A stretch of 64,000 nucleotides of DNA from a virus. The notes beneath the pieces were generated by a model. That model searched no databases, was not told where the DNA came from, and saw only the letters and a list, made by a program, of their open reading frames with translations. The translations under genes and the position numbers were made by a program. Positions within the stretch are counted from its first letter, which is position 1. Every line of letters starts with the position of its first letter. Below, in pieces: positions 1-64,000 of the stretch. The DNA lies in the IMG/VR virus record IMGVR_UViG_3300028384_001275, positions 1 through 64,000 of that record, one strand, 5' to 3'.

Positions 1-2
1 CT

Positions 3-299
3 CGTATGCCTGAGGGTGAAGAGATCCCATACACCCCTAACGACGCTCCCAAGGGCACAGAGCACACGCTCCTGGAGAAGGAGGGTAGTAAGCTGTATTA
101 CTACTTCAAGGGTGGTGCAGACAACCTCCCTCAGATGAAGATTGAGCAGATGTTTATTGCCCTCCTGGAGGGTCTTCATAAGAGTGAAGCAGAAGTCCTG
201 GTGAAGGCAATGAATCGCTCCCTTCACAAGCGTTACAGGATCACTCAGGCAGTCGTTAAGGAAGCCTTCCCATCCATCGAGTGGGGCAATCGCGCTTGA
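3..299 (+). CDS. Conserved cyanophage protein, DUF6433-like (5' partial)
   Basis: The frame is open to the left edge, so the gene probably begins upstream of the window; the first ATG is at 6. The visible part (about 97 residues) contains the segment YYYFKGGADNLPQMKIEQMF followed by an acidic/basic helical region. I associate this with the DUF6433 family of T4-like cyanophage proteins; that assignment is from memory and the function is unknown. The next gene starts in the stop codon region, consistent with co-transcription in a replication/early gene block. Confidence 0.6.
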   Translation, partial: RMPEGEEIPYTPNDAPKGTEHTLLEKEGSKLYYYFKGGADNLPQMKIEQMFIALLEGLHKSEAEVLVKAMNRSLHKRYRITQAVVKEAFPSIEWGNRA

Positions 300-559
300 A
301 AATTAAAATCCTTAAGAGTCAAGTAGATCCTTCTGCTGCTGAAGATACTTCTCTTCCAAACACAGCTTACCTAGTTGAATATATGCAAGATGGTATTGTT
401 TGTTTTGATATTGTTGTATCTTCAAAGCAAGTAGACATCTTTGATCATTACTATGACAAGTATCGTAAAGACTTCATTACAATGAAGCAGGCGAATGGCA
501 AAGTTAATCCTAAACTGTGGGTAGATCCAACGAAAGCGCAGGAGAAGAAAAAGAAATGA
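296..559 (+). CDS. Hypothetical cyanophage protein
   Basis: An 87-residue protein begins MKIKILKSQ if the TTG at 296 is used. That codon overlaps the upstream stop as TTGA. A GTG at 281 would add five residues. The C-terminus is strongly basic (QEKKKK). I do not recognise a domain. It sits in a tight + strand operon with start-stop overlaps on both sides. Confidence 0.55.
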   Translation: MKIKILKSQVDPSAAEDTSLPNTAYLVEYMQDGIVCFDIVVSSKQVDIFDHYYDKYRKDFITMKQANGKVNPKLWVDPTKAQEKKKK

Positions 560-708
560 TTGATGATGATTTTAGAAAATTTGCTGTGAAAACACAACTA
601 GAAAATGTATGTAAAATCTTGGGTGGGGAAGCAAAGCATTATATTTGCACAGATAAAACTACTCAACACGAAAAAATTGTAATCGAATATAACCACGAAA
701 AGAAATGA
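556..708 (+). CDS. Small hypothetical protein
   Basis: A 50-residue protein begins MIDDDFRKFAV. The ATG overlaps the upstream TGA (ATGA), a usual coupling arrangement in this genome. A longer frame starting further upstream at 517 would run deep into the previous gene and is less likely. No recognised domain is present. Confidence 0.6.
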   Translation: MIDDDFRKFAVKTQLENVCKILGGEAKHYICTDKTTQHEKIVIEYNHEKK

Positions 709-986
709 CAAACAATGATGTTTACTTTGATGCCAAAGCAGTAATTGAGCAAAGACTGAAAGAGGTTGAGGCTAAAACTAAAGAGGCAGATGAAGAGAAA
801 GAGCGTCTAAAAAATATTGAGATGGGTGCTGCAGTAGTGGGATCAATTACTAGATTCTTCGTAGCACCAGTTATTCTTATGTTAGTATGGAATGTAACCA
901 TGCCTGCACTTGGTGTTGTCAATCTTGGTTACTTCACAGCAGTCGGTTTGTATGTAATTGCGAGGATTCTTTTCAGTCATGAGTAA
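705..986 (+). CDS. Predicted membrane protein with N-terminal coiled coil
   Basis: This 93-residue protein has a charged, heptad-like N-terminal half (about residues 10-45, rich in K and E). Two hydrophobic segments follow (about 44-66 and 70-90), consistent with a small two-helix membrane protein. The start overlaps the previous stop as ATGA. The end overlaps the start of thyX by a few bases. Function unknown. Confidence 0.65.
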   Translation: MTNNDVYFDAKAVIEQRLKEVEAKTKEADEEKERLKNIEMGAAVVGSITRFFVAPVILMLVWNVTMPALGVVNLGYFTAVGLYVIARILFSHE

Positions 987-1665
987 AGTATGTTTGGTCT
1001 CTGTCACACCTGATGCAGAGAAAACTATTGGTTACATTGCTCGCGTGAGCAACCCAGCAAACCAGGACAACCCTAAGGTTGCTGGTCTGTTGAAGTATTG
1101 CATCAAGCATGGGCACTGGTCTGTGTTTGAGCAAGCGACGATGACTCTGGAGATCACCACTACCAGGGGACTGGCAGCTCAAATCCTGAGGCACCGTAGC
1201 TTCTGCTTCCAAGAGTTTTCCCAACGGTATGCAGACTCCTCTGCATTGGGTGATATCAAACTGCCTGAGTTGCGTCGTCAGGACACTAAGAATCGTCAGA
1301 ATTCTATTGATGATATTGATCCTTTTCTAAAGCAGAAGTATGAGATTCTCATGCAGCAGCACTTTGAGCAGGGTATGAAACTGTATCAAGATATGCTCGA
1401 TGATAACATTGCAAAAGAGTGTGCTCGTTTTGTGCTTCCTCTCGCTGTAGGGACAAAACTCTACATGACAGGCAACCTCAGGTCATGGATTCATTACATC
1501 AATCTGAGGACTGCCAATGGCACTCAGAAGGAGCATATGGAAATTGCTGAGTTGTGTAAGCAACACTTCATCTGTCAGTTTCCAATCGTCTCAGAGGCGC
1601 TTGGGTGGTGTGTAGAGGATGACTGTGGTTGTGATGATATTCAACCTTGTCTTCGTATTGATTGA
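979..1665 (+). CDS. thyX: Flavin-dependent thymidylate synthase ThyX
   Basis: ThyX makes dTMP from dUMP using FAD and methylenetetrahydrofolate, supplying thymidine for phage DNA synthesis. The family signature RHR-x7-S is present as RHR at residues 71-73 with Ser81, inside RHRSFCFQEFSQR. The length of 228 residues fits the family. I chose the ATG at 979 (MSKVCLVSV) because an upstream in-frame start would only add a few residues inside the previous gene. Thymidylate synthases of this class are common in marine T4-like phages. The next small gene starts in the stop codon (TGATG). Confidence 0.95.
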   Translation: MSKVCLVSVTPDAEKTIGYIARVSNPANQDNPKVAGLLKYCIKHGHWSVFEQATMTLEITTTRGLAAQILRHRSFCFQEFSQRYADSSALGDIKLPELRRQDTKNRQNSIDDIDPFLKQKYEILMQQHFEQGMKLYQDMLDDNIAKECARFVLPLAVGTKLYMTGNLRSWIHYINLRTANGTQKEHMEIAELCKQHFICQFPIVSEALGWCVEDDCGCDDIQPCLRID

Positions 1666-1829
1666 TGAAAAATAAGAAATTCAAAAAATTAATACAGAGA
1701 CCTCTGAGGTTTCATCATCAAGACATCCATGAAGAATTGGAAACTATTAAAGAAGATATTGAGGTCATCAAATGCCTACTTATGAATTTAAGAATCGAGA
1801 TACAGGAGAAATCATCGAAGCCCGAATGA
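1665..1829 (+). CDS. Small coiled-coil protein (54 aa)
   Basis: The ATG at 1665 overlaps the thyX TGA (TGATG). The frame runs 54 codons to a TGA at 1827-1829, overlapping the next gene by 58 bases in another frame. The N-terminus is basic (MKNKKFKKL) and is followed by a helix with heptad-like leucine/isoleucine spacing (EELETIKEDIEVIK). It fills an otherwise empty 106-base gap, and the coupled start supports translation. Function unknown. Confidence 0.5.
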   Translation: MKNKKFKKLIQRPLRFHHQDIHEELETIKEDIEVIKCLLMNLRIEIQEKSSKPE

Positions 1830-2002
1830 GTATGTCGGAGCTCGATAAATACAAAGAAGAGCATCCTGAGCTTGAAAGATACTTTGGCAATCAAGGTGTC
1901 AACACTACATATGGGAAACCAAAACAATCCGATGGATTTAAGGAGGTTATGTCCCGTATGCAAGAAGCACATCCTCGTGCAAACCTGAGTCGATTTACCT
2001 GA
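1772..2002 (+). CDS. FmdB-like small regulatory protein lacking zinc-ribbon cysteines
   Basis: This 76-residue protein begins MPTYEFKNRDTGEIIE, resembling the start of FmdB-type zinc-ribbon regulators, which start MPTYEF followed by CxxC. No cysteine is present at all, so a zinc ribbon cannot form. Cyanophage relatives of this kind are usually annotated as FmdB-like regulators on the basis of this N-terminus. It lies directly upstream of phoH. The regulatory role is inference. Confidence 0.6.
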   Translation: MPTYEFKNRDTGEIIEARMSMSELDKYKEEHPELERYFGNQGVNTTYGKPKQSDGFKEVMSRMQEAHPRANLSRFT

Positions 2003-2006
2003 TATT

Positions 2007-2759
2007 ATGCCTGCAGCAAGAAAGCGTACCAAGACCGCATCTTCGATGAGTGCTAAAGCTATGAGACGCAAAAAACCTATTAATCTAGATCATCTTAAGA
2101 TCATTGAGCCACTAACTCCAAATCAGGAGTCTGTATTTGAAGCATATGCTGAGGGTAAAAATTTAGTATTGCATGGTGCCGCTGGCACAGGTAAAACTTT
2201 TATCAGTCTTTACCTTGCGATGCAGCAAGTCCTTGATCCTGCATCACCTTATGAAAAAGTATACATGGTCAGGTCTCTAGTCCCCACAAGGGAGATTGGA
2301 TTCCTACCTGGAGATCATGAGGACAAGAGTAACCTTTACCAGATTCCATATAAGAATATGGTGAAGTATATGTTTGAGATGCCTGATGATGCAGCGTTTG
2401 ATAGTTTGTATGACAACCTGAGAGCACAGGAAACTGTTTCTTTCTGGTCCACGTCGTTTATTCGTGGTGTCACATTGGATAAATGTATTATCATCGTTGA
2501 TGAATTCTCTAACCTCAACTTCCACGAGCTAGACTCGATCATCACCCGAGTGGGTGAAGACTGTAAGATCATTTTCTCAGGTGACTATACTCAGTCTGAC
2601 CTGGTTAAGATGAATGAGAAGACTGGTGTGCTAGACTTCATGAAGATTCTTCAGTCCATGCCGTCCTTCCACTGCGTTGAGTTTGGCATTGAAGATATCG
2701 TTAGATCTGGTTTGGTGCGTGAGTATCTTGTCAGTAAAATCAACATGGGATTTGGGTGA
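2007..2759 (+). CDS. phoH: PhoH-like ATPase
   Basis: This 250-residue protein has a basic N-terminal tail followed by a PhoH P-loop ATPase domain. Walker A is GAAGTGKT (residues 57-64) and Walker B is IIIVDEFSN (161-169, Asp165-Glu166). PhoH-like proteins are widespread in marine phages; they are ATP-binding, with a proposed link to phosphate stress or RNA metabolism that remains unproven in phage. The next gene's ATG overlaps this stop. Confidence 0.93.
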   Translation: MPAARKRTKTASSMSAKAMRRKKPINLDHLKIIEPLTPNQESVFEAYAEGKNLVLHGAAGTGKTFISLYLAMQQVLDPASPYEKVYMVRSLVPTREIGFLPGDHEDKSNLYQIPYKNMVKYMFEMPDDAAFDSLYDNLRAQETVSFWSTSFIRGVTLDKCIIIVDEFSNLNFHELDSIITRVGEDCKIIFSGDYTQSDLVKMNEKTGVLDFMKILQSMPSFHCVEFGIEDIVRSGLVREYLVSKINMGFG

Positions 2760-3433
2760 TGAGTTTTAATTATGTGGGTCCTGGTGCTCAACTCTCTGAG
2801 TATGAGTCTAGGACCCTTCCTCATGGACGTTTTTACAACATCGATGGGCAGTGGCTACCAAGTGTTACCACCGTTGTGGGGCACAATACAAAGCATAGTA
2901 TTCTGAAGTGGCAACAACGTGTCGGTGAGGAGCAGGCTGAGAAAGTAAGAAATGCTGCGTCGTGGCGTGGCACAAAGTATCACACTATCGTTGAGCACTA
3001 TCTTAAAAATGACTTGGAAAAAACTAAAGAGAGCGAGGGTCTTCCCCAGTACCTTTTTAGGGCTGCTCGTCAGGATCTTGATCGCATTTCTGATATACAC
3101 GTTCTTGAAGCCCCTCTTTACTCTCGTCGCCTTGGTATTGCTGGGCGCGTTGATTGCATTGCTCACTATGATGGTGAGCTTGCTATAATCGACTTCAAAA
3201 CTACTACCAAAATCAAAAAAGAAGCATACCTTGAGAAGTATTTTGTGCAGGAAGCAGCATATGCTTACATGTATTATGAGATGACAGGGATCGAAGTGGA
3301 CAAACTGGTTACATTATCTGTTGCTGAGGACATGACTACACAAGTTGTCCAAAAGTATGATAAAATTCCTTATATTAATACACTCATCGATTGGATCAGA
3401 GAGTATCGTTATTATGTTGGGAGTATTAAATGA
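2759..3433 (+). CDS. PD-(D/E)XK exonuclease, RecB/MGME1-like
   Basis: This 224-residue protein has a RecB-type nuclease core: GRVDCIA (Asp132) followed by AIIDFKT (Asp145 and Lys147), then a VQEAAYAYMYYE helix supplying the motif Gln and Tyr. T4-like cyanophages carry such an exonuclease in the gp33-gp32 region, probably for recombination or DNA processing. The ATG at 2759 overlaps the phoH stop. An in-frame GTG one codon earlier is possible. Confidence 0.85.
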   Translation: MSFNYVGPGAQLSEYESRTLPHGRFYNIDGQWLPSVTTVVGHNTKHSILKWQQRVGEEQAEKVRNAASWRGTKYHTIVEHYLKNDLEKTKESEGLPQYLFRAARQDLDRISDIHVLEAPLYSRRLGIAGRVDCIAHYDGELAIIDFKTTTKIKKEAYLEKYFVQEAAYAYMYYEMTGIEVDKLVTLSVAEDMTTQVVQKYDKIPYINTLIDWIREYRYYVGSIK

Positions 3434-3675
3434 AAGAAATTGAAGAAAAGTTTATGACACAAGGTAAGTTTACGTCCCTTGTTGAATCCCGTGTTAAAGC
3501 AAGTCAAGGACTCATCAATTATATTGAAGCAGTAACTTCAGTATGTGAAGAGTTTGAGATTGAAGTTGAGACTGTAGGCAAGTTAATTTCCAAACCTCTA
3601 AAAGACAAACTCAAGTGGGATGCTCAACAACTTAATTATATTAAACGGACAACCCGAGGAGTACTCCCTCTATGA
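3430..3675 (+). CDS. gp33: Late promoter transcription accessory protein gp33
   Basis: An 81-residue protein located between the exonuclease and the gp32 block, in the position and of the size expected for T4-like gp33. In T4, gp33 bridges RNA polymerase and the sliding clamp to activate late promoters. The sequence (LINYIEAVTSVCEEFEIEVE, then KPLKDKLKWDAQQLN) fits cyanophage gp33 as I remember it. Late promoters matching NATAAATA are abundant elsewhere in the window. It overlaps both neighbours by ATGA. Confidence 0.75.
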   Translation: MKEIEEKFMTQGKFTSLVESRVKASQGLINYIEAVTSVCEEFEIEVETVGKLISKPLKDKLKWDAQQLNYIKRTTRGVLPL

Positions 3676-4034
3676 CTGAATCATTTTTCAAATCCGATGT
3701 CGTTGTAGAAGAGCTGGAAGATATCCAGAAGACATATACCGACCTACTAAAGATGTCACAAAACCTTTCCGAGTTTTCTCCTTCGGAAAGGTTGGATCAC
3801 ATCAATAAAACTCTAGAGTTAATCGCAAAGCAGAAAGTATTCTATGCACGATTGGCACTTGCTTCCCACGGTCTTGATCCTGATGAGGACACCGAGGAAG
3901 TTAACTATGTAAAAGATCGTATAGATATGTTATCCACGGAGTATTCTGGTGGAATGAATCTTCTGGCAATTCTTGACCAGATGGAAACTAAATTGCGTAA
4001 CTGGAAAAAGGAGATCCGAGATGCCGAATCCTAA
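3672..4034 (+). CDS. DUF1825-family protein (cyanobacterial family)
   Basis: This 120-residue, mostly helical protein begins MTESFFKSDVVVEELEDIQ. That resembles cyanobacterial DUF1825 proteins, which start FFDSEIVQEEA and continue as a helical bundle. The family is otherwise typical of cyanobacteria, so the gene points to transfer from a cyanobacterial host. The role is unknown. It lies between gp33 and gp32. Confidence 0.7.
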   Translation: MTESFFKSDVVVEELEDIQKTYTDLLKMSQNLSEFSPSERLDHINKTLELIAKQKVFYARLALASHGLDPDEDTEEVNYVKDRIDMLSTEYSGGMNLLAILDQMETKLRNWKKEIRDAES

Positions 4035-4173
4035 TCAACTTTACATAGACATGCAAAAGCTTGATGATTTATATGAAGAATTGATGTGGGACGTTGACGA
4101 CGACCTTCAGTTTACACACGACGGCGAGAAGGTCCTGATCATAAACCGCACACAGCAGGTTGACAAGGACTGA
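4021..4173 (+). CDS. Small acidic protein (50 aa)
   Basis: The frame starts at the ATG at 4021, overlapping the DUF1825-like gene by 14 bases, and encodes 50 residues with a central run of acidic residues (WDVDDDLQF). No domain is recognised. The start of a candidate sigma70 promoter for gp32 (TTGACA at 4160) lies inside its 3' end. Confidence 0.6.
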   Translation: MPNPNQLYIDMQKLDDLYEELMWDVDDDLQFTHDGEKVLIINRTQQVDKD

Positions 4174-4188
4174 TCAATACGCCATAAT
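4160..4188 (+). promoter_or_regulatory. Sigma70-type promoter for gp32
   Basis: A perfect -35 element TTGACA (4160-4165) is separated by 17 bases from CATAAT (4183-4188). Predicted transcription start is near 4194-4196, exactly where the structured gp32 leader begins. This is the best host-like promoter in the window. Confidence 0.65.
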
Positions 4189-4194
4189 ACTTTT

Positions 4195-4240
4195 GTTGGG
4201 CAGATGAGTCGGGGAGACCCGCCTGGACGTAAGACCCAAC
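4195..4240 (+). ncRNA. Structured 5' leader of gp32 mRNA (cis-regulatory candidate)
   Basis: A 6-bp outer stem GTTGGG (4195-4200) / CCCAAC (4235-4240) encloses an asymmetric internal loop (CAGATGA on the 5' side, GTAAGA on the 3' side). Inside are GTC/GAC pairing and a GGG-GAGA-CCC hairpin (4212-4220). The predicted transcript starts at the first stem base. In T4, gp32 represses its own translation by binding a structured leader of its mRNA; an analogous role here is inference. A Shine-Dalgarno GGAG (4258-4261) and the gp32 ATG follow 28 bases downstream. Confidence 0.5.
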
Positions 4241-4268
4241 GCTTAAACAAAAACAACGGAGAAACACA

Positions 4269-5204
4269 ATGTCCTTTTCTAGTCTCAAGAAAAAGTCTGG
4301 GTCCTTTGCTAATTTGACTCAGCAGATTGAGAAGATGTCTAAACCCAAGGGTGCAGGTCCCGATGAGCGCCTGTGGAAACCTGGTGTAGACAAGTCTGGT
4401 AATGGTTATGCGGTGATTCGATTCTTGCCTGAGCCCGATGGAGAGGACCTGCCCTGGGCACAAGTCTGGTCCCATGCCTTCAAAGGACCTCAAGGTCAAT
4501 GGTATATTGAAAACTCTCTCACGACTTTGAATCAAAAGGATCCTGTGGGTGAGCTCAACCGCACTCTTTGGAATAGTGGTATTGAATCCGACAAAGAGAT
4601 TGCTCGTAAGCAGAAGCGCAAGCTGTCTTACTACAGCAACATCTATGTTGTGAAGGATCAGCTGAATCCCGAGAATGAGGGTAAAGTTTTCCTCTATAAG
4701 TATGGTAAGAAGATCCACGATAAGATCGTGTCTTCTATGCAACCTCAGTTTGAGGATGAAGAGCCTATCAATCCTTTCGATCTGTGGAAAGGTGCTGACT
4801 TCCGTATCAAGATCCAGACCATTGGTGGTTATTGGAATTACGATAAGTCCGACTTTGCACAACCCGCCACTCTGGGTGGTTTTGAAGACGAGCGACTGGA
4901 AGAGATCTGGAAGTCCCAGTATTCTCTGAAGGAATTCACTGCTCCTTCCGCCTTCAAGTCTTATGAAGAGTTGGAAGCACGTCTTAACATGGTGCTGGGC
5001 ACCTCCTCTACGCCTTCAGTGCGTCGTAGTGATGAGAGTTTTGATGCTGAAGATGGTTTCAACTCACCTGACATTATGACACCTTCACCAGTGGTCCAAG
5101 CAGACCCCACTCCGAGTGGTTTTGGTGATAAGATTGAAGAGTTGAGCAAGTCGGACGATGGTCCTGACCTTGATTACTTTGCTTCTCTCGCTAACGACGA
5201 CTGA
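4269..5204 (+). CDS. gp32: Single-stranded DNA-binding protein gp32
   Basis: This 311-residue protein is the T4 gp32 homologue that coats ssDNA and recruits replication and recombination proteins. The N-terminal basic segment (MSFSSLKKKSGSFANL) corresponds to the cooperativity domain. A central core follows. The C-terminus is acidic and ends DLDYFASLANDD, like the protein-interaction tail of T4 gp32. There is no cysteine anywhere in the protein, so the zinc site of T4 gp32 (His plus three Cys) cannot be present. It has its own sigma70-like promoter and structured leader. Confidence 0.95.
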   Translation: MSFSSLKKKSGSFANLTQQIEKMSKPKGAGPDERLWKPGVDKSGNGYAVIRFLPEPDGEDLPWAQVWSHAFKGPQGQWYIENSLTTLNQKDPVGELNRTLWNSGIESDKEIARKQKRKLSYYSNIYVVKDQLNPENEGKVFLYKYGKKIHDKIVSSMQPQFEDEEPINPFDLWKGADFRIKIQTIGGYWNYDKSDFAQPATLGGFEDERLEEIWKSQYSLKEFTAPSAFKSYEELEARLNMVLGTSSTPSVRRSDESFDAEDGFNSPDIMTPSPVVQADPTPSGFGDKIEELSKSDDGPDLDYFASLANDD

Positions 5205-5479
5205 TGAAACTGTTTGCCCTCCCTCTGCTGCTACTGACTGCGGCACCTGCCAATGCACTTACCTGGAAAGAATTCTGGGAGCCGTTTGATGGAGGGCATC
5301 ATCACCATCACTATTATCGAGACCATTACTATTACCCAAGACCAATGTGCGAAGTCTATGTAACTAAAAGACATTGGGTGCCAGGGTATTGGTTGGGTCC
5401 CAACAGATACGTTGAAGGATACTGGGAGAGTAGAGGACACACCAAGCTTCGTCCCTGCAAAAGGAGAAATCGAGTCTAA
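5204..5479 (+). CDS. Secreted histidine/tyrosine-rich small protein
   Basis: This 91-residue protein starts in the gp32 stop (TGATG). It has a clear signal peptide, MKLFALPLLLLTAAPANA, with an A-N-A cleavage site at residue 18. The mature part has five consecutive histidines (32-36), a tyrosine-rich segment, two cysteines (49 and 85), aromatic repeats of the type GYW and a basic C-terminus. It would be exported to the host periplasm; metal binding through the histidines is inference. It is the last gene before a strong terminator. Confidence 0.7.
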   Translation: MKLFALPLLLLTAAPANALTWKEFWEPFDGGHHHHHYYRDHYYYPRPMCEVYVTKRHWVPGYWLGPNRYVEGYWESRGHTKLRPCKRRNRV

Positions 5480-5503
5480 ACCAAAATCGACTTTTAATTC
5501 ACA

Positions 5504-5536
5504 AATACCCCGAAAAAAAATTCGGGGTATTTTTTG
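5504..5536. terminator. Bidirectional rho-independent terminator
   Basis: An 11-bp stem AATACCCCGAA (5504-5514) / TTCGGGGTATT (5521-5531) with an all-A loop is followed by a T run on the + strand and preceded by A-rich sequence serving the - strand. It sits between the convergent gp32 operon and gp53. Confidence 0.9.
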
Positions 5537-5553
5537 GTCTGTAGGGTTTTTAA

Positions 5554-6513
5554 TTAATATCCACTGCCACCAGACGATCCACTAGATCCCGAAGATCCGC
5601 TAGATTCACTCGAGCTGCTCGATCCACCTAAATTGTCATCAACGGTAGAACTACCAAATTGGTTAGTCGTAGAAGATGCCGTAGATCCTGTTGTTGTCCT
5701 AACTGTAGTAGATCCATCAGCAAGTGTCTGACCTTCAGTAATGCGACCAGTGGATCCAGAGCGAGTGAAGGTTTTCACACCATAATCCACATTGGATGCA
5801 AACGAGATTGTAGGTATCTGACCAATATTTGTCGAATACATCTCTTTTGTGCTGATAAACGACTCTTCGATAGCATCGAAAGTTTGCTTCATTCCCGACT
5901 CATTATCCAATTCAGCAGAATCGAGATATTCGACCAATTCTTCAAATTCATTAACAAAGTCTTGCAAATACTCATTTCTCAAAATGTAGATATTGCGTTT
6001 GTAGTCGTTAAGAGCAGATTCATGCTCGTAATTAGTAATTGGCACTATCAGGTCATCTGTGGGGACTACAGTGCCATCTGGGCGAGTATATGAGAAGTCC
6101 TGAGGAATGATTTTGCCTTCTTTAAGCAAAACTCTACCGTTAATGTCTTTTACCTCTAAAGATTCATAATGGTGAATTTTCTCAACCTCAGATGTGCCAT
6201 ATTTACGAGCACAGAATTTGTATAACTCATGCTCATCCATAGGCCACTCTTCGTAGACATTAATGACATTATTGACTAAGAGCACTACCCAGTCAAACGC
6301 AGAGTCGCCATATTCAGTAAAAGCAACTTGCTCAGGTCTTTCATTGTTTTTTACTGTATACTGGGAAAATCCCAAAATCATGTCATCAACCTGATCGCGA
6401 ATCTTAATTCGACGGAAGAGGTTTTTAGCTGCTACAAAAGGATCGATACTATCCGTCCGATAGCTAGATGTCCTAACTTTAACATTGGGCAGATAAGAAA
6501 AATAACTTGACAT
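5554..6513 (-). CDS. gp53: Baseplate wedge protein gp53
   Basis: This 319-residue protein resembles T4 gp53, the wedge component that links baseplate wedges. It starts MSSYFSYLPNVKVRTSSYR and contains the conserved stretch FGDSAFDWVVLLVNN-like (here YGDSAFDWVVLLVNN) and YEEWPMDEHELYKFC. The last 70 residues are low-complexity Ser/Gly/Thr. Its ATG directly abuts the gp48 stop, so the two are co-transcribed on the - strand. Confidence 0.88.
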   Translation of the reverse strand: MSSYFSYLPNVKVRTSSYRTDSIDPFVAAKNLFRRIKIRDQVDDMILGFSQYTVKNNERPEQVAFTEYGDSAFDWVVLLVNNVINVYEEWPMDEHELYKFCARKYGTSEVEKIHHYESLEVKDINGRVLLKEGKIIPQDFSYTRPDGTVVPTDDLIVPITNYEHESALNDYKRNIYILRNEYLQDFVNEFEELVEYLDSAELDNESGMKQTFDAIEESFISTKEMYSTNIGQIPTISFASNVDYGVKTFTRSGSTGRITEGQTLADGSTTVRTTTGSTASSTTNQFGSSTVDDNLGGSSSSSESSGSSGSSGSSGGSGY

Positions 6514-7455
6514 TTAGCCTCTCCCCTTATAACTTTCTTTGGTCAGGTAAGATGTTTCTTGGAATGAAAGTGAAATATTGTATGAAACAGGACCATAATC
6601 AAAATCTCTAGAAACAAAATTCTGGGTCTGAAGAGATGCATAGTTTCCATCGGGAGAATAATCAACTCCCATATTGGTAAGGACCATTTTAGATGGAAAA
6701 GACATCAATTTTTGAATAACGCCAGGCGCTTCACCAGTGCCAGGATTCTTGACTTTATCTTGTGTGGGAGATGAGACGTGTCTGATAATACTCATTCTGA
6801 AATAGTCAGGAATGGTCAACCAAGACTTACCATCCTTACCAGGAAGCATTGCAATTCTTAATTTGTCAATGATTTTGACAATAGTTTCAACGTCAGTAGT
6901 ATTTTTGGGCACCATCTTAAAATTGAAACTGTGGTTTCTAAAACCTGTACCCTGAAAGATTGCTTCTTCATATGGATTGAAGACTTTACCTGTCGTTAGA
7001 GCAGAAAGACTGTTTCTATCTAATCCTGGATTTGCACCAGTCAGACCAACTGCTTTATTAATGACATCAGCACCAATTTTATATCCAATAGAAGGTTTTG
7101 CTGCTTGTGCTGCAGCTGCAACTTGATTGCCGATAGAGTCTGGCAACCCACCAGCAGCAATAGCATCACCTGCTATCCCAACCGCAGCAGCACCAACCTC
7201 TCCCAATTCAACACCGTTGTATTTTGCAGAATATTGCTCGGAGAGTTTGTTTGGGAGGTAGAGATAAATAGGTTCACCGAGCTGTGCTTCTTCTGCTTGA
7301 ATAGCGTTGAAACCACCCTTGGTGTCTCCTTTGAAAATATCCAGTTTAAGATAATCGATAACCTCATTAGAGAATCTATTCTCTTTTCGGATTGCCGATG
7401 CGCTGGTATCACTATTAGGACCCGCTGGTTTATATCTTGGAAACACTAATGCCAT
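6514..7455 (-). CDS. gp48: Baseplate tail-tube cap protein gp48
   Basis: This 313-residue protein is a T4 gp48-type tube-baseplate junction protein. It starts MALVFPRYKPAGPNSD and has the family segment FQGTGFRNHSFNFKMVPKN and a C-terminus SLSFQETSYLTKESYKGRG. A Gly/Ala-rich insertion lies near residues 85-120. Its start codon overlaps the start codon of gp4 on the opposite strand. A perfect late promoter on the - strand lies 64-71 bases upstream, within gp4. Confidence 0.88.
   Translation of the reverse strand: MALVFPRYKPAGPNSDTSASAIRKENRFSNEVIDYLKLDIFKGDTKGGFNAIQAEEAQLGEPIYLYLPNKLSEQYSAKYNGVELGEVGAAAVGIAGDAIAAGGLPDSIGNQVAAAAQAAKPSIGYKIGADVINKAVGLTGANPGLDRNSLSALTTGKVFNPYEEAIFQGTGFRNHSFNFKMVPKNTTDVETIVKIIDKLRIAMLPGKDGKSWLTIPDYFRMSIIRHVSSPTQDKVKNPGTGEAPGVIQKLMSFPSKMVLTNMGVDYSPDGNYASLQTQNFVSRDFDYGPVSYNISLSFQETSYLTKESYKGRG
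7263..7270 (+). promoter_or_regulatory. Late promoter candidate GATAAATA (for gp4)
   Basis: This matches the T4-like late motif NATAAATA on the + strand, inside the oppositely oriented gp48 gene, 184 bases upstream of gp4. Confidence 0.4.
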
Positions 7456-7888
7456 GAGTTATTCTGGAAAATATCGCCCGTCAAATAGACATAAGTATAA
7501 GGGTGATCCTACAAATATTATTTATAGGTCTTTGTGGGAAAAGAAGTTTATGGTATGGTGTGATAAAAATGAGAATGTAGTGGAGTGGGGCAGTGAAGAG
7601 ATTGTCATCCCGTATATTAGTCCTGTCGATAATAGGATTCATCGCTATTTTCCAGACTTCTACGTCAGAGCACGGACCAGGAGTGGAAGGACTCAGAAGT
7701 TCATTATTGAGGTTAAACCGAAGTCGCAATGTGCTCCACCGAAGAAACAGAGAAAGCTTACCAAACGGTATTTGAGTGAAGTCAAGACCTATGCCGTCAA
7801 TGATGCGAAGTGGAAGGCAGCAAGGGAGTATTGTAAAGACCGCAAGATGGAATTCATGATACTTACTGAAAAAGAATTGAAGGTATGA
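7454..7888 (+). CDS. gp4: Head completion protein gp4 (PD-(D/E)XK fold)
   Basis: This 144-residue protein resembles T4 gp4, which completes the head before tail joining. The nuclease-like signature is intact: YRSLWEKKF with Glu29, FPDFYV with Asp68, and IIEVKPK with Glu86 and Lys88. The fold is that of TnsA-type endonucleases; activity in the head protein is uncertain. The start codon is shared back to back with gp48 through a CATG palindrome. Confidence 0.9.
   Translation: MSYSGKYRPSNRHKYKGDPTNIIYRSLWEKKFMVWCDKNENVVEWGSEEIVIPYISPVDNRIHRYFPDFYVRARTRSGRTQKFIIEVKPKSQCAPPKKQRKLTKRYLSEVKTYAVNDAKWKAAREYCKDRKMEFMILTEKELKV
7519..7526 (-). promoter_or_regulatory. Late promoter TATAAATA for gp48-gp53
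   Basis: The + strand reads TATTTATA, giving the perfect T4 late consensus TATAAATA on the - strand, 64-71 bases upstream of the gp48 start codon and inside gp4. Confidence 0.7.
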
Positions 7889-8355
7889 GCATCTTTACTG
7901 ACGTTAAAGATCTGGCAGAGGGTCAGAAAAAGTCAAAGGACTGGTATCGCGATCAGTTATTTTATGGTCTTGAATCTTATACGGGATCATTTGAGCCTGG
8001 TGATATTATTATTTTCAGATATGCAGCTGCCACTGAAAAACTCCAGTTTTGGGATACTTGCCCAATGGTGTTAATCACAGATTTAGATGTTAAGAATCAG
8101 CAATTTTCAGGACACAATGCACATTATCTGAGACCCAGCACTAGAAGAGGTATATGTAATACCTGGGCAGCAGGTAGTAAGGCAGCACCTGGGCGTTGTT
8201 ATCATAAATACTTCATGTCTAATGCTAGTAGCATCTATAAGGTGCCGAATGCAGAACTTAAAAATATGACACCTCTCCCTGTTGAGCAATTTGTATTGAG
8301 GACTATAGGGAGGACTATGGAAGTGCCAAGCAGCTTTATCTGGGGTAGACTTTAA
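7885..8355 (+). CDS. Conserved virion-region protein, unknown function
   Basis: A 156-residue protein begins MSIFTDVKDLAEGQKKSKDW and has a compact, mixed alpha/beta composition (FEPGDIIIFRYAAATEKLQFW). It overlaps gp4 by ATGA and the next tail gene by ATG/TAA. Its place between gp4 and the tube-like protein suggests a structural or assembly role, but no family is recognised. Confidence 0.75.
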   Translation: MSIFTDVKDLAEGQKKSKDWYRDQLFYGLESYTGSFEPGDIIIFRYAAATEKLQFWDTCPMVLITDLDVKNQQFSGHNAHYLRPSTRRGICNTWAAGSKAAPGRCYHKYFMSNASSIYKVPNAELKNMTPLPVEQFVLRTIGRTMEVPSSFIWGRL

Positions 8356-9089
8356 TGTCAGCTAATTCATTTTCAGTATTCAGAGATTTGGCAACATCTG
8401 GCAGGATGGAGCCATCAAGATCCAATCTCTATTCAGTAGAGATTCAAGTTCCTGCTGTCTTGGCATTGGACAGTAGTCTTAGTAATACTTCTGGTAGAGC
8501 AGATTACTATCAGGCTATAAACTATTTTGCTGATAATGTGACTGCTCCTGGAAGAAGGATCACCACAGGGCAGGTGAGAGATGTTGGTGCAATGCGTCGT
8601 TTTGCTACAGATACTACATTTTCTGAGATAACGTGCTCATTCATTGTTACCAAGAATATGTTTCATAGACATTGGTTTGAAAAATGGATGAATTATACAG
8701 CATCTGACTCTGAGAATCGAGCATCCTTCTATGATGAATATACTGCCGACATTTATATCAATAAATGGGAAGTGGGGTCTAATGTAGTTTTTGAAGGTAG
8801 GACTGATGATGGGGAGAGATATACGCAGAGGATGAATAGATCCACAGCAACATGGGTGATGTATAATGCATTCCCATATGATATGTCAGAATTGACCTTC
8901 AATAATGGTGCTGCTGATCTTTTGAAATTAGATATTTCATTTTACTATGAAAGGTATCGTTTTGATACTATTGCCATGGATAAACTTAAGTTTGGTGGCA
9001 AAGACAAGTACATCAATAGTTTCCAAGATATTGCTGCAAAACTAGGTTATAGTCAACAGCAAGCAGATGTTACCCGATTTGGTGTCTAA
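8355..9089 (+). CDS. Tail tube/baseplate initiator-like protein (gp19/gp54 type)
   Basis: The 244-residue sequence starts with an N-terminal helix and then SRSNLYSVEIQVPAVL and YFADNVTAPGRRITTGQ. That pattern resembles the gp19-like fold shared by T4 tube protein gp19 and tube initiator gp54. The C-terminus contains LLKLDISFYYERYRF, another trait of this fold. The position between gp48/gp4 and gp26 supports a baseplate-tube junction role. Distinguishing gp54 from another gp19-fold protein is not possible by eye. Confidence 0.65.
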   Translation: MSANSFSVFRDLATSGRMEPSRSNLYSVEIQVPAVLALDSSLSNTSGRADYYQAINYFADNVTAPGRRITTGQVRDVGAMRRFATDTTFSEITCSFIVTKNMFHRHWFEKWMNYTASDSENRASFYDEYTADIYINKWEVGSNVVFEGRTDDGERYTQRMNRSTATWVMYNAFPYDMSELTFNNGAADLLKLDISFYYERYRFDTIAMDKLKFGGKDKYINSFQDIAAKLGYSQQQADVTRFGV

Positions 9090-9092
9090 ATA
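9086..9092 (+). promoter_or_regulatory. Late promoter candidate CTAAATA (gp26)
   Basis: CTAAATA overlaps the preceding stop codon and lies 23 bases upstream of the gp26 start. Confidence 0.5.
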
Positions 9093-9114
9093 ATTTCAAT
9101 AATAATGGAGCATT

Positions 9115-9819
9115 ATGCCTTTACCACAACTCGCCATTCCCGAGTATGAGCTGACCCTGCCTCTTTCTGGCACTAAAGTTTCATATCGTCCTTTCCTCGT
9201 GAAAGAAGAGAAACTTTTGTATCTGGCAATGGAATCTCAAGACCAGAAAGAGATGATCAAGGCGGTGAAAACTATCATTAAAAACTGCACCAACCTGAAG
9301 GCTAAGGTTGAAGATCTCGCTACCTTTGAGATTGAATACATCTTCCTTCGTATCAGATCTAAGGCAGTTGGTGAAGTTAGTGAGTTTAAGATCGCTGCAC
9401 CAGACGATGAGGAAGTTAAAATTCCAGTCACCGTCCCCCTGGAGCAGGTGGGTGTAGTCATCCCTGACGGACACGACAAGAAAATCCAGCTTGACGATGA
9501 AGTTGGCATTGTAATGAAATATCCTTCATTGAATGTCTTTGTTAATCAAAATATGTCTGATGGACCAGATCTGGATGATATTTTTGAATTGGCAGCATCT
9601 TGCATTGAGCAAGTTTATACAAAAGATGAAGTATATGATACTTTCTCTCATGCAGAAGCAATGGAATTCCTTGAGAATTTGAATTCTGATCAATTCCAAC
9701 AGGTGCAGAAATTCTTCGAGACTATGCCTAAACTCTCTTACACTCTTGAGGTGTTTAATCCAAAGTCGAAGAAGAAGAGTGAAGTTGTCCTTGAGGGTCT
9801 TGCATCTTTTTTCGAGTAG
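9115..9819 (+). CDS. gp26: Baseplate hub assembly protein gp26
   Basis: This 234-residue protein resembles T4 gp26, required for hub assembly. It begins MPLPQLAIPEYELTLPLSG and continues with SYRPFLVKEEKLLYLAMES, the characteristic N-terminal region of the T4 baseplate protein family. The C-terminal part includes FFETMPKLSYTLEVFNPKSK. The gp51-like gene follows immediately, as in other T4-like cyanophages. Confidence 0.88.
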   Translation: MPLPQLAIPEYELTLPLSGTKVSYRPFLVKEEKLLYLAMESQDQKEMIKAVKTIIKNCTNLKAKVEDLATFEIEYIFLRIRSKAVGEVSEFKIAAPDDEEVKIPVTVPLEQVGVVIPDGHDKKIQLDDEVGIVMKYPSLNVFVNQNMSDGPDLDDIFELAASCIEQVYTKDEVYDTFSHAEAMEFLENLNSDQFQQVQKFFETMPKLSYTLEVFNPKSKKKSEVVLEGLASFFE

Positions 9820-9824
9820 CCCTA

Positions 9825-10010
9825 ATGCATAACACCTTGGAAAATTACTACAAGGTGAATTTCGCGTTAGTGCAGCATCACAAGTATTCTCTTACTGAGT
9901 TAGAAAATATGATGCCGTGGGAGAGGGATGTATATGTGAATCTCCTTTTAGCACACATTGCTGAAGAGGAAAGACGGCAAAACCAAGAACAAAACCGCAT
10001 GTCTCTCTAA
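9825..10010 (+). CDS. gp51: Baseplate hub assembly catalyst gp51-like
   Basis: This 61-residue protein contains SLTELENMMPWERDVYVNLL followed by a charged helix. The W-E-R-D-V/I-Y pattern is also typical of small tail assembly chaperones. Position directly after gp26 supports gp51, which acts catalytically in hub assembly in T4. Its stop overlaps the ATG of the giant tape-measure-like gene. Confidence 0.75.
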   Translation: MHNTLENYYKVNFALVQHHKYSLTELENMMPWERDVYVNLLLAHIAEEERRQNQEQNRMSL

Positions 10011-13000
10011 TGGCAGTTATTAGAAGTTTTATAAAAATTGCCCCAACATCTACCAAGTCGGAGATCGGACTTAACTTTAACCAGTTAAGGAAAGCGATCA
10101 ACCGACAGGGGATGGTGGTCAATGACATCGGCAAAAATCTTGTAGAATCTTCCACATTACTTGAGTTTCAGCAAGATTATCTCAAGAATCAATCTGTAGT
10201 TATTATTAGAGAAGAGGAAGAGAAGGTCGTAAAAGAAAAGACTTTCATGCAGAAGATGCGTGATAAGTTTCGTCGTAAAACAAAGAAAAAACAGCGAGAT
10301 GCTGCAGAAGATGCTGCTGAAGAAGGGCTGAAAGAGGCAGAGAAGAAAGATAATAATAAATTAGTAGAGGGAATTAAGAAACCAATCAAAGGTTTCTTGG
10401 CTACAGTTTTAAGCACGCTTGGCACAATAATTGAATACTTTGTCGTATTTGGTGCCTTAGATTGGATAAGTAAGAATCCCGAAAAGGTAGAAAAACTTAT
10501 TAGACTTGTATTTGCTATTGGTAAGTTTGCAGCCACAATAGTTGGATTTGGTGTCAACCTTATCCTAGATGGACTTACTAATACCTTTGGTAATTATGAG
10601 GAAGAAGGACCCCTTAGAAGAGGTCTTCGCGGTGTTTTAGGTGTAATTCAACTATTCAGTGGATTAGCAGCGTTACGAGGTGCTCAGTATCTCCTCATGC
10701 CTTGGAAAATCCTGCAGGATGGTAATCGTATTAAAGATGCTTTGCAGCAGCAAAATCTAACCAAGCAGGAGATGGAGAAGGCGAATCAAGCTCGCATTAA
10801 AGGATATAAGGATAAAAAGACTGGTGCTGTCTACTCAAAGGAAGAGTATGACAGGATGAGGAAAGCTGCCCAACGTAAAGATAAAAAGGGTGGTAAGGGA
10901 TCTAATGTAAAAGCATTTGAAGAGCGTTTCGGCAGGCAATATAAAACCAGACAAAAGGGTCCTGTTTCTAAGATGAAACAGCGGGGACGCATTGGTCTCA
11001 AAAAATTAGGAAAAGGATTCAAGAAGGTTGCCACACCTGGAAGAGTTGCTGGTGGTTTATCTGTCCTTGGTGGTGGACTTCGTATCGCTTCTGGAATTGC
11101 TGCTGGTGAAAGTGCAGGCACTGCGGTTGGTGCTGGTGTCGGTCAGGCAGTTGGTGGTATCGCTGGCGCTGCTGCTCTGACGGCAGTTGCACCATTCCTC
11201 GGACCCTTTGCACCTATGATCGGTAGTGCAATCGGTGGATTCTTAGGTGAGTTTATTGGTAAGCAGATTGGACCGATTATTGAGCCTATCTTTGGACCTA
11301 TTGGAAGATTCTTCCAAATGTCGTTTGATGTATTTAAGGATGTTTTCGCAGAGATTGCTGGTCCCTTCCAAGAATTATTTGAAGCAGCTTTCTCGTTAGC
11401 ATCAAAAGTTGGTAGTTTCTTCATGGACAGTGCTAAGGTCCTCTTGGACTTTGGTAAATTTGTCTTTGGTCCAATCTTCAATAAAATCGGTGCTGTCATT
11501 GGATTTATCATTGACAAGGCAAAAGTTTTGATGGATCCTCTAGGTGCTGCTGCTAAAGCAACTGGTGACTTATTTGGCGGTGCGGCAAAGGCAACTGGTA
11601 ATGCTTTAGCAGGCACTGTAGATTTTCTAACTTTTGGTATAACAGACTTAGATGGTAAGAGTCGCCCTGCTGGTGGTGGTAATGGAGCGTCTGGTGGATC
11701 ACCCACCATGAGTGGTAACTTTGATGAGAAGTTTGCAGCAGTCCTGGGTGACTATGAAGGTCTGAGACTAAAAGCATATCCTGATGCCAACTATGGGTGG
11801 GAGATTCCCACTATTGGTATTGGTGCAACATACTATCCTGCTGGTTTCCGTCTCTCGGGCAAGGTAAAGAAAGGTGACACGATCACCAAGGAAGAAGCAT
11901 ATTGGATCAAGTCAAAACATATTGAAGAGCACCGTAAGCGCCTTGTTAATGAGATAGGTGCTGAGCTTTATGGCAAGACAACTGAAAGGCAAAAGGTAGG
12001 ACTTGAGTCCGTAGTTTTCAACTATGGATCTCTGTCTGGTGCTGGCATTAAGGAAACAGTTAAGAATGCAATTCAGTCGGGTAACTTTGCTCCTGTAATC
12101 TCAGCGTATAGAAACAAACTTGCAAAGCACAATGGTGGTGTCAATAGCTGGCGTCGTAATGACGAAGCAGATATTATGGAGAAGGGGAGTGGCACAAGGG
12201 TCCCTGGTATTCAGTTTGCTTCTGCTGGTGGCAAGATCATCCAAGATGTGCCCTATATCAACCAGAGAGCAAACAAGGCAGACAAGTATGGTCGCCCTGG
12301 TGATACTCAGTGCTACTCAACTACGATGGCAATGTGGGCGTCCCAACTTACTGGCAAACCCATGACTGCTGAGGATTATAATCAGGTCCGTAGTAAGTAT
12401 GGCATCTCTACACAAGCATATCCTCAGAAGAAAGCACTTGCTGACTTTGGTATTAACTCATCCCTGCAGACTGGAATGGGTTGGAATGCACTCCGTGATG
12501 AGATTAAAGCAGGATATCCTGTGCCCGTTGGATTCAAATATAAGGGATCGGGTCACTGGGGTATGGTTGTTGGTATGAAGGATGATGGATTCGTAGTCCA
12601 TGATCCATTCGGACAACTTGGCATGGGTGGCACCTGGAAGAAGACTAACAGTGCTGGTAATAAGACAGATGGTCCTGGTAAGTATTACTTCATGGACAAG
12701 AATCTCTTCCAGAATCAGTTGCCTGACGGTGATGTCTACATGTGGAAAGCACCTAGATCTATCAAACCATCTAAGAAACTTGGTGATGTAACGACACAAG
12801 GTGAGGGATCATCCCCACAGCCTGGATCAACTGCTGGTCCTGGAAGCGAAGCTGGACTGAGAGATTCTGCTACTGGTGAATTATTCAAAACTGATACTAT
12901 TGAGGGCGCATTGGCAGCAATGACGCAACTTCTTACTACGGGTATCGGTAAATTATCTGAAGGTATGGCAAATGAAATACCTTCAGAATCACCACAACCA

Positions 13001-13228
13001 GCAACGACTCCTAAAGTTTCAGAAATGTCAGTGGTTGATACTAAACTGAAGCAAATGGAAAATATCCAGAAAACAGTGCAGAAGAAAGCAGAAAAAGATG
13101 CTGATCAAGAGATGCAGGCTGCTCCTCCCGTTATTATTAACAATAATGTTACTAAACAGGTCATAAATAAGAGTGGTGGGAAAGCAGTGCCCATCTACAG
13201 CACTCCATCACCAATGCTGACTAACTAA
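10010..13228 (+). CDS. Tape-measure-like protein with GH24 lysozyme and C39-like peptidase domains
   Basis: This 1072-residue protein starts with a charged coiled-coil region (1-120), followed by hydrophobic and Gly/Ala-rich segments (about 125-230 and 345-450) typical of tape-measure proteins. Next comes a T4-type lysozyme domain with catalytic Glu583, Asp592 and Thr601 in EGLRLKAYPD...IPTIGIG, matching T4 lysozyme E11/D20/T26. A papain-like C39-type peptidase domain follows, with Cys768 (DTQCYSTT), His849 (SGHWGMV) and Asp865 (HDPFG). The neighbouring gp5 lacks a lysozyme domain, so peptidoglycan cleavage seems to have moved to this protein. It shares architecture with the next gene. Confidence 0.8.
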   Translation: MAVIRSFIKIAPTSTKSEIGLNFNQLRKAINRQGMVVNDIGKNLVESSTLLEFQQDYLKNQSVVIIREEEEKVVKEKTFMQKMRDKFRRKTKKKQRDAAEDAAEEGLKEAEKKDNNKLVEGIKKPIKGFLATVLSTLGTIIEYFVVFGALDWISKNPEKVEKLIRLVFAIGKFAATIVGFGVNLILDGLTNTFGNYEEEGPLRRGLRGVLGVIQLFSGLAALRGAQYLLMPWKILQDGNRIKDALQQQNLTKQEMEKANQARIKGYKDKKTGAVYSKEEYDRMRKAAQRKDKKGGKGSNVKAFEERFGRQYKTRQKGPVSKMKQRGRIGLKKLGKGFKKVATPGRVAGGLSVLGGGLRIASGIAAGESAGTAVGAGVGQAVGGIAGAAALTAVAPFLGPFAPMIGSAIGGFLGEFIGKQIGPIIEPIFGPIGRFFQMSFDVFKDVFAEIAGPFQELFEAAFSLASKVGSFFMDSAKVLLDFGKFVFGPIFNKIGAVIGFIIDKAKVLMDPLGAAAKATGDLFGGAAKATGNALAGTVDFLTFGITDLDGKSRPAGGGNGASGGSPTMSGNFDEKFAAVLGDYEGLRLKAYPDANYGWEIPTIGIGATYYPAGFRLSGKVKKGDTITKEEAYWIKSKHIEEHRKRLVNEIGAELYGKTTERQKVGLESVVFNYGSLSGAGIKETVKNAIQSGNFAPVISAYRNKLAKHNGGVNSWRRNDEADIMEKGSGTRVPGIQFASAGGKIIQDVPYINQRANKADKYGRPGDTQCYSTTMAMWASQLTGKPMTAEDYNQVRSKYGISTQAYPQKKALADFGINSSLQTGMGWNALRDEIKAGYPVPVGFKYKGSGHWGMVVGMKDDGFVVHDPFGQLGMGGTWKKTNSAGNKTDGPGKYYFMDKNLFQNQLPDGDVYMWKAPRSIKPSKKLGDVTTQGEGSSPQPGSTAGPGSEAGLRDSATGELFKTDTIEGALAAMTQLLTTGIGKLSEGMANEIPSESPQPATTPKVSEMSVVDTKLKQMENIQKTVQKKAEKDADQEMQAAPPVIINNNVTKQVINKSGGKAVPIYSTPSPMLTN

Positions 13229-15957
13229 TGGCAGAGAAAAAACCACAAGTCAGAATTAGCAGGGCAAAACTTTATAAGATGGTTTCTTATAAAGGGAAAG
13301 ATGGTGGAGTTAAAAATTACACCCCGTTAACTGCTGCAAGTCAATTACCAAAAATTGAAAATGATATTGGTGGTGGATTTAAGTCCCTTATATCAGGTGT
13401 CAACTCTTTAGGCGCAACACTGAATAGTATCAGTCTTGCCATGGAGAATATGACAAATATTCTCAAAACCAATGTCATGAATGACATTGAGCAGCAAGCA
13501 AAGATTGAAGCTGCAAAGAAGAAGACGGAGAGAGATCTAGAAAAACTTAGAAAATCTGAAGAGAAGGAGAAGGCAAGGAAAGAAAAGAAAGCACAACGTG
13601 ATGAGTCTGAGGATGACTCTGAGAAAGAGCAAGGAGCACTTGCAAAGATTACTGGTAAGTTTGCCGAGGGTGCCAGAAAAGCAGTCGGTGGATTATTTGG
13701 GACATTAGCAAAATTAGCAAAAACATTCTTAGGATATGCAATCGGATTTGCTGTCCTTGATTGGTTATCAAAAAATCCAGATAAGATTAAAAGACTTGCC
13801 GAAACCTTATATGCTATTGGTAAGTTTGTTTTCAAGGTTAGTAGTTTCTTAGTTGGATCTGCATTTGATGGGTTAATCAAATTCTTAGAAAATCCTGTAA
13901 GTTTACAAGGTCTATTTGGCGTAGTCCAATTCTTATTGTCTGCTGCACCCATATTCTTGGGTATTGCAGCACTTAAGAATCCAATGCTGGTCATCAAAGG
14001 TGTTTCCTGGCTGGTAAAAACACTTGCTGGTGGACTCTTAAATATTGGAAAACTTGGTGGTGCAGCAAAAGGATTCCGCACCTTTACCAAAGGTGGATTG
14101 GGTCTCGCTACTGGTGCGCTTGGCGCTGCTGGTTTAGCAGCTTTTGGAGCATCGATGGATGAGGGTGCTGATGCATATAGTGTTGGTGGTGCTGCCGCTG
14201 GTGCTGCTGGTGGTCAACTGTTGGGAGCTACGTTAGGAGCAGCAACTGGCATCCCAGGGATGGGAATGATCGGTGGTCTTGCAGGTGGTGCCGCTGGTGC
14301 TGCGATTGGCAAGTCAATCGGTCCTATGCTCAAACCGATTGTTGAACCAATCAAGAGATTCTTTAATAAAATTGGTGAGGTTGCTGCAGCAATTTTAGCA
14401 CCTATTAAAGATACGTTTGAGGACTTCTTTGTTGCACTTGGTGCTTTTATGAATGGTATGCTCGATGCTATCGAGCCACATCTGCCAATGATCAAGAAAA
14501 TCTTGAGTTTTGGTGTGAATCTAGCATTTTTGCCTCTATTGACAGGGATAAAAGCATTGACTGCTGTGATGAAATTCTTTGCTGGTGATGCTGAGAAAGC
14601 AGCTTCCGATCTCGAAGGCAAAGCAAAGGGAGGTTTTGTCCAACCTCAAGGTGCTGCTGGTGGTGGGTGGATCAGTGGACCTATGTCTGGATATCCTGTG
14701 TCTTTAGATGGTGGTAAGAGTGCTGCATTTATCGGGCATGGCACCGAATGGGTAGGCACAAAGGGATTCGCAAAAGGTGGAGCATTTGTTGTCCCATTTA
14801 ATACACCTGCAACAAAGCAGAATCCAAGACTAACCTCCATGAGAATGAAAGAGGCATCTCGTGGTGGATATGCCATGCCTTCCATCAAATATAACTTTGG
14901 TGGGAATAATACTACATCTTCTATCAAATATAACTTTGGCGGTGCTGTGATGAATACTACTATTCCTAAATTCGCAGAGGGTGGTAAATTCGATCCAAAG
15001 GAATACGCAAAGAATGCAAAAACTACCACAGGTCTAACACTGAATAATAAAACATACTATGTTGTCTATGATCCAAAAGAAGACGGCACAGTTACTGTTA
15101 AACACATGACCAAGAGATTGAAGGCAGGTCTATTTGGTATGGGTGAAGAAACAATTCCAGTTGAGCCTGGTAGTGATGAATTTAAGGCAGTTATTGATTC
15201 CAAAGGTCTAAAAGATTATATTGGTAAAGCACACCAGACTAAACGTGGGACTGGTAGATCGGCAAAGATAGTGCCCTATAAAATTAAAGAAGTGAAACTA
15301 GATCCTATGATTAAGGAGAAGTTTTATCATCATAAATCTTATCAACAAAATCTAAAGGCATGGGAAGAGAAAGGTGTTACGGGAAAACAAGCAGAAGCAC
15401 TTGCTGCTAGAGCTGCTGCTGAATACTCCTTAGAAAGTGCTGATGGTAAAGCATCAGTAACCAAAGGTATGGCAGATCCCAATGCTGCACCTGCCGATCT
15501 TGCAGACATTGATGTGCCAGTGCCAGCGGAGACCCAAGCGGAGACCCAAAAGGAGGCAGAGAAAAAGACAGGGGGTGATAAAAGTAGCGACAAAAGCAAC
15601 GATAAAAGTGGAAGCGGACCTGACGCCAACACTATCGATGGTGCCCTGGAGTTACTCAAGAAGGGGCTCACAAAATTTACTAGCACAGTTGTGGAAGCAA
15701 ACAATCCTAATGCCAAAGCAGGATCAAAGTTAGAAGAGGGTAAACAATCACAAACTGAGCGTAGATCTCAACAGCAAACTGCAACTATAGTAAATAATAC
15801 ACAACAGGCTGCGCCCGAAGTAAATGGTGGTGGTGGAGAAGATCAACCATTCATTATCCCCAACACCAGCATTACTGGTTTGGATTCTGATGATTATATG
15901 AAACCTAGATTTGGGTTGGTCGCTGAGTTTAACAACGATGTAGTGGATTTCATGTAA
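13228..15957 (+). CDS. Second tape-measure-like virion protein
   Basis: This 909-residue protein is paralogous in its first half to the upstream giant. Both have a coiled-coil N-terminus, then GYAIGFAVLDWLSKNPDKIKR (compare FGALDWISKNPEKVEKL), then long Gly/Ala-rich hydrophobic stretches and IGPMLKPIVEPIKRFF (compare IGPIIEPIFGPIGRFF). It has no lysozyme or peptidase domain. Around residues 550-575 a duplicated SIKYNFGG occurs. It probably corresponds functionally to T4 gp29 (tape measure) or a hub component. Start ATG overlaps the previous TAA. Confidence 0.75.
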   Translation: MAEKKPQVRISRAKLYKMVSYKGKDGGVKNYTPLTAASQLPKIENDIGGGFKSLISGVNSLGATLNSISLAMENMTNILKTNVMNDIEQQAKIEAAKKKTERDLEKLRKSEEKEKARKEKKAQRDESEDDSEKEQGALAKITGKFAEGARKAVGGLFGTLAKLAKTFLGYAIGFAVLDWLSKNPDKIKRLAETLYAIGKFVFKVSSFLVGSAFDGLIKFLENPVSLQGLFGVVQFLLSAAPIFLGIAALKNPMLVIKGVSWLVKTLAGGLLNIGKLGGAAKGFRTFTKGGLGLATGALGAAGLAAFGASMDEGADAYSVGGAAAGAAGGQLLGATLGAATGIPGMGMIGGLAGGAAGAAIGKSIGPMLKPIVEPIKRFFNKIGEVAAAILAPIKDTFEDFFVALGAFMNGMLDAIEPHLPMIKKILSFGVNLAFLPLLTGIKALTAVMKFFAGDAEKAASDLEGKAKGGFVQPQGAAGGGWISGPMSGYPVSLDGGKSAAFIGHGTEWVGTKGFAKGGAFVVPFNTPATKQNPRLTSMRMKEASRGGYAMPSIKYNFGGNNTTSSIKYNFGGAVMNTTIPKFAEGGKFDPKEYAKNAKTTTGLTLNNKTYYVVYDPKEDGTVTVKHMTKRLKAGLFGMGEETIPVEPGSDEFKAVIDSKGLKDYIGKAHQTKRGTGRSAKIVPYKIKEVKLDPMIKEKFYHHKSYQQNLKAWEEKGVTGKQAEALAARAAAEYSLESADGKASVTKGMADPNAAPADLADIDVPVPAETQAETQKEAEKKTGGDKSSDKSNDKSGSGPDANTIDGALELLKKGLTKFTSTVVEANNPNAKAGSKLEEGKQSQTERRSQQQTATIVNNTQQAAPEVNGGGGEDQPFIIPNTSITGLDSDDYMKPRFGLVAEFNNDVVDFM

Positions 15958-15958
15958 G

Positions 15959-17338
15959 ATGGCAGAAAGAAAGTCTAGACTTTTTAAGATTAAAAAGTTT
16001 GAATTAACAACTATTACTGATGAAACCTTCGATATCCGTGATATTGTAGCAGATTTTGAGTATCATGAATCTATTGATGCAGCATTTATTCGTTGCGATT
16101 TCAATATTGTTGATGCTGTTGATTTTAATAAAACTCTTCAAGGTGGAGAGACAATCAATATCAATATTGAAACTGCAAGCTCTGATGAGAGACCATTGAA
16201 GGCTGAATTAAAAGTCTATAAGATTGGTAGTATTATCAAGTCTGAGAGGGGTCAATTATATCGCTTACATACAGTCTCGCCTGAGATGTATAATAACGAA
16301 ATTTATAAAGTATTCCAAGCGTTTGGTCCTGGAGAGGGTGCGAAAGATGAAGAAAATGTGCCAAAGTTTATCTGCAAAAAATATTTGAAGGCACCAAGAA
16401 AAAAACTTAAAGATGAAAACTTTGAGAATCATTCAAAGATCACATTCATATCACCAAGTTGGAGACCTGTGGAAGCAATCACTTACATGAGTGATAAAGT
16501 TACCAGGATAAACAAAAGTAAAGGTAGTGCAAAGCAATCTGGTTTTCTTTTTTATGAAAACCGTTATGGATTCCAATTCAAGTCTATTGATATGATGTGC
16601 GAGGGTGGTGGTGCGCCAGAGGCACCAATTTTTGAATATTCATATCAACAACAGGGATCTGATCCTGGAAATAATGGCATGTTTGTAATTGAAAGTGTGC
16701 AGTATCCAGATAAAGGTAATCATCTGCAGCACATGAGAATGGGCACTTATAAGAATATCTCCCAAGGTATTTCGTTACCATCACCCACAAATAATTTTGC
16801 AACTAACTCAGGAAAGTCTGGTAAGAATTCTCCTGCTGGTGTAATTCGTGGTCCAAGAGTTATAACGTATAAACAAATTTTTGAAAAGGCATCAACGATT
16901 CATAAGAAGCTTCCTTTTGAAGAACCTGTTGATATGCAAGGAGAAAATGTCCCACCCACCAGACAAAAGATTCGTGTATTGCCTGGTCTGAAGAATCAGA
17001 ATAATTCCCAAGAAGATGTCCCAGGGCAGGCAAATCAAGATGGCGGATCTACACCTGATATAGATACTATGGCAGCAGCAGAATACGCTGCTGGACGTTT
17101 CAGTCTTTTGAAAGCCATTCAATTAACTATTGTCGTGCCTGGTAATTCAGCACTTACAGCTGGACAACTTCTCGATGTAGTTATTCCCGCTTCCGAGCAA
17201 AAAGGAAAGAGGGTGATTGAAGATAAACGGTATAGCGGTAGATATCTAGTAGCAGGTGTAACTCATGTGTTTAAGCGTGAAGGATTAACATCCAAAGTAT
17301 ATCTTGTAAGGGATTCTCTCAAGCGATACAGTTATTAA
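15959..17338 (+). CDS. Baseplate hub protein, gp27-like
   Basis: This 459-residue protein begins MAERKSRLFKIKKFELTTI and shows the beta-rich pattern of gp27/gp44-type hub proteins: FDIRDIVADFEYHESIDAAF near the start and a C-terminal domain with LTAGQLLDVVIPAS and GRYLVAGVTHVF, resembling the last domain of contractile-tail hub proteins. In T4, gp27 forms the trimeric hub that carries gp5. The position, before gp5, agrees. Confidence 0.72.
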   Translation: MAERKSRLFKIKKFELTTITDETFDIRDIVADFEYHESIDAAFIRCDFNIVDAVDFNKTLQGGETININIETASSDERPLKAELKVYKIGSIIKSERGQLYRLHTVSPEMYNNEIYKVFQAFGPGEGAKDEENVPKFICKKYLKAPRKKLKDENFENHSKITFISPSWRPVEAITYMSDKVTRINKSKGSAKQSGFLFYENRYGFQFKSIDMMCEGGGAPEAPIFEYSYQQQGSDPGNNGMFVIESVQYPDKGNHLQHMRMGTYKNISQGISLPSPTNNFATNSGKSGKNSPAGVIRGPRVITYKQIFEKASTIHKKLPFEEPVDMQGENVPPTRQKIRVLPGLKNQNNSQEDVPGQANQDGGSTPDIDTMAAAEYAAGRFSLLKAIQLTIVVPGNSALTAGQLLDVVIPASEQKGKRVIEDKRYSGRYLVAGVTHVFKREGLTSKVYLVRDSLKRYSY

Positions 17339-17345
17339 ATAAATA
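17338..17345 (+). promoter_or_regulatory. Late promoter candidate AATAAATA (cp12)
   Basis: The motif lies within a TTAAATAAATAAT stretch at the hub gene stop, 25 bases upstream of the cp12 ATG. Confidence 0.5.
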
Positions 17346-17369
17346 ATATTATACCTCTAGGAGGGAAAT

Positions 17370-17582
17370 ATGGAAAGCATCGAGAAGCACATCGAGGAAG
17401 ATAAGAAAATCTTAGATAATCCTCAAACTTCGCCTCAGTCTCGTAGACATATTGAGAATCAACTGGATCAACTTGAGAGATTTCAGAAGACACATCCAGG
17501 AGATCACCACGACCCAACTGATTTGGAGTTGTATTGTGAAGATTGGCCAGAAGCAGATGAATGTCGTATCTATGAGGATTGA
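17370..17582 (+). CDS. cp12: CP12-like Calvin cycle inhibitor
   Basis: This 70-residue protein ends LELYCEDWPEADECRIYED. That matches the C-terminal signature of CP12 (YCxxxPEAxECRxYDD), with Cys56 and Cys65 spaced as in the redox-active pair. CP12 holds GAPDH and phosphoribulokinase in an inactive complex, and phage CP12 is thought to divert carbon from the Calvin cycle to the pentose phosphate pathway for nucleotide synthesis. The N-terminal half has no cysteine, so only the C-terminal disulfide can form. A strong Shine-Dalgarno (AGGAGG) precedes the ATG. It sits between two hub genes. Confidence 0.92.
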   Translation: MESIEKHIEEDKKILDNPQTSPQSRRHIENQLDQLERFQKTHPGDHHDPTDLELYCEDWPEADECRIYED

Positions 17583-17626
17583 CAATTAATTGAATAATTA
17601 TTATAATCAACCATGTAGGGGTTGCA

Positions 17627-18088
17627 ATGGAACTCTTTGAAGAACTACTGATTGGTGAATACACAAATAAGAAACAGGCTCAGAGTAATCCTTCTATGTG
17701 GCCTCAGATAAATGTAGAGATCATAAAAAAAGGATTACATACAGTAGAATTTAAGTCTTGGTATAAGTATCAAGGAAAGACAAATGCGTATAGACATTAT
17801 CGTTGGGTCTATACTGTATTGACAGATAATATTGTGACGGTGGAATCGGAGAATTTAATCGACGGTAAACCAACATGTCCTTATATTTTCAAGTATCATA
17901 ATGAAGACGGTTGGTGGCGGGGCACGACTAATGGAGTGTGTCAATTTGGGAATACAAGAGTAATCTCAAGGACAAGATTCAATGGAAAGGAATATAGATC
18001 GATTGATAGTGGTTATCACGCAGAGACTAAAGACTTATTGTGGGGTAAATCGCAGAGAGAAGGAGAGTTTATCTTTTTAGCTAAATAA
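17627..18088 (+). CDS. cpeT: CpeT-like phycobiliprotein lyase
   Basis: This 153-residue protein matches the CpeT/CpcT family (chromophore lyases that attach bilins to phycobiliproteins): QSNPSMWPQINVEI near the start, YRHYRWVYTVLTD, CPYIFKYHNEDGWWRG, and a C-terminal YRSIDSGYHAETKDLLWG. Phage versions are shorter than host CpeT (about 200 residues). It is expected to affect phycobilisome assembly during infection. It follows cp12 within the hub gene block, so both are probably expressed late. Confidence 0.85.
   Translation: MELFEELLIGEYTNKKQAQSNPSMWPQINVEIIKKGLHTVEFKSWYKYQGKTNAYRHYRWVYTVLTDNIVTVESENLIDGKPTCPYIFKYHNEDGWWRGTTNGVCQFGNTRVISRTRFNGKEYRSIDSGYHAETKDLLWGKSQREGEFIFLAK
18081..18087 (+). 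promoter_or_regulatory. Late promoter candidate CTAAATA (gp5)
   Basis: CTAAATA overlaps the cpeT stop codon, 22 bases upstream of the gp5 start. Confidence 0.5.
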
Positions 18089-18108
18089 TTTCACGAAAAA
18101 ACAACGCA

Positions 18109-20820
18109 ATGAAAGCACGGACAGATTATCTCGGTAGAGACGGTTATACATGGTGGGTTGGTGAAGTTGAGTCTGTTTCAGACCCCTCTCAACTGGGACG
18201 TGTCAAGGTGCGTATTCTTGGTTGGTATACAGGTCATAAAGAAAAAGAAGCATATCAGAAGATTATTCCTACTGAGATTCTTCCTTGGGCAAATGTATTG
18301 CTGCCTACTGATAAACCTCAGACTAAAAACACAGGCACTACATCTGAGTTGCAACCTGGTGCATGGGTATTAGGTTTCTTTCTTGATGGTGAAGAAGCAC
18401 AGTTGCCTATCGTTATGGGTGCATTCCGTGGATTTCAGGAGCGGGATCCAGAGAAGAAAACAACGGTTGCAGATGGGACAGAGGCAAGAAAACTAGAAAC
18501 AGTTTCTCCTCAGAAAAAAGATTTAAGTAATCAAGAGAGAAATGATGGTGCATCTTTTAACAAGGTGCAAACTACTACTCCATCAACGCCTGCAGCTGCT
18601 ATAGAAGAGTCTAGAGGTGCTATATCTACTGCTGAGCAAACCTTGCCAGGTAATGCTGTTACCAACCCAATCAAACCTCCTGTCGAGACACATGCTGTTG
18701 CTGATGGTGTTGGTGGTCCTAGTGGTGAAGGATTTTTGACTGATGTTGAGCGTATGCTCACTGAATTGGGCAATATGACTTCATCGATCGCTAAAGGTGG
18801 TGGTGGTTTTACTGCTATTGCAACTGGCAATAAGATTGCTGGTGACCCAATTAGAGAGCATTTGGGTAAGATTGCTAATTTCTTGGCTGGTGGTATCGCT
18901 GGTCTTCTTGCACCGCTTAAAGAATTGCTAGCAAAAATTATTGCTGAAGTTATTAATGAGTTGGTAAAAATTATCAGTAATTTTATACCACTTGGTGTTA
19001 TCAATGCAATTCTCAGTCTAGTCCAAGAGATCTTTGCAATTTTCTGTGCTAAGACTCCAATGTGGCTAGGACTTGTGCAGTCTGCTATTAATGATACAGT
19101 CAACTTTGCCAATAAAATGGCATCACTTGCCATTGATAAAATTGCTGATCTTGTCGATCAAAGTGGTGTCGGTAAAGCAGTAAAAGGTGTCACTGATCGT
19201 ATTTTGAGCGGCATTACTAATGCCATGGAGCGTGTTAAAGGCGTTGCAGGTGATGTATTGTCTGCTATTAATGCAGCGAAGCAGGCAGCAGGTGTTGCAA
19301 GATCAGTCAAAGAGCAAGTTGATATGATCTTTGAGTTTGACTTTACTTCTTTGGATTGGGGATCACTGATTGCTATTATCAAAGCAATCTTGGGTCTTTT
19401 CTTTAAGAAAGATTGTAATAGGAAAATTAAACGACCGAAAGCAAAGGCTTGGTATCCACTAATTGGATCTACAGAATGTAGTAACATTAGTGAGGCAATT
19501 ATTGGCACACCATTTGATACATCACAACAAGCATTTGATGGTGAATCTAAAGGTAGTTTTATTGATCAGTTGTTCCAGGGGTTGAATCCATATCTTATGG
19601 AGGCTCAGACCTTCATGAATGGTGCAAAGATTATTAATGATGCAACTCCTGGCAAGGAAAAGCAGATTAAGTCTGGTCCTGGTGGTGTTTCCACTTTTGA
19701 AGATTCTTTTGGTAATAAGCATACCAATGTCCCAAATAATGAGACAAAGATTATTTCTCGTGATAAGTGTGAAACTATTAAAGGAAATTATGTATTGACA
19801 GTTGAAGGTGACTTCTACCTAAAAGTAATGGGTAATTTCCATGAAGAAGTTACTGGTGCCCACAATGAGCACAATTCTAATGGACCACAGGCAAAATCTG
19901 GTGGATCTGCAAAGAAACCCGATAAAGCATCTGCAGATGATGCAGACAAGAAAAAGTCTAATCTGGACAAGACTGATACTAATGTCACTAAGACTGCTAC
20001 TCAAAGTGACACTTTCAAAAAGAATACTTCTAAGGTTGCAAAGTCTCTTGCTAAGGATGCAAATAAACCTTATGATCTTGCTAGAGAAAGGAGATATACT
20101 TACCTGAAAGCTGATAATGTTGGTGGTTTTTATCCTGTAGATAAAATTCCATATGTAGATGGTGCTGACCATCAGGGTAGGACTCCTACTGGTCCTCAAC
20201 TGTCTGGTAAACTAGAAGATAAAAAGGAGCAGAAGTCTGCAAATCGTATTGAAGGTGATCATGAGATTGCATATACTGGTGAAGTAAAGATTCAAGGATC
20301 TAAGGTTAAACTGACTGGTATTGAAGCAATTCAAATTAATGCTCAAACTGTCAAGACTGAAGCAAATACTATTGAGATGCAGGCAGATGGTGAGATTATT
20401 CAAGAAGCAAACTGGATTACATCATTCCTGAATGCTGGACGATTTGAATTCATCGGTGTCTTTAATCCTTTCTCTGCTATTACTGGTCGCTATAGTTTGG
20501 TTAAGGGCACTATCCTGGATGTGGCAACTGATACGCCTTCTCTAGGTGGATCTCTGACACCTCCTACCTGCACCCGTATTTCTGTAGGCACCACCCAACC
20601 AGCATCGATCAATGACATCACAACAGGTAGCAACGTGGGTATCCATAACACCTTTGTGGCAGCACCTACAGGCACCATCACTGAGTTTGTGCCTAATGGC
20701 ACATTGGTCAATCAGGTGGTGACTGGTATGATCTCAAACGTCGTCGGCACAGGATACGCCGCAACTGGATGCACCTTTGGACCCCATCAGGTCTTTGGCT
20801 TGCCATTGCTCCTAAACTAG
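18109..20820 (+). CDS. gp5: Baseplate central spike/hub protein gp5, lysozyme domain absent
   Basis: This 903-residue protein has a gp5-type N-terminal OB-fold (about residues 12-110): YTWWVGEVESVSDPSQLGRV, then PTEILPWANVLLP and GAWVLGFFLDGEEAQLPIVM, closely resembling T4 gp5. T4 gp5 follows this with a lysozyme domain; here no EGLRLK or TIGIG motif exists. Instead there is a long helical, Ala/Ile-rich region (about 200-430), then a beta-rich region (KVMGNFHEEVTGAHNEH; GEVKIQGSKVKLTG) like the gp5 beta-helix spike. Confidence 0.85.
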   Translation: MKARTDYLGRDGYTWWVGEVESVSDPSQLGRVKVRILGWYTGHKEKEAYQKIIPTEILPWANVLLPTDKPQTKNTGTTSELQPGAWVLGFFLDGEEAQLPIVMGAFRGFQERDPEKKTTVADGTEARKLETVSPQKKDLSNQERNDGASFNKVQTTTPSTPAAAIEESRGAISTAEQTLPGNAVTNPIKPPVETHAVADGVGGPSGEGFLTDVERMLTELGNMTSSIAKGGGGFTAIATGNKIAGDPIREHLGKIANFLAGGIAGLLAPLKELLAKIIAEVINELVKIISNFIPLGVINAILSLVQEIFAIFCAKTPMWLGLVQSAINDTVNFANKMASLAIDKIADLVDQSGVGKAVKGVTDRILSGITNAMERVKGVAGDVLSAINAAKQAAGVARSVKEQVDMIFEFDFTSLDWGSLIAIIKAILGLFFKKDCNRKIKRPKAKAWYPLIGSTECSNISEAIIGTPFDTSQQAFDGESKGSFIDQLFQGLNPYLMEAQTFMNGAKIINDATPGKEKQIKSGPGGVSTFEDSFGNKHTNVPNNETKIISRDKCETIKGNYVLTVEGDFYLKVMGNFHEEVTGAHNEHNSNGPQAKSGGSAKKPDKASADDADKKKSNLDKTDTNVTKTATQSDTFKKNTSKVAKSLAKDANKPYDLARERRYTYLKADNVGGFYPVDKIPYVDGADHQGRTPTGPQLSGKLEDKKEQKSANRIEGDHEIAYTGEVKIQGSKVKLTGIEAIQINAQTVKTEANTIEMQADGEIIQEANWITSFLNAGRFEFIGVFNPFSAITGRYSLVKGTILDVATDTPSLGGSLTPPTCTRISVGTTQPASINDITTGSNVGIHNTFVAAPTGTITEFVPNGTLVNQVVTGMISNVVGTGYAATGCTFGPHQVFGLPLLLN

Positions 20821-20828
20821 GGTATGAT
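20800..20828 (+). promoter_or_regulatory. Sigma70-type promoter upstream of small gene cluster
   Basis: TTGCCA (20800-20805) is followed by a 17-base spacer and TATGAT (20823-20828). It overlaps the end of gp5 and would start transcription within a hairpin just before the 20852 gene. The same TTGCCA box occurs in the promoter at 44172. Confidence 0.5.
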
Positions 20829-20853
20829 ATGGGAGTCCAAGACAGACTCCCAT
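20829..20853 (+). terminator. Hairpin over the start codon of the 20852 gene
   Basis: A perfect 9-bp stem ATGGGAGTC (20829-20837) / GACTCCCAT (20845-20853) with a 7-base loop. There is no T run, so termination is uncertain. The 3' arm includes the first two bases of the next ATG (20852-20854), so it could instead limit translation or mark the 5' end of the transcript. Confidence 0.45.
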
Positions 20854-21049
20854 GATTCCTGACCAAGATTCAGTCCTAGAGCACATCTGGGTCACTATCT
20901 CCGATCGCACCATCAAAATCCTTGATTCTGAAGGATATGACGAGGTGATCAGGTATAAATTTGATATGGAGGGTGCCGAAGGTTTTACTGAAACTATTGC
21001 AGCCTTCAAAGAAAATGTCCCTGAAGATATGGTTACTTACGTCTCATGA
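20852..21049 (+). CDS. Small hypothetical protein
   Basis: A 65-residue acidic protein begins MIPDQDSVLEHIWVTISD. No domain is recognised. First gene of a four-gene ATGA-coupled cluster (20852-22191) transcribed after gp5, with its own candidate promoter and a hairpin at its start. Confidence 0.65.
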   Translation: MIPDQDSVLEHIWVTISDRTIKILDSEGYDEVIRYKFDMEGAEGFTETIAAFKENVPEDMVTYVS

Positions 21050-21297
21050 ATTTGATCTCACTATCACAAGATGAGTTTCAGGAAAACTCATCGTTTGTCT
21101 TTTCTCTCCTTGAAAAAGGACATACGGTAAAGATTGTTACGAGTGGTGGCATGACAGTGCTTATGACACCCATGCAACAACTACAAACCCAACAACCTCA
21201 GATAAATATTCCTAACCCAGAAGAGTTTCAACCCGATCCAGTTGCGGTAAGGGAATATGTAAACGAATCTCTGGAGGAAATGACTGAGAATTTCTAA
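21046..21297 (+). CDS. Small hypothetical protein
   Basis: This 83-residue protein begins MNLISLSQDEFQENSSFVFSL. It has an N-terminal alpha/beta region ending GMTVLMTPMQQ, and a Pro/Gln-rich then acidic C-terminus. The start superficially resembles small antitoxin folds, but no toxin gene is adjacent. It overlaps the previous stop as ATGA. Confidence 0.6.
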   Translation: MNLISLSQDEFQENSSFVFSLLEKGHTVKIVTSGGMTVLMTPMQQLQTQQPQINIPNPEEFQPDPVAVREYVNESLEEMTENF

Positions 21298-21298
21298 C

Positions 21299-21583
21299 AT
21301 GAAGAAGATCCGCATTGAATACAGTTATTCTTATCTCGATCTAGATGATAAGAATTCAATGATTGTGCAAATGTGGACTATTCAGGGGTTACCATTCACT
21401 TTTGAGGAATTGCCTGAAGTGATGCAATCAATGGAAGAAGTCAAGCTTGACGCAGAGACAGGCAGACGTTATACTATGGAAGAGCTCCACAGGGTTAGTG
21501 ATTATCTAATTGCTGAAGAGTGTCATCCAGTGTTGTTTGACTTGTCATGGATGGTTGAAAACTATGAAGAAGTGCCTGACTAA
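21299..21583 (+). CDS. Small acidic hypothetical protein
   Basis: A 94-residue acidic protein begins MKKIRIEYSYSYLDLDD, with beta-like N-terminal and helical C-terminal halves. No recognised family. Its stop codon shares bases with the next start codon (TAATG). Confidence 0.6.
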   Translation: MKKIRIEYSYSYLDLDDKNSMIVQMWTIQGLPFTFEELPEVMQSMEEVKLDAETGRRYTMEELHRVSDYLIAEECHPVLFDLSWMVENYEEVPD

Positions 21584-22191
21584 TGTTTGAGATTGGTAAT
21601 TGGGAAGTTAGTGAGTATGACATCGAAGGTAGCAAGATCTTTGTCATCGATAACTTCTATGCTAATCCTAATGAGGTCTACTCTTTATGTCTAAACCCAC
21701 TTCCAGATTACTGGAAGAAGTCAGATGTCTTGGGTTGGAATTCGGTTAAATACGAAGACCGACGTAAAATTGAATACTATGAAGATCTAGGGATAGTTTA
21801 TGATAAACTATCAAACTTATGTAATCAACCACCCGAAAAACCAAACGTATTCACAACCAACGTAACTAAGTTTATTTGTCCCCAATACAACGACTTTAGT
21901 AAAAAATATTGGTGGCCACATAGAGACATTGGTTACAATGGTATTGTATACTTTGATAACTCTGGCACGAATCTATATGCCAAAGATTCACTTAACCCCT
22001 TATTGCCAGAGTGGGTTTGTCCATGGGTCTCAAAAAGTGAGTGGAATGTTATCCACACTACAGATGCAAGACCAAATAGATGTATACTGTTTGACGGAGC
22101 AATGTTTCCACATGGAATGAATGTTTCAAACCGTAACTACTTTGACAAGTATCGGGTCAATCAAGTATACTTCTTCAAGACGCCACTCTAG
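21583..22191 (+). CDS. DUF6445-like Fe(II)/2OG oxygenase-fold protein
   Basis: This 202-residue protein has the pattern WWPHRDIGYNGIVYFDN (His113-x-Asp115), then FPHGMN (His177) and Arg191. That is the H-x-D...H...R arrangement of Fe(II)/2-oxoglutarate dioxygenases, as in DUF6445-type proteins. Substrate unknown. Its final codons and TAG stop (22189-22191) lie inside the tRNA-Thr gene, an overlap of 10 bases. Confidence 0.7.
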   Translation: MFEIGNWEVSEYDIEGSKIFVIDNFYANPNEVYSLCLNPLPDYWKKSDVLGWNSVKYEDRRKIEYYEDLGIVYDKLSNLCNQPPEKPNVFTTNVTKFICPQYNDFSKKYWWPHRDIGYNGIVYFDNSGTNLYAKDSLNPLLPEWVCPWVSKSEWNVIHTTDARPNRCILFDGAMFPHGMNVSNRNYFDKYRVNQVYFFKTPL

Positions 22192-22255
22192 CTCAGCTGG
22201 ATAGAGCAACGGTTTTGTAAACCGTAGGTCGTCGGTTCAAGTCCGACGAGTGGCT
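22182..22255 (+). tRNA. tRNA-Thr (anticodon TGT)
   Basis: The cloverleaf is complete. The acceptor arms GCCACTC / GAGTGGC (22182-22188 and 22248-22254) pair fully. The D-arm is GCTC...GAGC, the anticodon stem is ACGGT/ACCGT with loop TTTGTAA giving anticodon TGT (reads ACA), and the T-arm is GTCGG-TTCAAGT-CCGAC. No CCA is encoded. The 5' end overlaps the stop of the preceding protein gene. Confidence 0.95.
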
Positions 22256-22258
22256 CTC

Positions 22259-22331
22259 GGGGAATTAGCTCAGTTGGTAGAGCGCCTGCTTTGCAAGCAG
22301 GATGTCAGCGGTTCGAGTCCGCTATTCTCCA
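22259..22331 (+). tRNA. tRNA-Ala (anticodon TGC)
   Basis: Acceptor GGGGAAT pairs with ATTCTCC including a G3:U70 pair, the main alanine identity element. The anticodon stem CCTGC/GCAGG encloses TTTGCAA, anticodon TGC. T-arm: GCGG-TTCGAGT-CCGC. It lies three bases after tRNA-Thr. Confidence 0.95.
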
Positions 22332-22386
22332 TTCACACAAATGCTACGGCAACGTGTGATACCAATGCATTATGCTAGTTTTTATT

Positions 22387-23343
22387 ATGCCAATTTATCG
22401 CGAAATACTAAAATCCTCTCCTACTCCTGAGTGGTTTGAGTCACTCCCTCTCCCCGAGGGTGAGACATGGGTGTGTGTGGGTCGTCAAGAGATCGAGCTT
22501 GACAAACTTACATTGACTAATGATAAAGGTCAAATCACTAACATTGCCCGTGCTAAAGGCACTGACAAAGAGCATTCACAAGAGATTGCTGGTGCTATTA
22601 AAAATAGAGGTGTGTTGCTTGATGCCCAACCCCCTTATGTCACCACCAGTAATCGTCTTATCGATGGTTACACTCGAACTGAGGCAATCAGATCCCTTGG
22701 TTTTGAATCTTGGGTTTACAACGTAGTTGAGCCTAAAGAAGGATTCACTGAGCAAGATGTTTGGGATGACATCGGACTTGGTGCCAATGATCATCCCCCT
22801 GCTAAACGAGCAACTCGATCGGACTTTACTATCCGTCTGAAAGCTCACCTTCAAACCTTGGACCCCTCTAAGATTACTGAAGGTTACTGTCTCGATTGGA
22901 TTGAGCGTATTCCACACTCTTTCTCTAAAGCAGTTGTTAACAGCATTGCTAGCAAGTGCGTAAAATCAGTACGTGCAGCTGCGACCATGGAGTCACTGAC
23001 TGGTAAGGATGTTGCCAAAATCTACAAAAACCAGATTGAAGGTGTGATCGTCCCGATCAACATCTCAGGTAACATTGATTACTTCCGTCGTGCTGCGATG
23101 GAGTCGATGAGGCAAATTTCTATAGGTAAAGATCCTGTGGGAATTACTTATGTGAATGATACGGAAGCAGATGAGTTGGAGTCTGTCCGCAACAGTGCGA
23201 ATTCGCAAGTTGACCGTATTAATGCTGAGTTTGAAGCATTGTTTCAACGTCGGTTGAAGGAAGGTGAGAATTTCAAAGTAGTGCGTCTTAATTACCATGC
23301 ACCTCAAGTGTTGGGAGCTGAGACAAGTCTGATCGAAGCATAA
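22387..23343 (+). CDS. ParB-like nuclease/DNA-binding domain protein
   Basis: This 318-residue protein has a ParB/sulfiredoxin-like N-terminal motif around residues 85-110 (SNRLIDGYTRTEAIRSLG), the G-x-R-R-x-x-A-like signature of ParB N-domains, followed by a helical region with many basic residues (TIRLKAHLQTLD; KSVRAAATMES). Phage ParB-like proteins may act as nucleases or DNA-binding regulators; which applies here is unknown. The ATG at 22387 (MPIYREIL) was chosen; an ATG at 22372 is also in frame. It lies between tRNA-Ala and tRNA-Asn. Confidence 0.7.
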   Translation: MPIYREILKSSPTPEWFESLPLPEGETWVCVGRQEIELDKLTLTNDKGQITNIARAKGTDKEHSQEIAGAIKNRGVLLDAQPPYVTTSNRLIDGYTRTEAIRSLGFESWVYNVVEPKEGFTEQDVWDDIGLGANDHPPAKRATRSDFTIRLKAHLQTLDPSKITEGYCLDWIERIPHSFSKAVVNSIASKCVKSVRAAATMESLTGKDVAKIYKNQIEGVIVPINISGNIDYFRRAAMESMRQISIGKDPVGITYVNDTEADELESVRNSANSQVDRINAEFEALFQRRLKEGENFKVVRLNYHAPQVLGAETSLIEA

Positions 23344-23350
23344 TATATAC

Positions 23351-23368
23351 TGGGACCTTGAGGTCCCA
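23351..23368 (+). terminator. Hairpin between the ParB-like gene and tRNA-Asn
   Basis: A perfect 7-bp stem TGGGACC / GGTCCCA with loop TTGA, three bases before tRNA-Asn. No T run follows, so it may be an RNA-processing or stabilising hairpin rather than a terminator. Confidence 0.45.
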
Positions 23369-23371
23369 CAT

Positions 23372-23443
23372 TCCTCTGTAGCTCAGCGGTAGAGCCATCG
23401 ACTGTTAATCGATTGGTCCCAGGTTCGAATCCTGGCGGGGGAG
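23372..23443 (+). tRNA. tRNA-Asn (anticodon GTT)
   Basis: Acceptor TCCTCTG pairs with CGGGGGA (with G-U pairs). D-arm GCTC...GAGC. The anticodon stem ATCGA/TCGAT encloses CTGTTAA, anticodon GTT. T-arm CCAGG-TTCGAAT-CCTGG. Discriminator base G, as expected for asparagine. Confidence 0.93.
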
Positions 23444-23464
23444 TTAGTCAATTACTTTATGACT

Positions 23465-24106
23465 ATGAAAATTTTTCTGGACACTGCCGACTACAACGCC
23501 ATTGCTGAAAGGTATCCCACTGGATTAGTGGATGGTGTCACAACTAACCCAACACTGGTGCGTAAAGCTGGTGTAAATTATCTTGACTTCATTAAAACAC
23601 TAGCAAATGATTTTGCTTTTGAAAGTATCTCTGCTGAAGTGGATGGTGAGACTCATGATGTGATGCTTGAGAATGCTAATCAGTTTCTTAACATTGATCC
23701 TTCAATCACTATCAAACTACCTCTAACTAAAGAAGGTCTCATCGCCTGTCGTGATCTTTCCGAGAGTGGTATCAAGACTAATGTCACTCTATGTTTCAGT
23801 GCTGCTCAGGCAATTATGGCGGCAAAGGCAGGTGCTACATACATTTCGCCCTTCGTTGGTAGAATGAATGACAATTCTCTCAGTGGTGTCGAGCTTGTCC
23901 GTAGTATTGCTGGACTTTATGCACAACATAGAGTAGAGACTCAGGTCCTTGCAGCATCACTTCGTGACTGTCATCATGTATCACGTTGTTTCCTTTATGG
24001 TGCAGATGTTTGCACTTTGCCTACTAAAGTCTTCGATAAGATGTATAATCATGTCTTGACTGATGCTGGTCTTGCTATCTTCGCTGAGGACTTCAAAGCC
24101 CTGTGA
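23465..24106 (+). CDS. talC: Transaldolase TalC
   Basis: TalC is the small transaldolase that cyanophages use to push carbon through the pentose phosphate pathway, complementing CP12. The 213-residue protein begins MKIFLDTADYNAI, contains GVTTNPTLVRK and the Schiff-base lysine in ITIKLPLT (Lys84), and YISPFVGRMND near residue 130. These are signatures of the TalC/fructose-6-phosphate aldolase group. I chose the ATG at 23465; an in-frame ATG at 23459 would add two residues. Overlaps the next gene by ATG/TGA. Confidence 0.95.
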   Translation: MKIFLDTADYNAIAERYPTGLVDGVTTNPTLVRKAGVNYLDFIKTLANDFAFESISAEVDGETHDVMLENANQFLNIDPSITIKLPLTKEGLIACRDLSESGIKTNVTLCFSAAQAIMAAKAGATYISPFVGRMNDNSLSGVELVRSIAGLYAQHRVETQVLAASLRDCHHVSRCFLYGADVCTLPTKVFDKMYNHVLTDAGLAIFAEDFKAL

Positions 24107-24564
24107 TGTTTCAATATCTTAAAAACTATTCTGATGTATCACAATTTAAGTGGGATAGTGTTATTGAGAAACTTGATACTGATATTCGCTTAAAGCAGTG
24201 GGGATACGCAGGAGAATATAAAGAAGGATCTCTACCAACTCTTATTGCTGAGAGTTGGTGGACTCCCGATAAGTGGGTAGAGTTGCAAGATAAGGTATAT
24301 GATGATTTTGGTATGAATGCTATGCACTCATACATTTCTTTTACGGCAAGCACTACCACTTTGGGTAGACATTGTGATGGTATGAATGTTTTAATCGTGC
24401 AAGCGATTGGACTTACATCATATATGTTTGATGATGGTAGTTTTATTACACTTCGCCCTGGAGATGCTATCTACATACCAAAAGGGGTGTATCATAATCC
24501 ACATCCACATGGACCAAGAGTGTCTCTTAGTTTTTCGGAGGTGAATAATGAAGGGGATGTATAG
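24103..24564 (+). CDS. Cupin/2OG oxygenase-like protein
   Basis: This 153-residue protein has a cupin (double-stranded beta-helix) core: GRHCDGMNVLIVQAIGL (His90-x-Asp92), LRPGDAIYIPKGVYHN (His131) and Arg139. That is the H-x-D...H iron site seen in JmjC- and ROXA-type 2-oxoglutarate oxygenases. It is short for a full JmjC hydroxylase. It follows talC with an ATGA-type overlap. Substrate unknown. Confidence 0.68.
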   Translation: MMFQYLKNYSDVSQFKWDSVIEKLDTDIRLKQWGYAGEYKEGSLPTLIAESWWTPDKWVELQDKVYDDFGMNAMHSYISFTASTTTLGRHCDGMNVLIVQAIGLTSYMFDDGSFITLRPGDAIYIPKGVYHNPHPHGPRVSLSFSEVNNEGDV

Positions 24565-24868
24565 TAGAATATACACCAGTTATGATTTAGGACCAGGGTT
24601 TTGGAATCGTGAATGTCATTTTCAAGATTCTAGTTGTGGTGAATATTGGTTAGATCCATCTGGTAAACTATGGACTATTGATTATACTGGATGTGCAGTC
24701 TTTGGTGATAATGGTAATATTCAAAAGAGTGGATGCAATGGTAAAATATATGTTTCGGGATTGACTCGCGAGATCATTATCATGCCAGCTGAATGGACTG
24801 TTAAATATGCACCATACCCACAAAAGAAAGTATTATTCATCAATGGCATCCTAGAAGGTTATAAATAA
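24548..24868 (+). CDS. Hypothetical cysteine-containing protein
   Basis: This 106-residue, beta-rich protein has four cysteines (in ECHFQD, SCGEYW, GCAVFG and GCNGK) and many aromatic and glycine residues. No family is recognised. It overlaps the cupin-like gene by 17 bases; a start at the ATG at 24557 would remove three residues. A perfect late promoter overlaps its final codons. Confidence 0.55.
   Translation: MKGMYSRIYTSYDLGPGFWNRECHFQDSSCGEYWLDPSGKLWTIDYTGCAVFGDNGNIQKSGCNGKIYVSGLTREIIIMPAEWTVKYAPYPQKKVLFINGILEGYK
24860..24867 (+). promoter_or_regulatory. Late promoter TATAAATA
   Basis: Exact T4 late consensus, 29 bases before the GTG start of the virion gene at 24896, opening the tail-fibre module. 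Confidence 0.75.
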
Positions 24869-24895
24869 AACTGTAGCAAATCGTGTTGAGATTTC

Positions 24896-26236
24896 GTGGC
24901 AACTAAAAGAATTTCCCAGTTAGATACGATCGCAGACGCATTGGTCACTGGTGAAGCAGTCCTGCCTATCGTTATCTCTGACCCTCTGATTCCTAACCGT
25001 AAGGCAAAAGTAAATCAACTTTTCCGTGGTTTGACAGCAGGCAGTCAGACTGCGCCAGGACTAGCTTTTGACCTAGACCGTGACACTGGACTATATCAAA
25101 GTGCAGTAAATGAGATCGGCATTACATTTGGTAGTGCAGCATTTTATAATACTAGAAGATCAAATACTGATGGATCTTCCACTCTGGTGGTTAGAGCAAT
25201 CGATAGTGCATCTTCTACATCTAGTATGGAATTTACTCCTCAGGGTAGTGGATTTTTTACAGTTAATGGTCCTATTATCCAAACGGATGCACAGTTTTTC
25301 CTGCAAGGTGATCAGAATACTGGTAAACGAGCACAGTTTAACGTAGATACAATCTCAGCACAGTCTGGCACTCGTCGTTTTGATATGCCTAATGTGGGCA
25401 CATCGACCAGCACAACACTGCTGGCAACTGACACTTTCCAGACAATTACAAACAAGACAATCATTATTAAGGACGCAGAGCTTTCTATTACTGGATCGAC
25501 TGCTACTGATAAGATTGCTAAATTTGAGTGTGATGCTTGGGAATCTCCTGGACTTCACACTTATAAGTTGCCAGACTTTGGTGCTGCACAAACTCAGTCA
25601 ACACTCCTTGATGATATTACATCACAGAATATCTTTAATAAGAATTTGGTTAACCCCAAATTCTCCAACACGCCTTCTGATGATGAAAATAATCCCACTC
25701 GTTATGTCATCTTCAATCAGCAGGAGCTGACACAAGATCGCACCGTTACTTTCCCCGACCTCAACATCAAGGTGGTTGGTGAAGCATCGGCACAAACTGT
25801 CAGTAATAAAGTTTATCAGGGTGCAGTATTCTGTGATACTGATCCCGCTGATGGTCTTGGAAGAAAGATTTCTTTTGACCTTTCTAATATTGAGGATAAC
25901 CAAAACTATGTGTTTGGTTTCCCTGATAATGATCCTACTGCTCCCCTGAATACTACAGGGACAAACATCCTCGTCTCAGAGAATAAAACACAGACTCTGA
26001 AGAATAAGACGATGGAATTGATGAAGATAAATAACCCAGATGATTTGAATGGTATCATTACTATTGATGCATCAAACATCACTGGATCTGTCAACATCCG
26101 ATTCCCAGACGCCGATGCAACGTTGCTATCTACTAATAACATTAGTGATGTAGCAATTACATTTGGTGGTGCTCTATCTGCCCCTGTTTTGGGTGGACGT
26201 ATTCGACTTCAACAACATTTCCTTACAGGTTGGTAA
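24896..26236 (+). CDS. Virion structural protein (tail fibre module)
   Basis: This 446-residue, Thr/Ser/Asn-rich protein uses a GTG start. It contains four divergent copies of a motif of the type TxQTxxNKT (for example FQTITNKTIIIKD, SQNIFNKNLVNPK, AQTVSNKVYQGA, TQTLKNKTMEL), each followed by a beta-rich stretch. Such repeats are common in cyanophage structural proteins that sit in fibres. Exact role unknown. Confidence 0.75.
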   Translation: MATKRISQLDTIADALVTGEAVLPIVISDPLIPNRKAKVNQLFRGLTAGSQTAPGLAFDLDRDTGLYQSAVNEIGITFGSAAFYNTRRSNTDGSSTLVVRAIDSASSTSSMEFTPQGSGFFTVNGPIIQTDAQFFLQGDQNTGKRAQFNVDTISAQSGTRRFDMPNVGTSTSTTLLATDTFQTITNKTIIIKDAELSITGSTATDKIAKFECDAWESPGLHTYKLPDFGAAQTQSTLLDDITSQNIFNKNLVNPKFSNTPSDDENNPTRYVIFNQQELTQDRTVTFPDLNIKVVGEASAQTVSNKVYQGAVFCDTDPADGLGRKISFDLSNIEDNQNYVFGFPDNDPTAPLNTTGTNILVSENKTQTLKNKTMELMKINNPDDLNGIITIDASNITGSVNIRFPDADATLLSTNNISDVAITFGGALSAPVLGGRIRLQQHFLTGW

Positions 26237-26242
26237 ACACAC

Positions 26243-28447
26243 ATGACAGCAGGAAGACTTGCAGCTGCTAAACCAGCAGCAACTACTAATACAGTTATCT
26301 ATAGATGCCCTCCCACTTTAACTGGTAGCACAGTCGTGAATGTGTGCAACCAAAGTGGTAGTGCTGCTACTTATCGTTTGGGTCTGCGTGACTATGACCA
26401 AGTATTGCACTTAGATGGTCAAGAAGCAGAAAACGGTGGCACAGCATCCACATATAAATTTGAAAGGGGAAATCCCGTTAGCGCATATAAATTATCTCTC
26501 ACTCCTGGATTTCAATATTCAGATGCAATTCCTGGCACTGAGTTCTTGTCAACTAATGGTGCAACTGGAAAGATCCTTGACATTTTCAAGGCAACTTCAG
26601 ATGTTACTTACTACACCATTGTTGATTCGGTAACCAATGTTTCTCTACAAGCAGATTCTACTGCGGGCACATTTGAGGGTGGTGAAACTCTAACAGGATC
26701 AATTTCTGGACTAACTGCAACATATCGTGGTGGTGATGCTACGGCATTAACCCTGGCTTTGGATGATGTTGCATCTGGTGCTACTTCAGTTAAAATTTCT
26801 CGCACAACAGGTCTTGCAGATGGTCAAGTCTTGACTATCGGTGGTGTTTCTGATGGTGGTGAAATTGTTTCGATTGATGCATCAGGTATTAACACAACCA
26901 CCAACACGCTGACTATTACTCGAGCTGCTCTCGGCACCACCGCTGCTGCTATTCCTGTTGGTTTGGCAGTCACTGCCTGGTCTGAATCTGCGGTTACGTC
27001 AACAATTGATGAGGGTGCAACTTATGCAACCTCTGATACAACTTTGACTGTGGCAGATTCCACGGGTTTTGTTACTGGTAGTATTATTAAAATCGATAAT
27101 GAATTGCTGGCGATCACGGATGTTAATGGTAACGACATTACTGTTGATAGAGGAGTCTATGGCACTTCTGATGTCGATCACAACAATGGATCCACCGTCA
27201 CGCAAATGACAGATAATGGCACTTATCTGATTAATCACTTCTCAGAGGGCGAAACTTTGACTGGTGGTAGCTCTAATGCAACTGCAATTCTAGATTTTGA
27301 TGCTGCTACTTCAGCAACAAATTCTACAAAGTATCTGTTTACTACTACCTCAGATTCTGCTACTGATCATGTCCAATTTACTGCTATTGATTTCAATCTA
27401 GATCGGACATATATCTTTGATCTGAGTGATTCAACTTGCAATAATTATCCTTTGAAGATCTCTGCTGATGATCCTGAAGGTCCTAATGGTAGTGGCACAG
27501 AATATACTCAAGGTGTATCTAAGGTTGGCACAGCTGGCACAACGGGAGCATTTACTTCTATTGTAATTACAACTAATACTACTCCCAACCTTTTCTTGTA
27601 TGCAGATGGCACTCCTTCTGGAGAAACGCAAGGTATTGGTTTAGGTGCTACAGTGCAAACTAATCCCACTTATGAAGAAGTGTTTATCTATGATGTTGGT
27701 GGTGAAGCACTTGTAGATGCAGATACGTTTACTATTAATGGTGTAACACAAACTATCAATGCTAGTGGTGTTACTGCTGGTCCTTTTGGAATTGTCACTA
27801 ATTGGGATCCTGATAAGGCACACCTCAAGATTGCACTATCTCCTGGATCTGAGGCATTTGCAAATGGTGATGAATTTTATGATACTCCCACACTGAATAA
27901 TGGTAATCGTACTATTGTTAGGGTTGTCGATGGTAAAATTCTAACAGTCACCAACATTGCTGCTGCAAACGCATCACGCTCCGAAGGCACATATTCTAAT
28001 CTGACTGCCAATTCAACTAGCGGAAGTGGTGATATTACGACAGCACGTTTTACTGTGGATGTTGATAACTCTGGAGCAGCAACTATTACCATTGTAAATG
28101 GTGGTAAAGATTTCGTATTGAATGAAACCGTTACTATTAACGATTCTCAACTTGGTGCTGGTGGTGCTCCTGCTTTGACATTCGATGTTGCAACTTTCTC
28201 CACTGGAGTTACTGCTGATCAGACAGACATTTATAACGCTGAAGATTATCTTTTCTATGATAATGCTATCGGAGCAAATGAGACTGAAAAGAATAGTGCA
28301 ATCGTTGTAGGTCCTGGGCAAAGCCTGGTTGCTTATTCCTCAGCAGGTGATCTTAGCTATGTTGTTAATGGATTTGAGTCTGTATCGGACGATCTCCCTG
28401 TTGTCAATATGACTAAGGTCAATACAGATGGTGGCGTTGCTCCATAA
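26243..28447 (+). CDS. Large Thr/Gly-rich virion structural protein
   Basis: A 734-residue protein of repetitive beta-rich sequence, rich in Thr, Ser, Asn, Gly and Asp, with almost no lysine clusters. Recurrent elements include FEGGETLTG and FSEGETLTGG, and an acidic calcium-site-like section near residues 290-320. It is typical of long tail-fibre or virion decoration proteins of T4-like cyanophages. No enzymatic domain is visible. Confidence 0.75.
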   Translation: MTAGRLAAAKPAATTNTVIYRCPPTLTGSTVVNVCNQSGSAATYRLGLRDYDQVLHLDGQEAENGGTASTYKFERGNPVSAYKLSLTPGFQYSDAIPGTEFLSTNGATGKILDIFKATSDVTYYTIVDSVTNVSLQADSTAGTFEGGETLTGSISGLTATYRGGDATALTLALDDVASGATSVKISRTTGLADGQVLTIGGVSDGGEIVSIDASGINTTTNTLTITRAALGTTAAAIPVGLAVTAWSESAVTSTIDEGATYATSDTTLTVADSTGFVTGSIIKIDNELLAITDVNGNDITVDRGVYGTSDVDHNNGSTVTQMTDNGTYLINHFSEGETLTGGSSNATAILDFDAATSATNSTKYLFTTTSDSATDHVQFTAIDFNLDRTYIFDLSDSTCNNYPLKISADDPEGPNGSGTEYTQGVSKVGTAGTTGAFTSIVITTNTTPNLFLYADGTPSGETQGIGLGATVQTNPTYEEVFIYDVGGEALVDADTFTINGVTQTINASGVTAGPFGIVTNWDPDKAHLKIALSPGSEAFANGDEFYDTPTLNNGNRTIVRVVDGKILTVTNIAAANASRSEGTYSNLTANSTSGSGDITTARFTVDVDNSGAATITIVNGGKDFVLNETVTINDSQLGAGGAPALTFDVATFSTGVTADQTDIYNAEDYLFYDNAIGANETEKNSAIVVGPGQSLVAYSSAGDLSYVVNGFESVSDDLPVVNMTKVNTDGGVAP

Positions 28448-28449
28448 TC

Positions 28450-28457
28450 CATAAATA
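28450..28457 (+). promoter_or_regulatory. Late promoter CATAAATA
   Basis: This matches the late motif NATAAATA in the short gap after the 734-residue gene, 25 bases before the next ATG. Confidence 0.65.
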
Positions 28458-28481
28458 CTCATATCAAAGGACTCCAAGTAA

Positions 28482-31400
28482 ATGGCACTTACTCGTCTTA
28501 AAAATATCATCACGTCTAGGACTGGACGTATTATCTACGTCAACCCTGATGACTTTGATGCATCGGACGCATATGATAATAGAGGCAACTCTGCATTGCG
28601 TCCATTTAAGACGTTGCAACGTGCCTTTCTTGAAGTGGCACGATTCTCTTATCGTGTTGGTTTGAGTAATGACGAATTTGATGCATTTTCGATCTATCTG
28701 TATCCATCCGAATATGTAATTGATAATCGTCCTGGTCTTGGTGATTATAACCAGATTCAACCATTCAACGAAAACACAAACTTCGATATTACATCACCAT
28801 CAAACGAGTTATATAAATTTAACTCAACTGAAGGTGGTGTTATTGTTCCTAGGGGTGCTTCTGTTGTTGGCAGTGACCTGAGACGTACTAAGTTTATTCC
28901 TAAGTATGTCCCATATCCTACAGTGCAAGGTAGTTTAGGTATCACTGCTGCAAATGAGCCTGGTGCCTCGGCCATGTTTCGTGTCACAGGTGGCACATAT
29001 TTTTGGCAGGCATCTTTCTTTGATGGTGATACTAATGGTGTTTACTATCGTGATGACCTGAGTCAGATTGCCCCTAACTTTTCGCACCATAAACTCACTT
29101 GCTTTGAGTATGCGAATGTAACTGACCTGAATCTTTACTATCAGAAGATCTCGAAAGGTTACGCTGTTATTCCTGATACTTCTGGTATTACTGCACAAGA
29201 CCAGTTGCAACCAAGAGTCGAAGAAAACAGGATCGTGGGTCCTATTTCGGACGAATTTGCTGTCTCACAGATTATCCGAAATGGACAAACCGCAACTGCA
29301 TTCACTGTTGACGAATTGGGCAACCCGAAGAATCATGGATTCTCCGTGGGTGTCGCTGTTAATATATCTGGTGTCACTGGTCCTACTGACCAAGATGCTC
29401 TCCTCTATAATGGATCATTCCTGGTAACATCTGCACAAGGCAACCAGTTTACCTATCAAATGTCATCTGAGCCATCAGGTAATGCACTTGGTAGTAACAT
29501 TCTTGTTAAGGTTGAGATTGATACTGTTGACTCAGCATCACCATACATTTTTAACATGAGTCTGCGATCTGTGTGGGGCATCAATGGTATGCACGCTGAT
29601 GGTAGTAGAGCAACTGGTTTCAAATCGATGGTGGTTGCACAGTTTACGGGTATCTCTCTACAAAAAGATGACCGTGCCTTTGTATTGTATAATCAGTCTA
29701 CTGGTAATTATGAAGTCCAAGCTGCGGGATCTGGCGCACATATTAATGGTCTGTGTAAATACCGTAGGGGATGGCGTCACGTCCACATTAAAGCATCCAA
29801 TGATTCATTCATTCAGGTTGTGTCTGTGTTTGCTGTGGGATTTGGTGATCATTTCTTCGCTGACAGTGGTGGTGACCTTTCTATTACCAATAGTAATAGT
29901 AATTTCGGAAATACTTCACTTAGATCTAAAGGATTTAAGGCAGCTGCATTTACAAAGGATAAGGCAGGAGAGATTACACACGTTATCCCACCCAAGTCCC
30001 TAGAAGATGTTGATGAAATTTCAGTCAACTGGGTGACTATTGACATCACAAAGACGAGATCTGTAGCAGATCCAACAAAACTTTTCCTGTATGGTTATAC
30101 AGTAGAAACTGGCAGACCACCTAGTAAGATTCAGGGTTACACTATTGGCGCACGACGCGATGATGTCAATACTCCTGACCGTCTTTATGTGCTGCTTGTC
30201 GCGTCTGGCGCGTCTGAACCTACTACTCACTATGCTGAGATCAATCCTTCTGGTCCCGATGTTACTGGCACCCGAGGTGGTGATGAGCAGTCTCCCCTGA
30301 AGTGGGATAGCACCAACAACCAATGGTATATTCAGGTTGATGGTAGTGCTAACACAATTTATACCACATTGCTCGCTAACCCCACTTATCAAAATCTTGG
30401 ATTCACACCCACAACATTCATCCGAAGAGTGCCCGACGCAAGAAACCTTGTCGATAGAGTCTATCGTTATCGGTATGTACTTGACAAAGATGCATTTCCT
30501 GTGCCCCGCCCTCCTATCACTGGTTTTGTGCTCCAACCAAGATCTTCGGAGACAAACTCTCCAGCATACGGAAAAACTTACTACATCTATGCCGTAGAGA
30601 CACATCAAGAGTTTGAAAGAGGTGTAGCAGATGGTATCTATTACCTGACACTTTTGAATGCTTCAGTGTCTCCTTCTACATCTAACTTTAACGACTTTGC
30701 ATTCTCTCAGTATACTGTTGATCTTTATCCAGCATTTGATAGAGATAATCCTGTTGCTGATCCTGCAGCTGCAGTATCTATTGCAGATAACGAAACATTG
30801 GGTTTGGTTACAACAACTGATGGTGCATCACCTACACCAAATGAAGATACTCAGAGATCTATCACCAAGGAGACATCACAATTCTTCCTGTTGGAATCTG
30901 AAAACAACCTTGGATATAACACCACATCTAATGTATTGAATGGTATCTCAGTTACTGCACGTCTTGGTGATGAAGAAGAGCGTAAGATTCCTCTGAAACT
31001 TAATGCTGATAATAGTGTCCAACCTCTTCTCTGTGAATTAAGGAGATACTCTATTCTTAGAGCATCTGGTCACACGTTTGAGTATCTTGGTTTCGGTCCT
31101 GGTAACTATTCAACAGCATTCCCATCTACACAGGTTGAGGTTCTCTCACCTGAGCAGGTTAGACTGTCACAGTCACTCAAAGAAGCAGCAGGTGTTGCAT
31201 ACTACTCTGGTGTGAATAGTGATGGTGAGTTGTTTGTTGGTAACCAGGTGATTAACCCTGTTACGGGTCAGATCACTAACGAAGATATTGCACAGTTGAA
31301 TGTGTTGGGTGAAGAAGGCACAACGATTGAGACATTCTCTGAGTTGGTGTTGACTGATAAACTGACTGTTATCGGTGGTGCATCTAACCAGTTGGAATCT

Positions 31401-32054
31401 GTATTCTCTGGTCCTGTTACTTTCCAGAAGAAAGTTACATCACAGGATACAGTCCAAACTCTCAATTTCACTCTGTCTAATGACGACGGCACGGTGTTGA
31501 GAAACACTTTCCTCGCTGAGGATAATGGATCAGGTTTGCCCGAAGTGACAGCCAACGTTGCATACAATGATGGTGACATTGCATATAACATTGATTGGAC
31601 ACCTGGCACATTCTTGGGTTGGATTTATGACTCAGGAGACTGGTATAAGTTTGGTCTGAGTGATACTGCACCCATTACATCTAATCGTTTTGCTGGTGTA
31701 ACTAACTATGGTATTGGTGAAGCACCTGATGCAAACAATAGAATGAGAATTTCTGGTAATGTTGCAGTTACAGGTGACATTGATGTGAGTGGTAAATATG
31801 GTTGTGTTGACAAATATAGTCTTGCAACTGGTATAACTAATGATAATGATGGTGTCATGTATACAGGTAATGGCTCAACTACTACGTTTGCTATTTCACC
31901 TGGACACAGTGCATATTCTGTTTTGGTATTCTTGAATGGTGTCTGTCAGCGCCCTGGTGTTGATTATTCTGTGACTGGTAACGCTGTTGACTTCTCAGTC
32001 GGCACTGTGCCACAAACAGGAGATAACATTCAGATCCGTGAATTGGTCATCTAA
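28482..32054 (+). CDS. Giant virion protein with probable beta-helix N-terminal domain
   Basis: This 1190-residue protein begins MALTRLKNIITSRTGRIIYVNPDDFDA, then a segment GNSALRPFKTLQRAFLEVARF. That second segment is a hallmark of right-handed beta-helix (pectin-lyase-like) phage proteins. The remainder is beta-rich, and the C-terminus contains GNGSTTTFAISPGHSAYSV and GVCQRPGVDYSV, an adhesin-like module also seen in cyanophage fibre proteins. Likely a long fibre or baseplate appendage protein. Confidence 0.75.
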   Translation: MALTRLKNIITSRTGRIIYVNPDDFDASDAYDNRGNSALRPFKTLQRAFLEVARFSYRVGLSNDEFDAFSIYLYPSEYVIDNRPGLGDYNQIQPFNENTNFDITSPSNELYKFNSTEGGVIVPRGASVVGSDLRRTKFIPKYVPYPTVQGSLGITAANEPGASAMFRVTGGTYFWQASFFDGDTNGVYYRDDLSQIAPNFSHHKLTCFEYANVTDLNLYYQKISKGYAVIPDTSGITAQDQLQPRVEENRIVGPISDEFAVSQIIRNGQTATAFTVDELGNPKNHGFSVGVAVNISGVTGPTDQDALLYNGSFLVTSAQGNQFTYQMSSEPSGNALGSNILVKVEIDTVDSASPYIFNMSLRSVWGINGMHADGSRATGFKSMVVAQFTGISLQKDDRAFVLYNQSTGNYEVQAAGSGAHINGLCKYRRGWRHVHIKASNDSFIQVVSVFAVGFGDHFFADSGGDLSITNSNSNFGNTSLRSKGFKAAAFTKDKAGEITHVIPPKSLEDVDEISVNWVTIDITKTRSVADPTKLFLYGYTVETGRPPSKIQGYTIGARRDDVNTPDRLYVLLVASGASEPTTHYAEINPSGPDVTGTRGGDEQSPLKWDSTNNQWYIQVDGSANTIYTTLLANPTYQNLGFTPTTFIRRVPDARNLVDRVYRYRYVLDKDAFPVPRPPITGFVLQPRSSETNSPAYGKTYYIYAVETHQEFERGVADGIYYLTLLNASVSPSTSNFNDFAFSQYTVDLYPAFDRDNPVADPAAAVSIADNETLGLVTTTDGASPTPNEDTQRSITKETSQFFLLESENNLGYNTTSNVLNGISVTARLGDEEERKIPLKLNADNSVQPLLCELRRYSILRASGHTFEYLGFGPGNYSTAFPSTQVEVLSPEQVRLSQSLKEAAGVAYYSGVNSDGELFVGNQVINPVTGQITNEDIAQLNVLGEEGTTIETFSELVLTDKLTVIGGASNQLESVFSGPVTFQKKVTSQDTVQTLNFTLSNDDGTVLRNTFLAEDNGSGLPEVTANVAYNDGDIAYNIDWTPGTFLGWIYDSGDWYKFGLSDTAPITSNRFAGVTNYGIGEAPDANNRMRISGNVAVTGDIDVSGKYGCVDKYSLATGITNDNDGVMYTGNGSTTTFAISPGHSAYSVLVFLNGVCQRPGVDYSVTGNAVDFSVGTVPQTGDNIQIRELVI

Positions 32055-32056
32055 AA

Positions 32057-32064
32057 ATAAATAG
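32057..32064 (+). promoter_or_regulatory. Late promoter AATAAATA
   Basis: The motif is in the 31-base gap between the 1190-residue and 289-residue virion genes. Confidence 0.6.
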
Positions 32065-32085
32065 ATAGTAAACAGAGGGTAACCA

Positions 32086-32955
32086 ATGTCCACCAAAATT
32101 ATAGGCAATCAGATTGATGCCACAACTAGGGCGATTATGGAAGCTCTAGATGTGACCGAGCAAATCAATCTGCCTGCTCTCAATCAATCTTCCATCAATG
32201 CCTTAGGCACACCTGCTTATGGCACTTTAGTGTATAATAGCACTGAAGATATGGCGCAGATTTATCTGCAAGATGCTGCACAAGGCGTGCCTGGTTGGGA
32301 TGATGTTGGTGGCGGTGGTCCTTCTGTTGGTGAAGACTCCATTATTCGTACTAATGGACCCACCATTGAGCAAAACATCACTGTTGGTCCTGTTGCAAAC
32401 GGTGGTGTTGAGTTTACTAATGGTTTCACAGCGGGTCCTGTGACTATCGCAAACGGTTATACAGTTACTATTGAGAATAATGCTACTTGGCAGGTTCTCG
32501 GTGATGATGCAGATGCAGTCCTGGAATACAGTGACATTTCAACTGGCACTCTATCGGTGTCTGGTATTCTTCACTTTACAGAAACTAAAGAAGCAGTCAC
32601 TTACTATAATTCAAGTGGCACTGTCACACATAGTTTCAACAATAACAATACTGTTTGGGTCACGAAGACTGGCGGTGGTAATTTCACATTTAATCTGAAT
32701 GATGTGCCAGCTGGCGGTTTCGCTGATGGTAACGCATTCGGCATTACTGTGATCATTGAAAATGCTGGTGGTGCAGGTATACCTAGCACCTTCAATATCA
32801 ATGGCGTAAGTCATACAATCTACTGGTCAGGTGGAGCTGCTCCAGCTATGGCCGATACCTATATGGTATGCTCGTTTGCAATTACTGCAAAACAACCAGC
32901 AGGACAGTCTAGTCAATCTTACACTGTTTTTGGCAGTGCAGGTCAATACGGTTGA
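32086..32955 (+). CDS. Virion structural protein (tail fibre module)
   Basis: This 289-residue, Gly/Thr/Asn-rich protein has an N-terminal region typical of fibre connector domains (LPALNQSSINALGTPAYGTLVYNS) and a repetitive beta-structured C-terminal part ending SQSYTVFGSAGQYG. It is probably a fibre subunit. A clear Shine-Dalgarno (AGAGGGT) precedes the ATG. Confidence 0.7.
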   Translation: MSTKIIGNQIDATTRAIMEALDVTEQINLPALNQSSINALGTPAYGTLVYNSTEDMAQIYLQDAAQGVPGWDDVGGGGPSVGEDSIIRTNGPTIEQNITVGPVANGGVEFTNGFTAGPVTIANGYTVTIENNATWQVLGDDADAVLEYSDISTGTLSVSGILHFTETKEAVTYYNSSGTVTHSFNNNNTVWVTKTGGGNFTFNLNDVPAGGFADGNAFGITVIIENAGGAGIPSTFNINGVSHTIYWSGGAAPAMADTYMVCSFAITAKQPAGQSSQSYTVFGSAGQYG

Positions 32956-32963
32956 GGTAAATT

Positions 32964-33755
32964 ATGGGAAGATTTGGTGCATTTTCGGGGCAAACTCCTA
33001 CAGGATCAGGACTATATTCTGCTGGCAATAGCGGCGGCGGTGGTGGAGCTGCTCCTTTAGGTAGTGCTTCTAATCCTGCCCCTAATGCTGAGGCACTTCG
33101 TGCAGCTGGTATTACAACAGAAGGGGCGTATTACATTAGTCTTCCTAATGTGGGATCGAAACTGACATATTGTGCTCCATCATCAGGATTTGCTGGTGGT
33201 GGTTGGATGCTTGCATGGAAATGCACTCGTGGATCTAGATTCTCTTGGGGATCTAACTACTGGACAAGCTCCAATATATATCGTGAGACTGATATGGGTC
33301 GGTCTGATAATGATGCAAAGTATGATGTATTCAATAACTACAGTGCTTCTGCATTCCTTGCTATCTTCCCTGATATTGGTCGTAATGGTGGGCAAGCATC
33401 TGGATATGGTAATGGTTGGAGTTGGTTGCAAACAGGACAAAATAGCACCTGTTTGAGTAGATTCCAAACCCAAAGCCAGATCTCAGGTAACCCTCGTGGG
33501 CAGAATATGTGGCAGGGATCTGGATTCTCTGCACAGGGTGGATTCCAATGGTATGGATTTAACTATACAGGCAATGGTAGTCATAGAGTCCGTTGGGGAT
33601 TTGGTTGGAATAATGAAGGCGATCAAAATTCTAATGACGTGCAAGGTGGTATCGGCACTCAGCGTGGCGGATCATCAGCAGGAGATCATATCTATTGTTG
33701 TCAGACAACAACTGGTGTAAATAGGACTATCAGAGCGGAGATTTGGGTCAGATGA
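32964..33755 (+). CDS. Virion protein with fibrinogen C-terminal-like domain
   Basis: This 263-residue protein has a glycine-rich N-terminus followed by a domain resembling fibrinogen-related (FReD) lectin domains: EALRAAGITTEGAYYISLP, then YCAPSSGFAGGGWMLAWK. FReD domains bind glycans, so a receptor-binding fibre role is inferred. Aromatic residues are unusually frequent. The following gene overlaps its stop (ATGA). Confidence 0.65.
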   Translation: MGRFGAFSGQTPTGSGLYSAGNSGGGGGAAPLGSASNPAPNAEALRAAGITTEGAYYISLPNVGSKLTYCAPSSGFAGGGWMLAWKCTRGSRFSWGSNYWTSSNIYRETDMGRSDNDAKYDVFNNYSASAFLAIFPDIGRNGGQASGYGNGWSWLQTGQNSTCLSRFQTQSQISGNPRGQNMWQGSGFSAQGGFQWYGFNYTGNGSHRVRWGFGWNNEGDQNSNDVQGGIGTQRGGSSAGDHIYCCQTTTGVNRTIRAEIWVR

Positions 33756-33985
33756 CATATGAAAGTTATTTGAGAGAAGCAAAGAAGTTATATCAATCTC
33801 GTGATGGTCAGCATGTTATAGACTTCGCGAAGAAGGTTGCTACTGAGTTTGATAAGGTAGTCGCAGAAGAGATTACTATTGAGCAGTTTGCGGATAATGT
33901 GCCTGACAGTGAATACACTGAAGATGCTCCGATCAGACACCTTAACTACATCAAGTCTCAGTTAATTCATTATTATCCTGAATAA
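33752..33985 (+). CDS. Small hypothetical protein in tail fibre module
   Basis: A 77-residue helical protein begins MTYESYLREAKKLYQ. The ATG at 33752 overlaps the upstream stop as ATGA. It may be a fibre assembly factor by position, but no family is recognised. Its stop codon overlaps a late promoter for the first adhesin paralog. Confidence 0.6.
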   Translation: MTYESYLREAKKLYQSRDGQHVIDFAKKVATEFDKVVAEEITIEQFADNVPDSEYTEDAPIRHLNYIKSQLIHYYPE

Positions 33986-33988
33986 ATA
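33981..33988 (+). promoter_or_regulatory. Late promoter AATAAATA (first adhesin)
   Basis: It lies 26 bases upstream of the first 269-residue adhesin gene. Confidence 0.6.
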
Positions 33989-34013
33989 AAATAGGAAAGG
34001 ACCTTTATCCAAT

Positions 34014-34823
34014 ATGGCACAGTTAAGAGTTGGAGCTGTAAAAGACCTCAGTAACATTGGTGGATTTACATTTTCCTCTGGTGGAGTTACTGCTAATGGT
34101 GCATTGACAGTTACTAATCTGGAAGTTACTGGATCTATCACAGGATCGTCTAATTTCTTGATCCCTAATCCATCAGGTAATGCAGGTCAATATCTGACTA
34201 CCAATGGATCTTCTATGTCATATGGTGAGCTGAGTACTGCAGCGGGTGCCAGATCTATGCAGGTCTGGACATCTAATGGGACCTGGACTAGACCGAGTGG
34301 TGTTAAAACCATTATGGTCACAGTTACTGGTGCTGGTGGAGGTGGATCTGGTCACTGTGAATCGGGTGGTGCAGGTGGCACATCTCAAAGACAATTAGAT
34401 GTTACAAATATCTCTTCCGTATCCGTTACTGTAGGTAATCCTGGTGGAGGCACTAATTACTCTGGTTGTGGTGGAGGTGGTAACTCATCTTCATTCGGAT
34501 CTTACTGTAGTGCAGGAGGTGGTACGGGAGCTAACTGTAGACAGCAACACTCTGGTGGAATCGGTGGTAACGGATCTGGCGGATCGCTAAACATCTATGG
34601 TGGCGGCGGTAACGGTCATGGGTCACACTATTCCTATGGCAATCACACTGCTGGTCCATCATATTGGGGTGGCACTCAGCCCTCATCTCATAGACAGAGT
34701 AACTACTCCCACCGTCATCAGAACCATTGTGCCTGGGGTGCTGGCGGTAACGGCGCTCAGCACGGCAACCGTGGCGCTCGCGGTCGTGAAGGTGTAGTTG
34801 TTGTCCATGAATTCTTCGGCTAA
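34014..34823 (+). CDS. Glycine-rich tail fibre adhesin, paralog 1 of 3
   Basis: This 269-residue protein has an N-terminal attachment region (MAQLRVGAVKDLSNIGGFTF), a conserved core QVWTSNGTW, then a glycine-rich distal domain (CESGGAGG, TNYSGCGGGGN, YGGGGNGHGS) and an ending HRHQNHCAWGAGGNGAQHG...RGREGVVVVHEFFG. The pattern recalls polyglycine-sandwich tips of T4-like gp38-type adhesins. It is paralogous to the next two genes and of identical length. Likely host-recognition protein. Confidence 0.75.
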   Translation: MAQLRVGAVKDLSNIGGFTFSSGGVTANGALTVTNLEVTGSITGSSNFLIPNPSGNAGQYLTTNGSSMSYGELSTAAGARSMQVWTSNGTWTRPSGVKTIMVTVTGAGGGGSGHCESGGAGGTSQRQLDVTNISSVSVTVGNPGGGTNYSGCGGGGNSSSFGSYCSAGGGTGANCRQQHSGGIGGNGSGGSLNIYGGGGNGHGSHYSYGNHTAGPSYWGGTQPSSHRQSNYSHRHQNHCAWGAGGNGAQHGNRGARGREGVVVVHEFFG

Positions 34824-34826
34824 ATA
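34820..34826 (+). promoter_or_regulatory. Late promoter candidate CTAAATA (second adhesin)
   Basis: It overlaps the stop of adhesin paralog 1, 17 bases before the paralog 2 start. Confidence 0.5.
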
Positions 34827-34842
34827 CTAAAAAAGACCTAAC

Positions 34843-35652
34843 ATGTCACAGATTAAAGTATCTTCAATTAGGGATCTTACTGACGCTGCTGGTTTTACTC
34901 TGGCATCTGGTAAGATTATTACTGTAGGCACACTGACAGTTTCTAATATCACTATTAATGGTGATATTTTTGGTGGGTCTTCCTATATTATTCCTGAGCA
35001 ATCTGGTAACGCTGGTAAACTCCTGAGATCTACAGGTAGTGGTCTTGAGTGGGCTGAAGGTGCTGGGGCTGCTGGTATTAGATCCATGCAAGTGTGGACA
35101 TCTAATGGCACCTGGACACGCCCCACTGGTGTTAAATCTATTATTGTAACAGTTGTTGGTGCTGGTGGAGGTGGATCTGGTCACTGTGAATCTGGCGGTG
35201 CTGGTGGTATGGCTGAGCGTGTAGTTGATGTTACTAATGTTTCATCAGTTTCGGTAACCGTAGGTAATCCTGGTGGAGGCACTAATTACTCTGGTTGTGG
35301 TGGAAACGGAGGTACAACATCTTTCGGGTCCTATTGCTCAGCATCTGGCGGATATGGTGCTAACTGCCGCACACAACATGCTGGAGGTATCGGCGGCAAC
35401 GGATCTGGTGGTAGTGTTAATGTATACGGTGGTGGTGGTAATGGTCATGGATCTCACTATTCCTACGGAAATAATGTAGGGGGTAAGTCTTACATGGGTG
35501 GTTCTCAAGCATCGTCACATAGTCAGAATAACTATGCACATAGACACCAAAATCATTGTGCTTGGGGTGCTGGTGGCAACGGTGCTAAGCATGGTAACCG
35601 TGGTGCTAGAGGACGCGAAGGTGTAGTTGTCGTCCAAGAATTTTTCGGTTGA
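34843..35652 (+). CDS. Glycine-rich tail fibre adhesin, paralog 2 of 3
   Basis: A 269-residue paralog of the preceding gene with the same order of blocks: MSQIKVSSIRDLTDAAGFT, QVWTSNGTWTRPTGVKS, CESGGAGG, TNYSGCGGNGG, YGGGGNGHGSHYSYG, HRHQNHCAWGAGGNGA, RGREGVVVVQEFFG. Differences from paralog 1 cluster in the middle attachment region and in the distal glycine-rich loops (for example NNVGGKSYMGG versus NHTAGPSYWGG), as expected for receptor-binding variants. Confidence 0.75.
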   Translation: MSQIKVSSIRDLTDAAGFTLASGKIITVGTLTVSNITINGDIFGGSSYIIPEQSGNAGKLLRSTGSGLEWAEGAGAAGIRSMQVWTSNGTWTRPTGVKSIIVTVVGAGGGGSGHCESGGAGGMAERVVDVTNVSSVSVTVGNPGGGTNYSGCGGNGGTTSFGSYCSASGGYGANCRTQHAGGIGGNGSGGSVNVYGGGGNGHGSHYSYGNNVGGKSYMGGSQASSHSQNNYAHRHQNHCAWGAGGNGAKHGNRGARGREGVVVVQEFFG

Positions 35653-35658
35653 TAAATA
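35651..35658 (+). promoter_or_regulatory. Late promoter GATAAATA (third adhesin)
   Basis: It overlaps the stop of paralog 2, 20 bases before the paralog 3 ATG. Confidence 0.65.
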
Positions 35659-35678
35659 ACTAAACAAGGGCATAAGAC

Positions 35679-36488
35679 ATGAGTGTACTCAAAGTAAGTC
35701 AAGTCAGAGACGTTGCTGGTATTGGTGGATTCAACCTTTCTAGTGGGTCGATTACTTCTGTGGGCACACTTAAAGTGAATAATATTGTTATTAATGGCAA
35801 TATTTCTGGATCTTCAAACTATGTGGTCCCTTCACAATCTGGTCAGTCAGGTAAATATCTGACTACCAATGGATCAACTTTGAGCTGGGGGGAAGTATCC
35901 CAAACATCTGGATTTAGATCTATGCAGGTGTGGACATCTAATGGCACTTGGAATAAACCATCAGGTGTCAAGTCTATTAGAGTGCAGGTAGTTGGTGCTG
36001 GTGGAGGTGGATCGGGTTATTGTGAATCGGGTGGTGCTGGTGGTATGTCTGAACGTGTGATTGATGTTACTAATGTTTCATCGGTCAGTGTCACTATAGG
36101 TAATCCTGGTGGAGGCACTAATTACTCTGGTTGTGGTGGAAATGGTAACACAAGTAGTTTTGGTAGTTATTGCTCAGCATCTGGTGGATATGGTGCTAAT
36201 TGTCGTCAACAACATGCTGGCGGTATTGGTGGCAACGGATCAGGTGGCACTTTGAATGTGTATGGTGGTGGTGGCAATGGTCACGGATCTAACCACTCTT
36301 ATGGTAACTATAGTGCTGGCATGTCTTATATGGGTGGATCACAACCTGGATCCCATAGACAACAAAATTATGCCCACAGACATCAAAACCACGCTGCGTG
36401 GGGTGCTGGTGGCAACGGGGCTAGAAACTCAAACCGTGGTGCCCGTGGTCGCGAAGGTGTCGTAGTTGTATTTGAATACTACGGTTGA
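35679..36488 (+). CDS. Glycine-rich tail fibre adhesin, paralog 3 of 3
   Basis: The third 269-residue paralog: MSVLKVSQVRDVAGIGGFN, QVWTSNGTWNKPSGVKS, CESGGAGG, TNYSGCGGNGN, YGGGGNGHGSNHSYG, HRHQNHAAWGAGGNGA, RGREGVVVVFEYYG. One cysteine of the HRHQNHCAW block is replaced by alanine. Equal length with strong conservation of frame and blocks points to recent duplication and divergence, or to recombination among the copies. Confidence 0.75.
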   Translation: MSVLKVSQVRDVAGIGGFNLSSGSITSVGTLKVNNIVINGNISGSSNYVVPSQSGQSGKYLTTNGSTLSWGEVSQTSGFRSMQVWTSNGTWNKPSGVKSIRVQVVGAGGGGSGYCESGGAGGMSERVIDVTNVSSVSVTIGNPGGGTNYSGCGGNGNTSSFGSYCSASGGYGANCRQQHAGGIGGNGSGGTLNVYGGGGNGHGSNHSYGNYSAGMSYMGGSQPGSHRQQNYAHRHQNHAAWGAGGNGARNSNRGARGREGVVVVFEYYG

Positions 36489-36494
36489 TAAATA
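36487..36494 (+). promoter_or_regulatory. Late promoter GATAAATA
   Basis: It overlaps the stop of adhesin paralog 3 and precedes the 142-residue gene by 24 bases. Confidence 0.65.
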
Positions 36495-36518
36495 ACAACG
36501 AAGGAGATTTTTCTAACA

Positions 36519-36947
36519 ATGGCTAAGTACGCAATCGTTAATGGTGAAAACGGATCTTTTAGTGACATCGTAGATGAAGAAGATAAGTTTGAAATCTATG
36601 AGGGTCCCGATTCTAAAGTCCGCTGGATGGAAGTGCCCGATGACACCACTTATGAGCATCTGATGGTTAATGGTGTTGTTATTCACCATAGTGAGCAAGA
36701 AGATCTTCGTGAAGGTGCTGTTGTTAATCGCATGATTGCTTATGGTGACATCGGTGAGCAAATGGACATGATGTTTAGAGATGCCCGTGATGGCACAACT
36801 ACATGGAAAGATCATATTGCTAATGTGAAAGAAACTACAACTTCACCTGGATCTATTCCTGAATTTGTACCCGATCCTAAAAAGACTCAACTTGAAGGAC
36901 GTATGGCATGGGATCCCTGGGTTGACAACTGGGTAGCACCCGAGTAG
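36519..36947 (+). CDS. Tail-fibre-associated protein of unknown function
   Basis: This 142-residue acidic protein begins MAKYAIVNGENGSFSDIVD. It contains IAYGDIGEQMDMMFRDA followed by GTTTWKDHIANVK, a motif common in small phage proteins encoded next to tail fibre genes. Chaperone or fibre-assembly function is inferred from position only. A Shine-Dalgarno AAGGAG precedes the ATG. The gene ends just before the palindrome at the halogenase start. Confidence 0.65.
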   Translation: MAKYAIVNGENGSFSDIVDEEDKFEIYEGPDSKVRWMEVPDDTTYEHLMVNGVVIHHSEQEDLREGAVVNRMIAYGDIGEQMDMMFRDARDGTTTWKDHIANVKETTTSPGSIPEFVPDPKKTQLEGRMAWDPWVDNWVAPE

Positions 36948-36951
36948 TATA

Positions 36952-36976
36952 CATAATGTAAAGACTTTACATTATG
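36952..36976. promoter_or_regulatory. Perfect 12-bp palindrome over the halogenase start codon
   Basis: CATAATGTAAAG (36952-36963), one A, then CTTTACATTATG (36965-36976) form a perfect inverted repeat. Its last three bases are the halogenase ATG (36974-36976). Either a DNA operator or an RNA hairpin that buries the start codon is possible; a hairpin with a one-base loop would need to open several central pairs. Confidence 0.6.
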
Positions 36977-38596
36977 CGCGTAGAAAGTATTTGCATTGTT
37001 GGTGGTGGAAGCAGCGGATGGATGTCCGCTGCTTTGTTGTCTAAAACCTTTCCAGATATTGAGGTAGCATTAATAGAACCTGAAGACAGTAATCCTATTG
37101 GTGTAGGTGAATCTACATTAGGACACTTCAATCGGTTTCTAGCTAGATTAGACTTGCATGATGAAGATTGGATGCGAGAATGTCAAGCAACCTATAAAAC
37201 TTCTATTGCATTCAAAAACTTTAGAGAGGGTAATGGGGAGAGATTCCAGTATCCTTTCGGTGGATTTGATATGACCGAATTCAAAGATGGAATCATGAGA
37301 TTCTTTGAATTGCAATGTCAATATGGTCAAGAAGAATATCCACCAGAAGAATTTGCCCGTTTTGCCAATCACAACACTTATCTAGCAGAAGAGTGTCGTA
37401 TTACAGACGAAGAGATTCCATTCTCAAATTACAGTTTTAAGAATGACACTGCATATCACTTTGATGCTGCATTATTTGGTCAATATCTAAAGACTAACAT
37501 TGCAATTCCCAATGGTGTAACACACCTGTTGGGTGATGTTGAGAATGTTGTAAAGCGCCCCGATGGATCTATTGAGTCCATTGTGACAACCACAGGTGGT
37601 GTAGTTAGTGCAGATCTATTCGTTGATTGCACAGGATTTAAGTCATTGTTGCTTGAGCAACATATGGGCGTTGAGTTTCATTCTTATAATGATCTTCTCT
37701 TTAATGATAGAGCACTTGCCACTCAAATTCCTTACACTGAGGGTAAGCGTGAGCAACAAATGGAGACCTACACTGATTGTGTAGCTATGGATCATGGTTG
37801 GGTGTGGAATATCCCACTATGGCATCGTGTGGGCACAGGATATGTTTATAGTAGTAAATATACCACTGATGATGATGCTGAGCGAGAGTTTAGAGAATAT
37901 CTATATTTTAGATATGGACCTAAGATTGCTGAAGAAGCATATATGCGACCCATCAAAATTAAGCACGGTAAGCATACGAAAGGGTGGGAGAAAAATGTTG
38001 TTGGTATCGGACTATCTTATGGATTCCTTGAGCCTTTGGAATCTACGGGGTTGATGACAACACACGAAAATCTTATTTACTTGTGTGATACATTACTGCG
38101 TCGTAATAGAATTATTACGAAGATGGATTGTGATAGTTATAATTACACAGTGGATCAGATGATTGAAACTATGAAGAATTTCGTAGCACTTCACTATTCA
38201 TTGAGTAGTCGTGAAGATAATCAATACTGGTCTGATTGTGTTAATAAAATGGAATTTATCAATCCAGTAGATTCACCACTGTCAACAATTCTGGGTCAAA
38301 GTGGTATTGAATCACTAATGAATAGTGTTGAAAATAGTTTCTTTAATGAAGAGAAATTTGCTGGATTCATTTATATCACTGCTGGTCAAGGATACCGTCC
38401 AATCAACCCTGAAATATATAAAGAAAGATCTGACATTGATCGAAAATCTGTCGTTGCAACTATTCGCGAAGAATATATACGACAGAAAAAGTTTATGCTA
38501 CAATGGGCAAGCGAGCAACCTACACATTACCAATATCTTTTGGAGCACATTTATGGGACTGATGAATATCTTCAAGAAAAGGAAACCTTGGGTTAG
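36974..38596 (+). CDS. Flavin-dependent tryptophan halogenase
   Basis: This 540-residue protein has the full signature of the PrnA/RebH family. An FAD-binding GGGSSGWM lies near residue 10, followed by GVGESTLG (43-50) and the catalytic lysine in ATYKTSIAF (Lys75). The family WxWxIP motif is GWVWNIP (Trp276, Trp278, Ile280, Pro281), and FLEPLESTG carries the active-site Glu356-Ser357. Such enzymes chlorinate or brominate tryptophan or tryptophan-like substrates with FADH2, and cyanophages are known to carry them with unknown substrates. It heads an overlapping gene chain of oxygenases. Its start codon lies in a palindrome. Confidence 0.93.
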   Translation: MRVESICIVGGGSSGWMSAALLSKTFPDIEVALIEPEDSNPIGVGESTLGHFNRFLARLDLHDEDWMRECQATYKTSIAFKNFREGNGERFQYPFGGFDMTEFKDGIMRFFELQCQYGQEEYPPEEFARFANHNTYLAEECRITDEEIPFSNYSFKNDTAYHFDAALFGQYLKTNIAIPNGVTHLLGDVENVVKRPDGSIESIVTTTGGVVSADLFVDCTGFKSLLLEQHMGVEFHSYNDLLFNDRALATQIPYTEGKREQQMETYTDCVAMDHGWVWNIPLWHRVGTGYVYSSKYTTDDDAEREFREYLYFRYGPKIAEEAYMRPIKIKHGKHTKGWEKNVVGIGLSYGFLEPLESTGLMTTHENLIYLCDTLLRRNRIITKMDCDSYNYTVDQMIETMKNFVALHYSLSSREDNQYWSDCVNKMEFINPVDSPLSTILGQSGIESLMNSVENSFFNEEKFAGFIYITAGQGYRPINPEIYKERSDIDRKSVVATIREEYIRQKKFMLQWASEQPTHYQYLLEHIYGTDEYLQEKETLG

Positions 38597-39431
38597 ATTT
38601 TATTCTATTGATCCTGGTGTAGCTGATCTTCACCCATGGTTTCCTGCTCGTAAGTTACATCGTAAATGGAGGACTGATGCCCTAAAGGCACAAAATGCTC
38701 CTGAAAAACGCTGCCCTTATAAGAAGGTAGAATCGATGTGGAAAAGAATGTCCGCTGAAATGATGGGTGAGCAAGCAATGCCTGAGATTTATACTCATGG
38801 TGTTACATGTCCTGCCCTCGCATCTGTAATGGATTCGGGATATATTCTTCCTGCTCCAGCTGATATTTTGATTAAAACTGATGGTAGTGGTGTCAACTTT
38901 GAGTGGTTATCTCCAATGTTGTTTCACAACAACAGTCAATATGTAAAGGCACACATTCCCCAACAAACTGAGGGTATGAGAGAGTTAGTCAATCAGCAAG
39001 AAGATGTGCTTGATTGGACTATCAAACTAGAGTTGCCATGGCGGGTCCAGTCTCATCCAGATATTTTATTTTTACAGCAACCTATTCCATATTGGGATGA
39101 AGATAGATTTACACCACCTACAGGTATTGTAGATCCATCATTTTCATATGATATTAATCTTCAACTATTCTGGCATAAAATAGAAGCAGGGGAATACTAT
39201 ATAAAAGCAGGCACACCTTTGTGTCAGTGGATTCCCTTACATCGTGACTTCTTCAAGATGAAAAACTGGGATATTTTCATTGAAACTGCAAATGATCATG
39301 ATATTGAAAACAATAAGATCATGGATTATCAACGAGGCAGAATCTTTATTGAAGGTGACGACTTAAAGGGTAGAATTAAAGTCCAGAGGCAAATACTTGG
39401 ACTAAATAAAAACATCAAGAGGTTTATGTAG
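38553..39431 (+). CDS. Conserved hypothetical protein coupled to the halogenase
   Basis: This 292-residue protein begins MGLMNIFKKRKPWVRFYS. The ATG at 38553 has a GGAG eight bases upstream, although an ATG at 38562 is also possible; it overlaps the halogenase end by 44 bases. Features include ADLHPWFPARKLHRKW, ILPAPADILIKTDGSG, YIKAGTPLCQWIPLH and Trp/Pro-rich beta segments. No family is recognised. Overlap with the halogenase suggests a functional partner, such as a substrate or accessory protein (inference). Confidence 0.7.
   Translation: MGLMNIFKKRKPWVRFYSIDPGVADLHPWFPARKLHRKWRTDALKAQNAPEKRCPYKKVESMWKRMSAEMMGEQAMPEIYTHGVTCPALASVMDSGYILPAPADILIKTDGSGVNFEWLSPMLFHNNSQYVKAHIPQQTEGMRELVNQQEDVLDWTIKLELPWRVQSHPDILFLQQPIPYWDEDRFTPPTGIVDPSFSYDINLQLFWHKIEAGEYYIKAGTPLCQWIPLHRDFFKMKNWDIFIETANDHDIENNKIMDYQRGRIFIEGDDLKGRIKVQRQILGLNKNIKRFM
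39402..39408 (+). promoter_or_regulatory. Late promoter candidate CTAAATA
   Basis: It lies inside the 3' end of the halogenase-coupled gene, 25 bases before the 39433 gene. Confidence 0.4.
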
Positions 39432-39432
39432 T

Positions 39433-39789
39433 ATGTCTGAAAATGTAAAAGAAGTCAACCTGACTGAGGTTGCTGGTGTGAAAACAACTGAAGAGAAACT
39501 TCAAGAAAGCAAAGAGAATGAGGTTACTGATCTTATCTCTTATGACGATCTTGTTTATAATTTCTTGCAACAGTTTGAGGATACTAAAGAGGAGTATAAG
39601 AAACTGCAAGAAGCACTAGACAATATGCACTACACTTCTACAATCACCAAGATTTCACTAGAAGAAATGCAAACGAAGAAAGACCATATGAATAAGCTTG
39701 CGGGTGCTATTGAGGCAATGTATCTGTATAAAAAGCATGTCAATCCCGAGTGCTCCGATAAAGATTTTACTTTTGAAGATGAAGACTAA
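39433..39789 (+). CDS. Small coiled-coil hypothetical protein
   Basis: This 118-residue, highly charged protein has a heptad-like helix around residues 45-95 (EEYKKLQEALDNMH; LEEMQTKKDHMNKLAG). It overlaps the start of the first oxygenase by 11 bases. A scaffold or assembly role is possible but not supported by any family match. Confidence 0.65.
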   Translation: MSENVKEVNLTEVAGVKTTEEKLQESKENEVTDLISYDDLVYNFLQQFEDTKEEYKKLQEALDNMHYTSTITKISLEEMQTKKDHMNKLAGAIEAMYLYKKHVNPECSDKDFTFEDED

Positions 39790-40429
39790 ATTATTATTTC
39801 CCACACCTGTCTGGATTCAAGATGAGTGTGGGATTGATCTTAATAAATTAACTGAATTTTGTTATTTTGTAGAGAAAGAAGATCCAGAAGGAAGACACGC
39901 AACCAATGATGGTGGTTGGCAATCTCATGACTTTGTTGATAGTGTCATGAAAGATAACCCACTATCTGAAATACGTCAAAAAATTTATGAGTTAGCATAT
40001 GCAGCTTGTGATCAATGGGGGTATCAATATTATTCTCTAAAGATGACTAATTTGTGGATTAATATCAATCGCAAAGGTCATTCTAACCTTATGCACACAC
40101 ATCCTGGATGTATTTTGTCGGGAGTTTATTATGCTAAAGTGCCCGAATGTTGTGCTGGAGCACTTTCTTTTGTCCGAGATTTTAGAGAGCAACATCTAAA
40201 AGAATCATGGGGCAATGCTGCTAACTTTTCAAAGTGGGATGAAGACATGAATATGGATGAATATGATGTTTATCCAGAGGCAGATAAGATGGTATTGTTT
40301 CCGTCATGGATGCCACATGTGGTGAGTAGATCTTCATCCGATGGTGATAGAGTATCTCTATCTTTTAATATCCTTGCATTTTCCAATCATTATAATGAAA
40401 TATATCCAACTGGACAACATAATCGGTAA
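39779..40429 (+). CDS. 2OG-Fe(II) oxygenase, TIGR02466-like (first of a run of six)
   Basis: This 216-residue protein begins MKTKLLFPTPVWIQDE, the FPTPVW start typical of TIGR02466 proteins. It has NLMHTHPGCILSGVYYAKVP (His106/His108), LFPSWMPHVV (His180) and RVSLSFN (Arg191), the expected metal and 2-oxoglutarate ligands. Family members hydroxylate unknown substrates and are frequent in T4-like cyanophages. The ATG at 39779 sits in the 3' end of the previous gene. Confidence 0.85.
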   Translation: MKTKLLFPTPVWIQDECGIDLNKLTEFCYFVEKEDPEGRHATNDGGWQSHDFVDSVMKDNPLSEIRQKIYELAYAACDQWGYQYYSLKMTNLWININRKGHSNLMHTHPGCILSGVYYAKVPECCAGALSFVRDFREQHLKESWGNAANFSKWDEDMNMDEYDVYPEADKMVLFPSWMPHVVSRSSSDGDRVSLSFNILAFSNHYNEIYPTGQHNR

Positions 40430-41060
40430 GACACATCTGTCTAGGTTGTTTCATATTTTATCCGCACCTGCTGGTGGATTCCCTTGGTTTTTCCTATCGG
40501 AAGATGTTAGCTATAGCACCAATGATTATACCTTTGGTGATGTGCATATTTTAGATATTCCTGAAAAACAAAAAAGTATTGGTTTCACTCATGTGTTGTT
40601 AGATAGTGATGGAAGTAAGAGTCCTTATTATGAGATCTTTGCAGCACTATTAGATGAAATCCAAGATGCCTTACCTGCCCCTATCGAGTTTTTTCGTGTT
40701 AGACTTGCATTGCAGTTGAATAATGGTATAGACTCACATAATGCAGCACATACTGATAGTGAGAAAGATCATTATGCTGCATTATTTTACTTTCATGATT
40801 CATCTGGAGACACTGTATTCATGGATCAATATGATAATCCCAATGAAGGTACAATTGATGAAAGATGGATGAGAGCGAGGACTCAAAACTACACTATTCA
40901 AAAGAGAGTAACACCCAAAGCGAATAGATTGTTTGTATTTGATGGTCATCAATTTCATTCATCATCCAATCCAACTGACAATAAGTTTCGTATTATTCTG
41001 AATCTCAATTTCACTTCTGATGTCGATCTCTTCGCTGCTGCAAACACTAACAACAACTAA
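40395..41060 (+). CDS. 2OG-Fe(II) oxygenase, prolyl-hydroxylase-like (second)
   Basis: This 221-residue protein has AAHTDSEKDHYAALFYFHD (His119-x-Asp121), FDGHQFHSS (His185 or His188) and Arg199, the P4H-type H-x-D...H...R triad. It begins MKYIQLDNIIG and overlaps the upstream gene by 35 bases. Substrate unknown. It is part of a chain of overlapping oxygenase genes, so all are probably made from one mRNA. Confidence 0.8.
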   Translation: MKYIQLDNIIGKTHLSRLFHILSAPAGGFPWFFLSEDVSYSTNDYTFGDVHILDIPEKQKSIGFTHVLLDSDGSKSPYYEIFAALLDEIQDALPAPIEFFRVRLALQLNNGIDSHNAAHTDSEKDHYAALFYFHDSSGDTVFMDQYDNPNEGTIDERWMRARTQNYTIQKRVTPKANRLFVFDGHQFHSSSNPTDNKFRIILNLNFTSDVDLFAAANTNNN

Positions 41061-41724
41061 AAACTGGGATATTGATGATACTCCCCAATATTGGCAGAAT
41101 ATATGTGATGATCCCAGTGTATTTGCTACATGGAAAGAAGTTGAGTATTGCCTTAATAATCCACAGGTATTTGATATTCAGCTAATTGATTCTAGGACTA
41201 ATCAATACTACGATCTGCAATACTTCCCCAGACACTGGTCTAAACCTTGCCCTGATGTGTCTGATATTATGGATGCTGTCTCCAATGGACATAATATCGT
41301 AATCAATAATTTTAGCTGGGTTAATCACAAAAAACAAATACTATTGGATCAAATTGAGAATACTTTTCATGGTATAACTGCTGACTTTCATGTTTATGCT
41401 GGCATCAAAACTTCAAAGTCATTTAGAATACATGAGGATTATTCTAATAACTTTATTGTCCAAGTGGAAGGAGAAACGCACTGGAAAGTATATAACAATC
41501 GTCGATCATTCTTAAACACACAAATAAATTATATTCTTAATGAGGATGATTTAGATTGTATTATTGATGTTAAAATGCAACCAGGAGATATTCTCTACAT
41601 ACCACAAGGGTGTTATCATTTAGCACAACCACAAGAAAAAAGATTGTCTATTAGTATTCCTATGCAATCTAGATTGGCACACTTAAAAATGACAGATCGT
41701 AAGTATTATGCTCTCCCCAGTTAA
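41020..41724 (+). CDS. JmjC/cupin-type 2OG oxygenase (third)
   Basis: This 234-residue protein has a JmjC/ROXA-like core: FRIHEDYSNNFIVQVEGETHW (His138-x-Asp140), MQPGDILYIPQGCYH (His200), and a following beta strand RLSISI. JmjC-type hydroxylases act on protein side chains (ribosomal Arg or His in bacterial ROXA-like enzymes). It overlaps the previous gene by 41 bases. Confidence 0.82.
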   Translation: MSISSLLQTLTTTKNWDIDDTPQYWQNICDDPSVFATWKEVEYCLNNPQVFDIQLIDSRTNQYYDLQYFPRHWSKPCPDVSDIMDAVSNGHNIVINNFSWVNHKKQILLDQIENTFHGITADFHVYAGIKTSKSFRIHEDYSNNFIVQVEGETHWKVYNNRRSFLNTQINYILNEDDLDCIIDVKMQPGDILYIPQGCYHLAQPQEKRLSISIPMQSRLAHLKMTDRKYYALPS

Positions 41725-42313
41725 TGTATTTCCATACATTTATAAAGCACAGTATGATTTTAATTTTGAATCTATTCAGCATGTAGTAGATCAACATTTA
41801 GATGATGCTCGTGAGCGTGGCAATCCTGTTACCTTAGAAAAGAATGGTGGCGTCACGAGTGTTGTATTGTGCAAGGAGAATCCTCCTCATGGGTGGCCTT
41901 TGTTTGATGATTTTAAGGAGTGGTTGTTTCCTACTGTAGATGAATTGTGGGAAACTTGGAGAATGCAACCATGCTGTAAAACATTATCTGAGTCTTGGAT
42001 TAATGTGCATCCCCCTGGTGCATATACTGCTGAGCATCATCATCAAAATGTCCAAGTTGCTGTATCCTGCTATCTCTCAGTGCCAGAAAATAGCGGTAGG
42101 TTTGTCATACAAAATCCACTAAACATTTATAAGTTGGGTGAACCACTCAACTATCACTATTATGATCAGGAGATGGATTGGATGCCTATTGATGTGCAAA
42201 CGAATGATGTGCTATTCTTCCCAGGTTGGTTAAACCATAAAACTGAAGTCAATAAATCAAACGACAATAGATATATTATGTCAATGAATATCATGGGTAA
42301 TCTTAATGCTTGA
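41708..42313 (+). CDS. 2OG-Fe(II) oxygenase, TIGR02466-like (fourth)
   Basis: This 201-residue protein contains AYTAEHHHQNVQVAVSCYLSV (His110/His112), FFPGWLNHKTE (His177) and RYIMSMNI (Arg188), the ligands of the TIGR02466 group. N-terminus: MLSPVNVFPYIYK. It overlaps its neighbours on both sides. Substrate unknown. Confidence 0.8.
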   Translation: MLSPVNVFPYIYKAQYDFNFESIQHVVDQHLDDARERGNPVTLEKNGGVTSVVLCKENPPHGWPLFDDFKEWLFPTVDELWETWRMQPCCKTLSESWINVHPPGAYTAEHHHQNVQVAVSCYLSVPENSGRFVIQNPLNIYKLGEPLNYHYYDQEMDWMPIDVQTNDVLFFPGWLNHKTEVNKSNDNRYIMSMNIMGNLNA

Positions 42314-43010
42314 AGTCCACGACACTAAAATTGTAAATTGGCAGTTGTTTGAGAAGATTGTGCATCTTCCCTACAAATTCACACGCACTGATGTGCCACC
42401 AACAGAATCACGTCCAGAGATAGATTTCGCTGGTCTTTATTGGACTCATCAGCTATACAATTACTGTCCAGTTTCTGACCCTGACTATTTTCAGAATGCA
42501 GGACTTGATGGTAGTGATGATCCTATGTGGAAAGATATCCTCACCTATCTAGAGGCAACTGTGCCTAGTATGCCCCCTCGGGATAATCTTTATAGTGCAT
42601 ATATTAATGTATTGCGAGAGGGCAACAATCCTGGCATTCATGTTGATGCACCATATTTTGTGCCTGACAATCAAACAGTGCTGTTATATTTGAATCCTGA
42701 TTGGGATCCAGAATGGGGTGGCGAAACTATATTTTTTGATCATGATCTTGACGCAAAAACTCTTGTTGCTCCTCGTGCTGGTCGTATTGTTATCTTTGAT
42801 GGCAGGATCCCCCACACAGGAAGACCACCAACGCCAAAATACAACCACAACAGGTATATTATGGCATTCAAATATATGAATCCAGAAGAGCGAGAGAAAC
42901 TATTTGTTGACTATGAATTGAATAACATGCCACCTGTTGAGGATCGTGGCATCGCGGGTTTTGATTCCCTGACAGTAAAAGAAATCTGGAAAACACTTGA
43001 CAAAATCTAA
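42306..43010 (+). CDS. 2OG-Fe(II) oxygenase, prolyl-hydroxylase-like (fifth)
   Basis: This 234-residue protein contains NPGIHVDAPYFV (His112-x-Asp114), the segment WDPEWGGETIFFD, and FDGRIPHTGRPP (His170) with Arg183. This is the best match in the run to classic 2OG-Fe(II) prolyl-type hydroxylases. A dense aromatic N-terminus precedes the core. Overlaps the upstream gene by 8 bases. Confidence 0.83.
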   Translation: MLEVHDTKIVNWQLFEKIVHLPYKFTRTDVPPTESRPEIDFAGLYWTHQLYNYCPVSDPDYFQNAGLDGSDDPMWKDILTYLEATVPSMPPRDNLYSAYINVLREGNNPGIHVDAPYFVPDNQTVLLYLNPDWDPEWGGETIFFDHDLDAKTLVAPRAGRIVIFDGRIPHTGRPPTPKYNHNRYIMAFKYMNPEEREKLFVDYELNNMPPVEDRGIAGFDSLTVKEIWKTLDKI

Positions 43011-43056
43011 AGAGTGGATATTGTTAAATAGTATTGGACCCTCTAGGGAGGATCAA

Positions 43057-43218
43057 ATGTTCACAGTCAAGTCAGCACTCCTCAATCGTGAGGAAAAAAA
43101 CCTAGTCAGACGTGCCCTCTTTCTTTATCAGAAAGATTGTTATAATCGATATGGTGATCTGACAGACGAGCAACACGAACTAATAGCGGAGATTGCGGAC
43201 AAACTACATTTACGATAA
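43057..43218 (+). CDS. Small hypothetical protein (53 aa)
   Basis: A 53-residue helical protein begins MFTVKSALLNREEKNLVRRAL. I chose the ATG at 43057 because a strong Shine-Dalgarno AGGGAGG precedes it; an upstream TTG is unlikely. Only two bases separate it from the following oxygenase. Confidence 0.65.
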   Translation: MFTVKSALLNREEKNLVRRALFLYQKDCYNRYGDLTDEQHELIAEIADKLHLR

Positions 43219-43220
43219 TT

Positions 43221-43841
43221 ATGGAAGTATTGCCTTTATTTTCTACCCCTGTTTATCTTGATACCTGTGACATTCCTGAGATAGACTTTAACATGGAGTG
43301 GCAGAATCCTTGCGGTGATGATCCTACTTACGGCAACAATGGTAAGATCTCAGCTAATACTAATTGGTTAGAAGTTGGATTGTATAGTGATCTGAAACGC
43401 ACGATTGAAGCACACCTCTCACAATATGTTTTTGGTGTGCTGGGTAGTGGTAAAGGCATCACATTAGAGCACCAATCCTCCTGGGTCAATAGACACGACA
43501 GGGGAGATCGTGCTGCCAATCATGTGCATGTGAATAGCATGTTTAGTGGTGTTTTATACTTAGAGGTCCCACCAGATTCGGGGGATCTAATTTTTAATGT
43601 TCCTGCATCTGTGCCAACCTATTGCACCAACACCGTAAGTTTGGATATTGTAGAACCCAACGTCTACAATCAGCGTGAAGTCCCATTCACACCTGATAGG
43701 GGAGATATTATTATTTTCCCATCACATCTTCCACATTATGTTACAGCTAACAACAGCGATTTGCCAAGATATAGTCTGGCATTCAACTATTTTGCTAAAG
43801 GTGTGGTAGGATACAACGAATCGCGGTTGCATCTGAAATGA
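43221..43841 (+). CDS. 2OG-Fe(II) oxygenase, TIGR02466-like (sixth)
   Basis: This 206-residue protein begins MEVLPLFSTPVYLDTCDIP, the family start. It contains NHVHVNSMFSGVLYLEVP (His101/His103), IFPSHLPHYV (His172) and RYSLAFNYF (Arg183). It closes the run of six oxygenase genes (39779-43841), interrupted only by the 53-residue gene. Confidence 0.85.
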   Translation: MEVLPLFSTPVYLDTCDIPEIDFNMEWQNPCGDDPTYGNNGKISANTNWLEVGLYSDLKRTIEAHLSQYVFGVLGSGKGITLEHQSSWVNRHDRGDRAANHVHVNSMFSGVLYLEVPPDSGDLIFNVPASVPTYCTNTVSLDIVEPNVYNQREVPFTPDRGDIIIFPSHLPHYVTANNSDLPRYSLAFNYFAKGVVGYNESRLHLK

Positions 43842-44185
43842 CAACACCTTTAATGATCGGTGAAAGTGTGCCACTAGAAGTTAAAAAGATTATAGAGACA
43901 CTTACATTGGGACGTAGAGCAAGATTTAGAGGTTGTGAGGGATTCATTGATTTTATTTCAGATCAATATATAACTATTTGTTATAAGCAGAAGAAAAGTT
44001 TGCCTGGTAGTCGTAGACCATATGAAAACTCTAGTATTTTAGTATATCATTGGGACTGGGATGATTTAGAGGTTGATGATAGTGCCATGCACGATGTTAG
44101 GCAATATAGAGGAAAGATTAATGATCACCCAGGTAACGAAATGTTACCGTATACGCCCCAGGCGGCGGATGTTGCCATTCTCTAG
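43838..44185 (+). CDS. Hypothetical protein
   Basis: A 115-residue protein begins MTTPLMIGESVPLEVKKII, overlapping the sixth oxygenase by ATGA. It is beta-rich in the middle (GFIDFISDQYITICYKQKK) and carries acidic stretches. No family is recognised. The next promoter lies in its 3' end. Confidence 0.65.
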   Translation: MTTPLMIGESVPLEVKKIIETLTLGRRARFRGCEGFIDFISDQYITICYKQKKSLPGSRRPYENSSILVYHWDWDDLEVDDSAMHDVRQYRGKINDHPGNEMLPYTPQAADVAIL

Positions 44186-44201
44186 CGTGATGGTGTATAA
44201 T
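44172..44201 (+). promoter_or_regulatory. Sigma70-type promoter for the endonuclease-like gene
   Basis: TTGCCA (44172-44177), an 18-base spacer and a perfect TATAAT (44196-44201). It would start transcription about 20 bases before the 44225 ATG and separate the endonuclease/methyltransferase pair from the oxygenase operon. Confidence 0.6.
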
Positions 44202-44224
44202 TTCAGAGTAACGCACCCCACCCG

Positions 44225-44827
44225 ATGACCAGCACCCTCTCCAAGGTATACCGCGACCTGATCCCCGTTGCCCTGAATGAGATGACCAGCATCCTGAATC
44301 AAATGCTTAGTGTGATCGATAAGGACCTGGATGGTATGGGTGGCACTGTTGATAAGACTAAGTTTCTGGCACATGTGCAACCCGTAGCTTTTAAGAATGC
44401 TGCTGCACGTCTTGGCATTGACTATAACTTTGTCAATGCAAATGGTTACGACACTGAGATCAACATCCACGAAGAAGGTGCTGAGATCCGTTTTCGTATT
44501 GAGGACAAAATGTCTCTGATGGAATCCACTGATTCTTTTGCTACTGGCAATAACCACAGCAAAGTCAAAGATTACACTCACTTTGTGATGAAGTTGCAGA
44601 ATGTGGGTAACATCTTCACATCATGCTTTGCTGCTCTAATTGATGTCCCCAATCTGTCAGATGGCAGCGGTTGGAATGATACTGTCACCAAGTCAGGTAA
44701 GAATAACAATGGTTTCTCTTCCCTGAAGATTCTTAAGGAAGATGCTGATAAGATTGAGGTGATCTATGGTAGCATTCGTAATGCCAAGAAATTCATCCAC
44801 TCCGAATACGAAACTCTCGATGCTTGA
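44225..44827 (+). CDS. Putative restriction endonuclease, PD-(D/E)XK type
   Basis: This 200-residue protein contains YDTEIN (Asp76) followed 17 residues later by RIEDKMSL (Glu93 and Lys95), then SFATGNNHSKVKDYTHFVMKL. That D-x(16)-E-x-K arrangement followed by a hydrophobic strand is typical of restriction endonuclease cores. Location directly before a DNA methyltransferase gene, with overlapping start, supports a type II restriction partner. Family assignment by eye is tentative. Confidence 0.55.
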   Translation: MTSTLSKVYRDLIPVALNEMTSILNQMLSVIDKDLDGMGGTVDKTKFLAHVQPVAFKNAAARLGIDYNFVNANGYDTEINIHEEGAEIRFRIEDKMSLMESTDSFATGNNHSKVKDYTHFVMKLQNVGNIFTSCFAALIDVPNLSDGSGWNDTVTKSGKNNNGFSSLKILKEDADKIEVIYGSIRNAKKFIHSEYETLDA

Positions 44828-45607
44828 TATTAATACCACACACCACATGAATTGCATCGATGGGATGCAACAAATGGATGCTGAAAGTGTTGACCTAGTT
44901 ATCACCTCTCCTCCATATTCATGAAGGTTGCAGATGAGTTGTCTCGTGTGCTCAAACCTGGTGGAGTCATTATGTGGAATGTCAACGATGCCACGGTGAA
45001 AGGTAGTGAAACTGGTAGTAGTTTTCGGCAGTGCCTTTACTTTATGGATGCTCATGGTCTCCGTTTACATGATACTATGATCTATGAAAAGACAGGCACA
45101 GCGTTTGCATCTGGTCCAAATAGTGTGAGATATACTCAGATCTTTGAGTATTGTTTTATTCTATCCAAGGGCAAACCTAAGACAATTAATCTTATTCAAG
45201 ACAAGAAGAATAAGTGGGCAGGATATACTTCATTCGGCAATGCTGTGACTAGGAAGAAGGATGGCACCTTCAATGATCCTGGTAAGAAGAGTAATGCCAT
45301 CAGAGAATGGGGAGTGAGGACTAACATCTGGAAGATCAAGAATAGTGGTGGTTTTGGACAATCATCCAAGGCAAGTTACAAACATCCTGCTACAATGCCT
45401 GAAGAGTTAGCTAGAGGTCATGTAATTACATGGTCTAATGAGAAAGATCTAATTCTTGATCCTTTTATGGGTGCTGGCACCACTGCCCAGGTTGCCCTAG
45501 AAGAAAACCGCAATTTTATTGGTTTTGAGATTGATGATACATATCATCAAATGTGTGTTGACAGAATCACACCAATGCAGGACAATTTATTGACACGGTT
45601 ATGCTAA
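44820..45607 (+). pseudogene. Broken beta-class N4-cytosine/N6-adenine DNA methyltransferase
   Basis: Frame 1 (44820-44924) encodes a 34-residue start, MLDINTTHHMNCIDG..., ending VITSPPYS with motif IV (TSPPY), then TGA. The frame continues two bases off at an ATG (44921) as MKVADELSRVLKPGGVIMW and ends with motif I, DLILDPFMGAGTTAQVALEE, and NFIGFEID. The normal linker between TSPPY and VLKPGG (about 20 residues with aromatic and acidic residues) is missing, so a short internal deletion removed it out of frame. The ATGA overlap could still permit coupled translation of two pieces, but the motif IV loop is damaged. It starts inside the endonuclease-like gene's end. Confidence 0.75.
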
Positions 45608-45804
45608 GAAACAAAGCAAAAGTAACACCTAAGAGTGATAAAGCAAAGAAGATCTTTGCTGAATATCTCAACAGTAAACCTATTGTAACTGTTGAGCATA
45701 AACGTGAGGACCGTTGGTTTTTCTCTAGCATAGATAATCCAGACTTCTGGTTTTGGGTTGATGTGCCTAAAGATATCAACTGGGAGTATACTTTAATCGA
45801 TTAA
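45601..45804 (+). CDS. Small hypothetical protein
   Basis: A 67-residue basic and aromatic protein begins MLRNKAKVTPKSDKAKKIF and has a Trp/Phe-rich C-terminal half (RWFFSSIDNPDFWFWV). It overlaps the end of the methyltransferase. Function unknown. Confidence 0.6.
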   Translation: MLRNKAKVTPKSDKAKKIFAEYLNSKPIVTVEHKREDRWFFSSIDNPDFWFWVDVPKDINWEYTLID

Positions 45805-45858
45805 TTGCCCCAACTGCCCTACATGTCCATGACTGTAACTATCACCAGCGAGAAATCT

Positions 45859-46137
45859 ATGTCTAACTATGAGAAATTGGTAGAAGACCTGAAAGAATTG
45901 ATTTCAGGATATGTTGAAGAAGATCAAGTATCTCCCACACAATTTGTGTGTGCTCTAAGAGCAGCATTGGCAGAGTGTCATGAATGGCATGAAACTAGAT
46001 CAGTATTGCTCGAAGATACTCTAGAATTGCTCAAGACAAGGAAAACTGTAGTCACTGAGCGTGAGTTACTCTTAGAGACCACAGAAGATGTCGCTAAAGT
46101 AAACTATCAAGCAGGTTTTTGGCCTGGAAATGATTAA
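45859..46137 (+). CDS. Small helical hypothetical protein
   Basis: This 92-residue protein begins MSNYEKLVEDLKELISGYV, is mostly helical and charged, and ends QAGFWPGND. The ATG at 45859 was chosen; in-frame starts upstream at 45823 and 45829 are possible. It overlaps the next gene by TAATG. Function unknown. Confidence 0.6.
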   Translation: MSNYEKLVEDLKELISGYVEEDQVSPTQFVCALRAALAECHEWHETRSVLLEDTLELLKTRKTVVTERELLLETTEDVAKVNYQAGFWPGND

Positions 46138-46364
46138 TGAGTGCAGCAGATAACGCAGAGCAAGCATCACGAAAGATGCTTGCTAAATTACAAGAATATA
46201 ACAATAAGATTCTTGGTAGTGATGACATCGAAGAATCAATTATTGAGCGAGTGAATGCAGCAACAGAATTGCGGGACATATTGCAATCAACCCGAAAAAT
46301 GCAAGAGTTGGCAGCAAAGCAACATCGACATTCTAAGCAGAGTGAGACTACCGATGAAGTATGA
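46137..46364 (+). CDS. Small helical hypothetical protein
   Basis: A 75-residue, charged, mostly helical protein (MSAADNAEQASRKMLAKLQ). The start is coupled to the previous stop (TAATG) and the end overlaps the next oxygenase. No family recognised. Confidence 0.6.
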   Translation: MSAADNAEQASRKMLAKLQEYNNKILGSDDIEESIIERVNAATELRDILQSTRKMQELAAKQHRHSKQSETTDEV

Positions 46365-46911
46365 TAAACCTATAGTTATTGATAATTACTTTCCAGATTG
46401 GTTAGTTGATCATGTTGGAGATTATTTTGCTGGTTATCCTGTAACCTTTACAAATTCTCCAACTGCTGTATATGAAAATGCCAAATTCTTTGGCAATATG
46501 ATAATGACTGACGATCAATGGACTGTGCCTGAAGATATTCAGTCTTGGTTTATTGAATACTTTAATAACTGCATTTATTTTGATATTTGTAAGAATGATA
46601 ACATCACACATTGTCATCGCATTCTATTAAATGGGCAGGTGAAAGGTCAAAAATCACAGAATCACTGTGATTCAGATTATGATTGTTATTTGAGTGTGAT
46701 TTATCATGCTTCAGGCACATCTGGAAGCACAGTGTTTGTGAATGATTCTGATGAGGATGTGCAAGAGGTAGAGTTTAAGCCTGGGCGCATGATTCTCTTC
46801 AATTCTACACTCTGGCATCGTGGAGATCCACCAGTTGATGATAACTATCGTGTGAGTCTTGGTTGTGTTTATCCCATGGTGCCCATTCAGGATCTTCCCC
46901 ACCCCGTGTGA
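46354..46911 (+). CDS. 2OG-Fe(II) oxygenase, prolyl-hydroxylase-like
   Basis: This 185-residue protein begins MKYDKPIVIDNYFPDWLVD. It has SQNHCDSDYDCYLSVIYH (His104-x-Asp106), LFNSTLWHRGDPP (His155) and RVSLGCV (Arg166), the complete H-x-D...H...R set. The arrangement is that of P4H-type hydroxylases. It lies outside the main oxygenase cluster but in the same transcription direction. Confidence 0.83.
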   Translation: MKYDKPIVIDNYFPDWLVDHVGDYFAGYPVTFTNSPTAVYENAKFFGNMIMTDDQWTVPEDIQSWFIEYFNNCIYFDICKNDNITHCHRILLNGQVKGQKSQNHCDSDYDCYLSVIYHASGTSGSTVFVNDSDEDVQEVEFKPGRMILFNSTLWHRGDPPVDDNYRVSLGCVYPMVPIQDLPHPV

Positions 46912-46913
46912 CG

Positions 46914-46977
46914 GTCGGCAAGGTGCCCACTAATCTGGCACAGCACCTCTAAAGCATGTATATTAAAAGAGTCAAAG
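46914..46977 (+). promoter_or_regulatory. Repeated promoter module, copy A
   Basis: A 64-base module runs from GTCGGCAA (46914) to TGTATATTAAAAGAGTCAAA (46957-46976). It carries a small hairpin (GTGCC / GGCAC at 46923-46941) and a -10-like TATATT. It precedes the 46993 gene. Copy B (47749-47812) has the same spacing, and copy C (49620-49640) shares only the 3' core. Confidence 0.65.
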
Positions 46978-46992
46978 GGATCGCACCAAACG

Positions 46993-47157
46993 ATGACCAA
47001 ACGCGAAGCAAAAGCTAACTTTCTGGCAGTATCTGTCCCCGAAGGTCTCAACGATAAACCTGCAATGCGTTACGCTTGGGGTTTATATACCGACCTACTT
47101 TGCAAAGAAGGTTACATCACCATGAAACAGTATGAAACCTGGACCTGCCCTTTCTGA
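46993..47157 (+). CDS. Small hypothetical protein (54 aa)
   Basis: A 54-residue protein begins MTKREAKANFLAVSVPEGL and ends ETWTCPF. It directly follows promoter module copy A. Several similar-sized genes follow, each preceded by such modules or ATGA-coupled. Function unknown. Confidence 0.6.
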   Translation: MTKREAKANFLAVSVPEGLNDKPAMRYAWGLYTDLLCKEGYITMKQYETWTCPF

Positions 47158-47194
47158 CCGCAAAAGTTACATCAAACCTCCAACATTTTCTACG

Positions 47195-47434
47195 ATGTCT
47201 GACTTTATTTGTGCTTACTTTGGTAAAGATTGGACCATCACTGCCCGAGGATTTGCATCACTCAAGCAGGCAGAATCGCATGGTAAATACATGATGCCAA
47301 TGGCAGGATGTTTCGGTTTCGCTGTTATCTCAGAAGACCCAGATTCTTGGATTGTGTTTGATCAATTCAGCATGTTGTCTGGTAAAGAGACAGTAACTCG
47401 CGACGACTTCAAAAACTTCACTGTTTCCTTCTGA
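47195..47434 (+). CDS. Small hypothetical protein (79 aa)
   Basis: A 79-residue protein begins MSDFICAYFGKDWTITARG. An upstream ATG at 47132 would overlap the previous gene; 47195 is preferred. The next gene starts within the stop (TGATG). Confidence 0.55.
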   Translation: MSDFICAYFGKDWTITARGFASLKQAESHGKYMMPMAGCFGFAVISEDPDSWIVFDQFSMLSGKETVTRDDFKNFTVSF

Positions 47435-47601
47435 TGATTACTTCCAAGAGTCAAATGCTCCGCATAATGAAAAATTGTGATGGAGCAGATATTCTCACCC
47501 GAGAGGAAAAGTTTCAGGTATTTGTGAGAGTTTGCGACAACATGTTGGAGCAAGGTAGAATGACCAAAGCAACTCACAAACGTTTCACCCACATTTTCTG
47601 A
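47434..47601 (+). CDS. Small hypothetical protein (55 aa)
   Basis: A 55-residue protein begins MITSKSQMLRIMKNCDGAD; start coupled to the upstream TGA. It is helical and charged, and its stop codon in turn shares bases with the next ATG, extending the chain of tiny genes. Confidence 0.55.
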   Translation: MITSKSQMLRIMKNCDGADILTREEKFQVFVRVCDNMLEQGRMTKATHKRFTHIF

Positions 47602-47741
47602 TGCCATCATTCACTGATAAACAACTAGAAATCATTCTTGATGCTGTTGAGGATTATGGTGTGCTAGCTGATGAGAATCTTGCCGACGATTGTGCTGAGA
47701 TTCTTGACATCATCGAAGCATACATGCTTAACAAGAAATAG
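47601..47741 (+). CDS. Small acidic hypothetical protein (46 aa)
   Basis: A 46-residue acidic helical protein begins MPSFTDKQLEIILDAVEDYG. Start is coupled to the previous TGA (TGATG). The TAG is followed immediately by the hairpin and promoter module copy B. Confidence 0.55.
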   Translation: MPSFTDKQLEIILDAVEDYGVLADENLADDCAEILDIIEAYMLNKK

Positions 47742-47748
47742 GTGGACA

Positions 47749-47812
47749 GTCGGCAAAGCGCACACTGATCCACCCATTCGCCCCTAAATCCTGTATATTA
47801 AAAGAGTCAAAG
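47749..47812 (+). promoter_or_regulatory. Repeated promoter module, copy B
   Basis: A 64-base module spans the same landmarks as copy A: GTCGGCAA (47749) to the 21-base core starting TGTATATTAAAAGAGTCAAA (47792). A GGTGGA/TCCACC stem (47741-47746 and 47769-47774) overlaps it. It precedes the 47826 gene. Confidence 0.65.
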
Positions 47813-47825
47813 GAATTCACACCAC

Positions 47826-48077
47826 ATGCAACTCACTTCCAAAGATGGTAACATGGTTGTTGACTTTTATCCCATCAAATTTGCAACGGGTGAAACTCAC
47901 AATCGTCTGATGCTTAAGATTGTTACTTTCATGGGACAATCTCAGTCTAAGCGTTACATCAACAAGAAAGAAATGCAGCGTGAGATAGATTCTCGCGTTG
48001 AGGGTTATGGTTACGAAGTAACCGAGATTCACACAATCCCACAACTCTTCAACTCTGCAATGGGGATGGCGTGCTGA
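47826..48077 (+). CDS. Small hypothetical protein (83 aa)
   Basis: An 83-residue protein begins MQLTSKDGNMVVDFYPIKF, with a beta-rich N-terminus and a basic middle (RYINKKEMQREID). It is the first gene of the second small-gene group and lies 14 bases after promoter copy B's core. Confidence 0.6.
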   Translation: MQLTSKDGNMVVDFYPIKFATGETHNRLMLKIVTFMGQSQSKRYINKKEMQREIDSRVEGYGYEVTEIHTIPQLFNSAMGMAC

Positions 48078-48379
48078 TGACAACTTACGAAGATGTGCTA
48101 GAGTATGAAAACTATTCTCCTTCAAGTCCTATGTCAATGATGAAACAAATTGTGATTGATAAGATGAATTCAAGTGACAATCGTGTGCCATTATGTGACA
48201 TCGACATGACATCAGAGGAGGAGAATTGTATTCTCTGTCTGCTTGAAGAATATGGTTTGGATGATCCTCTCTGGGGTGAAACTGTCCGATCTATTCTTAA
48301 CAAGAATCTGCAAAAACTGCGTGAGCTAAATGATACAACGTCTTCTGAATTGGTTGACAGTTCGTTTTACATTCTCTAA
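48077..48379 (+). CDS. Small acidic hypothetical protein (100 aa)
   Basis: A 100-residue protein begins MTTYEDVLEYENYSPSSPM; the ATG at 48077 overlaps the preceding TGA. Helical C-terminal half with NLQKLREL. A GTG two codons upstream is also in frame. No family recognised. Confidence 0.55.
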   Translation: MTTYEDVLEYENYSPSSPMSMMKQIVIDKMNSSDNRVPLCDIDMTSEEENCILCLLEEYGLDDPLWGETVRSILNKNLQKLRELNDTTSSELVDSSFYIL

Positions 48380-48408
48380 ACTTGGTATACCTTACTATCC
48401 GCCAAAAA

Positions 48409-48663
48409 ATGAATCCAATCGTGAATCCTGACACAACTTATCACAGTCAAAGATTTGATCGACTCGTTGATGCTGTCGATGACTATCTTACTGATGAAGA
48501 TATATCTTCAGAAAGATTCTACAAAGACTTACTAGAGGCGATCAAAAATGGGGCAGACTATCACGATCGCTATGCGAGAAAGTATCATGAATCATACCTA
48601 AAAGTGTGTGGATTGTTGAAAGATGTCAGTGTGCCACCTGACGAGGTGTCCACTATCGGTTGA
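48409..48663 (+). CDS. Small hypothetical protein (84 aa)
   Basis: An 84-residue protein begins MNPIVNPDTTYHSQRFDRL, mostly helical and charged. I chose the ATG at 48409 over a TTG at 48382. Followed by a possible promoter (48674-48690) for the next gene. Confidence 0.55.
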   Translation: MNPIVNPDTTYHSQRFDRLVDAVDDYLTDEDISSERFYKDLLEAIKNGADYHDRYARKYHESYLKVCGLLKDVSVPPDEVSTIG

Positions 48664-48673
48664 TCTGGACCCG

Positions 48674-48690
48674 TTTTCCTGTATTCTAAG
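48674..48690 (+). promoter_or_regulatory. Weak promoter candidate related to copies A-C
   Basis: TTTTCCTGTATTCTAAG resembles the 3' core of the repeated modules (TTTTCCTGTATATTAAA in copy C) and lies directly before the 48694 gene. Confidence 0.35.
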
Positions 48691-48693
48691 GAC

Positions 48694-48921
48694 ATGGAAA
48701 ACAACGCAACCACAATGGTCTCACTGCTCCAAGACTCCAAATTCATCGATGCTATTCAATCGATGCAATCTTTCGCTTTTGAGATGAATCCTGACATCGA
48801 CATGTGTTACGATTATGTGTGTGAAATGGCAGGCATTTCCACCTTCGTTGCTGATGCTCCCGCATGGGATCTTTTCTACGATATGTGGGAAGTAGTTAAG
48901 GAGGAAAATGGTCTTGACTGA
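48694..48921 (+). CDS. Small acidic hypothetical protein (75 aa)
   Basis: A 75-residue acidic protein begins MENNATTMVSLLQDSKFID. It overlaps the next gene by 14 bases; the Shine-Dalgarno GGAGG for that gene lies in this coding sequence. Function unknown. Confidence 0.6.
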   Translation: MENNATTMVSLLQDSKFIDAIQSMQSFAFEMNPDIDMCYDYVCEMAGISTFVADAPAWDLFYDMWEVVKEENGLD

Positions 48922-49195
48922 CACTAAATCTTATCCACTGTTTTCTAATCTCACTAAAATGATCATCTCTTCCGAATCTCGCACCATCAACAACATGGAT
49001 CATAAAGTTATCACTGCCGATGGTCTTGATCGTGTCCAGATTAACAATCAGCTCCACTATCTGAATGTGGAGATGGATAAACTTAAAGCGAAACAATCTG
49101 TTTTGCTTGCTGCTCGCGATGCCATTGATTATGAGTGCGAGCGTATGGAAATCGGCAACGATTGTGACAACTTGTTTGAGCAGATGTTTGAATGA
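48908..49195 (+). CDS. Small hypothetical protein with coiled-coil segment
   Basis: A 95-residue protein begins MVLTDTKSYPLFSNLTKMI, with a helix (LHYLNVEMDKLKAKQSVLL) likely to form a coiled coil. The start has a GGAGG Shine-Dalgarno and the end overlaps the next gene as ATGA. No family recognised. Confidence 0.6.
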   Translation: MVLTDTKSYPLFSNLTKMIISSESRTINNMDHKVITADGLDRVQINNQLHYLNVEMDKLKAKQSVLLAARDAIDYECERMEIGNDCDNLFEQMFE

Positions 49196-49443
49196 TTTCC
49201 CTACCTAATTACAGCAAACCACTCTCAACATTTCATCCCATGATTACTGAAAAGGATCTCACTAATCTCAAAGAGAAGTATTTTGATTTCATCATTGATA
49301 ACATGGACTACGATGGTTTATGTCAATTAGCATGGGATGCGTTGAGTGATTCCTACAAAGATTCTTCATGGGATGATGTAACCGAAGAGATCAAAGATCT
49401 TTATGATGAAGAGACTCTAATCCAACTTATTCCAGAATCATGA
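49192..49443 (+). CDS. Small acidic hypothetical protein (83 aa)
   Basis: An 83-residue acidic protein begins MISLPNYSKPLSTFHPMIT; helical C-terminal half with WDDVTEEIKDLYDEE. ATGA-coupled at both ends. Function unknown. Confidence 0.6.
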   Translation: MISLPNYSKPLSTFHPMITEKDLTNLKEKYFDFIIDNMDYDGLCQLAWDALSDSYKDSSWDDVTEEIKDLYDEETLIQLIPES

Positions 49444-49574
49444 GAATTTGTCTTGCTGCTATTGTTATCATCATTACTGCTAACATTGGTCTATTAGCTA
49501 TCAACAAGGTCCAAGATCTTCAGGATCAAAGAATGCAGAAACTTTGCAAAGTTGATGCAACTTATTGCATGTGA
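49440..49574 (+). CDS. Small membrane peptide (44 aa)
   Basis: A 44-residue protein begins MRICLAAIVIIITANIGLL, a single hydrophobic segment, followed by a charged helix and two cysteines near the end (KLCKVDATYCM). The segment may be a signal anchor. The start overlaps the previous stop as ATGA. It is the last gene before the hairpin and copy C promoter. Confidence 0.55.
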   Translation: MRICLAAIVIIITANIGLLAINKVQDLQDQRMQKLCKVDATYCM

Positions 49575-49595
49575 CACCTCACATGCTGTCCACTC

Positions 49596-49617
49596 GGGAC
49601 GCTACGGCGTCCCTTTT
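49596..49617 (+). terminator. Rho-independent terminator
   Basis: A perfect 7-bp stem GGGACGC / GCGTCCC with loop TACG is followed by TTTT, just upstream of promoter copy C. It would end the small-gene operon and separate it from the helicase. Confidence 0.75.
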
Positions 49618-49619
49618 CC

Positions 49620-49640
49620 TGTATATTAAAAGAGTCAAAG
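49620..49640 (+). promoter_or_regulatory. Repeated promoter core, copy C (helicase)
   Basis: The 21-base core (starting TGTATATTAAAAGAGTCAAA) is identical to copies A and B. It follows the terminator directly and precedes the helicase ATG by 10 bases, so the untranslated leader is very short. Confidence 0.65.
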
Positions 49641-49650
49641 AAACGCACCA

Positions 49651-50889
49651 ATGATCACCCTTCGTCCCCATCAGTCCCGTGCTCTCGCAGCAATGAGCGC
49701 CGCTGATCACGGTCAGGTTATTGTGCCAACTGGTGGCGGCAAGACTATCATCATGATTGAGCACGCTAAGCAACAACTAGAGCAAAAACCTTCCACCATT
49801 GTTGTTGTCGCTCCGCGCATTCTCCTCGCTAATCAACTCAGCACGGAGTTTATGCAAACAATCAGCGCAACATGGACGCATGTTTGCCATGCTCACAGTG
49901 GCGAAACGCATTACTTTAGCTCTACCAAGAGTGACAAAATTGCACTCTTCAATGATACTGCACGGGCAGCAGGTGAGTCCTGCATCATCTTCACTACCTA
50001 CCACAGTTTGCGTCGTGTTGTTGATAGTGGCATCGACGTTGATGCTATCTATTTTGATGAAGCACACAATGCTTGCACTAAACACTTCTTTGTAAGTGTT
50101 GCTGCTATGAGTATGATTGCAGACAAAAAGTATTTCTTCACTGCAACACCTCGCGTCAGCAATAAGCATGACCGTGGTATGAATAACCGTGAGATCTTCG
50201 GTCCCGTTATTGAGAATGTCCCTGCCCCTGAGTTAATTCAAGGCGGTCACATTCTTCCCCCTACGATTGTCCCTTTCGAGACAGATCACACCGTTGATAA
50301 GAAGAATCCACACCTTGTGCATAGCAACACTGTGCAGGATATTATTGACAATCTCGATGAGACTGACGCTGCAAAAGTGTTGGTAGCTGTGCCATCTTCC
50401 CGTGTGCTGGGTAACATTCTGGGTCACACAGATCTCTTGTCTGAGTTGTCTGATCGTGGATATGATGTCCTCCACGTTACATCTAAGTTTGGCGCATATG
50501 TCAACAAACAGAAAGTTTCCCGTGAAACATTCTTCGACACGTTGACAGCATGGGGCAAAGATTCTGATCGTAAATTTGTACTCTTCCACTACAGCATTCT
50601 GTCGGAAGGTATCAACGTCCCTGGTCTCACTCATTGCATCATGCTCCGTAATCTTAACGTGGTTGAGATGGCACAAACGATCGGACGTGTTATCCGTCTC
50701 GATCCTACTGACGCTGCTAAATTGCAGTCGGGTGAGTTACAGCCTCAGCAGTGGGGTTTCTATAACAAACCCACAGGATTTGTGACTGTCCCAGTTCATC
50801 GTAACTACGGCAAAGCAGTTATTAAGCGTTTGCAGCGTATCACGGATGAAATTTTTGTAAAGGGAGTGCCTGCCACTGCATTAGTCTAA
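49651..50889 (+). CDS. Superfamily II DNA/RNA helicase
   Basis: This 412-residue helicase has a Q-motif-like start (MITLRPHQSRALAAM), Walker A PTGGGKT (residues 26-32), DEAH box (FDEAH, 135-139), motif III (FTATP) and motif VI (QTIGRVIR). It resembles UvsW/SSL2-type branch-migration helicases of T4-like phages. A short C-terminal extension follows the helicase core. It has its own promoter (copy C) and is followed by a hairpin. Confidence 0.9.
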   Translation: MITLRPHQSRALAAMSAADHGQVIVPTGGGKTIIMIEHAKQQLEQKPSTIVVVAPRILLANQLSTEFMQTISATWTHVCHAHSGETHYFSSTKSDKIALFNDTARAAGESCIIFTTYHSLRRVVDSGIDVDAIYFDEAHNACTKHFFVSVAAMSMIADKKYFFTATPRVSNKHDRGMNNREIFGPVIENVPAPELIQGGHILPPTIVPFETDHTVDKKNPHLVHSNTVQDIIDNLDETDAAKVLVAVPSSRVLGNILGHTDLLSELSDRGYDVLHVTSKFGAYVNKQKVSRETFFDTLTAWGKDSDRKFVLFHYSILSEGINVPGLTHCIMLRNLNVVEMAQTIGRVIRLDPTDAAKLQSGELQPQQWGFYNKPTGFVTVPVHRNYGKAVIKRLQRITDEIFVKGVPATALV

Positions 50890-50903
50890 CCAGTCGTTGA
50901 AGT

Positions 50904-50937
50904 GGCACAGAGGCGCTTGTAGGTGCCTCTCCGTGCC
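50904..50937 (+). terminator. Hairpin terminator candidate after helicase
   Basis: An outer GGCAC / GTGCC and an inner AGAGGC / GCCTCT pair make a long hairpin (50904-50937). No T run follows. A -10-like TATATT (50939-50944) begins immediately after, the same hairpin-then-promoter arrangement as at 49596 and 53164. Confidence 0.5.
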
Positions 50938-50938
50938 C

Positions 50939-50944
50939 TATATT
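50939..50944 (+). promoter_or_regulatory. -10-like element after helicase
   Basis: TATATT in CCTATATTAGATAC directly after a hairpin, 54 bases upstream of the 50998 gene. No clear -35. Confidence 0.35.
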
Positions 50945-50997
50945 AGATACATCGGAGGGGCACAGAAGACCGCCTCTCTTCACTCTCTTTTCTCATC

Positions 50998-51348
50998 ATG
51001 CGTAAGATCGAATCTCAAATGTGTGCCGCAGTCCAGAAAAACATTGACTGGCAATCTGGTAACACTTCTGTTCACTTTGATCCTGAAACTGGCGTCTCTG
51101 TTGTGCGTCTTCATGGCAACAAGATCGCTGAGGTTTCTGATAACGACATGACAATTTTTGATGGTGGTTGGCAGACTACTACCACTAAATCACGTCTGAA
51201 TGCACTTTGCCAAGAATTTTGCATTGCTGGTGAAGGTGTTTTCCAGAAAAACTATCAGTGGTTTGTGCGTAAGTTTGTTGCAGAATCTCCCATCACTGGT
51301 AAAGTTTATAACGTAGAAGATTTTGAGAATGGTTTCATCTTTGCCTGA
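50998..51348 (+). CDS. Conserved cyanophage hypothetical protein
   Basis: A 116-residue protein begins MRKIESQMCAAVQKNIDWQSG with beta-rich sequence (SVHFDPETGVSVVRLHGN). No recognised domain. The pattern (Asn/Gly-rich turns, short strands) recalls small phage DNA- or protein-binding folds, but function is unknown. Confidence 0.6.
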   Translation: MRKIESQMCAAVQKNIDWQSGNTSVHFDPETGVSVVRLHGNKIAEVSDNDMTIFDGGWQTTTTKSRLNALCQEFCIAGEGVFQKNYQWFVRKFVAESPITGKVYNVEDFENGFIFA

Positions 51349-51350
51349 TT

Positions 51351-51539
51351 ATGTTTGCAACACTTTCTAAGAAAAGATCCAAATCTAATCTCATCACAAT
51401 TCACATGAAATTCCTTCTTCTCGTTATCATCGGTGTCCTGATCTACAATAGCAACGACACTCGATTTTTTATCTCAGATCAATTAAACAATGCTGCTGAG
51501 ATTGTCCGCCCCGATCCTAACATTCAAATTCGTTTCTGA
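51351..51539 (+). CDS. Small membrane protein (62 aa)
   Basis: A 62-residue protein with a central hydrophobic segment (about residues 19-32, MKFLLLVIIGVLIY). A start at the ATG at 51405 would yield a 44-residue protein beginning at this segment. Function unknown. Confidence 0.5.
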   Translation: MFATLSKKRSKSNLITIHMKFLLLVIIGVLIYNSNDTRFFISDQLNNAAEIVRPDPNIQIRF

Positions 51540-51544
51540 TCTGC

Positions 51545-51550
51545 TATAAT
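51545..51550 (+). promoter_or_regulatory. -10 element TATAAT before the 51575 oxygenase
   Basis: A perfect TATAAT lies 24 bases before the ATG. No convincing -35 hexamer at the correct spacing. Confidence 0.35.
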
Positions 51551-51574
51551 TACTAACAAAGCTAATTAACAACA

Positions 51575-52207
51575 ATGTCTGACAATCTTTCACCTAATCT
51601 ATCTGATTCAATCACACAGGAAACTTATGCTCTCTTCCCAACTCCTGTCACTAGATATCATCTCCGTAACCACGATGATATAAAGAAACAAATCCTAGAT
51701 TGGATGAAAGAGCAACAAATCCTCCCACAAAATCCTAGACAAGCAATCTGCCATAACGTCGCACAAATTGGTCCTAATAATGCACCAACTAACGACATTC
51801 CTGACTTAACTAAATCCCTCCTCCAAGCAGTTGACTTTCATAATGCTAACGCATCTGCTTACCAATCTAACTTCCAAATCTCAGATTCTTACCTAGAGTT
51901 AGCTAATGAAGGTGCAATCTATGCTCCTCACGAACATTCAAACTGCATCTATTCCCTCACCTATTTCATTAACTTTCAAGACTCAACTCAACACTCTTTC
52001 CTTAAATTTAGAAAAAATGTTGCATCTAATCATTACCCAATCCTTCAATTAGATTCTGATACCCCAACAGCATATAATCTCACAGAAGCAACATTTAACA
52101 TGGAAGAAGGTGATGTTATCATCTATCCATCAAATCTTACTCATGGTTTTGACTCTAACCCACAACAAGATAGAATTACCCTAACCGCTAACATCATCAC
52201 TGCCTAA
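51575..52207 (+). CDS. 2OG-Fe(II) oxygenase, TIGR02466-like (C-rich region)
   Basis: This 210-residue protein contains FPTPVTRYHL, APHEHSNCIYSLTYFINF (His119/His121), YPSNLTHGFD (His190) and RITLTANI (Arg200). Codons are strikingly A/C-rich on the coding strand (little G) compared with neighbours, part of the skewed region up to 53.1 kb. A TATAAT lies just upstream. Substrate unknown. Confidence 0.78.
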   Translation: MSDNLSPNLSDSITQETYALFPTPVTRYHLRNHDDIKKQILDWMKEQQILPQNPRQAICHNVAQIGPNNAPTNDIPDLTKSLLQAVDFHNANASAYQSNFQISDSYLELANEGAIYAPHEHSNCIYSLTYFINFQDSTQHSFLKFRKNVASNHYPILQLDSDTPTAYNLTEATFNMEEGDVIIYPSNLTHGFDSNPQQDRITLTANIITA

Positions 52208-52217
52208 ACTAACAACA

Positions 52218-52400
52218 ATGCCCCAAAGACTTCAACTCCTACTTGACCTCTATGATCAACAAACTCTCCCCCCTGATCAACAAATAGAAATGGCACAGTT
52301 TCTAATAGATACGGGACTAAATGAAACCCTCTTACAATATCAACAACTATGCGACTATTTCATCATTGAAGGACTATGTTATGATGTCCAATATACATGA
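52218..52400 (+). CDS. Small hypothetical protein (60 aa)
   Basis: A 60-residue protein begins MPQRLQLLLDLYDQQTLPPD. The pattern of a helix followed by ELIDTGL-like FLIDTGL is seen in small conserved cyanophage proteins. Function unknown. Confidence 0.6.
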   Translation: MPQRLQLLLDLYDQQTLPPDQQIEMAQFLIDTGLNETLLQYQQLCDYFIIEGLCYDVQYT

Positions 52401-52656
52401 CTAAACTAACAGTTTTCCACAACTATCCGCGTTTCTGTGGAAAACTAAAAAGCATTAAATAAATATAGGTTGGTGTTTTATATGCCCTCCTAAATAGGTC
52501 CACAAATAGTTACCTCGGACTGTAACACATCGACTCTGAGTTTGTCAACTATTCTCGGAGACTAACACAAACTGCCCACAGTGCTTGACAATGCCCACCA
52601 AATCTGCAACAATACATACATCAACTCAAGGAGGAGTTTCTAACATCAACTGACTT
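52401..52656 (+). other. Gene-free region with inverted repeat and origin-like boxes
   Basis: Within 256 bases there is a perfect 11-bp inverted repeat AGTTTTCCACA (52411-52421) / TGTGGAAAACT (52436-52446), embedding TTTTCCACA once in each orientation. There are also late-promoter-like AATAAATA (52458-52465) and CTAAATA (52490-52496), a perfect TTGACA (52585-52590) with a weak AACAAT 17 bases further, and AAGGAGGAG (52628-52636) unusually far from the next ATG (52657). No open frame of note. Confidence 0.6.
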
Positions 52657-52785
52657 ATGGGAAGGACTTACAAACGCAACGACCTGCACAATAGCAGACG
52701 ACCCAAATCTATCAGAGAAAAACGACAGTTTAGCTCTGGTAAAAAGAGATCTCTTGATGATGACTTTTCCACAGACTTTTCCACA
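52413..52785. other. Cluster of four TTTTCCACA boxes (origin candidate)
   Basis: TTTTCCACA occurs at 52413-52421, in reverse as TGTGGAAAA at 52436-52444, and at 52765-52773 and 52777-52785. As I recall, this is the cyanobacterial DnaA-box consensus. The cluster stands next to an abrupt switch of G/C skew. See findings. Confidence 0.5.
52458..52465 (+). promoter_or_regulatory. Late promoter candidate AATAAATA
   Basis: A match to the late motif in the gene-free region, followed by CTAAATA at 52490-52496. Its downstream gene would be the one at 52657. Confidence 0.4.
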
Positions 52786-52845
52786 GGAAAGTATCAACAA
52801 AAGAATCAACGTATTGATGACACTAACTGGCAGGACAATCAATGA
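52657..52845 (+). CDS. Small basic protein (62 aa)
   Basis: A 62-residue basic protein begins MGRTYKRNDLHNSRRPKSIREKR, a pattern found in small conserved cyanophage proteins of unknown role. Two TTTTCCACA boxes lie inside the gene. The AAGGAGGAG ribosome-binding-like sequence is about 20 bases upstream, farther than usual. Confidence 0.6.
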   Translation: MGRTYKRNDLHNSRRPKSIREKRQFSSGKKRSLDDDFSTDFSTGKYQQKNQRIDDTNWQDNQ

Positions 52846-52961
52846 ATGACATCCTTAACGAAGATTGGATCGATTCTCTACTACAAGAGGACGAATCCTT
52901 AGACATTGATGACTCTATCCCTACAGAGTTTGATGAAGACCTCCGAGGTGATTGGACATGA
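52842..52961 (+). CDS. Very small acidic protein (39 aa)
   Basis: A 39-residue acidic peptide begins MNDILNEDWIDSLLQEDESL. The ATG overlaps the preceding TGA (ATGA-type), and the next gene overlaps its TGA as well. This chaining suggests it is translated. Function unknown. Confidence 0.5.
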   Translation: MNDILNEDWIDSLLQEDESLDIDDSIPTEFDEDLRGDWT

Positions 52962-53122
52962 AAACTATTCAACTCCCCACACATCCCCCAGTAAATATCA
53001 AGATCTGGGACAAACATAACAAACACTTTTGGCAATACGATTACGACGGTTGTCCTAAGTATGGTCCCTTCAAATCCTCTCAGCAGGCTATCGCTGACGC
53101 AGAGGTATATTCAAGGGGTTGA
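52958..53122 (+). CDS. Small aromatic protein (54 aa)
   Basis: A 54-residue protein begins MKTIQLPTHPPVNIKIWDKHN and ends SQQAIADAEVYSRG. It is coupled to the previous gene by ATGA. Its stop is followed 10 bases later by a hairpin terminator. Function unknown. Confidence 0.55.
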   Translation: MKTIQLPTHPPVNIKIWDKHNKHFWQYDYDGCPKYGPFKSSQQAIADAEVYSRG

Positions 53123-53132
53123 CAACACTCTG

Positions 53133-53157
53133 GGGACAGTTATTCTGTCCCTGTTTG
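53133..53157 (+). terminator. Hairpin terminator
   Basis: A perfect 7-bp stem GGGACAG (53133-53139) / CTGTCCC (53145-53151) with loop TTATT and a T-rich tail TGTTTG. It ends the small-gene operon. Confidence 0.65.
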
Positions 53158-53174
53158 TATCATCCGCGAAGCGG

Positions 53175-53185
53175 GTATATTAAAA
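53175..53185 (+). promoter_or_regulatory. Fourth, partial copy of repeated promoter core
   Basis: GTATATTAAAA matches the first part of copies A-C after the initial T, and directly follows a CCGC-GAA-GCGG hairpin. No annotated gene starts for 228 bases, so it may drive a leader or noncoding RNA. Confidence 0.45.
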
Positions 53186-53413
53186 ACGCCTACTTCCCTA
53201 ACCTACAAAAGTATCTCAGCGACCTCGATATATTAATCAAATGAAATTGCGGGTCCCCCCTACACAAAAAAATTTTCCAGGGTATAATTCCTCCTGGGAG
53301 GTCTCTACAAAGACGACCTTTCGGGAGGAATTCTTATATATTATAGAATGCGCCGTAGAGACCTCTAGGATCGCCTGTAGCGCCCTTCTAAGTAAGTTTA
53401 CGAGGTAATCATC
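53186..53413 (+). ncRNA. Candidate structured leader/noncoding RNA with interleaved inverted repeats
   Basis: Two perfect inverted repeats interlock: AATTCCTCC (53286-53294) with GGAGGAATT (53324-53332), and GAGGTCTCTAC (53298-53308) with GTAGAGACCTC (53355-53365). The left arm of the second can also pair with GACCT inside the first. These foldings are mutually exclusive, or they form a pseudoknot. A TATAAT lies at 53283-53288. A 55-codon frame (53241-53408) also crosses the region without a ribosome-binding site. Confidence 0.45.
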
Positions 53414-53917
53414 ATGACTAAGAGAGATCAAGAGTTTATGTCTTTACAGGAGGAGTATGCAGATCTGTTAGGGCATGTATGGAAGGGGAATAAGATGTAT
53501 GGATGTTATGAGATTATTCGGAAGTATTACAAGTGGAAGTATGATTATGAGATGATTGACTTCAATGGTAGGAGGAAGTTAACGTTATTTACTGAGGATG
53601 CGATTAAGGAGCAAGGAGGTAAGTGGGTATATCGCTCAGAGTGGGGAGATAGTGAGATTGATTTATCAGAGCTACAGCAAGATGATGTCCTAGTGTTTAG
53701 ATTGTATACCACTGCACTGGACGGATCATATAGCGTAAGCAGTAGGCATAATCTTCCAAATCATGGTGGTGTGTATCTAGGCAATGGATTTATGTTGCAT
53801 CATCCATATAAGCATCATTCAATGATTGTTGATTTACAAAATGAAACTAACTCAGTTTATCTAATGTCATGTGTAGGAGCGTTAAGGTCTGGTGAAAACC
53901 TGGACAATGCTACATAA
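53414..53917 (+). CDS. NlpC/P60-like cysteine peptidase
   Basis: This 167-residue protein has the pattern of phage NlpC/P60-type cell wall peptidases: GHVWKGNKMYGCYEIIRKYY (Cys31), then NHGGVYLGNGFMLHH (His117 with His129/130). The usual D-C pair before the helix is G-C here. Such proteins often sit at tail tips. The gene opens the strongly G-rich block that follows the skew switch. Confidence 0.68.
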   Translation: MTKRDQEFMSLQEEYADLLGHVWKGNKMYGCYEIIRKYYKWKYDYEMIDFNGRRKLTLFTEDAIKEQGGKWVYRSEWGDSEIDLSELQQDDVLVFRLYTTALDGSYSVSSRHNLPNHGGVYLGNGFMLHHPYKHHSMIVDLQNETNSVYLMSCVGALRSGENLDNAT

Positions 53918-53939
53918 AAGTAATAAGGCGTATAGGGTT

Positions 53940-54107
53940 ATGAGTAAAAGGTATGTACTAGAAGTGCAAGAGGATGAGTATGGTGATGTATTTGTGACAC
54001 TACCTGATGAGTTACTTGAGGAAGCTGGTTGGGATGTTGGTGATGTGTTAGAGTATGAGGAAGATATTGATGGTAGTGTAATACTACATAAAATTATTGA
54101 AGAGTAA
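53940..54107 (+). CDS. AbrB/SpoVT-like swapped-hairpin protein
   Basis: A 55-residue protein, MSKRYVLEVQEDEYGDVFVT..., has the strand-turn-strand pattern of AbrB-type DNA-binding domains (VTLPDELLEEAGWDVGDVLEY). The ATG at 53940 gives the typical start of the domain. These proteins act as dimeric transcription regulators or antitoxins; no toxin gene lies beside it. Confidence 0.7.
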   Translation: MSKRYVLEVQEDEYGDVFVTLPDELLEEAGWDVGDVLEYEEDIDGSVILHKIIEE

Positions 54108-54137
54108 AAAAATCGCGAAAAACCGCGTTTTAAGATT

Positions 54138-54392
54138 ATGAGTGAAAAAAATCCGATCCTGCAATTTGAAAGCGACGAAGAATATTTGAAGTGGGCGCTA
54201 GAGACGTTATCTAAGGCGGTGGAAAATTTATCTCGACGGCAAGCAATTATTGAGCAAGCGATTCAGAAGATGCCACCACCTGGTCCTGATATGATTCAAT
54301 ATAAGATTCCAGGTGATGATGACTATAGTAATATCAAAGTCATTTTAGATAATGTGTTTAAGCGTCTAAATAAATTGGAAACAGAATCTTAA
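54138..54392 (+). CDS. Small helical hypothetical protein
   Basis: An 84-residue protein begins MSEKNPILQFESDEEYLKW, helical and charged, with a Pro-rich turn (KMPPPGPDM). It lies just upstream of the giant virion gene and is probably co-expressed with it. Confidence 0.6.
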   Translation: MSEKNPILQFESDEEYLKWALETLSKAVENLSRRQAIIEQAIQKMPPPGPDMIQYKIPGDDDYSNIKVILDNVFKRLNKLETES

Positions 54393-54398
54393 TACATA

Positions 54399-57300
54399 AT
54401 GGTTGCTTTTTTGCAGGAGACAGGTAGAAGTTTTCCGAATCCGATCAGCTCGGAGCAATACACTCGTCCATTTAAGCGACCATCATCAAGTAAGTATGAG
54501 TCTCATGATAAGTATCCCAATATTGGGACAGGGACTGATTACTATATTCAATTTGAGAAAGGTGGTCCTGGGTCTAAACCCCTAGGATCTGATACTGTAC
54601 ATTATTTGGGTGATACTCCTAAGATTGATGTGCGGTTTGATTCTAGTGGTAATATTGTAGTTGCGGGTGGCACATGTGATTTAGGACTCACACTACAATG
54701 GGATGATAATACAGGGACTGCTGGCACAACAGGTGCAGACGTATCAGCATCAATTAATGGATCAACAATTAGTGTATCACATGGTAGTGGTGAAAAAGGA
54801 AGTGATAGATCTAATTTAGTTTCTAACGTCGGACCTGGCACATACTCAACCAGTATTAGTAGTAATTACGGTAGGAGTATACGGGACGATCAGATTTGTT
54901 TTTATGATGATGATGGTAATGATTGTAATGCCACATTATCAATACGGGTGCAGAATCAAGAGCCAACACCAAATGCTCTTAGTTATGCAACCCATCCTAA
55001 TTTTGAGCGGCAAGCAATTTATCGTTTCTTCCGTGGTGCAAAGAATGATCACAAGTATAGTGATCTTGCTGGCATGTCTCGCGAAGACTTTGGTTGTGAG
55101 AATGAAGATTGGAGTGGAGTTGCGCGAGGGTATAACAAAGAGCCGCGTGATGGCAGACCTTCATTCTACCTGATGAATAAAGAGGTAACAGGCAGTAGTC
55201 CAATCAAACTATATTATTCATATTGGCCAGATAACACAGTATTACACTTTGGTAGCGGAAACCCATCGGGCATTACAGTTGGATGTGGTAGAAACAAATA
55301 CAAATATGTAAAGACCATTGGATATGGTTTTGCAACAGAATCTGCTGCGGGTGATTTCAAGGGATCTGCAGAGAATGCAGTGCCTTTATATCATTATCGC
55401 AAAGGTGTATATCAAAATGGACAGCAGGGAAAAGATATCGATGATTTATATACGATCGATCCCGCAAGTGAAGTTAACCTGAGTGGCGGTCCTATTGCTC
55501 CTAAGGATGCCCTGAGCGGAGAATATGTGTATCAGGGTATCTTGTGTTATATTTTTGCGTCAGATGTTGTAGATGCACCTACGATCGAATATGTTGAGGG
55601 CACTGCAATCGGACCCACAGGTCAATGTGTAGATAAAACTGACTGGTATGACTATGGAATTGAAGGTAGCGGATATGGCGATGATGAATATCGCAGATTT
55701 GATCCAGCCTCATATGCAAACTATGTGGCTGAGAGTGAGAATAGTAAAGGATATGCACCAACCACTCCTGGCACTGCGCTCTGGAATAGTGATAATGTAA
55801 CTATTCAAAATGAAGATGCACACTTCGAGTGGTTTTACGGATTGAATGGCGCAGTCAAAGCAGCACTTCCTCGTTATCTTGGATTTGAGGATGCATACGA
55901 TTCTCAGTTTATGTTTTATCTGTATGACACATCATACCCATGGAATGGTCCGATCTATGGAATCCAATATACATTGAATGATGTGCCATGTTGTCCCAAT
56001 ACAACTATTCCTGGACAAGGAGAAGATGATGATGAGCCTGGATGTGTTCCTCATGAATCATACCATTCACATTTTTATGAAATCAAACGAGACGCTTGGG
56101 AAACAACCAAGACACGTCTAAAGATCAATGATGGTAAAGAAGATGTCAATGCAAACTTTACTGAAATTGATACACTAAGTCCAAGAATTTTATTTCGTTA
56201 TACAAGTAGAGATGGTGATTGGAATCGTGGTGATACTATTAATGGATGGTTTGTTAACGCAGTTTTCTATTATGGAGATGAGTTGAAAGTTGGTGTTATG
56301 CACCTTAGTGGCAATGGTAATGATTTCACTTATAACTCGGCATATACATCTACAGACGGTGGTGCTATTCGCGTATTGGCAGGATATGGTATTCCTAACA
56401 AAGCTGCATTTGCTGGCGTCTATGAATTTCCAAAGAAGATTTCATATTGGAAGGTTGAGATTTCACCCAATGCATTGATTCCGAATCGCACACTTGATGA
56501 AGCGGTACTAAAAGCATATGTTAATAAGAAGGGTGAAGTCAGTGAAATTGAAATTATCAATTCTGGTAGAGGATATGAAAACCCTCTGATTAAAGTTATC
56601 AACCCAGGTCTACTGGAAGATTTTAATGCTAACGATACTGCAAAAATTATCAAAGCAAAAGTTGGCATGAATGCCGACTTTGAAAAAGCTATTGAAAATC
56701 CAAATGTCACTTTTTCATCAAGAGATATTGGAAAAGATAGTCATGAGGTATTTGGTATCAAGACAGGACAGTTTAGACCAAAGAATAAAAACAAAAGTCC
56801 TTATGTTTCTAAGGAAGCAGTCATTGAAGTAACTAAACTTACAGATGAGGGTGGTATTGATAGTGTCCGCATTATTGATGGTGGATCAGGATATAGTAGT
56901 GATGAAATTCCTGATGTGTTGGTAGCAGATCCTGAGTATATCAAATATGATTCACCTCCCCAACCAGGCAAACAAAAAAATAGATTTAATAAGTCTCTAG
57001 AATCTATGGGTGCTCATATGGCAGCATCATGGTCTGAAGTGCAAAACTTGAATTCACTTGCAACATCAAACAAATCGGGTAAGACTAACAAAAAAGAAAG
57101 TGGTCTATTAGATACCAGCACTGAATATACTCAGTCTTCTGTAAACTTTATCAGAGATGGTATTAGTGTAGAGATACCAGATTCTTACATTAGAGTGCCT
57201 CAAGAAGAGATTAGTGAAGACGAATTGCACATGTGCTTTGACTTGCCTGCAACATGTATTAAAGTTGATGCAAGAACAAACCTTAGTAAGGCATTACCCA

Positions 57301-58613
57301 AACAGGATCAATTTTCAGAAGTTAGTAAATTTAGCACTGGAATTTCAGAATTTGAAAAAGAAGCCATGCCCTATGTTGCTAGGGCAGGAGACTCGGTAGA
57401 TGCACATGGTGAAAATATGTCACACCTCTATGCGCCCTTCGGAAAAGATCGGTGTATTAAGATGGGACAACCTAAGCTTTATAATATTCAAAGATGGTTT
57501 GAGATGCCTTGTCCCTATTTGGCACAGAAGCAAGGGGGAGATGAAAACCTCGGTGAAGGTGTATCAAAGAAGAAAAGGAAGAATAGAAAATATGGAAATA
57601 AGCAAAGAGCATATGGATATCTTCCATATCAATATTGTGCATCTAAGGAAGAGAGTGCATCCTTCACAGTATCCATGGAATTTGAAGGTCGGACTATTGG
57701 ATCTCAGGGCGAAGCATTTATGAATTATCTAAACAGAATGCCCAAACCAAAACTTGCTCCTGTAAGAAAAGTTACTAATGGTAAGAAAACATGGAATTGT
57801 AATGATGGTGATGTTGAGGGTAGATGCTATCACAATGATGACGGTGATGTTGTATTTGTTGCTATCGGGGGAGATGAAAATACCTATGACTATAACAGCA
57901 TCGATGGGTATAGTGAGTATGATCAATTTCAAACTTGGTTACAAGACAACCTAACATCACAGCTAACTCCCACAAGTGCTTATTGGACATTTACAACCAC
58001 AACCACTACTCCTGGATCAGGTGTAGAAGGAGATCCAGATTATGTCCCCCCTGTTACTACCACTACTACCGACAATGAAGATGGTGTAGACTTTAATTAC
58101 CCATATACAGCGTTTAGTGTAGATTGCTCTACACCATATCCAGCGCATGAGTGTTGGGATACTTATGCTGGATCTAATGGACCCCTAAATGTCTATTGCG
58201 GATACGATAGAAATGGCACGGGCATACCTGGAAAACGGTGGTGGGAAATTACAGCATTTAATAGGACAAATCCATTTTGTACATCTTGCCCTCCTGTAGT
58301 TTATGGATCTGCATATGCATTCTTCAATATGAATCAGGGGTCAGGAGCTAGTGTCGGATTGACATATGTGAATGATGCATCTATTGCAATCAATCCACAA
58401 AGAATGACAGAAGATGATGAGTTAAATAATAAGAAAAGAATGGTGCTTGGTCCTTACGACGGAAAGGTTACTATTCGCAACTGGTTGACTGGTGGCACTA
58501 TTGCTCTAGGTAGATCCATTAACAATTTTGGCAATCCATTCTTTGATGAATGCTCTCAGCCAGATGAGGGTAGTGCATGGACAGATGGTCAAACAATTAA
58601 TGAGGAGTTTTAA
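54399..58613 (+). CDS. Giant virion structural protein (1404 aa)
   Basis: A 1404-residue protein begins MVAFLQETGRSFPNPISSEQ. It is beta-rich and Tyr/Gly/Asp-rich, with repeats around residues 200-400 (IYRFFRGAKNDHKY, KLYYSYWPDNTVLHFG, PLYHYRKGVYQNGQ) resembling DUF5648-type phage domains. The C-terminal region is Cys-containing. It lies upstream of PAAR-like and wedge genes, so it may be a baseplate appendage. No enzymatic motif. Confidence 0.7.
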   Translation: MVAFLQETGRSFPNPISSEQYTRPFKRPSSSKYESHDKYPNIGTGTDYYIQFEKGGPGSKPLGSDTVHYLGDTPKIDVRFDSSGNIVVAGGTCDLGLTLQWDDNTGTAGTTGADVSASINGSTISVSHGSGEKGSDRSNLVSNVGPGTYSTSISSNYGRSIRDDQICFYDDDGNDCNATLSIRVQNQEPTPNALSYATHPNFERQAIYRFFRGAKNDHKYSDLAGMSREDFGCENEDWSGVARGYNKEPRDGRPSFYLMNKEVTGSSPIKLYYSYWPDNTVLHFGSGNPSGITVGCGRNKYKYVKTIGYGFATESAAGDFKGSAENAVPLYHYRKGVYQNGQQGKDIDDLYTIDPASEVNLSGGPIAPKDALSGEYVYQGILCYIFASDVVDAPTIEYVEGTAIGPTGQCVDKTDWYDYGIEGSGYGDDEYRRFDPASYANYVAESENSKGYAPTTPGTALWNSDNVTIQNEDAHFEWFYGLNGAVKAALPRYLGFEDAYDSQFMFYLYDTSYPWNGPIYGIQYTLNDVPCCPNTTIPGQGEDDDEPGCVPHESYHSHFYEIKRDAWETTKTRLKINDGKEDVNANFTEIDTLSPRILFRYTSRDGDWNRGDTINGWFVNAVFYYGDELKVGVMHLSGNGNDFTYNSAYTSTDGGAIRVLAGYGIPNKAAFAGVYEFPKKISYWKVEISPNALIPNRTLDEAVLKAYVNKKGEVSEIEIINSGRGYENPLIKVINPGLLEDFNANDTAKIIKAKVGMNADFEKAIENPNVTFSSRDIGKDSHEVFGIKTGQFRPKNKNKSPYVSKEAVIEVTKLTDEGGIDSVRIIDGGSGYSSDEIPDVLVADPEYIKYDSPPQPGKQKNRFNKSLESMGAHMAASWSEVQNLNSLATSNKSGKTNKKESGLLDTSTEYTQSSVNFIRDGISVEIPDSYIRVPQEEISEDELHMCFDLPATCIKVDARTNLSKALPKQDQFSEVSKFSTGISEFEKEAMPYVARAGDSVDAHGENMSHLYAPFGKDRCIKMGQPKLYNIQRWFEMPCPYLAQKQGGDENLGEGVSKKKRKNRKYGNKQRAYGYLPYQYCASKEESASFTVSMEFEGRTIGSQGEAFMNYLNRMPKPKLAPVRKVTNGKKTWNCNDGDVEGRCYHNDDGDVVFVAIGGDENTYDYNSIDGYSEYDQFQTWLQDNLTSQLTPTSAYWTFTTTTTTPGSGVEGDPDYVPPVTTTTTDNEDGVDFNYPYTAFSVDCSTPYPAHECWDTYAGSNGPLNVYCGYDRNGTGIPGKRWWEITAFNRTNPFCTSCPPVVYGSAYAFFNMNQGSGASVGLTYVNDASIAINPQRMTEDDELNNKKRMVLGPYDGKVTIRNWLTGGTIALGRSINNFGNPFFDECSQPDEGSAWTDGQTINEEF

Positions 58614-58615
58614 TC

Positions 58616-59146
58616 ATGGCATTTGGATTTCTTAAACCAGTATCATCTTTGAATGGATTGCCTTGCTCAGGGCATGGACTGTGCCTACCCTCTACTATCC
58701 ACTCAGTGCAGGCATGTGGCACTCCTGCAATTCCATATCCAATATTGATTAAAAATTTCACATGTTGGTGGCCACCTCTCCCAATGGTGCCAACATTTCC
58801 TGTAACTCCTGAGCGAGCCACAGTTCTTGTGAATCGAGTGCCAGTTAGTGTAATGGGAGATACGTTTTCTTTGCACCCATCTACTTGCACAAATATTGTT
58901 GTCCATATATGTCCATGTGGCAAATCAATGTGTGCTATACCATCGCCAGTCCCCTGCAGTGCCTTAACGATTGAAGATGGTGGTGTTGGGCATGTGAGAG
59001 TTGTAGTTGCAACTAGCTTAACAGTTTTTGCATTCAAACGACCCATTGCTAGGATGCTAGACCCTCTTGGTGTTGGATTTCCTGGATTTTCACTGCCTTG
59101 CTCATCTACAGTTGCGTTTGGGCACCCGACTGTGCTATCATCATAG
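58616..59146 (+). CDS. PAAR-like spike tip protein
   Basis: This 176-residue protein has the composition and pattern of PAAR-type proteins such as T4 gp5.4, which cap the spike tip. It is Pro/Cys/His/Gly-rich: GLPCSGHGLCLPS, VSVMGDTFSLHPSTC, HICPCGKSMCAI. The metal-binding Cys/His residues are plentiful. It directly follows the giant virion gene and precedes the gp25 region. Confidence 0.78.
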   Translation: MAFGFLKPVSSLNGLPCSGHGLCLPSTIHSVQACGTPAIPYPILIKNFTCWWPPLPMVPTFPVTPERATVLVNRVPVSVMGDTFSLHPSTCTNIVVHICPCGKSMCAIPSPVPCSALTIEDGGVGHVRVVVATSLTVFAFKRPIARMLDPLGVGFPGFSLPCSSTVAFGHPTVLSS

Positions 59147-59163
59147 GGTCCTAAAGGAGCAAA

Positions 59164-59313
59164 ATGGCAGCAAAATCACGAGTAGGTCTCTCAGGAGGCA
59201 ACTTTATTGGTGGAAAACCGAAGACAACCCGACAAGGGTCATCTAAGAACACTAAATATTCAGCAACTTCCTCAAATGCAAAGAAAAAGCGGTATCGTGG
59301 ACAAGGACGCTAA
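59164..59313 (+). CDS. Very basic small protein (49 aa)
   Basis: A 49-residue protein, MAAKSRVGLSGGNFIGGKPK..., is rich in Lys, Arg, Ser and Gly, ending KKKRYRGQGR. It may bind nucleic acid. Similar small basic proteins lie near gp25 in cyanophages. The next gene begins inside its 3' end. Confidence 0.6.
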   Translation: MAAKSRVGLSGGNFIGGKPKTTRQGSSKNTKYSATSSNAKKKRYRGQGR

Positions 59314-59470
59314 GGTAAAAACCACACCACAGTTGGTTAATGAGTCCAATTTGGCACTCTACCGTGTCTCTATGAATGTCCCGCAAGCAGCAAAGCATTG
59401 TGGAATGACTCTTAGAGAAATGAAAATGACATTTAGGGAGTTTCTAAAAACAAATCCTCCTGAAATGTAA
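59276..59470 (+). CDS. Small HTH-like protein (64 aa)
   Basis: A 64-residue protein begins MQRKSGIVDKDAKVKTTPQ and contains NVPQAAKHCGMTLREMKMTF, a plausible helix-turn-helix (A-x-x-x-G spacing). I chose the ATG at 59276. It overlaps the preceding gene by 38 bases and abuts the next gene (TAATG). A transcription factor role is inference. Confidence 0.55.
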   Translation: MQRKSGIVDKDAKVKTTPQLVNESNLALYRVSMNVPQAAKHCGMTLREMKMTFREFLKTNPPEM

Positions 59471-59970
59471 TGAAAAATCTCCTCTTCATCAGTCAAGATC
59501 GGGAAATGGCTCTCATACAAGAGTTAATTTACAAGATCAAAAAGTGGCAACCTGATTGGCACCCCTCTCGGACTTGCTTTTTGTGTGTATCGCCCGACTA
59601 TTCAAGCATTGTTACTCAACATTTGAGTCATGCTTTGACTGTTGATGGGGAGATTTTCAATATTGAAGCGGTAAACGTGCCGTTTCCTGATGAAAGTCAT
59701 ATGAATTATAAGGTTGACTTTGAAATCAACCTTCAGCAATGGAAACAAAAGTGGGAAAGCTTTGTCTTAATTGAAGCTGGAGTCATCAGAGGGGGCAACT
59801 ACACCTGGTTGACTGAGACAATGGAAGCAAATAGTGTCTCAGATTACGACACAGTTGCACTATGTGAGAATGTTAAGAGTAAATTCCAGTCTGATTTTGT
59901 TTCGCTTTACTACGATAACGATATTGACGATCTCCATTTCTGGTGGGAGCAGCCAAACAATCATTGGTAA
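59470..59970 (+). CDS. Hypothetical protein, possible phosphoribosyltransferase-like fold
   Basis: A 166-residue alpha/beta protein begins MKNLLFISQDREMALIQEL. The segment WESFVLIEAGVIRGGNYTW resembles the strand-loop (VLIDDVI-x-x-G-x-T) of phosphoribosyltransferases, but the acidic pair is replaced by E-A, so activity is doubtful. It lies upstream of the gp25 block. Confidence 0.5.
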   Translation: MKNLLFISQDREMALIQELIYKIKKWQPDWHPSRTCFLCVSPDYSSIVTQHLSHALTVDGEIFNIEAVNVPFPDESHMNYKVDFEINLQQWKQKWESFVLIEAGVIRGGNYTWLTETMEANSVSDYDTVALCENVKSKFQSDFVSLYYDNDIDDLHFWWEQPNNHW

Positions 59971-59973
59971 CCC

Positions 59974-59981
59974 AATAAATA
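59974..59981 (+). promoter_or_regulatory. Late promoter AATAAATA (gp25-gp6 block)
   Basis: A match to the late motif 22 bases before the 60003 gene, at the head of the baseplate wedge operon. Confidence 0.6.
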
Positions 59982-60002
59982 ACTCAGAGAGTCATCATTA
60001 CT

Positions 60003-60158
60003 ATGGCAAACTCCCCTGTCCCAGACCAGTCTGAAGATTTCCTATCAAGAATGACACTTATCACTGACCCGAGGAGTGATAAATATCTCAAGCGAGTCAA
60101 AAAATCACTAGAGTCTGATAAATGTCAAGATACAGATTCCGATCAGAAAAATATGTAA
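60003..60158 (+). CDS. Small hypothetical protein (51 aa)
   Basis: A 51-residue protein begins MANSPVPDQSEDFLSRMTL and overlaps gp25 by 37 bases in another frame. It directly follows a late promoter and has a helical, basic middle (DKYLKRVKKSLE). Function unknown. Confidence 0.55.
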   Translation: MANSPVPDQSEDFLSRMTLITDPRSDKYLKRVKKSLESDKCQDTDSDQKNM

Positions 60159-60535
60159 GTAGAGGATACAAGGATTTTGCAATTTCTTTTGCACCCAATC
60201 CTTCTACTGAAGATTTTGGAGCTGTTAAAAATGCAAATGCAATTAAACAGTCCGTAAGGAATCTTTTACTTACTCGTTTTGGGGAGAGACCCTTCCAAGA
60301 AAATATTGGGTCGCGGATTAAGTCTCTATTATTTGAGCCATTTGATCCATTTTCTGTGGATGAAATGAAAATGGAGATAATTAATGTCCTCACACGTCTA
60401 GAACCGCGCATCGAAATATCTAGAATTGAGATTTTAGACGAAAGTGATGTAAATTCCGTAAAAATTGAGCTAGATTTCAACATCGTTGGTGAAGAATTAG
60501 TCCAAACTATCGACTTCCTCTTGGAAAGAACGTAA
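60122..60535 (+). CDS. gp25: Baseplate wedge protein gp25
   Basis: This 137-residue protein has the gp25/TssE hallmark EPR motif in TRLEPRIEIS (Glu94-Pro95-Arg96), with SVRNLLLTRFGERPFQENIGS upstream and a C-terminal VQTIDFLLERT. gp25 starts sheath assembly from the wedge. The gene is followed by gp6 with a one-base gap. Confidence 0.95.
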   Translation: MSRYRFRSEKYVSRGYKDFAISFAPNPSTEDFGAVKNANAIKQSVRNLLLTRFGERPFQENIGSRIKSLLFEPFDPFSVDEMKMEIINVLTRLEPRIEISRIEILDESDVNSVKIELDFNIVGEELVQTIDFLLERT

Positions 60536-60536
60536 A

Positions 60537-62723
60537 ATGCCTGCAATTCCCTCACAATTAACGTCTTTAGACTTCTTTGAGATCAAAGAATCAATCAGAT
60601 CGTACTTGAGGACTCGTAAAGAGTTTACTGATTACGATTTTGAGGGAAGTGCTGCATCTTATTTGATTGATATCTTAGCATATAATACTTACTACACCGC
60701 ATTTAATGCCAACATGGCGCTGAATGAGGCATTTTTGGAGACTGCTACGGTTAGAGACAACATTGTCAAGCTAGCAAAACAGTTAAATTACACTCCTAGG
60801 TCGATTAAAGCTCCAAAGGGGTGTGTTAATTTGATTGTGCAGACCCAACAATCTATTAATGGTGCAACATTCCCCGAATTTGTCACTATGAAGGCGGGCG
60901 ATGTCTTTGTTGCTGATAATTCTACGGATAGTTTTACCTTTGCTTTGATGAGAGATATCAAAGTTCCCGTAGAATCGGGCACTGGTAAGGCATATTTTAA
61001 CAATGTCACCATTTATCAAGGCAATCGACTCCATTACAACTATACAGTTGATTATACGAAGAATCAAGAATTCATTATTCCCGATGAAAACGTCGATACT
61101 GAGCTTTTAGTAGTCTCAATTTCTCCAAATGCACAATCTTCAGAGAAAGATGCTTATAATTTGGCGGCAAATGTGACTACTCTCGATTCAAATTCGCGAA
61201 TTTACTATCTTGAAGAAGCAGAAGACCTTAGATATCGTCTAGTTTTCGGTGATGGTGTTATTGGACGCAAATTAATTGATGGAGAATACATCACAATTAC
61301 ATATTTGTCCACAGAAGGCGTTGAAGCTAACGGAGCAAGTGATTTTTCATTCATTGGACAAGTCGTAGACAGTGATAATCGAGTTATTGCCCCAAATAAG
61401 ATTTCTACAGAGACAAAGGACAAGGCACAGCAAGGAGAAAATCCCGAATCTGCATTATCAGTTAAGATGAATGCTCCTAGAGCATATGCAGCTCAAAATA
61501 GGGCAGTTACTGAGTCTGATTATGAAACCATCACTGCTCAGATCTATCCCCAGGCTGCGTCTGTAACCGCCTATGGGGGCGAGAAACTGACTCCTCCTGT
61601 ATATGGCAAGGTCTTCATTGCAATTCGCCCCAAAACTGGCACAAAGCTAAATGCATCGACTAAAAAGTCGATTGAGAATGATTTGAAAAAATATACAGTT
61701 GCATCAATTCTTCCTGAAGTAATTGATCCCACTACTTACTACATCATTCCAAAAACTTATGCATATTATGACGGTAATGCAACTAATCAAACAGGATCTG
61801 AAATTGGCACATCAATCCTGCAAAACATAGACAAGTTTAACAGGGATGGTCAGCAGAATCGTTTTGGTGGTCGTATTGATGGATCTAATTTTGGATCAAT
61901 GATTGATAATAGTGATACTGCAGTTAGGGGTAATGTCACTCAAATGACAGTTGGTCAAAACCTTGATCAATTTACATTTGGAAATGTTTTTACTCAGTGC
62001 CTTAACTATGGAAATCCACTTTCAGATCCAGGTAAATATTCTGGCACCCCAGATGGCAGTAATAACGGCGACGGCAATGGTGATGGAGATGGTAATAATG
62101 GAAATGGTGATGGAAATGGTGATGGTGATGGTGATAATGGAAATGGTGATGGTAACGGCGGTGATGGTAAATGTAAGCCTTCATTCTCGACAGTTAAGTC
62201 GGGCACTTTTTACGCAACAGGGTATACCGAGCAACTGGCAAACCTTGCTGCAGACGGAAGTGGTGTAGCACCAACTCTTGTCGATTCTGCATTTACATCG
62301 GGCGATACTACTGAAACTCTTGTCCCTGTAAATATTAGAGATGACGGTCAAGGAAACCTGATGTTGGTGACACTCAGAGACGAATCTGAAGTTGTCCTGA
62401 ATCCTACGGTAGGTACAGTTGATTATGCTAATGGTGTTGTTTGCGTAGGACCACTTGCAATTTCTGGCACACCCGATGATACTGAAAGGGTGCCTATTCA
62501 AGTCGTCCCATTTGGTGGATCTATTACTATTCCACCTGGTGTTGACCCCACTATCTTTAATCCTACGGTCAATCCAATCAACTTTAGAATTGAAGATATT
62601 TCAATCCCCAACTTCGATCCCAATAACTTTAGTGGTTATAACTACGGTGATGTGGGGGGTATAAATATCATTGATTATCCAACGGATAACTTCACATATC
62701 CAGTATCGGACTCTTGTTTCTGA
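60537..62723 (+). CDS. gp6: Baseplate wedge protein gp6
   Basis: A 728-residue protein resembles T4 gp6/J-like wedge proteins: LTSLDFFEIKESIRSYLRTR, YDFEGSAASYLIDILAYNTYY, and further SVKMNAPRAYAAQNRAVTESDY. Around residues 507-542 it carries a low-complexity Asn/Gly/Asp linker (nucleotides 62058-62170), followed by a beta-rich C-terminal domain. The linker looks like an insertion between core and C-terminal domain. Confidence 0.9.
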   Translation: MPAIPSQLTSLDFFEIKESIRSYLRTRKEFTDYDFEGSAASYLIDILAYNTYYTAFNANMALNEAFLETATVRDNIVKLAKQLNYTPRSIKAPKGCVNLIVQTQQSINGATFPEFVTMKAGDVFVADNSTDSFTFALMRDIKVPVESGTGKAYFNNVTIYQGNRLHYNYTVDYTKNQEFIIPDENVDTELLVVSISPNAQSSEKDAYNLAANVTTLDSNSRIYYLEEAEDLRYRLVFGDGVIGRKLIDGEYITITYLSTEGVEANGASDFSFIGQVVDSDNRVIAPNKISTETKDKAQQGENPESALSVKMNAPRAYAAQNRAVTESDYETITAQIYPQAASVTAYGGEKLTPPVYGKVFIAIRPKTGTKLNASTKKSIENDLKKYTVASILPEVIDPTTYYIIPKTYAYYDGNATNQTGSEIGTSILQNIDKFNRDGQQNRFGGRIDGSNFGSMIDNSDTAVRGNVTQMTVGQNLDQFTFGNVFTQCLNYGNPLSDPGKYSGTPDGSNNGDGNGDGDGNNGNGDGNGDGDGDNGNGDGNGGDGKCKPSFSTVKSGTFYATGYTEQLANLAADGSGVAPTLVDSAFTSGDTTETLVPVNIRDDGQGNLMLVTLRDESEVVLNPTVGTVDYANGVVCVGPLAISGTPDDTERVPIQVVPFGGSITIPPGVDPTIFNPTVNPINFRIEDISIPNFDPNNFSGYNYGDVGGINIIDYPTDNFTYPVSDSCF
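62058..62170 (+). repeat. Low-complexity GGNGAT-type repeat in gp6
   Basis: Tandem-like GGTGATGG/GGAAATGG units encode an Asn-Gly-Asp-rich linker (repeats of NGDG and GDGD). It is likely prone to slippage, so length may vary between isolates. Confidence 0.7.
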
Positions 62724-62728
62724 GATAG

Positions 62729-64000
62729 ATGCCTAAACAGAATATTAACGTATCGGACAGAGTTGAAAATCAACTTCCTGAATTTATTCGGGAAGAAGAT
62801 ACTCAGCTTGTAAACTTCCTTTTTCAATACTACAAGTCTCAGGAAAAAACAGGTCGTCCTTATGACATCCTGAATAACTTACTGAATTATCTCGACCTGG
62901 ATGCATATAGCACCCGAGAGTTGACAGGTAGCACTGAGCTCCTGAATGATATTGATACTGCGAATACTAAAATTGAAATCGAGTCAATCGATGGATTCCG
63001 TGATAAAAACGGATCGATCATGATTGATAATGAGGTGATCTACTACGAGACGGTCACCCGTGGTCCTGATGCGATTATTACTCCTGGACTATCTTATCCA
63101 CAATTCAAAAAGAAAGAGCAGCAACTAGAGAATCCATTTCCTCTGTTTGATGGGACTCGGACTGCATTCCCTCTTTCCTTTCTCGGCACCCCTGTAACAC
63201 CCCCTTCCGCCGAGCACCTGATTGTTATTGCATATAATCAGTTAATGATCCCTGGTGTTGATTACACCCTTGATAATAGCACTATTAATTTCACATCTGC
63301 TCCTAGAGCAAGGACTGGTGCGGATAACTCTGACTTCACACAGTTTACTTATCTGGTAGGTTACGCTGATCAGACTATTAAGACACTCGATACTGTCGAT
63401 GGTAGTGTTTATAATGGCAAAAAAGAATATCCATTAAAATTTAATACTGAAAATTATAGTCCAACATCAGAGAGTGGTCTTCTTGTCAATAAGAATGGCA
63501 GACTTCTCACACCATATGAAGATTATACTATCTTCTACGATAAGCTGATCTTTGATAATCCTGTAAGTGGATCAGACGCTATTCATATCAGATCTGTTGA
63601 ATATATTGCTCCTTCCTATGGATCTGGTGCTGTTGGTATTGTAGAAGTTGATGATTCTGGAAGTGTATCTAAAATTAGATCTAAGGTTGGTGGATCTGGT
63701 TATCGTTTGGATTTTAATCCAAAAGTTTCTATTCAATCAAATACTGGTAGAGGAGCAACCGCTCGATCTCTTGTCGGTGGTGTTAAAAACATTAATCTAA
63801 TTGATGGTGGACAAGGATACACTTCATATAACCCACCCATCCCCATAGTAGCACGACCATCTTCTGCTAACGGCAGTCCAGCTAAGTTGTCACTAACAGT
63901 CGATGATGAGACTGGTCAAGTTTCAGAGATTTCCCTTGACAATAGTGGTAGTGGATATGAATTTATTCCAGCTATTACGTTTGTTAACCCTGGTGGGGCA
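62729..64000 (+). CDS. Baseplate wedge/virion protein, gp7-like (3' partial)
   Basis: A frame starting at the ATG at 62729 remains open to the window edge (at least 424 residues). It begins MPKQNINVSDRVENQLPEFI followed by REEDTQLVNFLFQYYKSQ. The region then has FPLFDGTRTAFPLSFLGTP and beta-rich sequence with GGSGY/GGQGY repeats. In cyanophages a large wedge/virion protein follows gp6; calling it gp7 rests on position only. Confidence 0.6.
   Translation, partial: MPKQNINVSDRVENQLPEFIREEDTQLVNFLFQYYKSQEKTGRPYDILNNLLNYLDLDAYSTRELTGSTELLNDIDTANTKIEIESIDGFRDKNGSIMIDNEVIYYETVTRGPDAIITPGLSYPQFKKKEQQLENPFPLFDGTRTAFPLSFLGTPVTPPSAEHLIVIAYNQLMIPGVDYTLDNSTINFTSAPRARTGADNSDFTQFTYLVGYADQTIKTLDTVDGSVYNGKKEYPLKFNTENYSPTSESGLLVNKNGRLLTPYEDYTIFYDKLIFDNPVSGSDAIHIRSVEYIAPSYGSGAVGIVEVDDSGSVSKIRSKVGGSGYRLDFNPKVSIQSNTGRGATARSLVGGVKNINLIDGGQGYTSYNPPIPIVARPSSANGSPAKLSLTVDDETGQVSEISLDNSGSGYEFIPAITFVNPGGA

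What the first reader, a model, noticed from the sequence alone, without database searches (positions are those of the whole stretch)
34014..36488. Three equal-length adhesin paralogs, each with its own late promoter
The 269-residue proteins keep identical block order and length while differing in distal glycine-rich loops. Late motifs precede each (33981, 34820, 35651). Having three alternative tips expressed in parallel would allow mixed or switchable receptor binding, and the near-identical DNA blocks (for example those encoding TNYSGCGG) would favour recombination and host-range shifts.
Basis: partly seen in the sequence, partly recalled or inferred. Interest (0 to 1): 0.65.

Follow-up and report, generated by a model that had tools for sequence, protein, structure and literature searches.

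The report
Three-slot cyanophage adhesin array, shared tips
A marine cyanobacterial virus carries three side-by-side copies of a host-binding fibre protein; related viruses nearly always keep the same three in the same order with distinct bases but similar, mutually recombining tips, so they look like one tip mounted in three places rather than three alternative tips.

Summary
Three tandem 269-residue paralogs (71-74% identical) lie at 34014-36488 of a T4-like cyanomyovirus contig. Slots A and C have an exact NATAAATA late motif upstream; slot B has the variant CTAAATA. They are TNF-like plus glycine-rich fibre heads: the best solved match is the cyanophage Pam3 fibre, and the closest named protein is Syn9 gp38.

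The base (residues 1-80) diverges most, about 46% identity between copies of one genome against about 82% for the distal domain. Across 34 distinct triplet sets and a deeper held-out lineage, bases sort by slot (A, B, C, always in that order). Tips largely lose slot identity and often cluster by genome.

Recombination between copies is supported. The result is shared tips or lost slots, not alternative tips. Own promoters are common but dispensable: 12 of 34 sets have no motif before C. Upstream of slot A lies the cassette that actually varies.

Most likely: an adhesin array with slot-specific docking and a common tip. Receptor, stoichiometry and virion presence are untested; one relative's virion proteome lists neither of its two copies.

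The parts
33981..33988 (+). late-promoter-type motif AATAAATA upstream of slot A
   Evidence: exact NATAAATA; enrichment upstream of gene starts; ATAAATA before slot A in 22 of 34 triplet relatives
34014..34823 (+). slot A adhesin, 269 aa; base = residues 1-80 (34014-34253), TNF-like/glycine-rich tip = residues 81-269 (34254-34820)
34434..34475 (+). conserved block (residues 141-154, GNPGGGTNYSGCGG) in slot A; recombination site in relatives
   Evidence: identical codons in all three copies, p=5e-5; crossovers of L055 and L068 fall in the corresponding block
34820..34826 (+). variant late motif CTAAATA upstream of slot B, overlapping the stop codon of slot A
   Evidence: one mismatch to NATAAATA; before slot B the 34 triplet sets have ATAAATA in 25 and CTAAATA in 2
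34843..35652 (+). slot B adhesin, 269 aa; base 34843-35082, tip 35083-35649
   Evidence: in the P-TIM40 lineage this slot carries a C-terminal extension of about 260 aa
35263..35304 (+). conserved block in slot B
35651..35658 (+). late-promoter-type motif GATAAATA upstream of slot C, overlapping the stop codon of slot B
35679..36488 (+). slot C adhesin, 269 aa; base 35679-35918, tip 35919-36485
   Evidence: AlphaFold2 model mean pLDDT 86
36099..36140 (+). conserved block in slot C
36487..36494 (+). late-promoter-type motif GATAAATA after slot C, before the 142-aa ORF
36519..36947 (+). 142-aa ORF (phrog_1787) that follows the array; an ORF stands at this place in the annotated isolates examined; possible assembly partner (lead only)
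32956..34013 (+). variable cassette upstream of slot A; here a 263-aa ORF (32964-33755, phrog_1325) and an 80-aa ORF (33743-33985)
   Evidence: content differs between lineages while its two neighbours stay constant

Best explanation
The three genes are ancient paralogous slots of one receptor-binding fibre-head family in T4-like cyanomyoviruses. Each protein has a slot-specific base (residues 1-80, perhaps with the last 9 residues) and a TNF-like/glycine-rich tip (about 81-260). Shown by sequence: slot orthology and fixed order, loss of slot identity in the tips, and recombination between tips centred on a conserved block at residues 141-157. Inferred: each base docks to its own place on the tail-fibre apparatus, and the tips, probably trimeric as in Pam3 gp24, bind one receptor or related receptors on the host. 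Recombination would keep the tips of a genome alike, and a successful tip variant can spread between slots. Unequal exchange occasionally deletes slots.
For: Base tree of 34 triplet sets: each slot is one side of a branch, label changes 2 = the minimum. Tip tree: 10 changes; with 14 independent lineages no bootstrap tree has a slot as one clade. Held-out deeper lineage L134: bases nearest to A, B, C in order (B by a small margin), tips cluster together at 100/100. Two-copy Syn9-like group: bases form two clades of 14, tips cluster together. Slot signal 0.13-0.21 in residues 1-80, about 0 in 141-260, 0.09 in 261-269. Silent sites of residues 81-140 are more alike within a genome than between genomes for the same slot, 12 of 14 lineages, p=0.002; amino acids of 141-260 likewise, 12 of 14, p=0.002. 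Hybrids L055 (A/B) and L068 (A/C). Fold: Pam3 fibre 7ypx, E 8e-9.
Against: Silent sites of 141-260 show no significant within-genome excess (6 of 14), so conversion there is old or patchy, and part of the tip similarity is plain purifying selection. Tips keep some slot clustering (10 changes against about 20 for shuffled labels). Limiting recombination to the tip may simply reflect that the bases are too diverged to pair, with no functional meaning. Support for slot clades of the bases is moderate in the careful trees. No partner for the bases is known. In S-SZBM1, which has two of these genes, the main-text virion table (30 proteins) lists neither while listing fibre genes 51-54 (PMC9146016). 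Both hybrids rest on metagenome contigs, and L068 also has a 1-base frameshift.
Confidence: 0.5

Rival explanations
1. One reading: three alternative tips made in parallel, giving mixed or switchable receptor binding.
For: Three intact copies, late motifs before each; residues 201-220 vary moderately between copies; recombination does occur.
Against: Tips are the most conserved and most shared part; the bases diverge, not the tips. The observed recombination products carry a mixed tip or lose slots. The fast-changing part of the locus is upstream.
Confidence: 0.15
2. A, B and C assemble into one 1:1:1 heterotrimeric, asymmetric fibre tip, which would explain equal length, fixed order, fixed number and matched tips.
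For: Fixed number and order; TNF-like heads form trimers in Pam3 gp24 (PMC9608196); B and C are often coupled by a 4-bp overlap.
Against: Relatives have one copy (L065, L073, L077, L079, L140) or two; S-CREM1 has one intact copy plus one with stop codons; L055 appears to have lost slot B.
Confidence: 0.12
3. Largely neutral: an old tandem triplication kept for dosage, with recombination homogenising whatever is still similar enough to pair; slots have no separate docking roles.
For: Similarity is low in the bases and high in the tips (bases about 50% identical at DNA level in L047); one- and two-copy relatives exist; S-CREM1 and Syn9 have a disrupted copy.
Against: Bases keep slot-specific residues over deep divergence (9 diagnostic positions in 1-80 against 2 in 81-260); near-constant number and order in 34 distinct sets and a deeper lineage.
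Confidence: 0.2

Closest known systems
Synechococcus phage Syn9 gp38/gp39 family (PHROG 863 'tail fiber assembly', Kyanoviridae)
   Same: homologous over full length (about 55% identity), same place in the fibre locus before tryptophan halogenase
   Different: two slots instead of three; Syn9 gp39 carries an internal duplication and a frameshifted end
Cyanophage P-TIM40 gp042-gp044 (Libanvirus), closest isolate
   Same: three slots in the same order with matching slot-specific bases
   Different: middle protein fused to a phrog_1325 domain; genes abut or overlap, with no late motif before the first two
Cyanophage Pam3 fibre gp24 (PDB 7ypx)
   Same: TNF-like plus glycine-rich head, best solved match (E 8e-9, TM 0.53/0.57)
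   Different: helical base and a dedicated chaperone gp25 in a 3:3 complex (PMC9608196)
T-even gp38 adhesins (Salmonella phage S16 gp38, PDB 6F45)
   Same: glycine-rich receptor-binding tip, by general description (PMC9608196)
   Different: not among the 50 best fold matches listed; S16 gp38 has a beta-helix middle domain and attaches to gp37 (PMC9608196)

Membership tests
Pfam Gly_rich_2 (PF21722) | score above gathering cut-off 24.3 | tested here: met
   30.1, 38.6 and 44.1 bits, residues 89-264
PHROG 863 / Syn9 gp38 family | full-length profile match and same locus | tested here: met
   E 2.6e-60 to 4.6e-66 over residues 1-268; same neighbours
Pam3-type TNF-like plus glycine-rich fibre head | fold of the distal domain | tested here: met
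   7ypx top match, E 8.1e-9, on a model of mean pLDDT 86
Pam3-type TNF-like plus glycine-rich fibre head | homotrimer | not testable with these tools
   only single chains can be modelled here
Pam3-type TNF-like plus glycine-rich fibre head | helical N-terminal docking domain | tested here: not met
   model shows short strands in residues 1-80 and no helix
T-even gp38 adhesin (S16 type) | S16 gp38 fold (6F45) | tested here: inconclusive
   not in the 50 best fold matches shown; 119 matches had E <= 10
T-even gp38 adhesin (S16 type) | monomer capping a gp37 trimer | not testable with these tools
   attachment and oligomeric state cannot be determined from sequence here
Receptor-binding protein | present in virion and binds the host | not tested
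   the two homologs of S-SZBM1 are absent from its main-text virion table of 30 proteins (PMC9146016); they should yield 8-9 detectable tryptic peptides each, so absence is mild evidence against abundance
T4-type late promoter | NATAAATA upstream of the gene | tested here: met
   exact for A and C, CTAAATA for B; transcription itself not tested

The most novel reading that the evidence does not exclude
The three paralogs form an obligate three-protein fibre tip: three different bases give an asymmetric mount while recombination keeps the three tips matched, a phage receptor-binding head built as a heterotrimer of tandem paralogs.
Probability: 0.1. Interest if true: 0.75.

Novelty: new variant of a known kind. 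Interest (0 to 1): 0.42.

Why it matters
Marine cyanophages from many ocean samples carry a near-constant set of two or three receptor-binding paralogs whose bases and tips evolve by different rules. This gives a testable explanation for why a phage keeps several nearly identical adhesins, identifies a natural recombination point inside a fibre tip, and warns that adhesin number alone is not evidence of a wider host range.

Tried and rejected
Sequence search of solved structures with the adhesin profile gave only a linker artefact (antibody fragment, E 0.03). A fold of the 263-aa upstream protein came out at pLDDT 45 and was not used; its sequence hints at a fibrinogen-like domain are weak (ficolin-3 E 0.03; COLFI E 0.02). 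A plain within-minus-between comparison at silent sites was judged unsafe alone, since shared codon bias also raises it in the bases (+0.044). A systematic scan inside five lineages found no other recombinant besides L055. Paper searches found no description of this array or of gene conversion between cyanophage fibre heads, in an open-access library only. Virion data of Syn9 were not readable here.

Full report
What is there. The window belongs to a 104,523-base virus record. Gene content and closest isolate (Cyanophage P-TIM40, Kyanoviridae) make it a T4-like cyanomyovirus. Three adjacent ORFs, here called slots A, B and C, each encode 269 residues, align without gaps and are 71-74% identical. 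They match Pfam Gly_rich_2 above its cut-off and PHROG 863 over their full length.

Late motifs. NATAAATA is the published cyanophage late motif (PMC2984593). A and C have exact matches; B has CTAAATA. ATAAATA is enriched just upstream of gene starts in the window (6 of 47 against 0.6 expected; maximum 4 in 500 random sets), as is CTAAATA (4 against 0.26). In relatives the motif recurs at the same places, but 12 of 34 triplets have no motif before C, where B and C overlap by 4 bp, 7 of 34 have none before A and 7 none before B. Separate promoters are therefore common but not a requirement. Promoter activity was not tested.

Fold. An alignment-based model of slot C has mean pLDDT 86. Its best solved match is the Pam3 fibre (7ypx, E 8e-9), then the Bxb1 tail tip and, much more weakly, the TNF-like/glycine-rich domains of LTK and ALK. 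Among predicted viral structures the best match is Syn9 gp38. [quoted passage not shown] I infer the same role here.

Copy number and order. Relatives from viral contigs give 34 distinct triplet sets, more triplets in a second scan and a deeper lineage (L134-L137) also with three. Short sets in the same group are cut by contig ends, except L055 and L068. A Syn9-like group has two copies (14 distinct pairs) and other relatives one. S-CREM1 has one intact copy plus one with several stop codons; Syn9 gp39 has an internal duplication and a frameshifted end. Loss is thus tolerated in some lineages.

Bases and tips follow different histories. Residues 1-80: 46% identical within a genome, 62% for the same slot between lineages. 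Residues 81-269: 82% and 80.5%. A tree of the bases sorts the 34 sets into A, B and C with the minimum of two label changes; the tip tree needs ten, and several lineages cluster by genome (P-TIM40 lineage, L010, L040 B/C, L007 A/B). With one row per lineage no bootstrap tree made any slot one clade for the tips; the bases of C were one clade in 96% of bootstrap trees and those of A and B in fewer, the P-TIM40 rows being long branches there. The Syn9-like pairs show the same contrast. Lineage L134, not used when the pattern was first seen, agrees: its bases are nearest to A, B and C in order (B by a small margin, 0.50 against 0.45 and 0.47) and its tips cluster together at 100/100. Position by position, the slot signal falls from 0.13-0.21 in residues 1-80 to 0.03-0.06 in 81-140 and about zero in most of 141-260, and rises again in the last nine residues. 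At silent sites the within-genome excess is significant for residues 81-140 (12 of 14 lineages, p = 0.002) but not for 141-260; for amino acids of 141-260 it is significant (12 of 14, p = 0.002). Recombination between slots is the simplest account, with purifying selection contributing.

Recombinants. In the window the three copies share identical codons over residues 141-154 (p = 5e-5). In L055 the first of two copies is slot A up to about residue 140 and slot B from about 157, compared with L047, whose flanks are about 99% identical; slot B is otherwise missing. In L068 the single copy is A at the start and C at the end with a crossover in the same block and a 1-base frameshift downstream. 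The longest identical run between L047 A and B is only 19 bp, which makes assembly collapse less likely for L055 but does not exclude it; no reads were available.

Where the locus varies. Between a conserved protein of about 290 residues and slot A lies a short stretch whose content changes between lineages. Here it holds a 263-aa phrog_1325 protein. In the P-TIM40 lineage a homologous domain (40% identity, E 5e-50) is fused to slot B. If host-range plasticity is sought, this cassette is a better first candidate than the three heads; that is inference.

Mechanism and limits. I favour slot-specific docking of a common tip (0.5). Not shown: presence in virions, oligomeric state, docking partners, receptor. 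In S-SZBM1, which has two of these genes, the main-text proteome table lists neither, though neighbouring fibre genes 51-54 are listed (PMC9146016) and 8-9 usable tryptic peptides per protein are expected. They may be low in copy number, or not in the particle at all. Supplementary tables were not read.

Novelty. The protein family is known from annotation and the fold from Pam3. I found no paper on the three-slot array, the base/tip contrast or the hybrids, in an open-access library that lacks most subscription journals. I rate it a new variant of a known kind.

Noticed in passing
32964-33755: 263-aa phrog_1325 protein with weak fibrinogen/ficolin-like sequence hints; a homologous domain is fused to the C-terminus of slot B in the P-TIM40 lineage (gp043).
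   Followed up: partly
32956-34013 and the corresponding stretch in relatives: Variable cassette between a conserved protein of about 290 aa and slot A; different lineages carry unrelated genes here (phrog_1325 type, short ORFs, one family that looks like a 2OG-Fe(II) oxygenase, glycine-rich proteins).
   Followed up: partly
L085 5194-5988: S-CREM1, a cultured isolate, carries a first adhesin copy broken by several stop codons next to an intact second copy.
   Followed up: partly
L081 9807-10985: Syn9 gp39 contains an internal tandem duplication of the glycine-rich domain followed by a frameshifted end.
   Followed up: no
36974-38596 and 39698-43841: Tryptophan halogenase gene followed by a run of ORFs that may correspond to the 2OG-Fe(II) oxygenases annotated downstream of the array in related isolates.
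   Followed up: no
36519-36947: 142-aa phrog_1787 ORF directly after the adhesins; an ORF stands at the same place in the annotated isolates examined, and the S-CREM1 one is annotated yorD. Possible fibre assembly partner.
   Followed up: no
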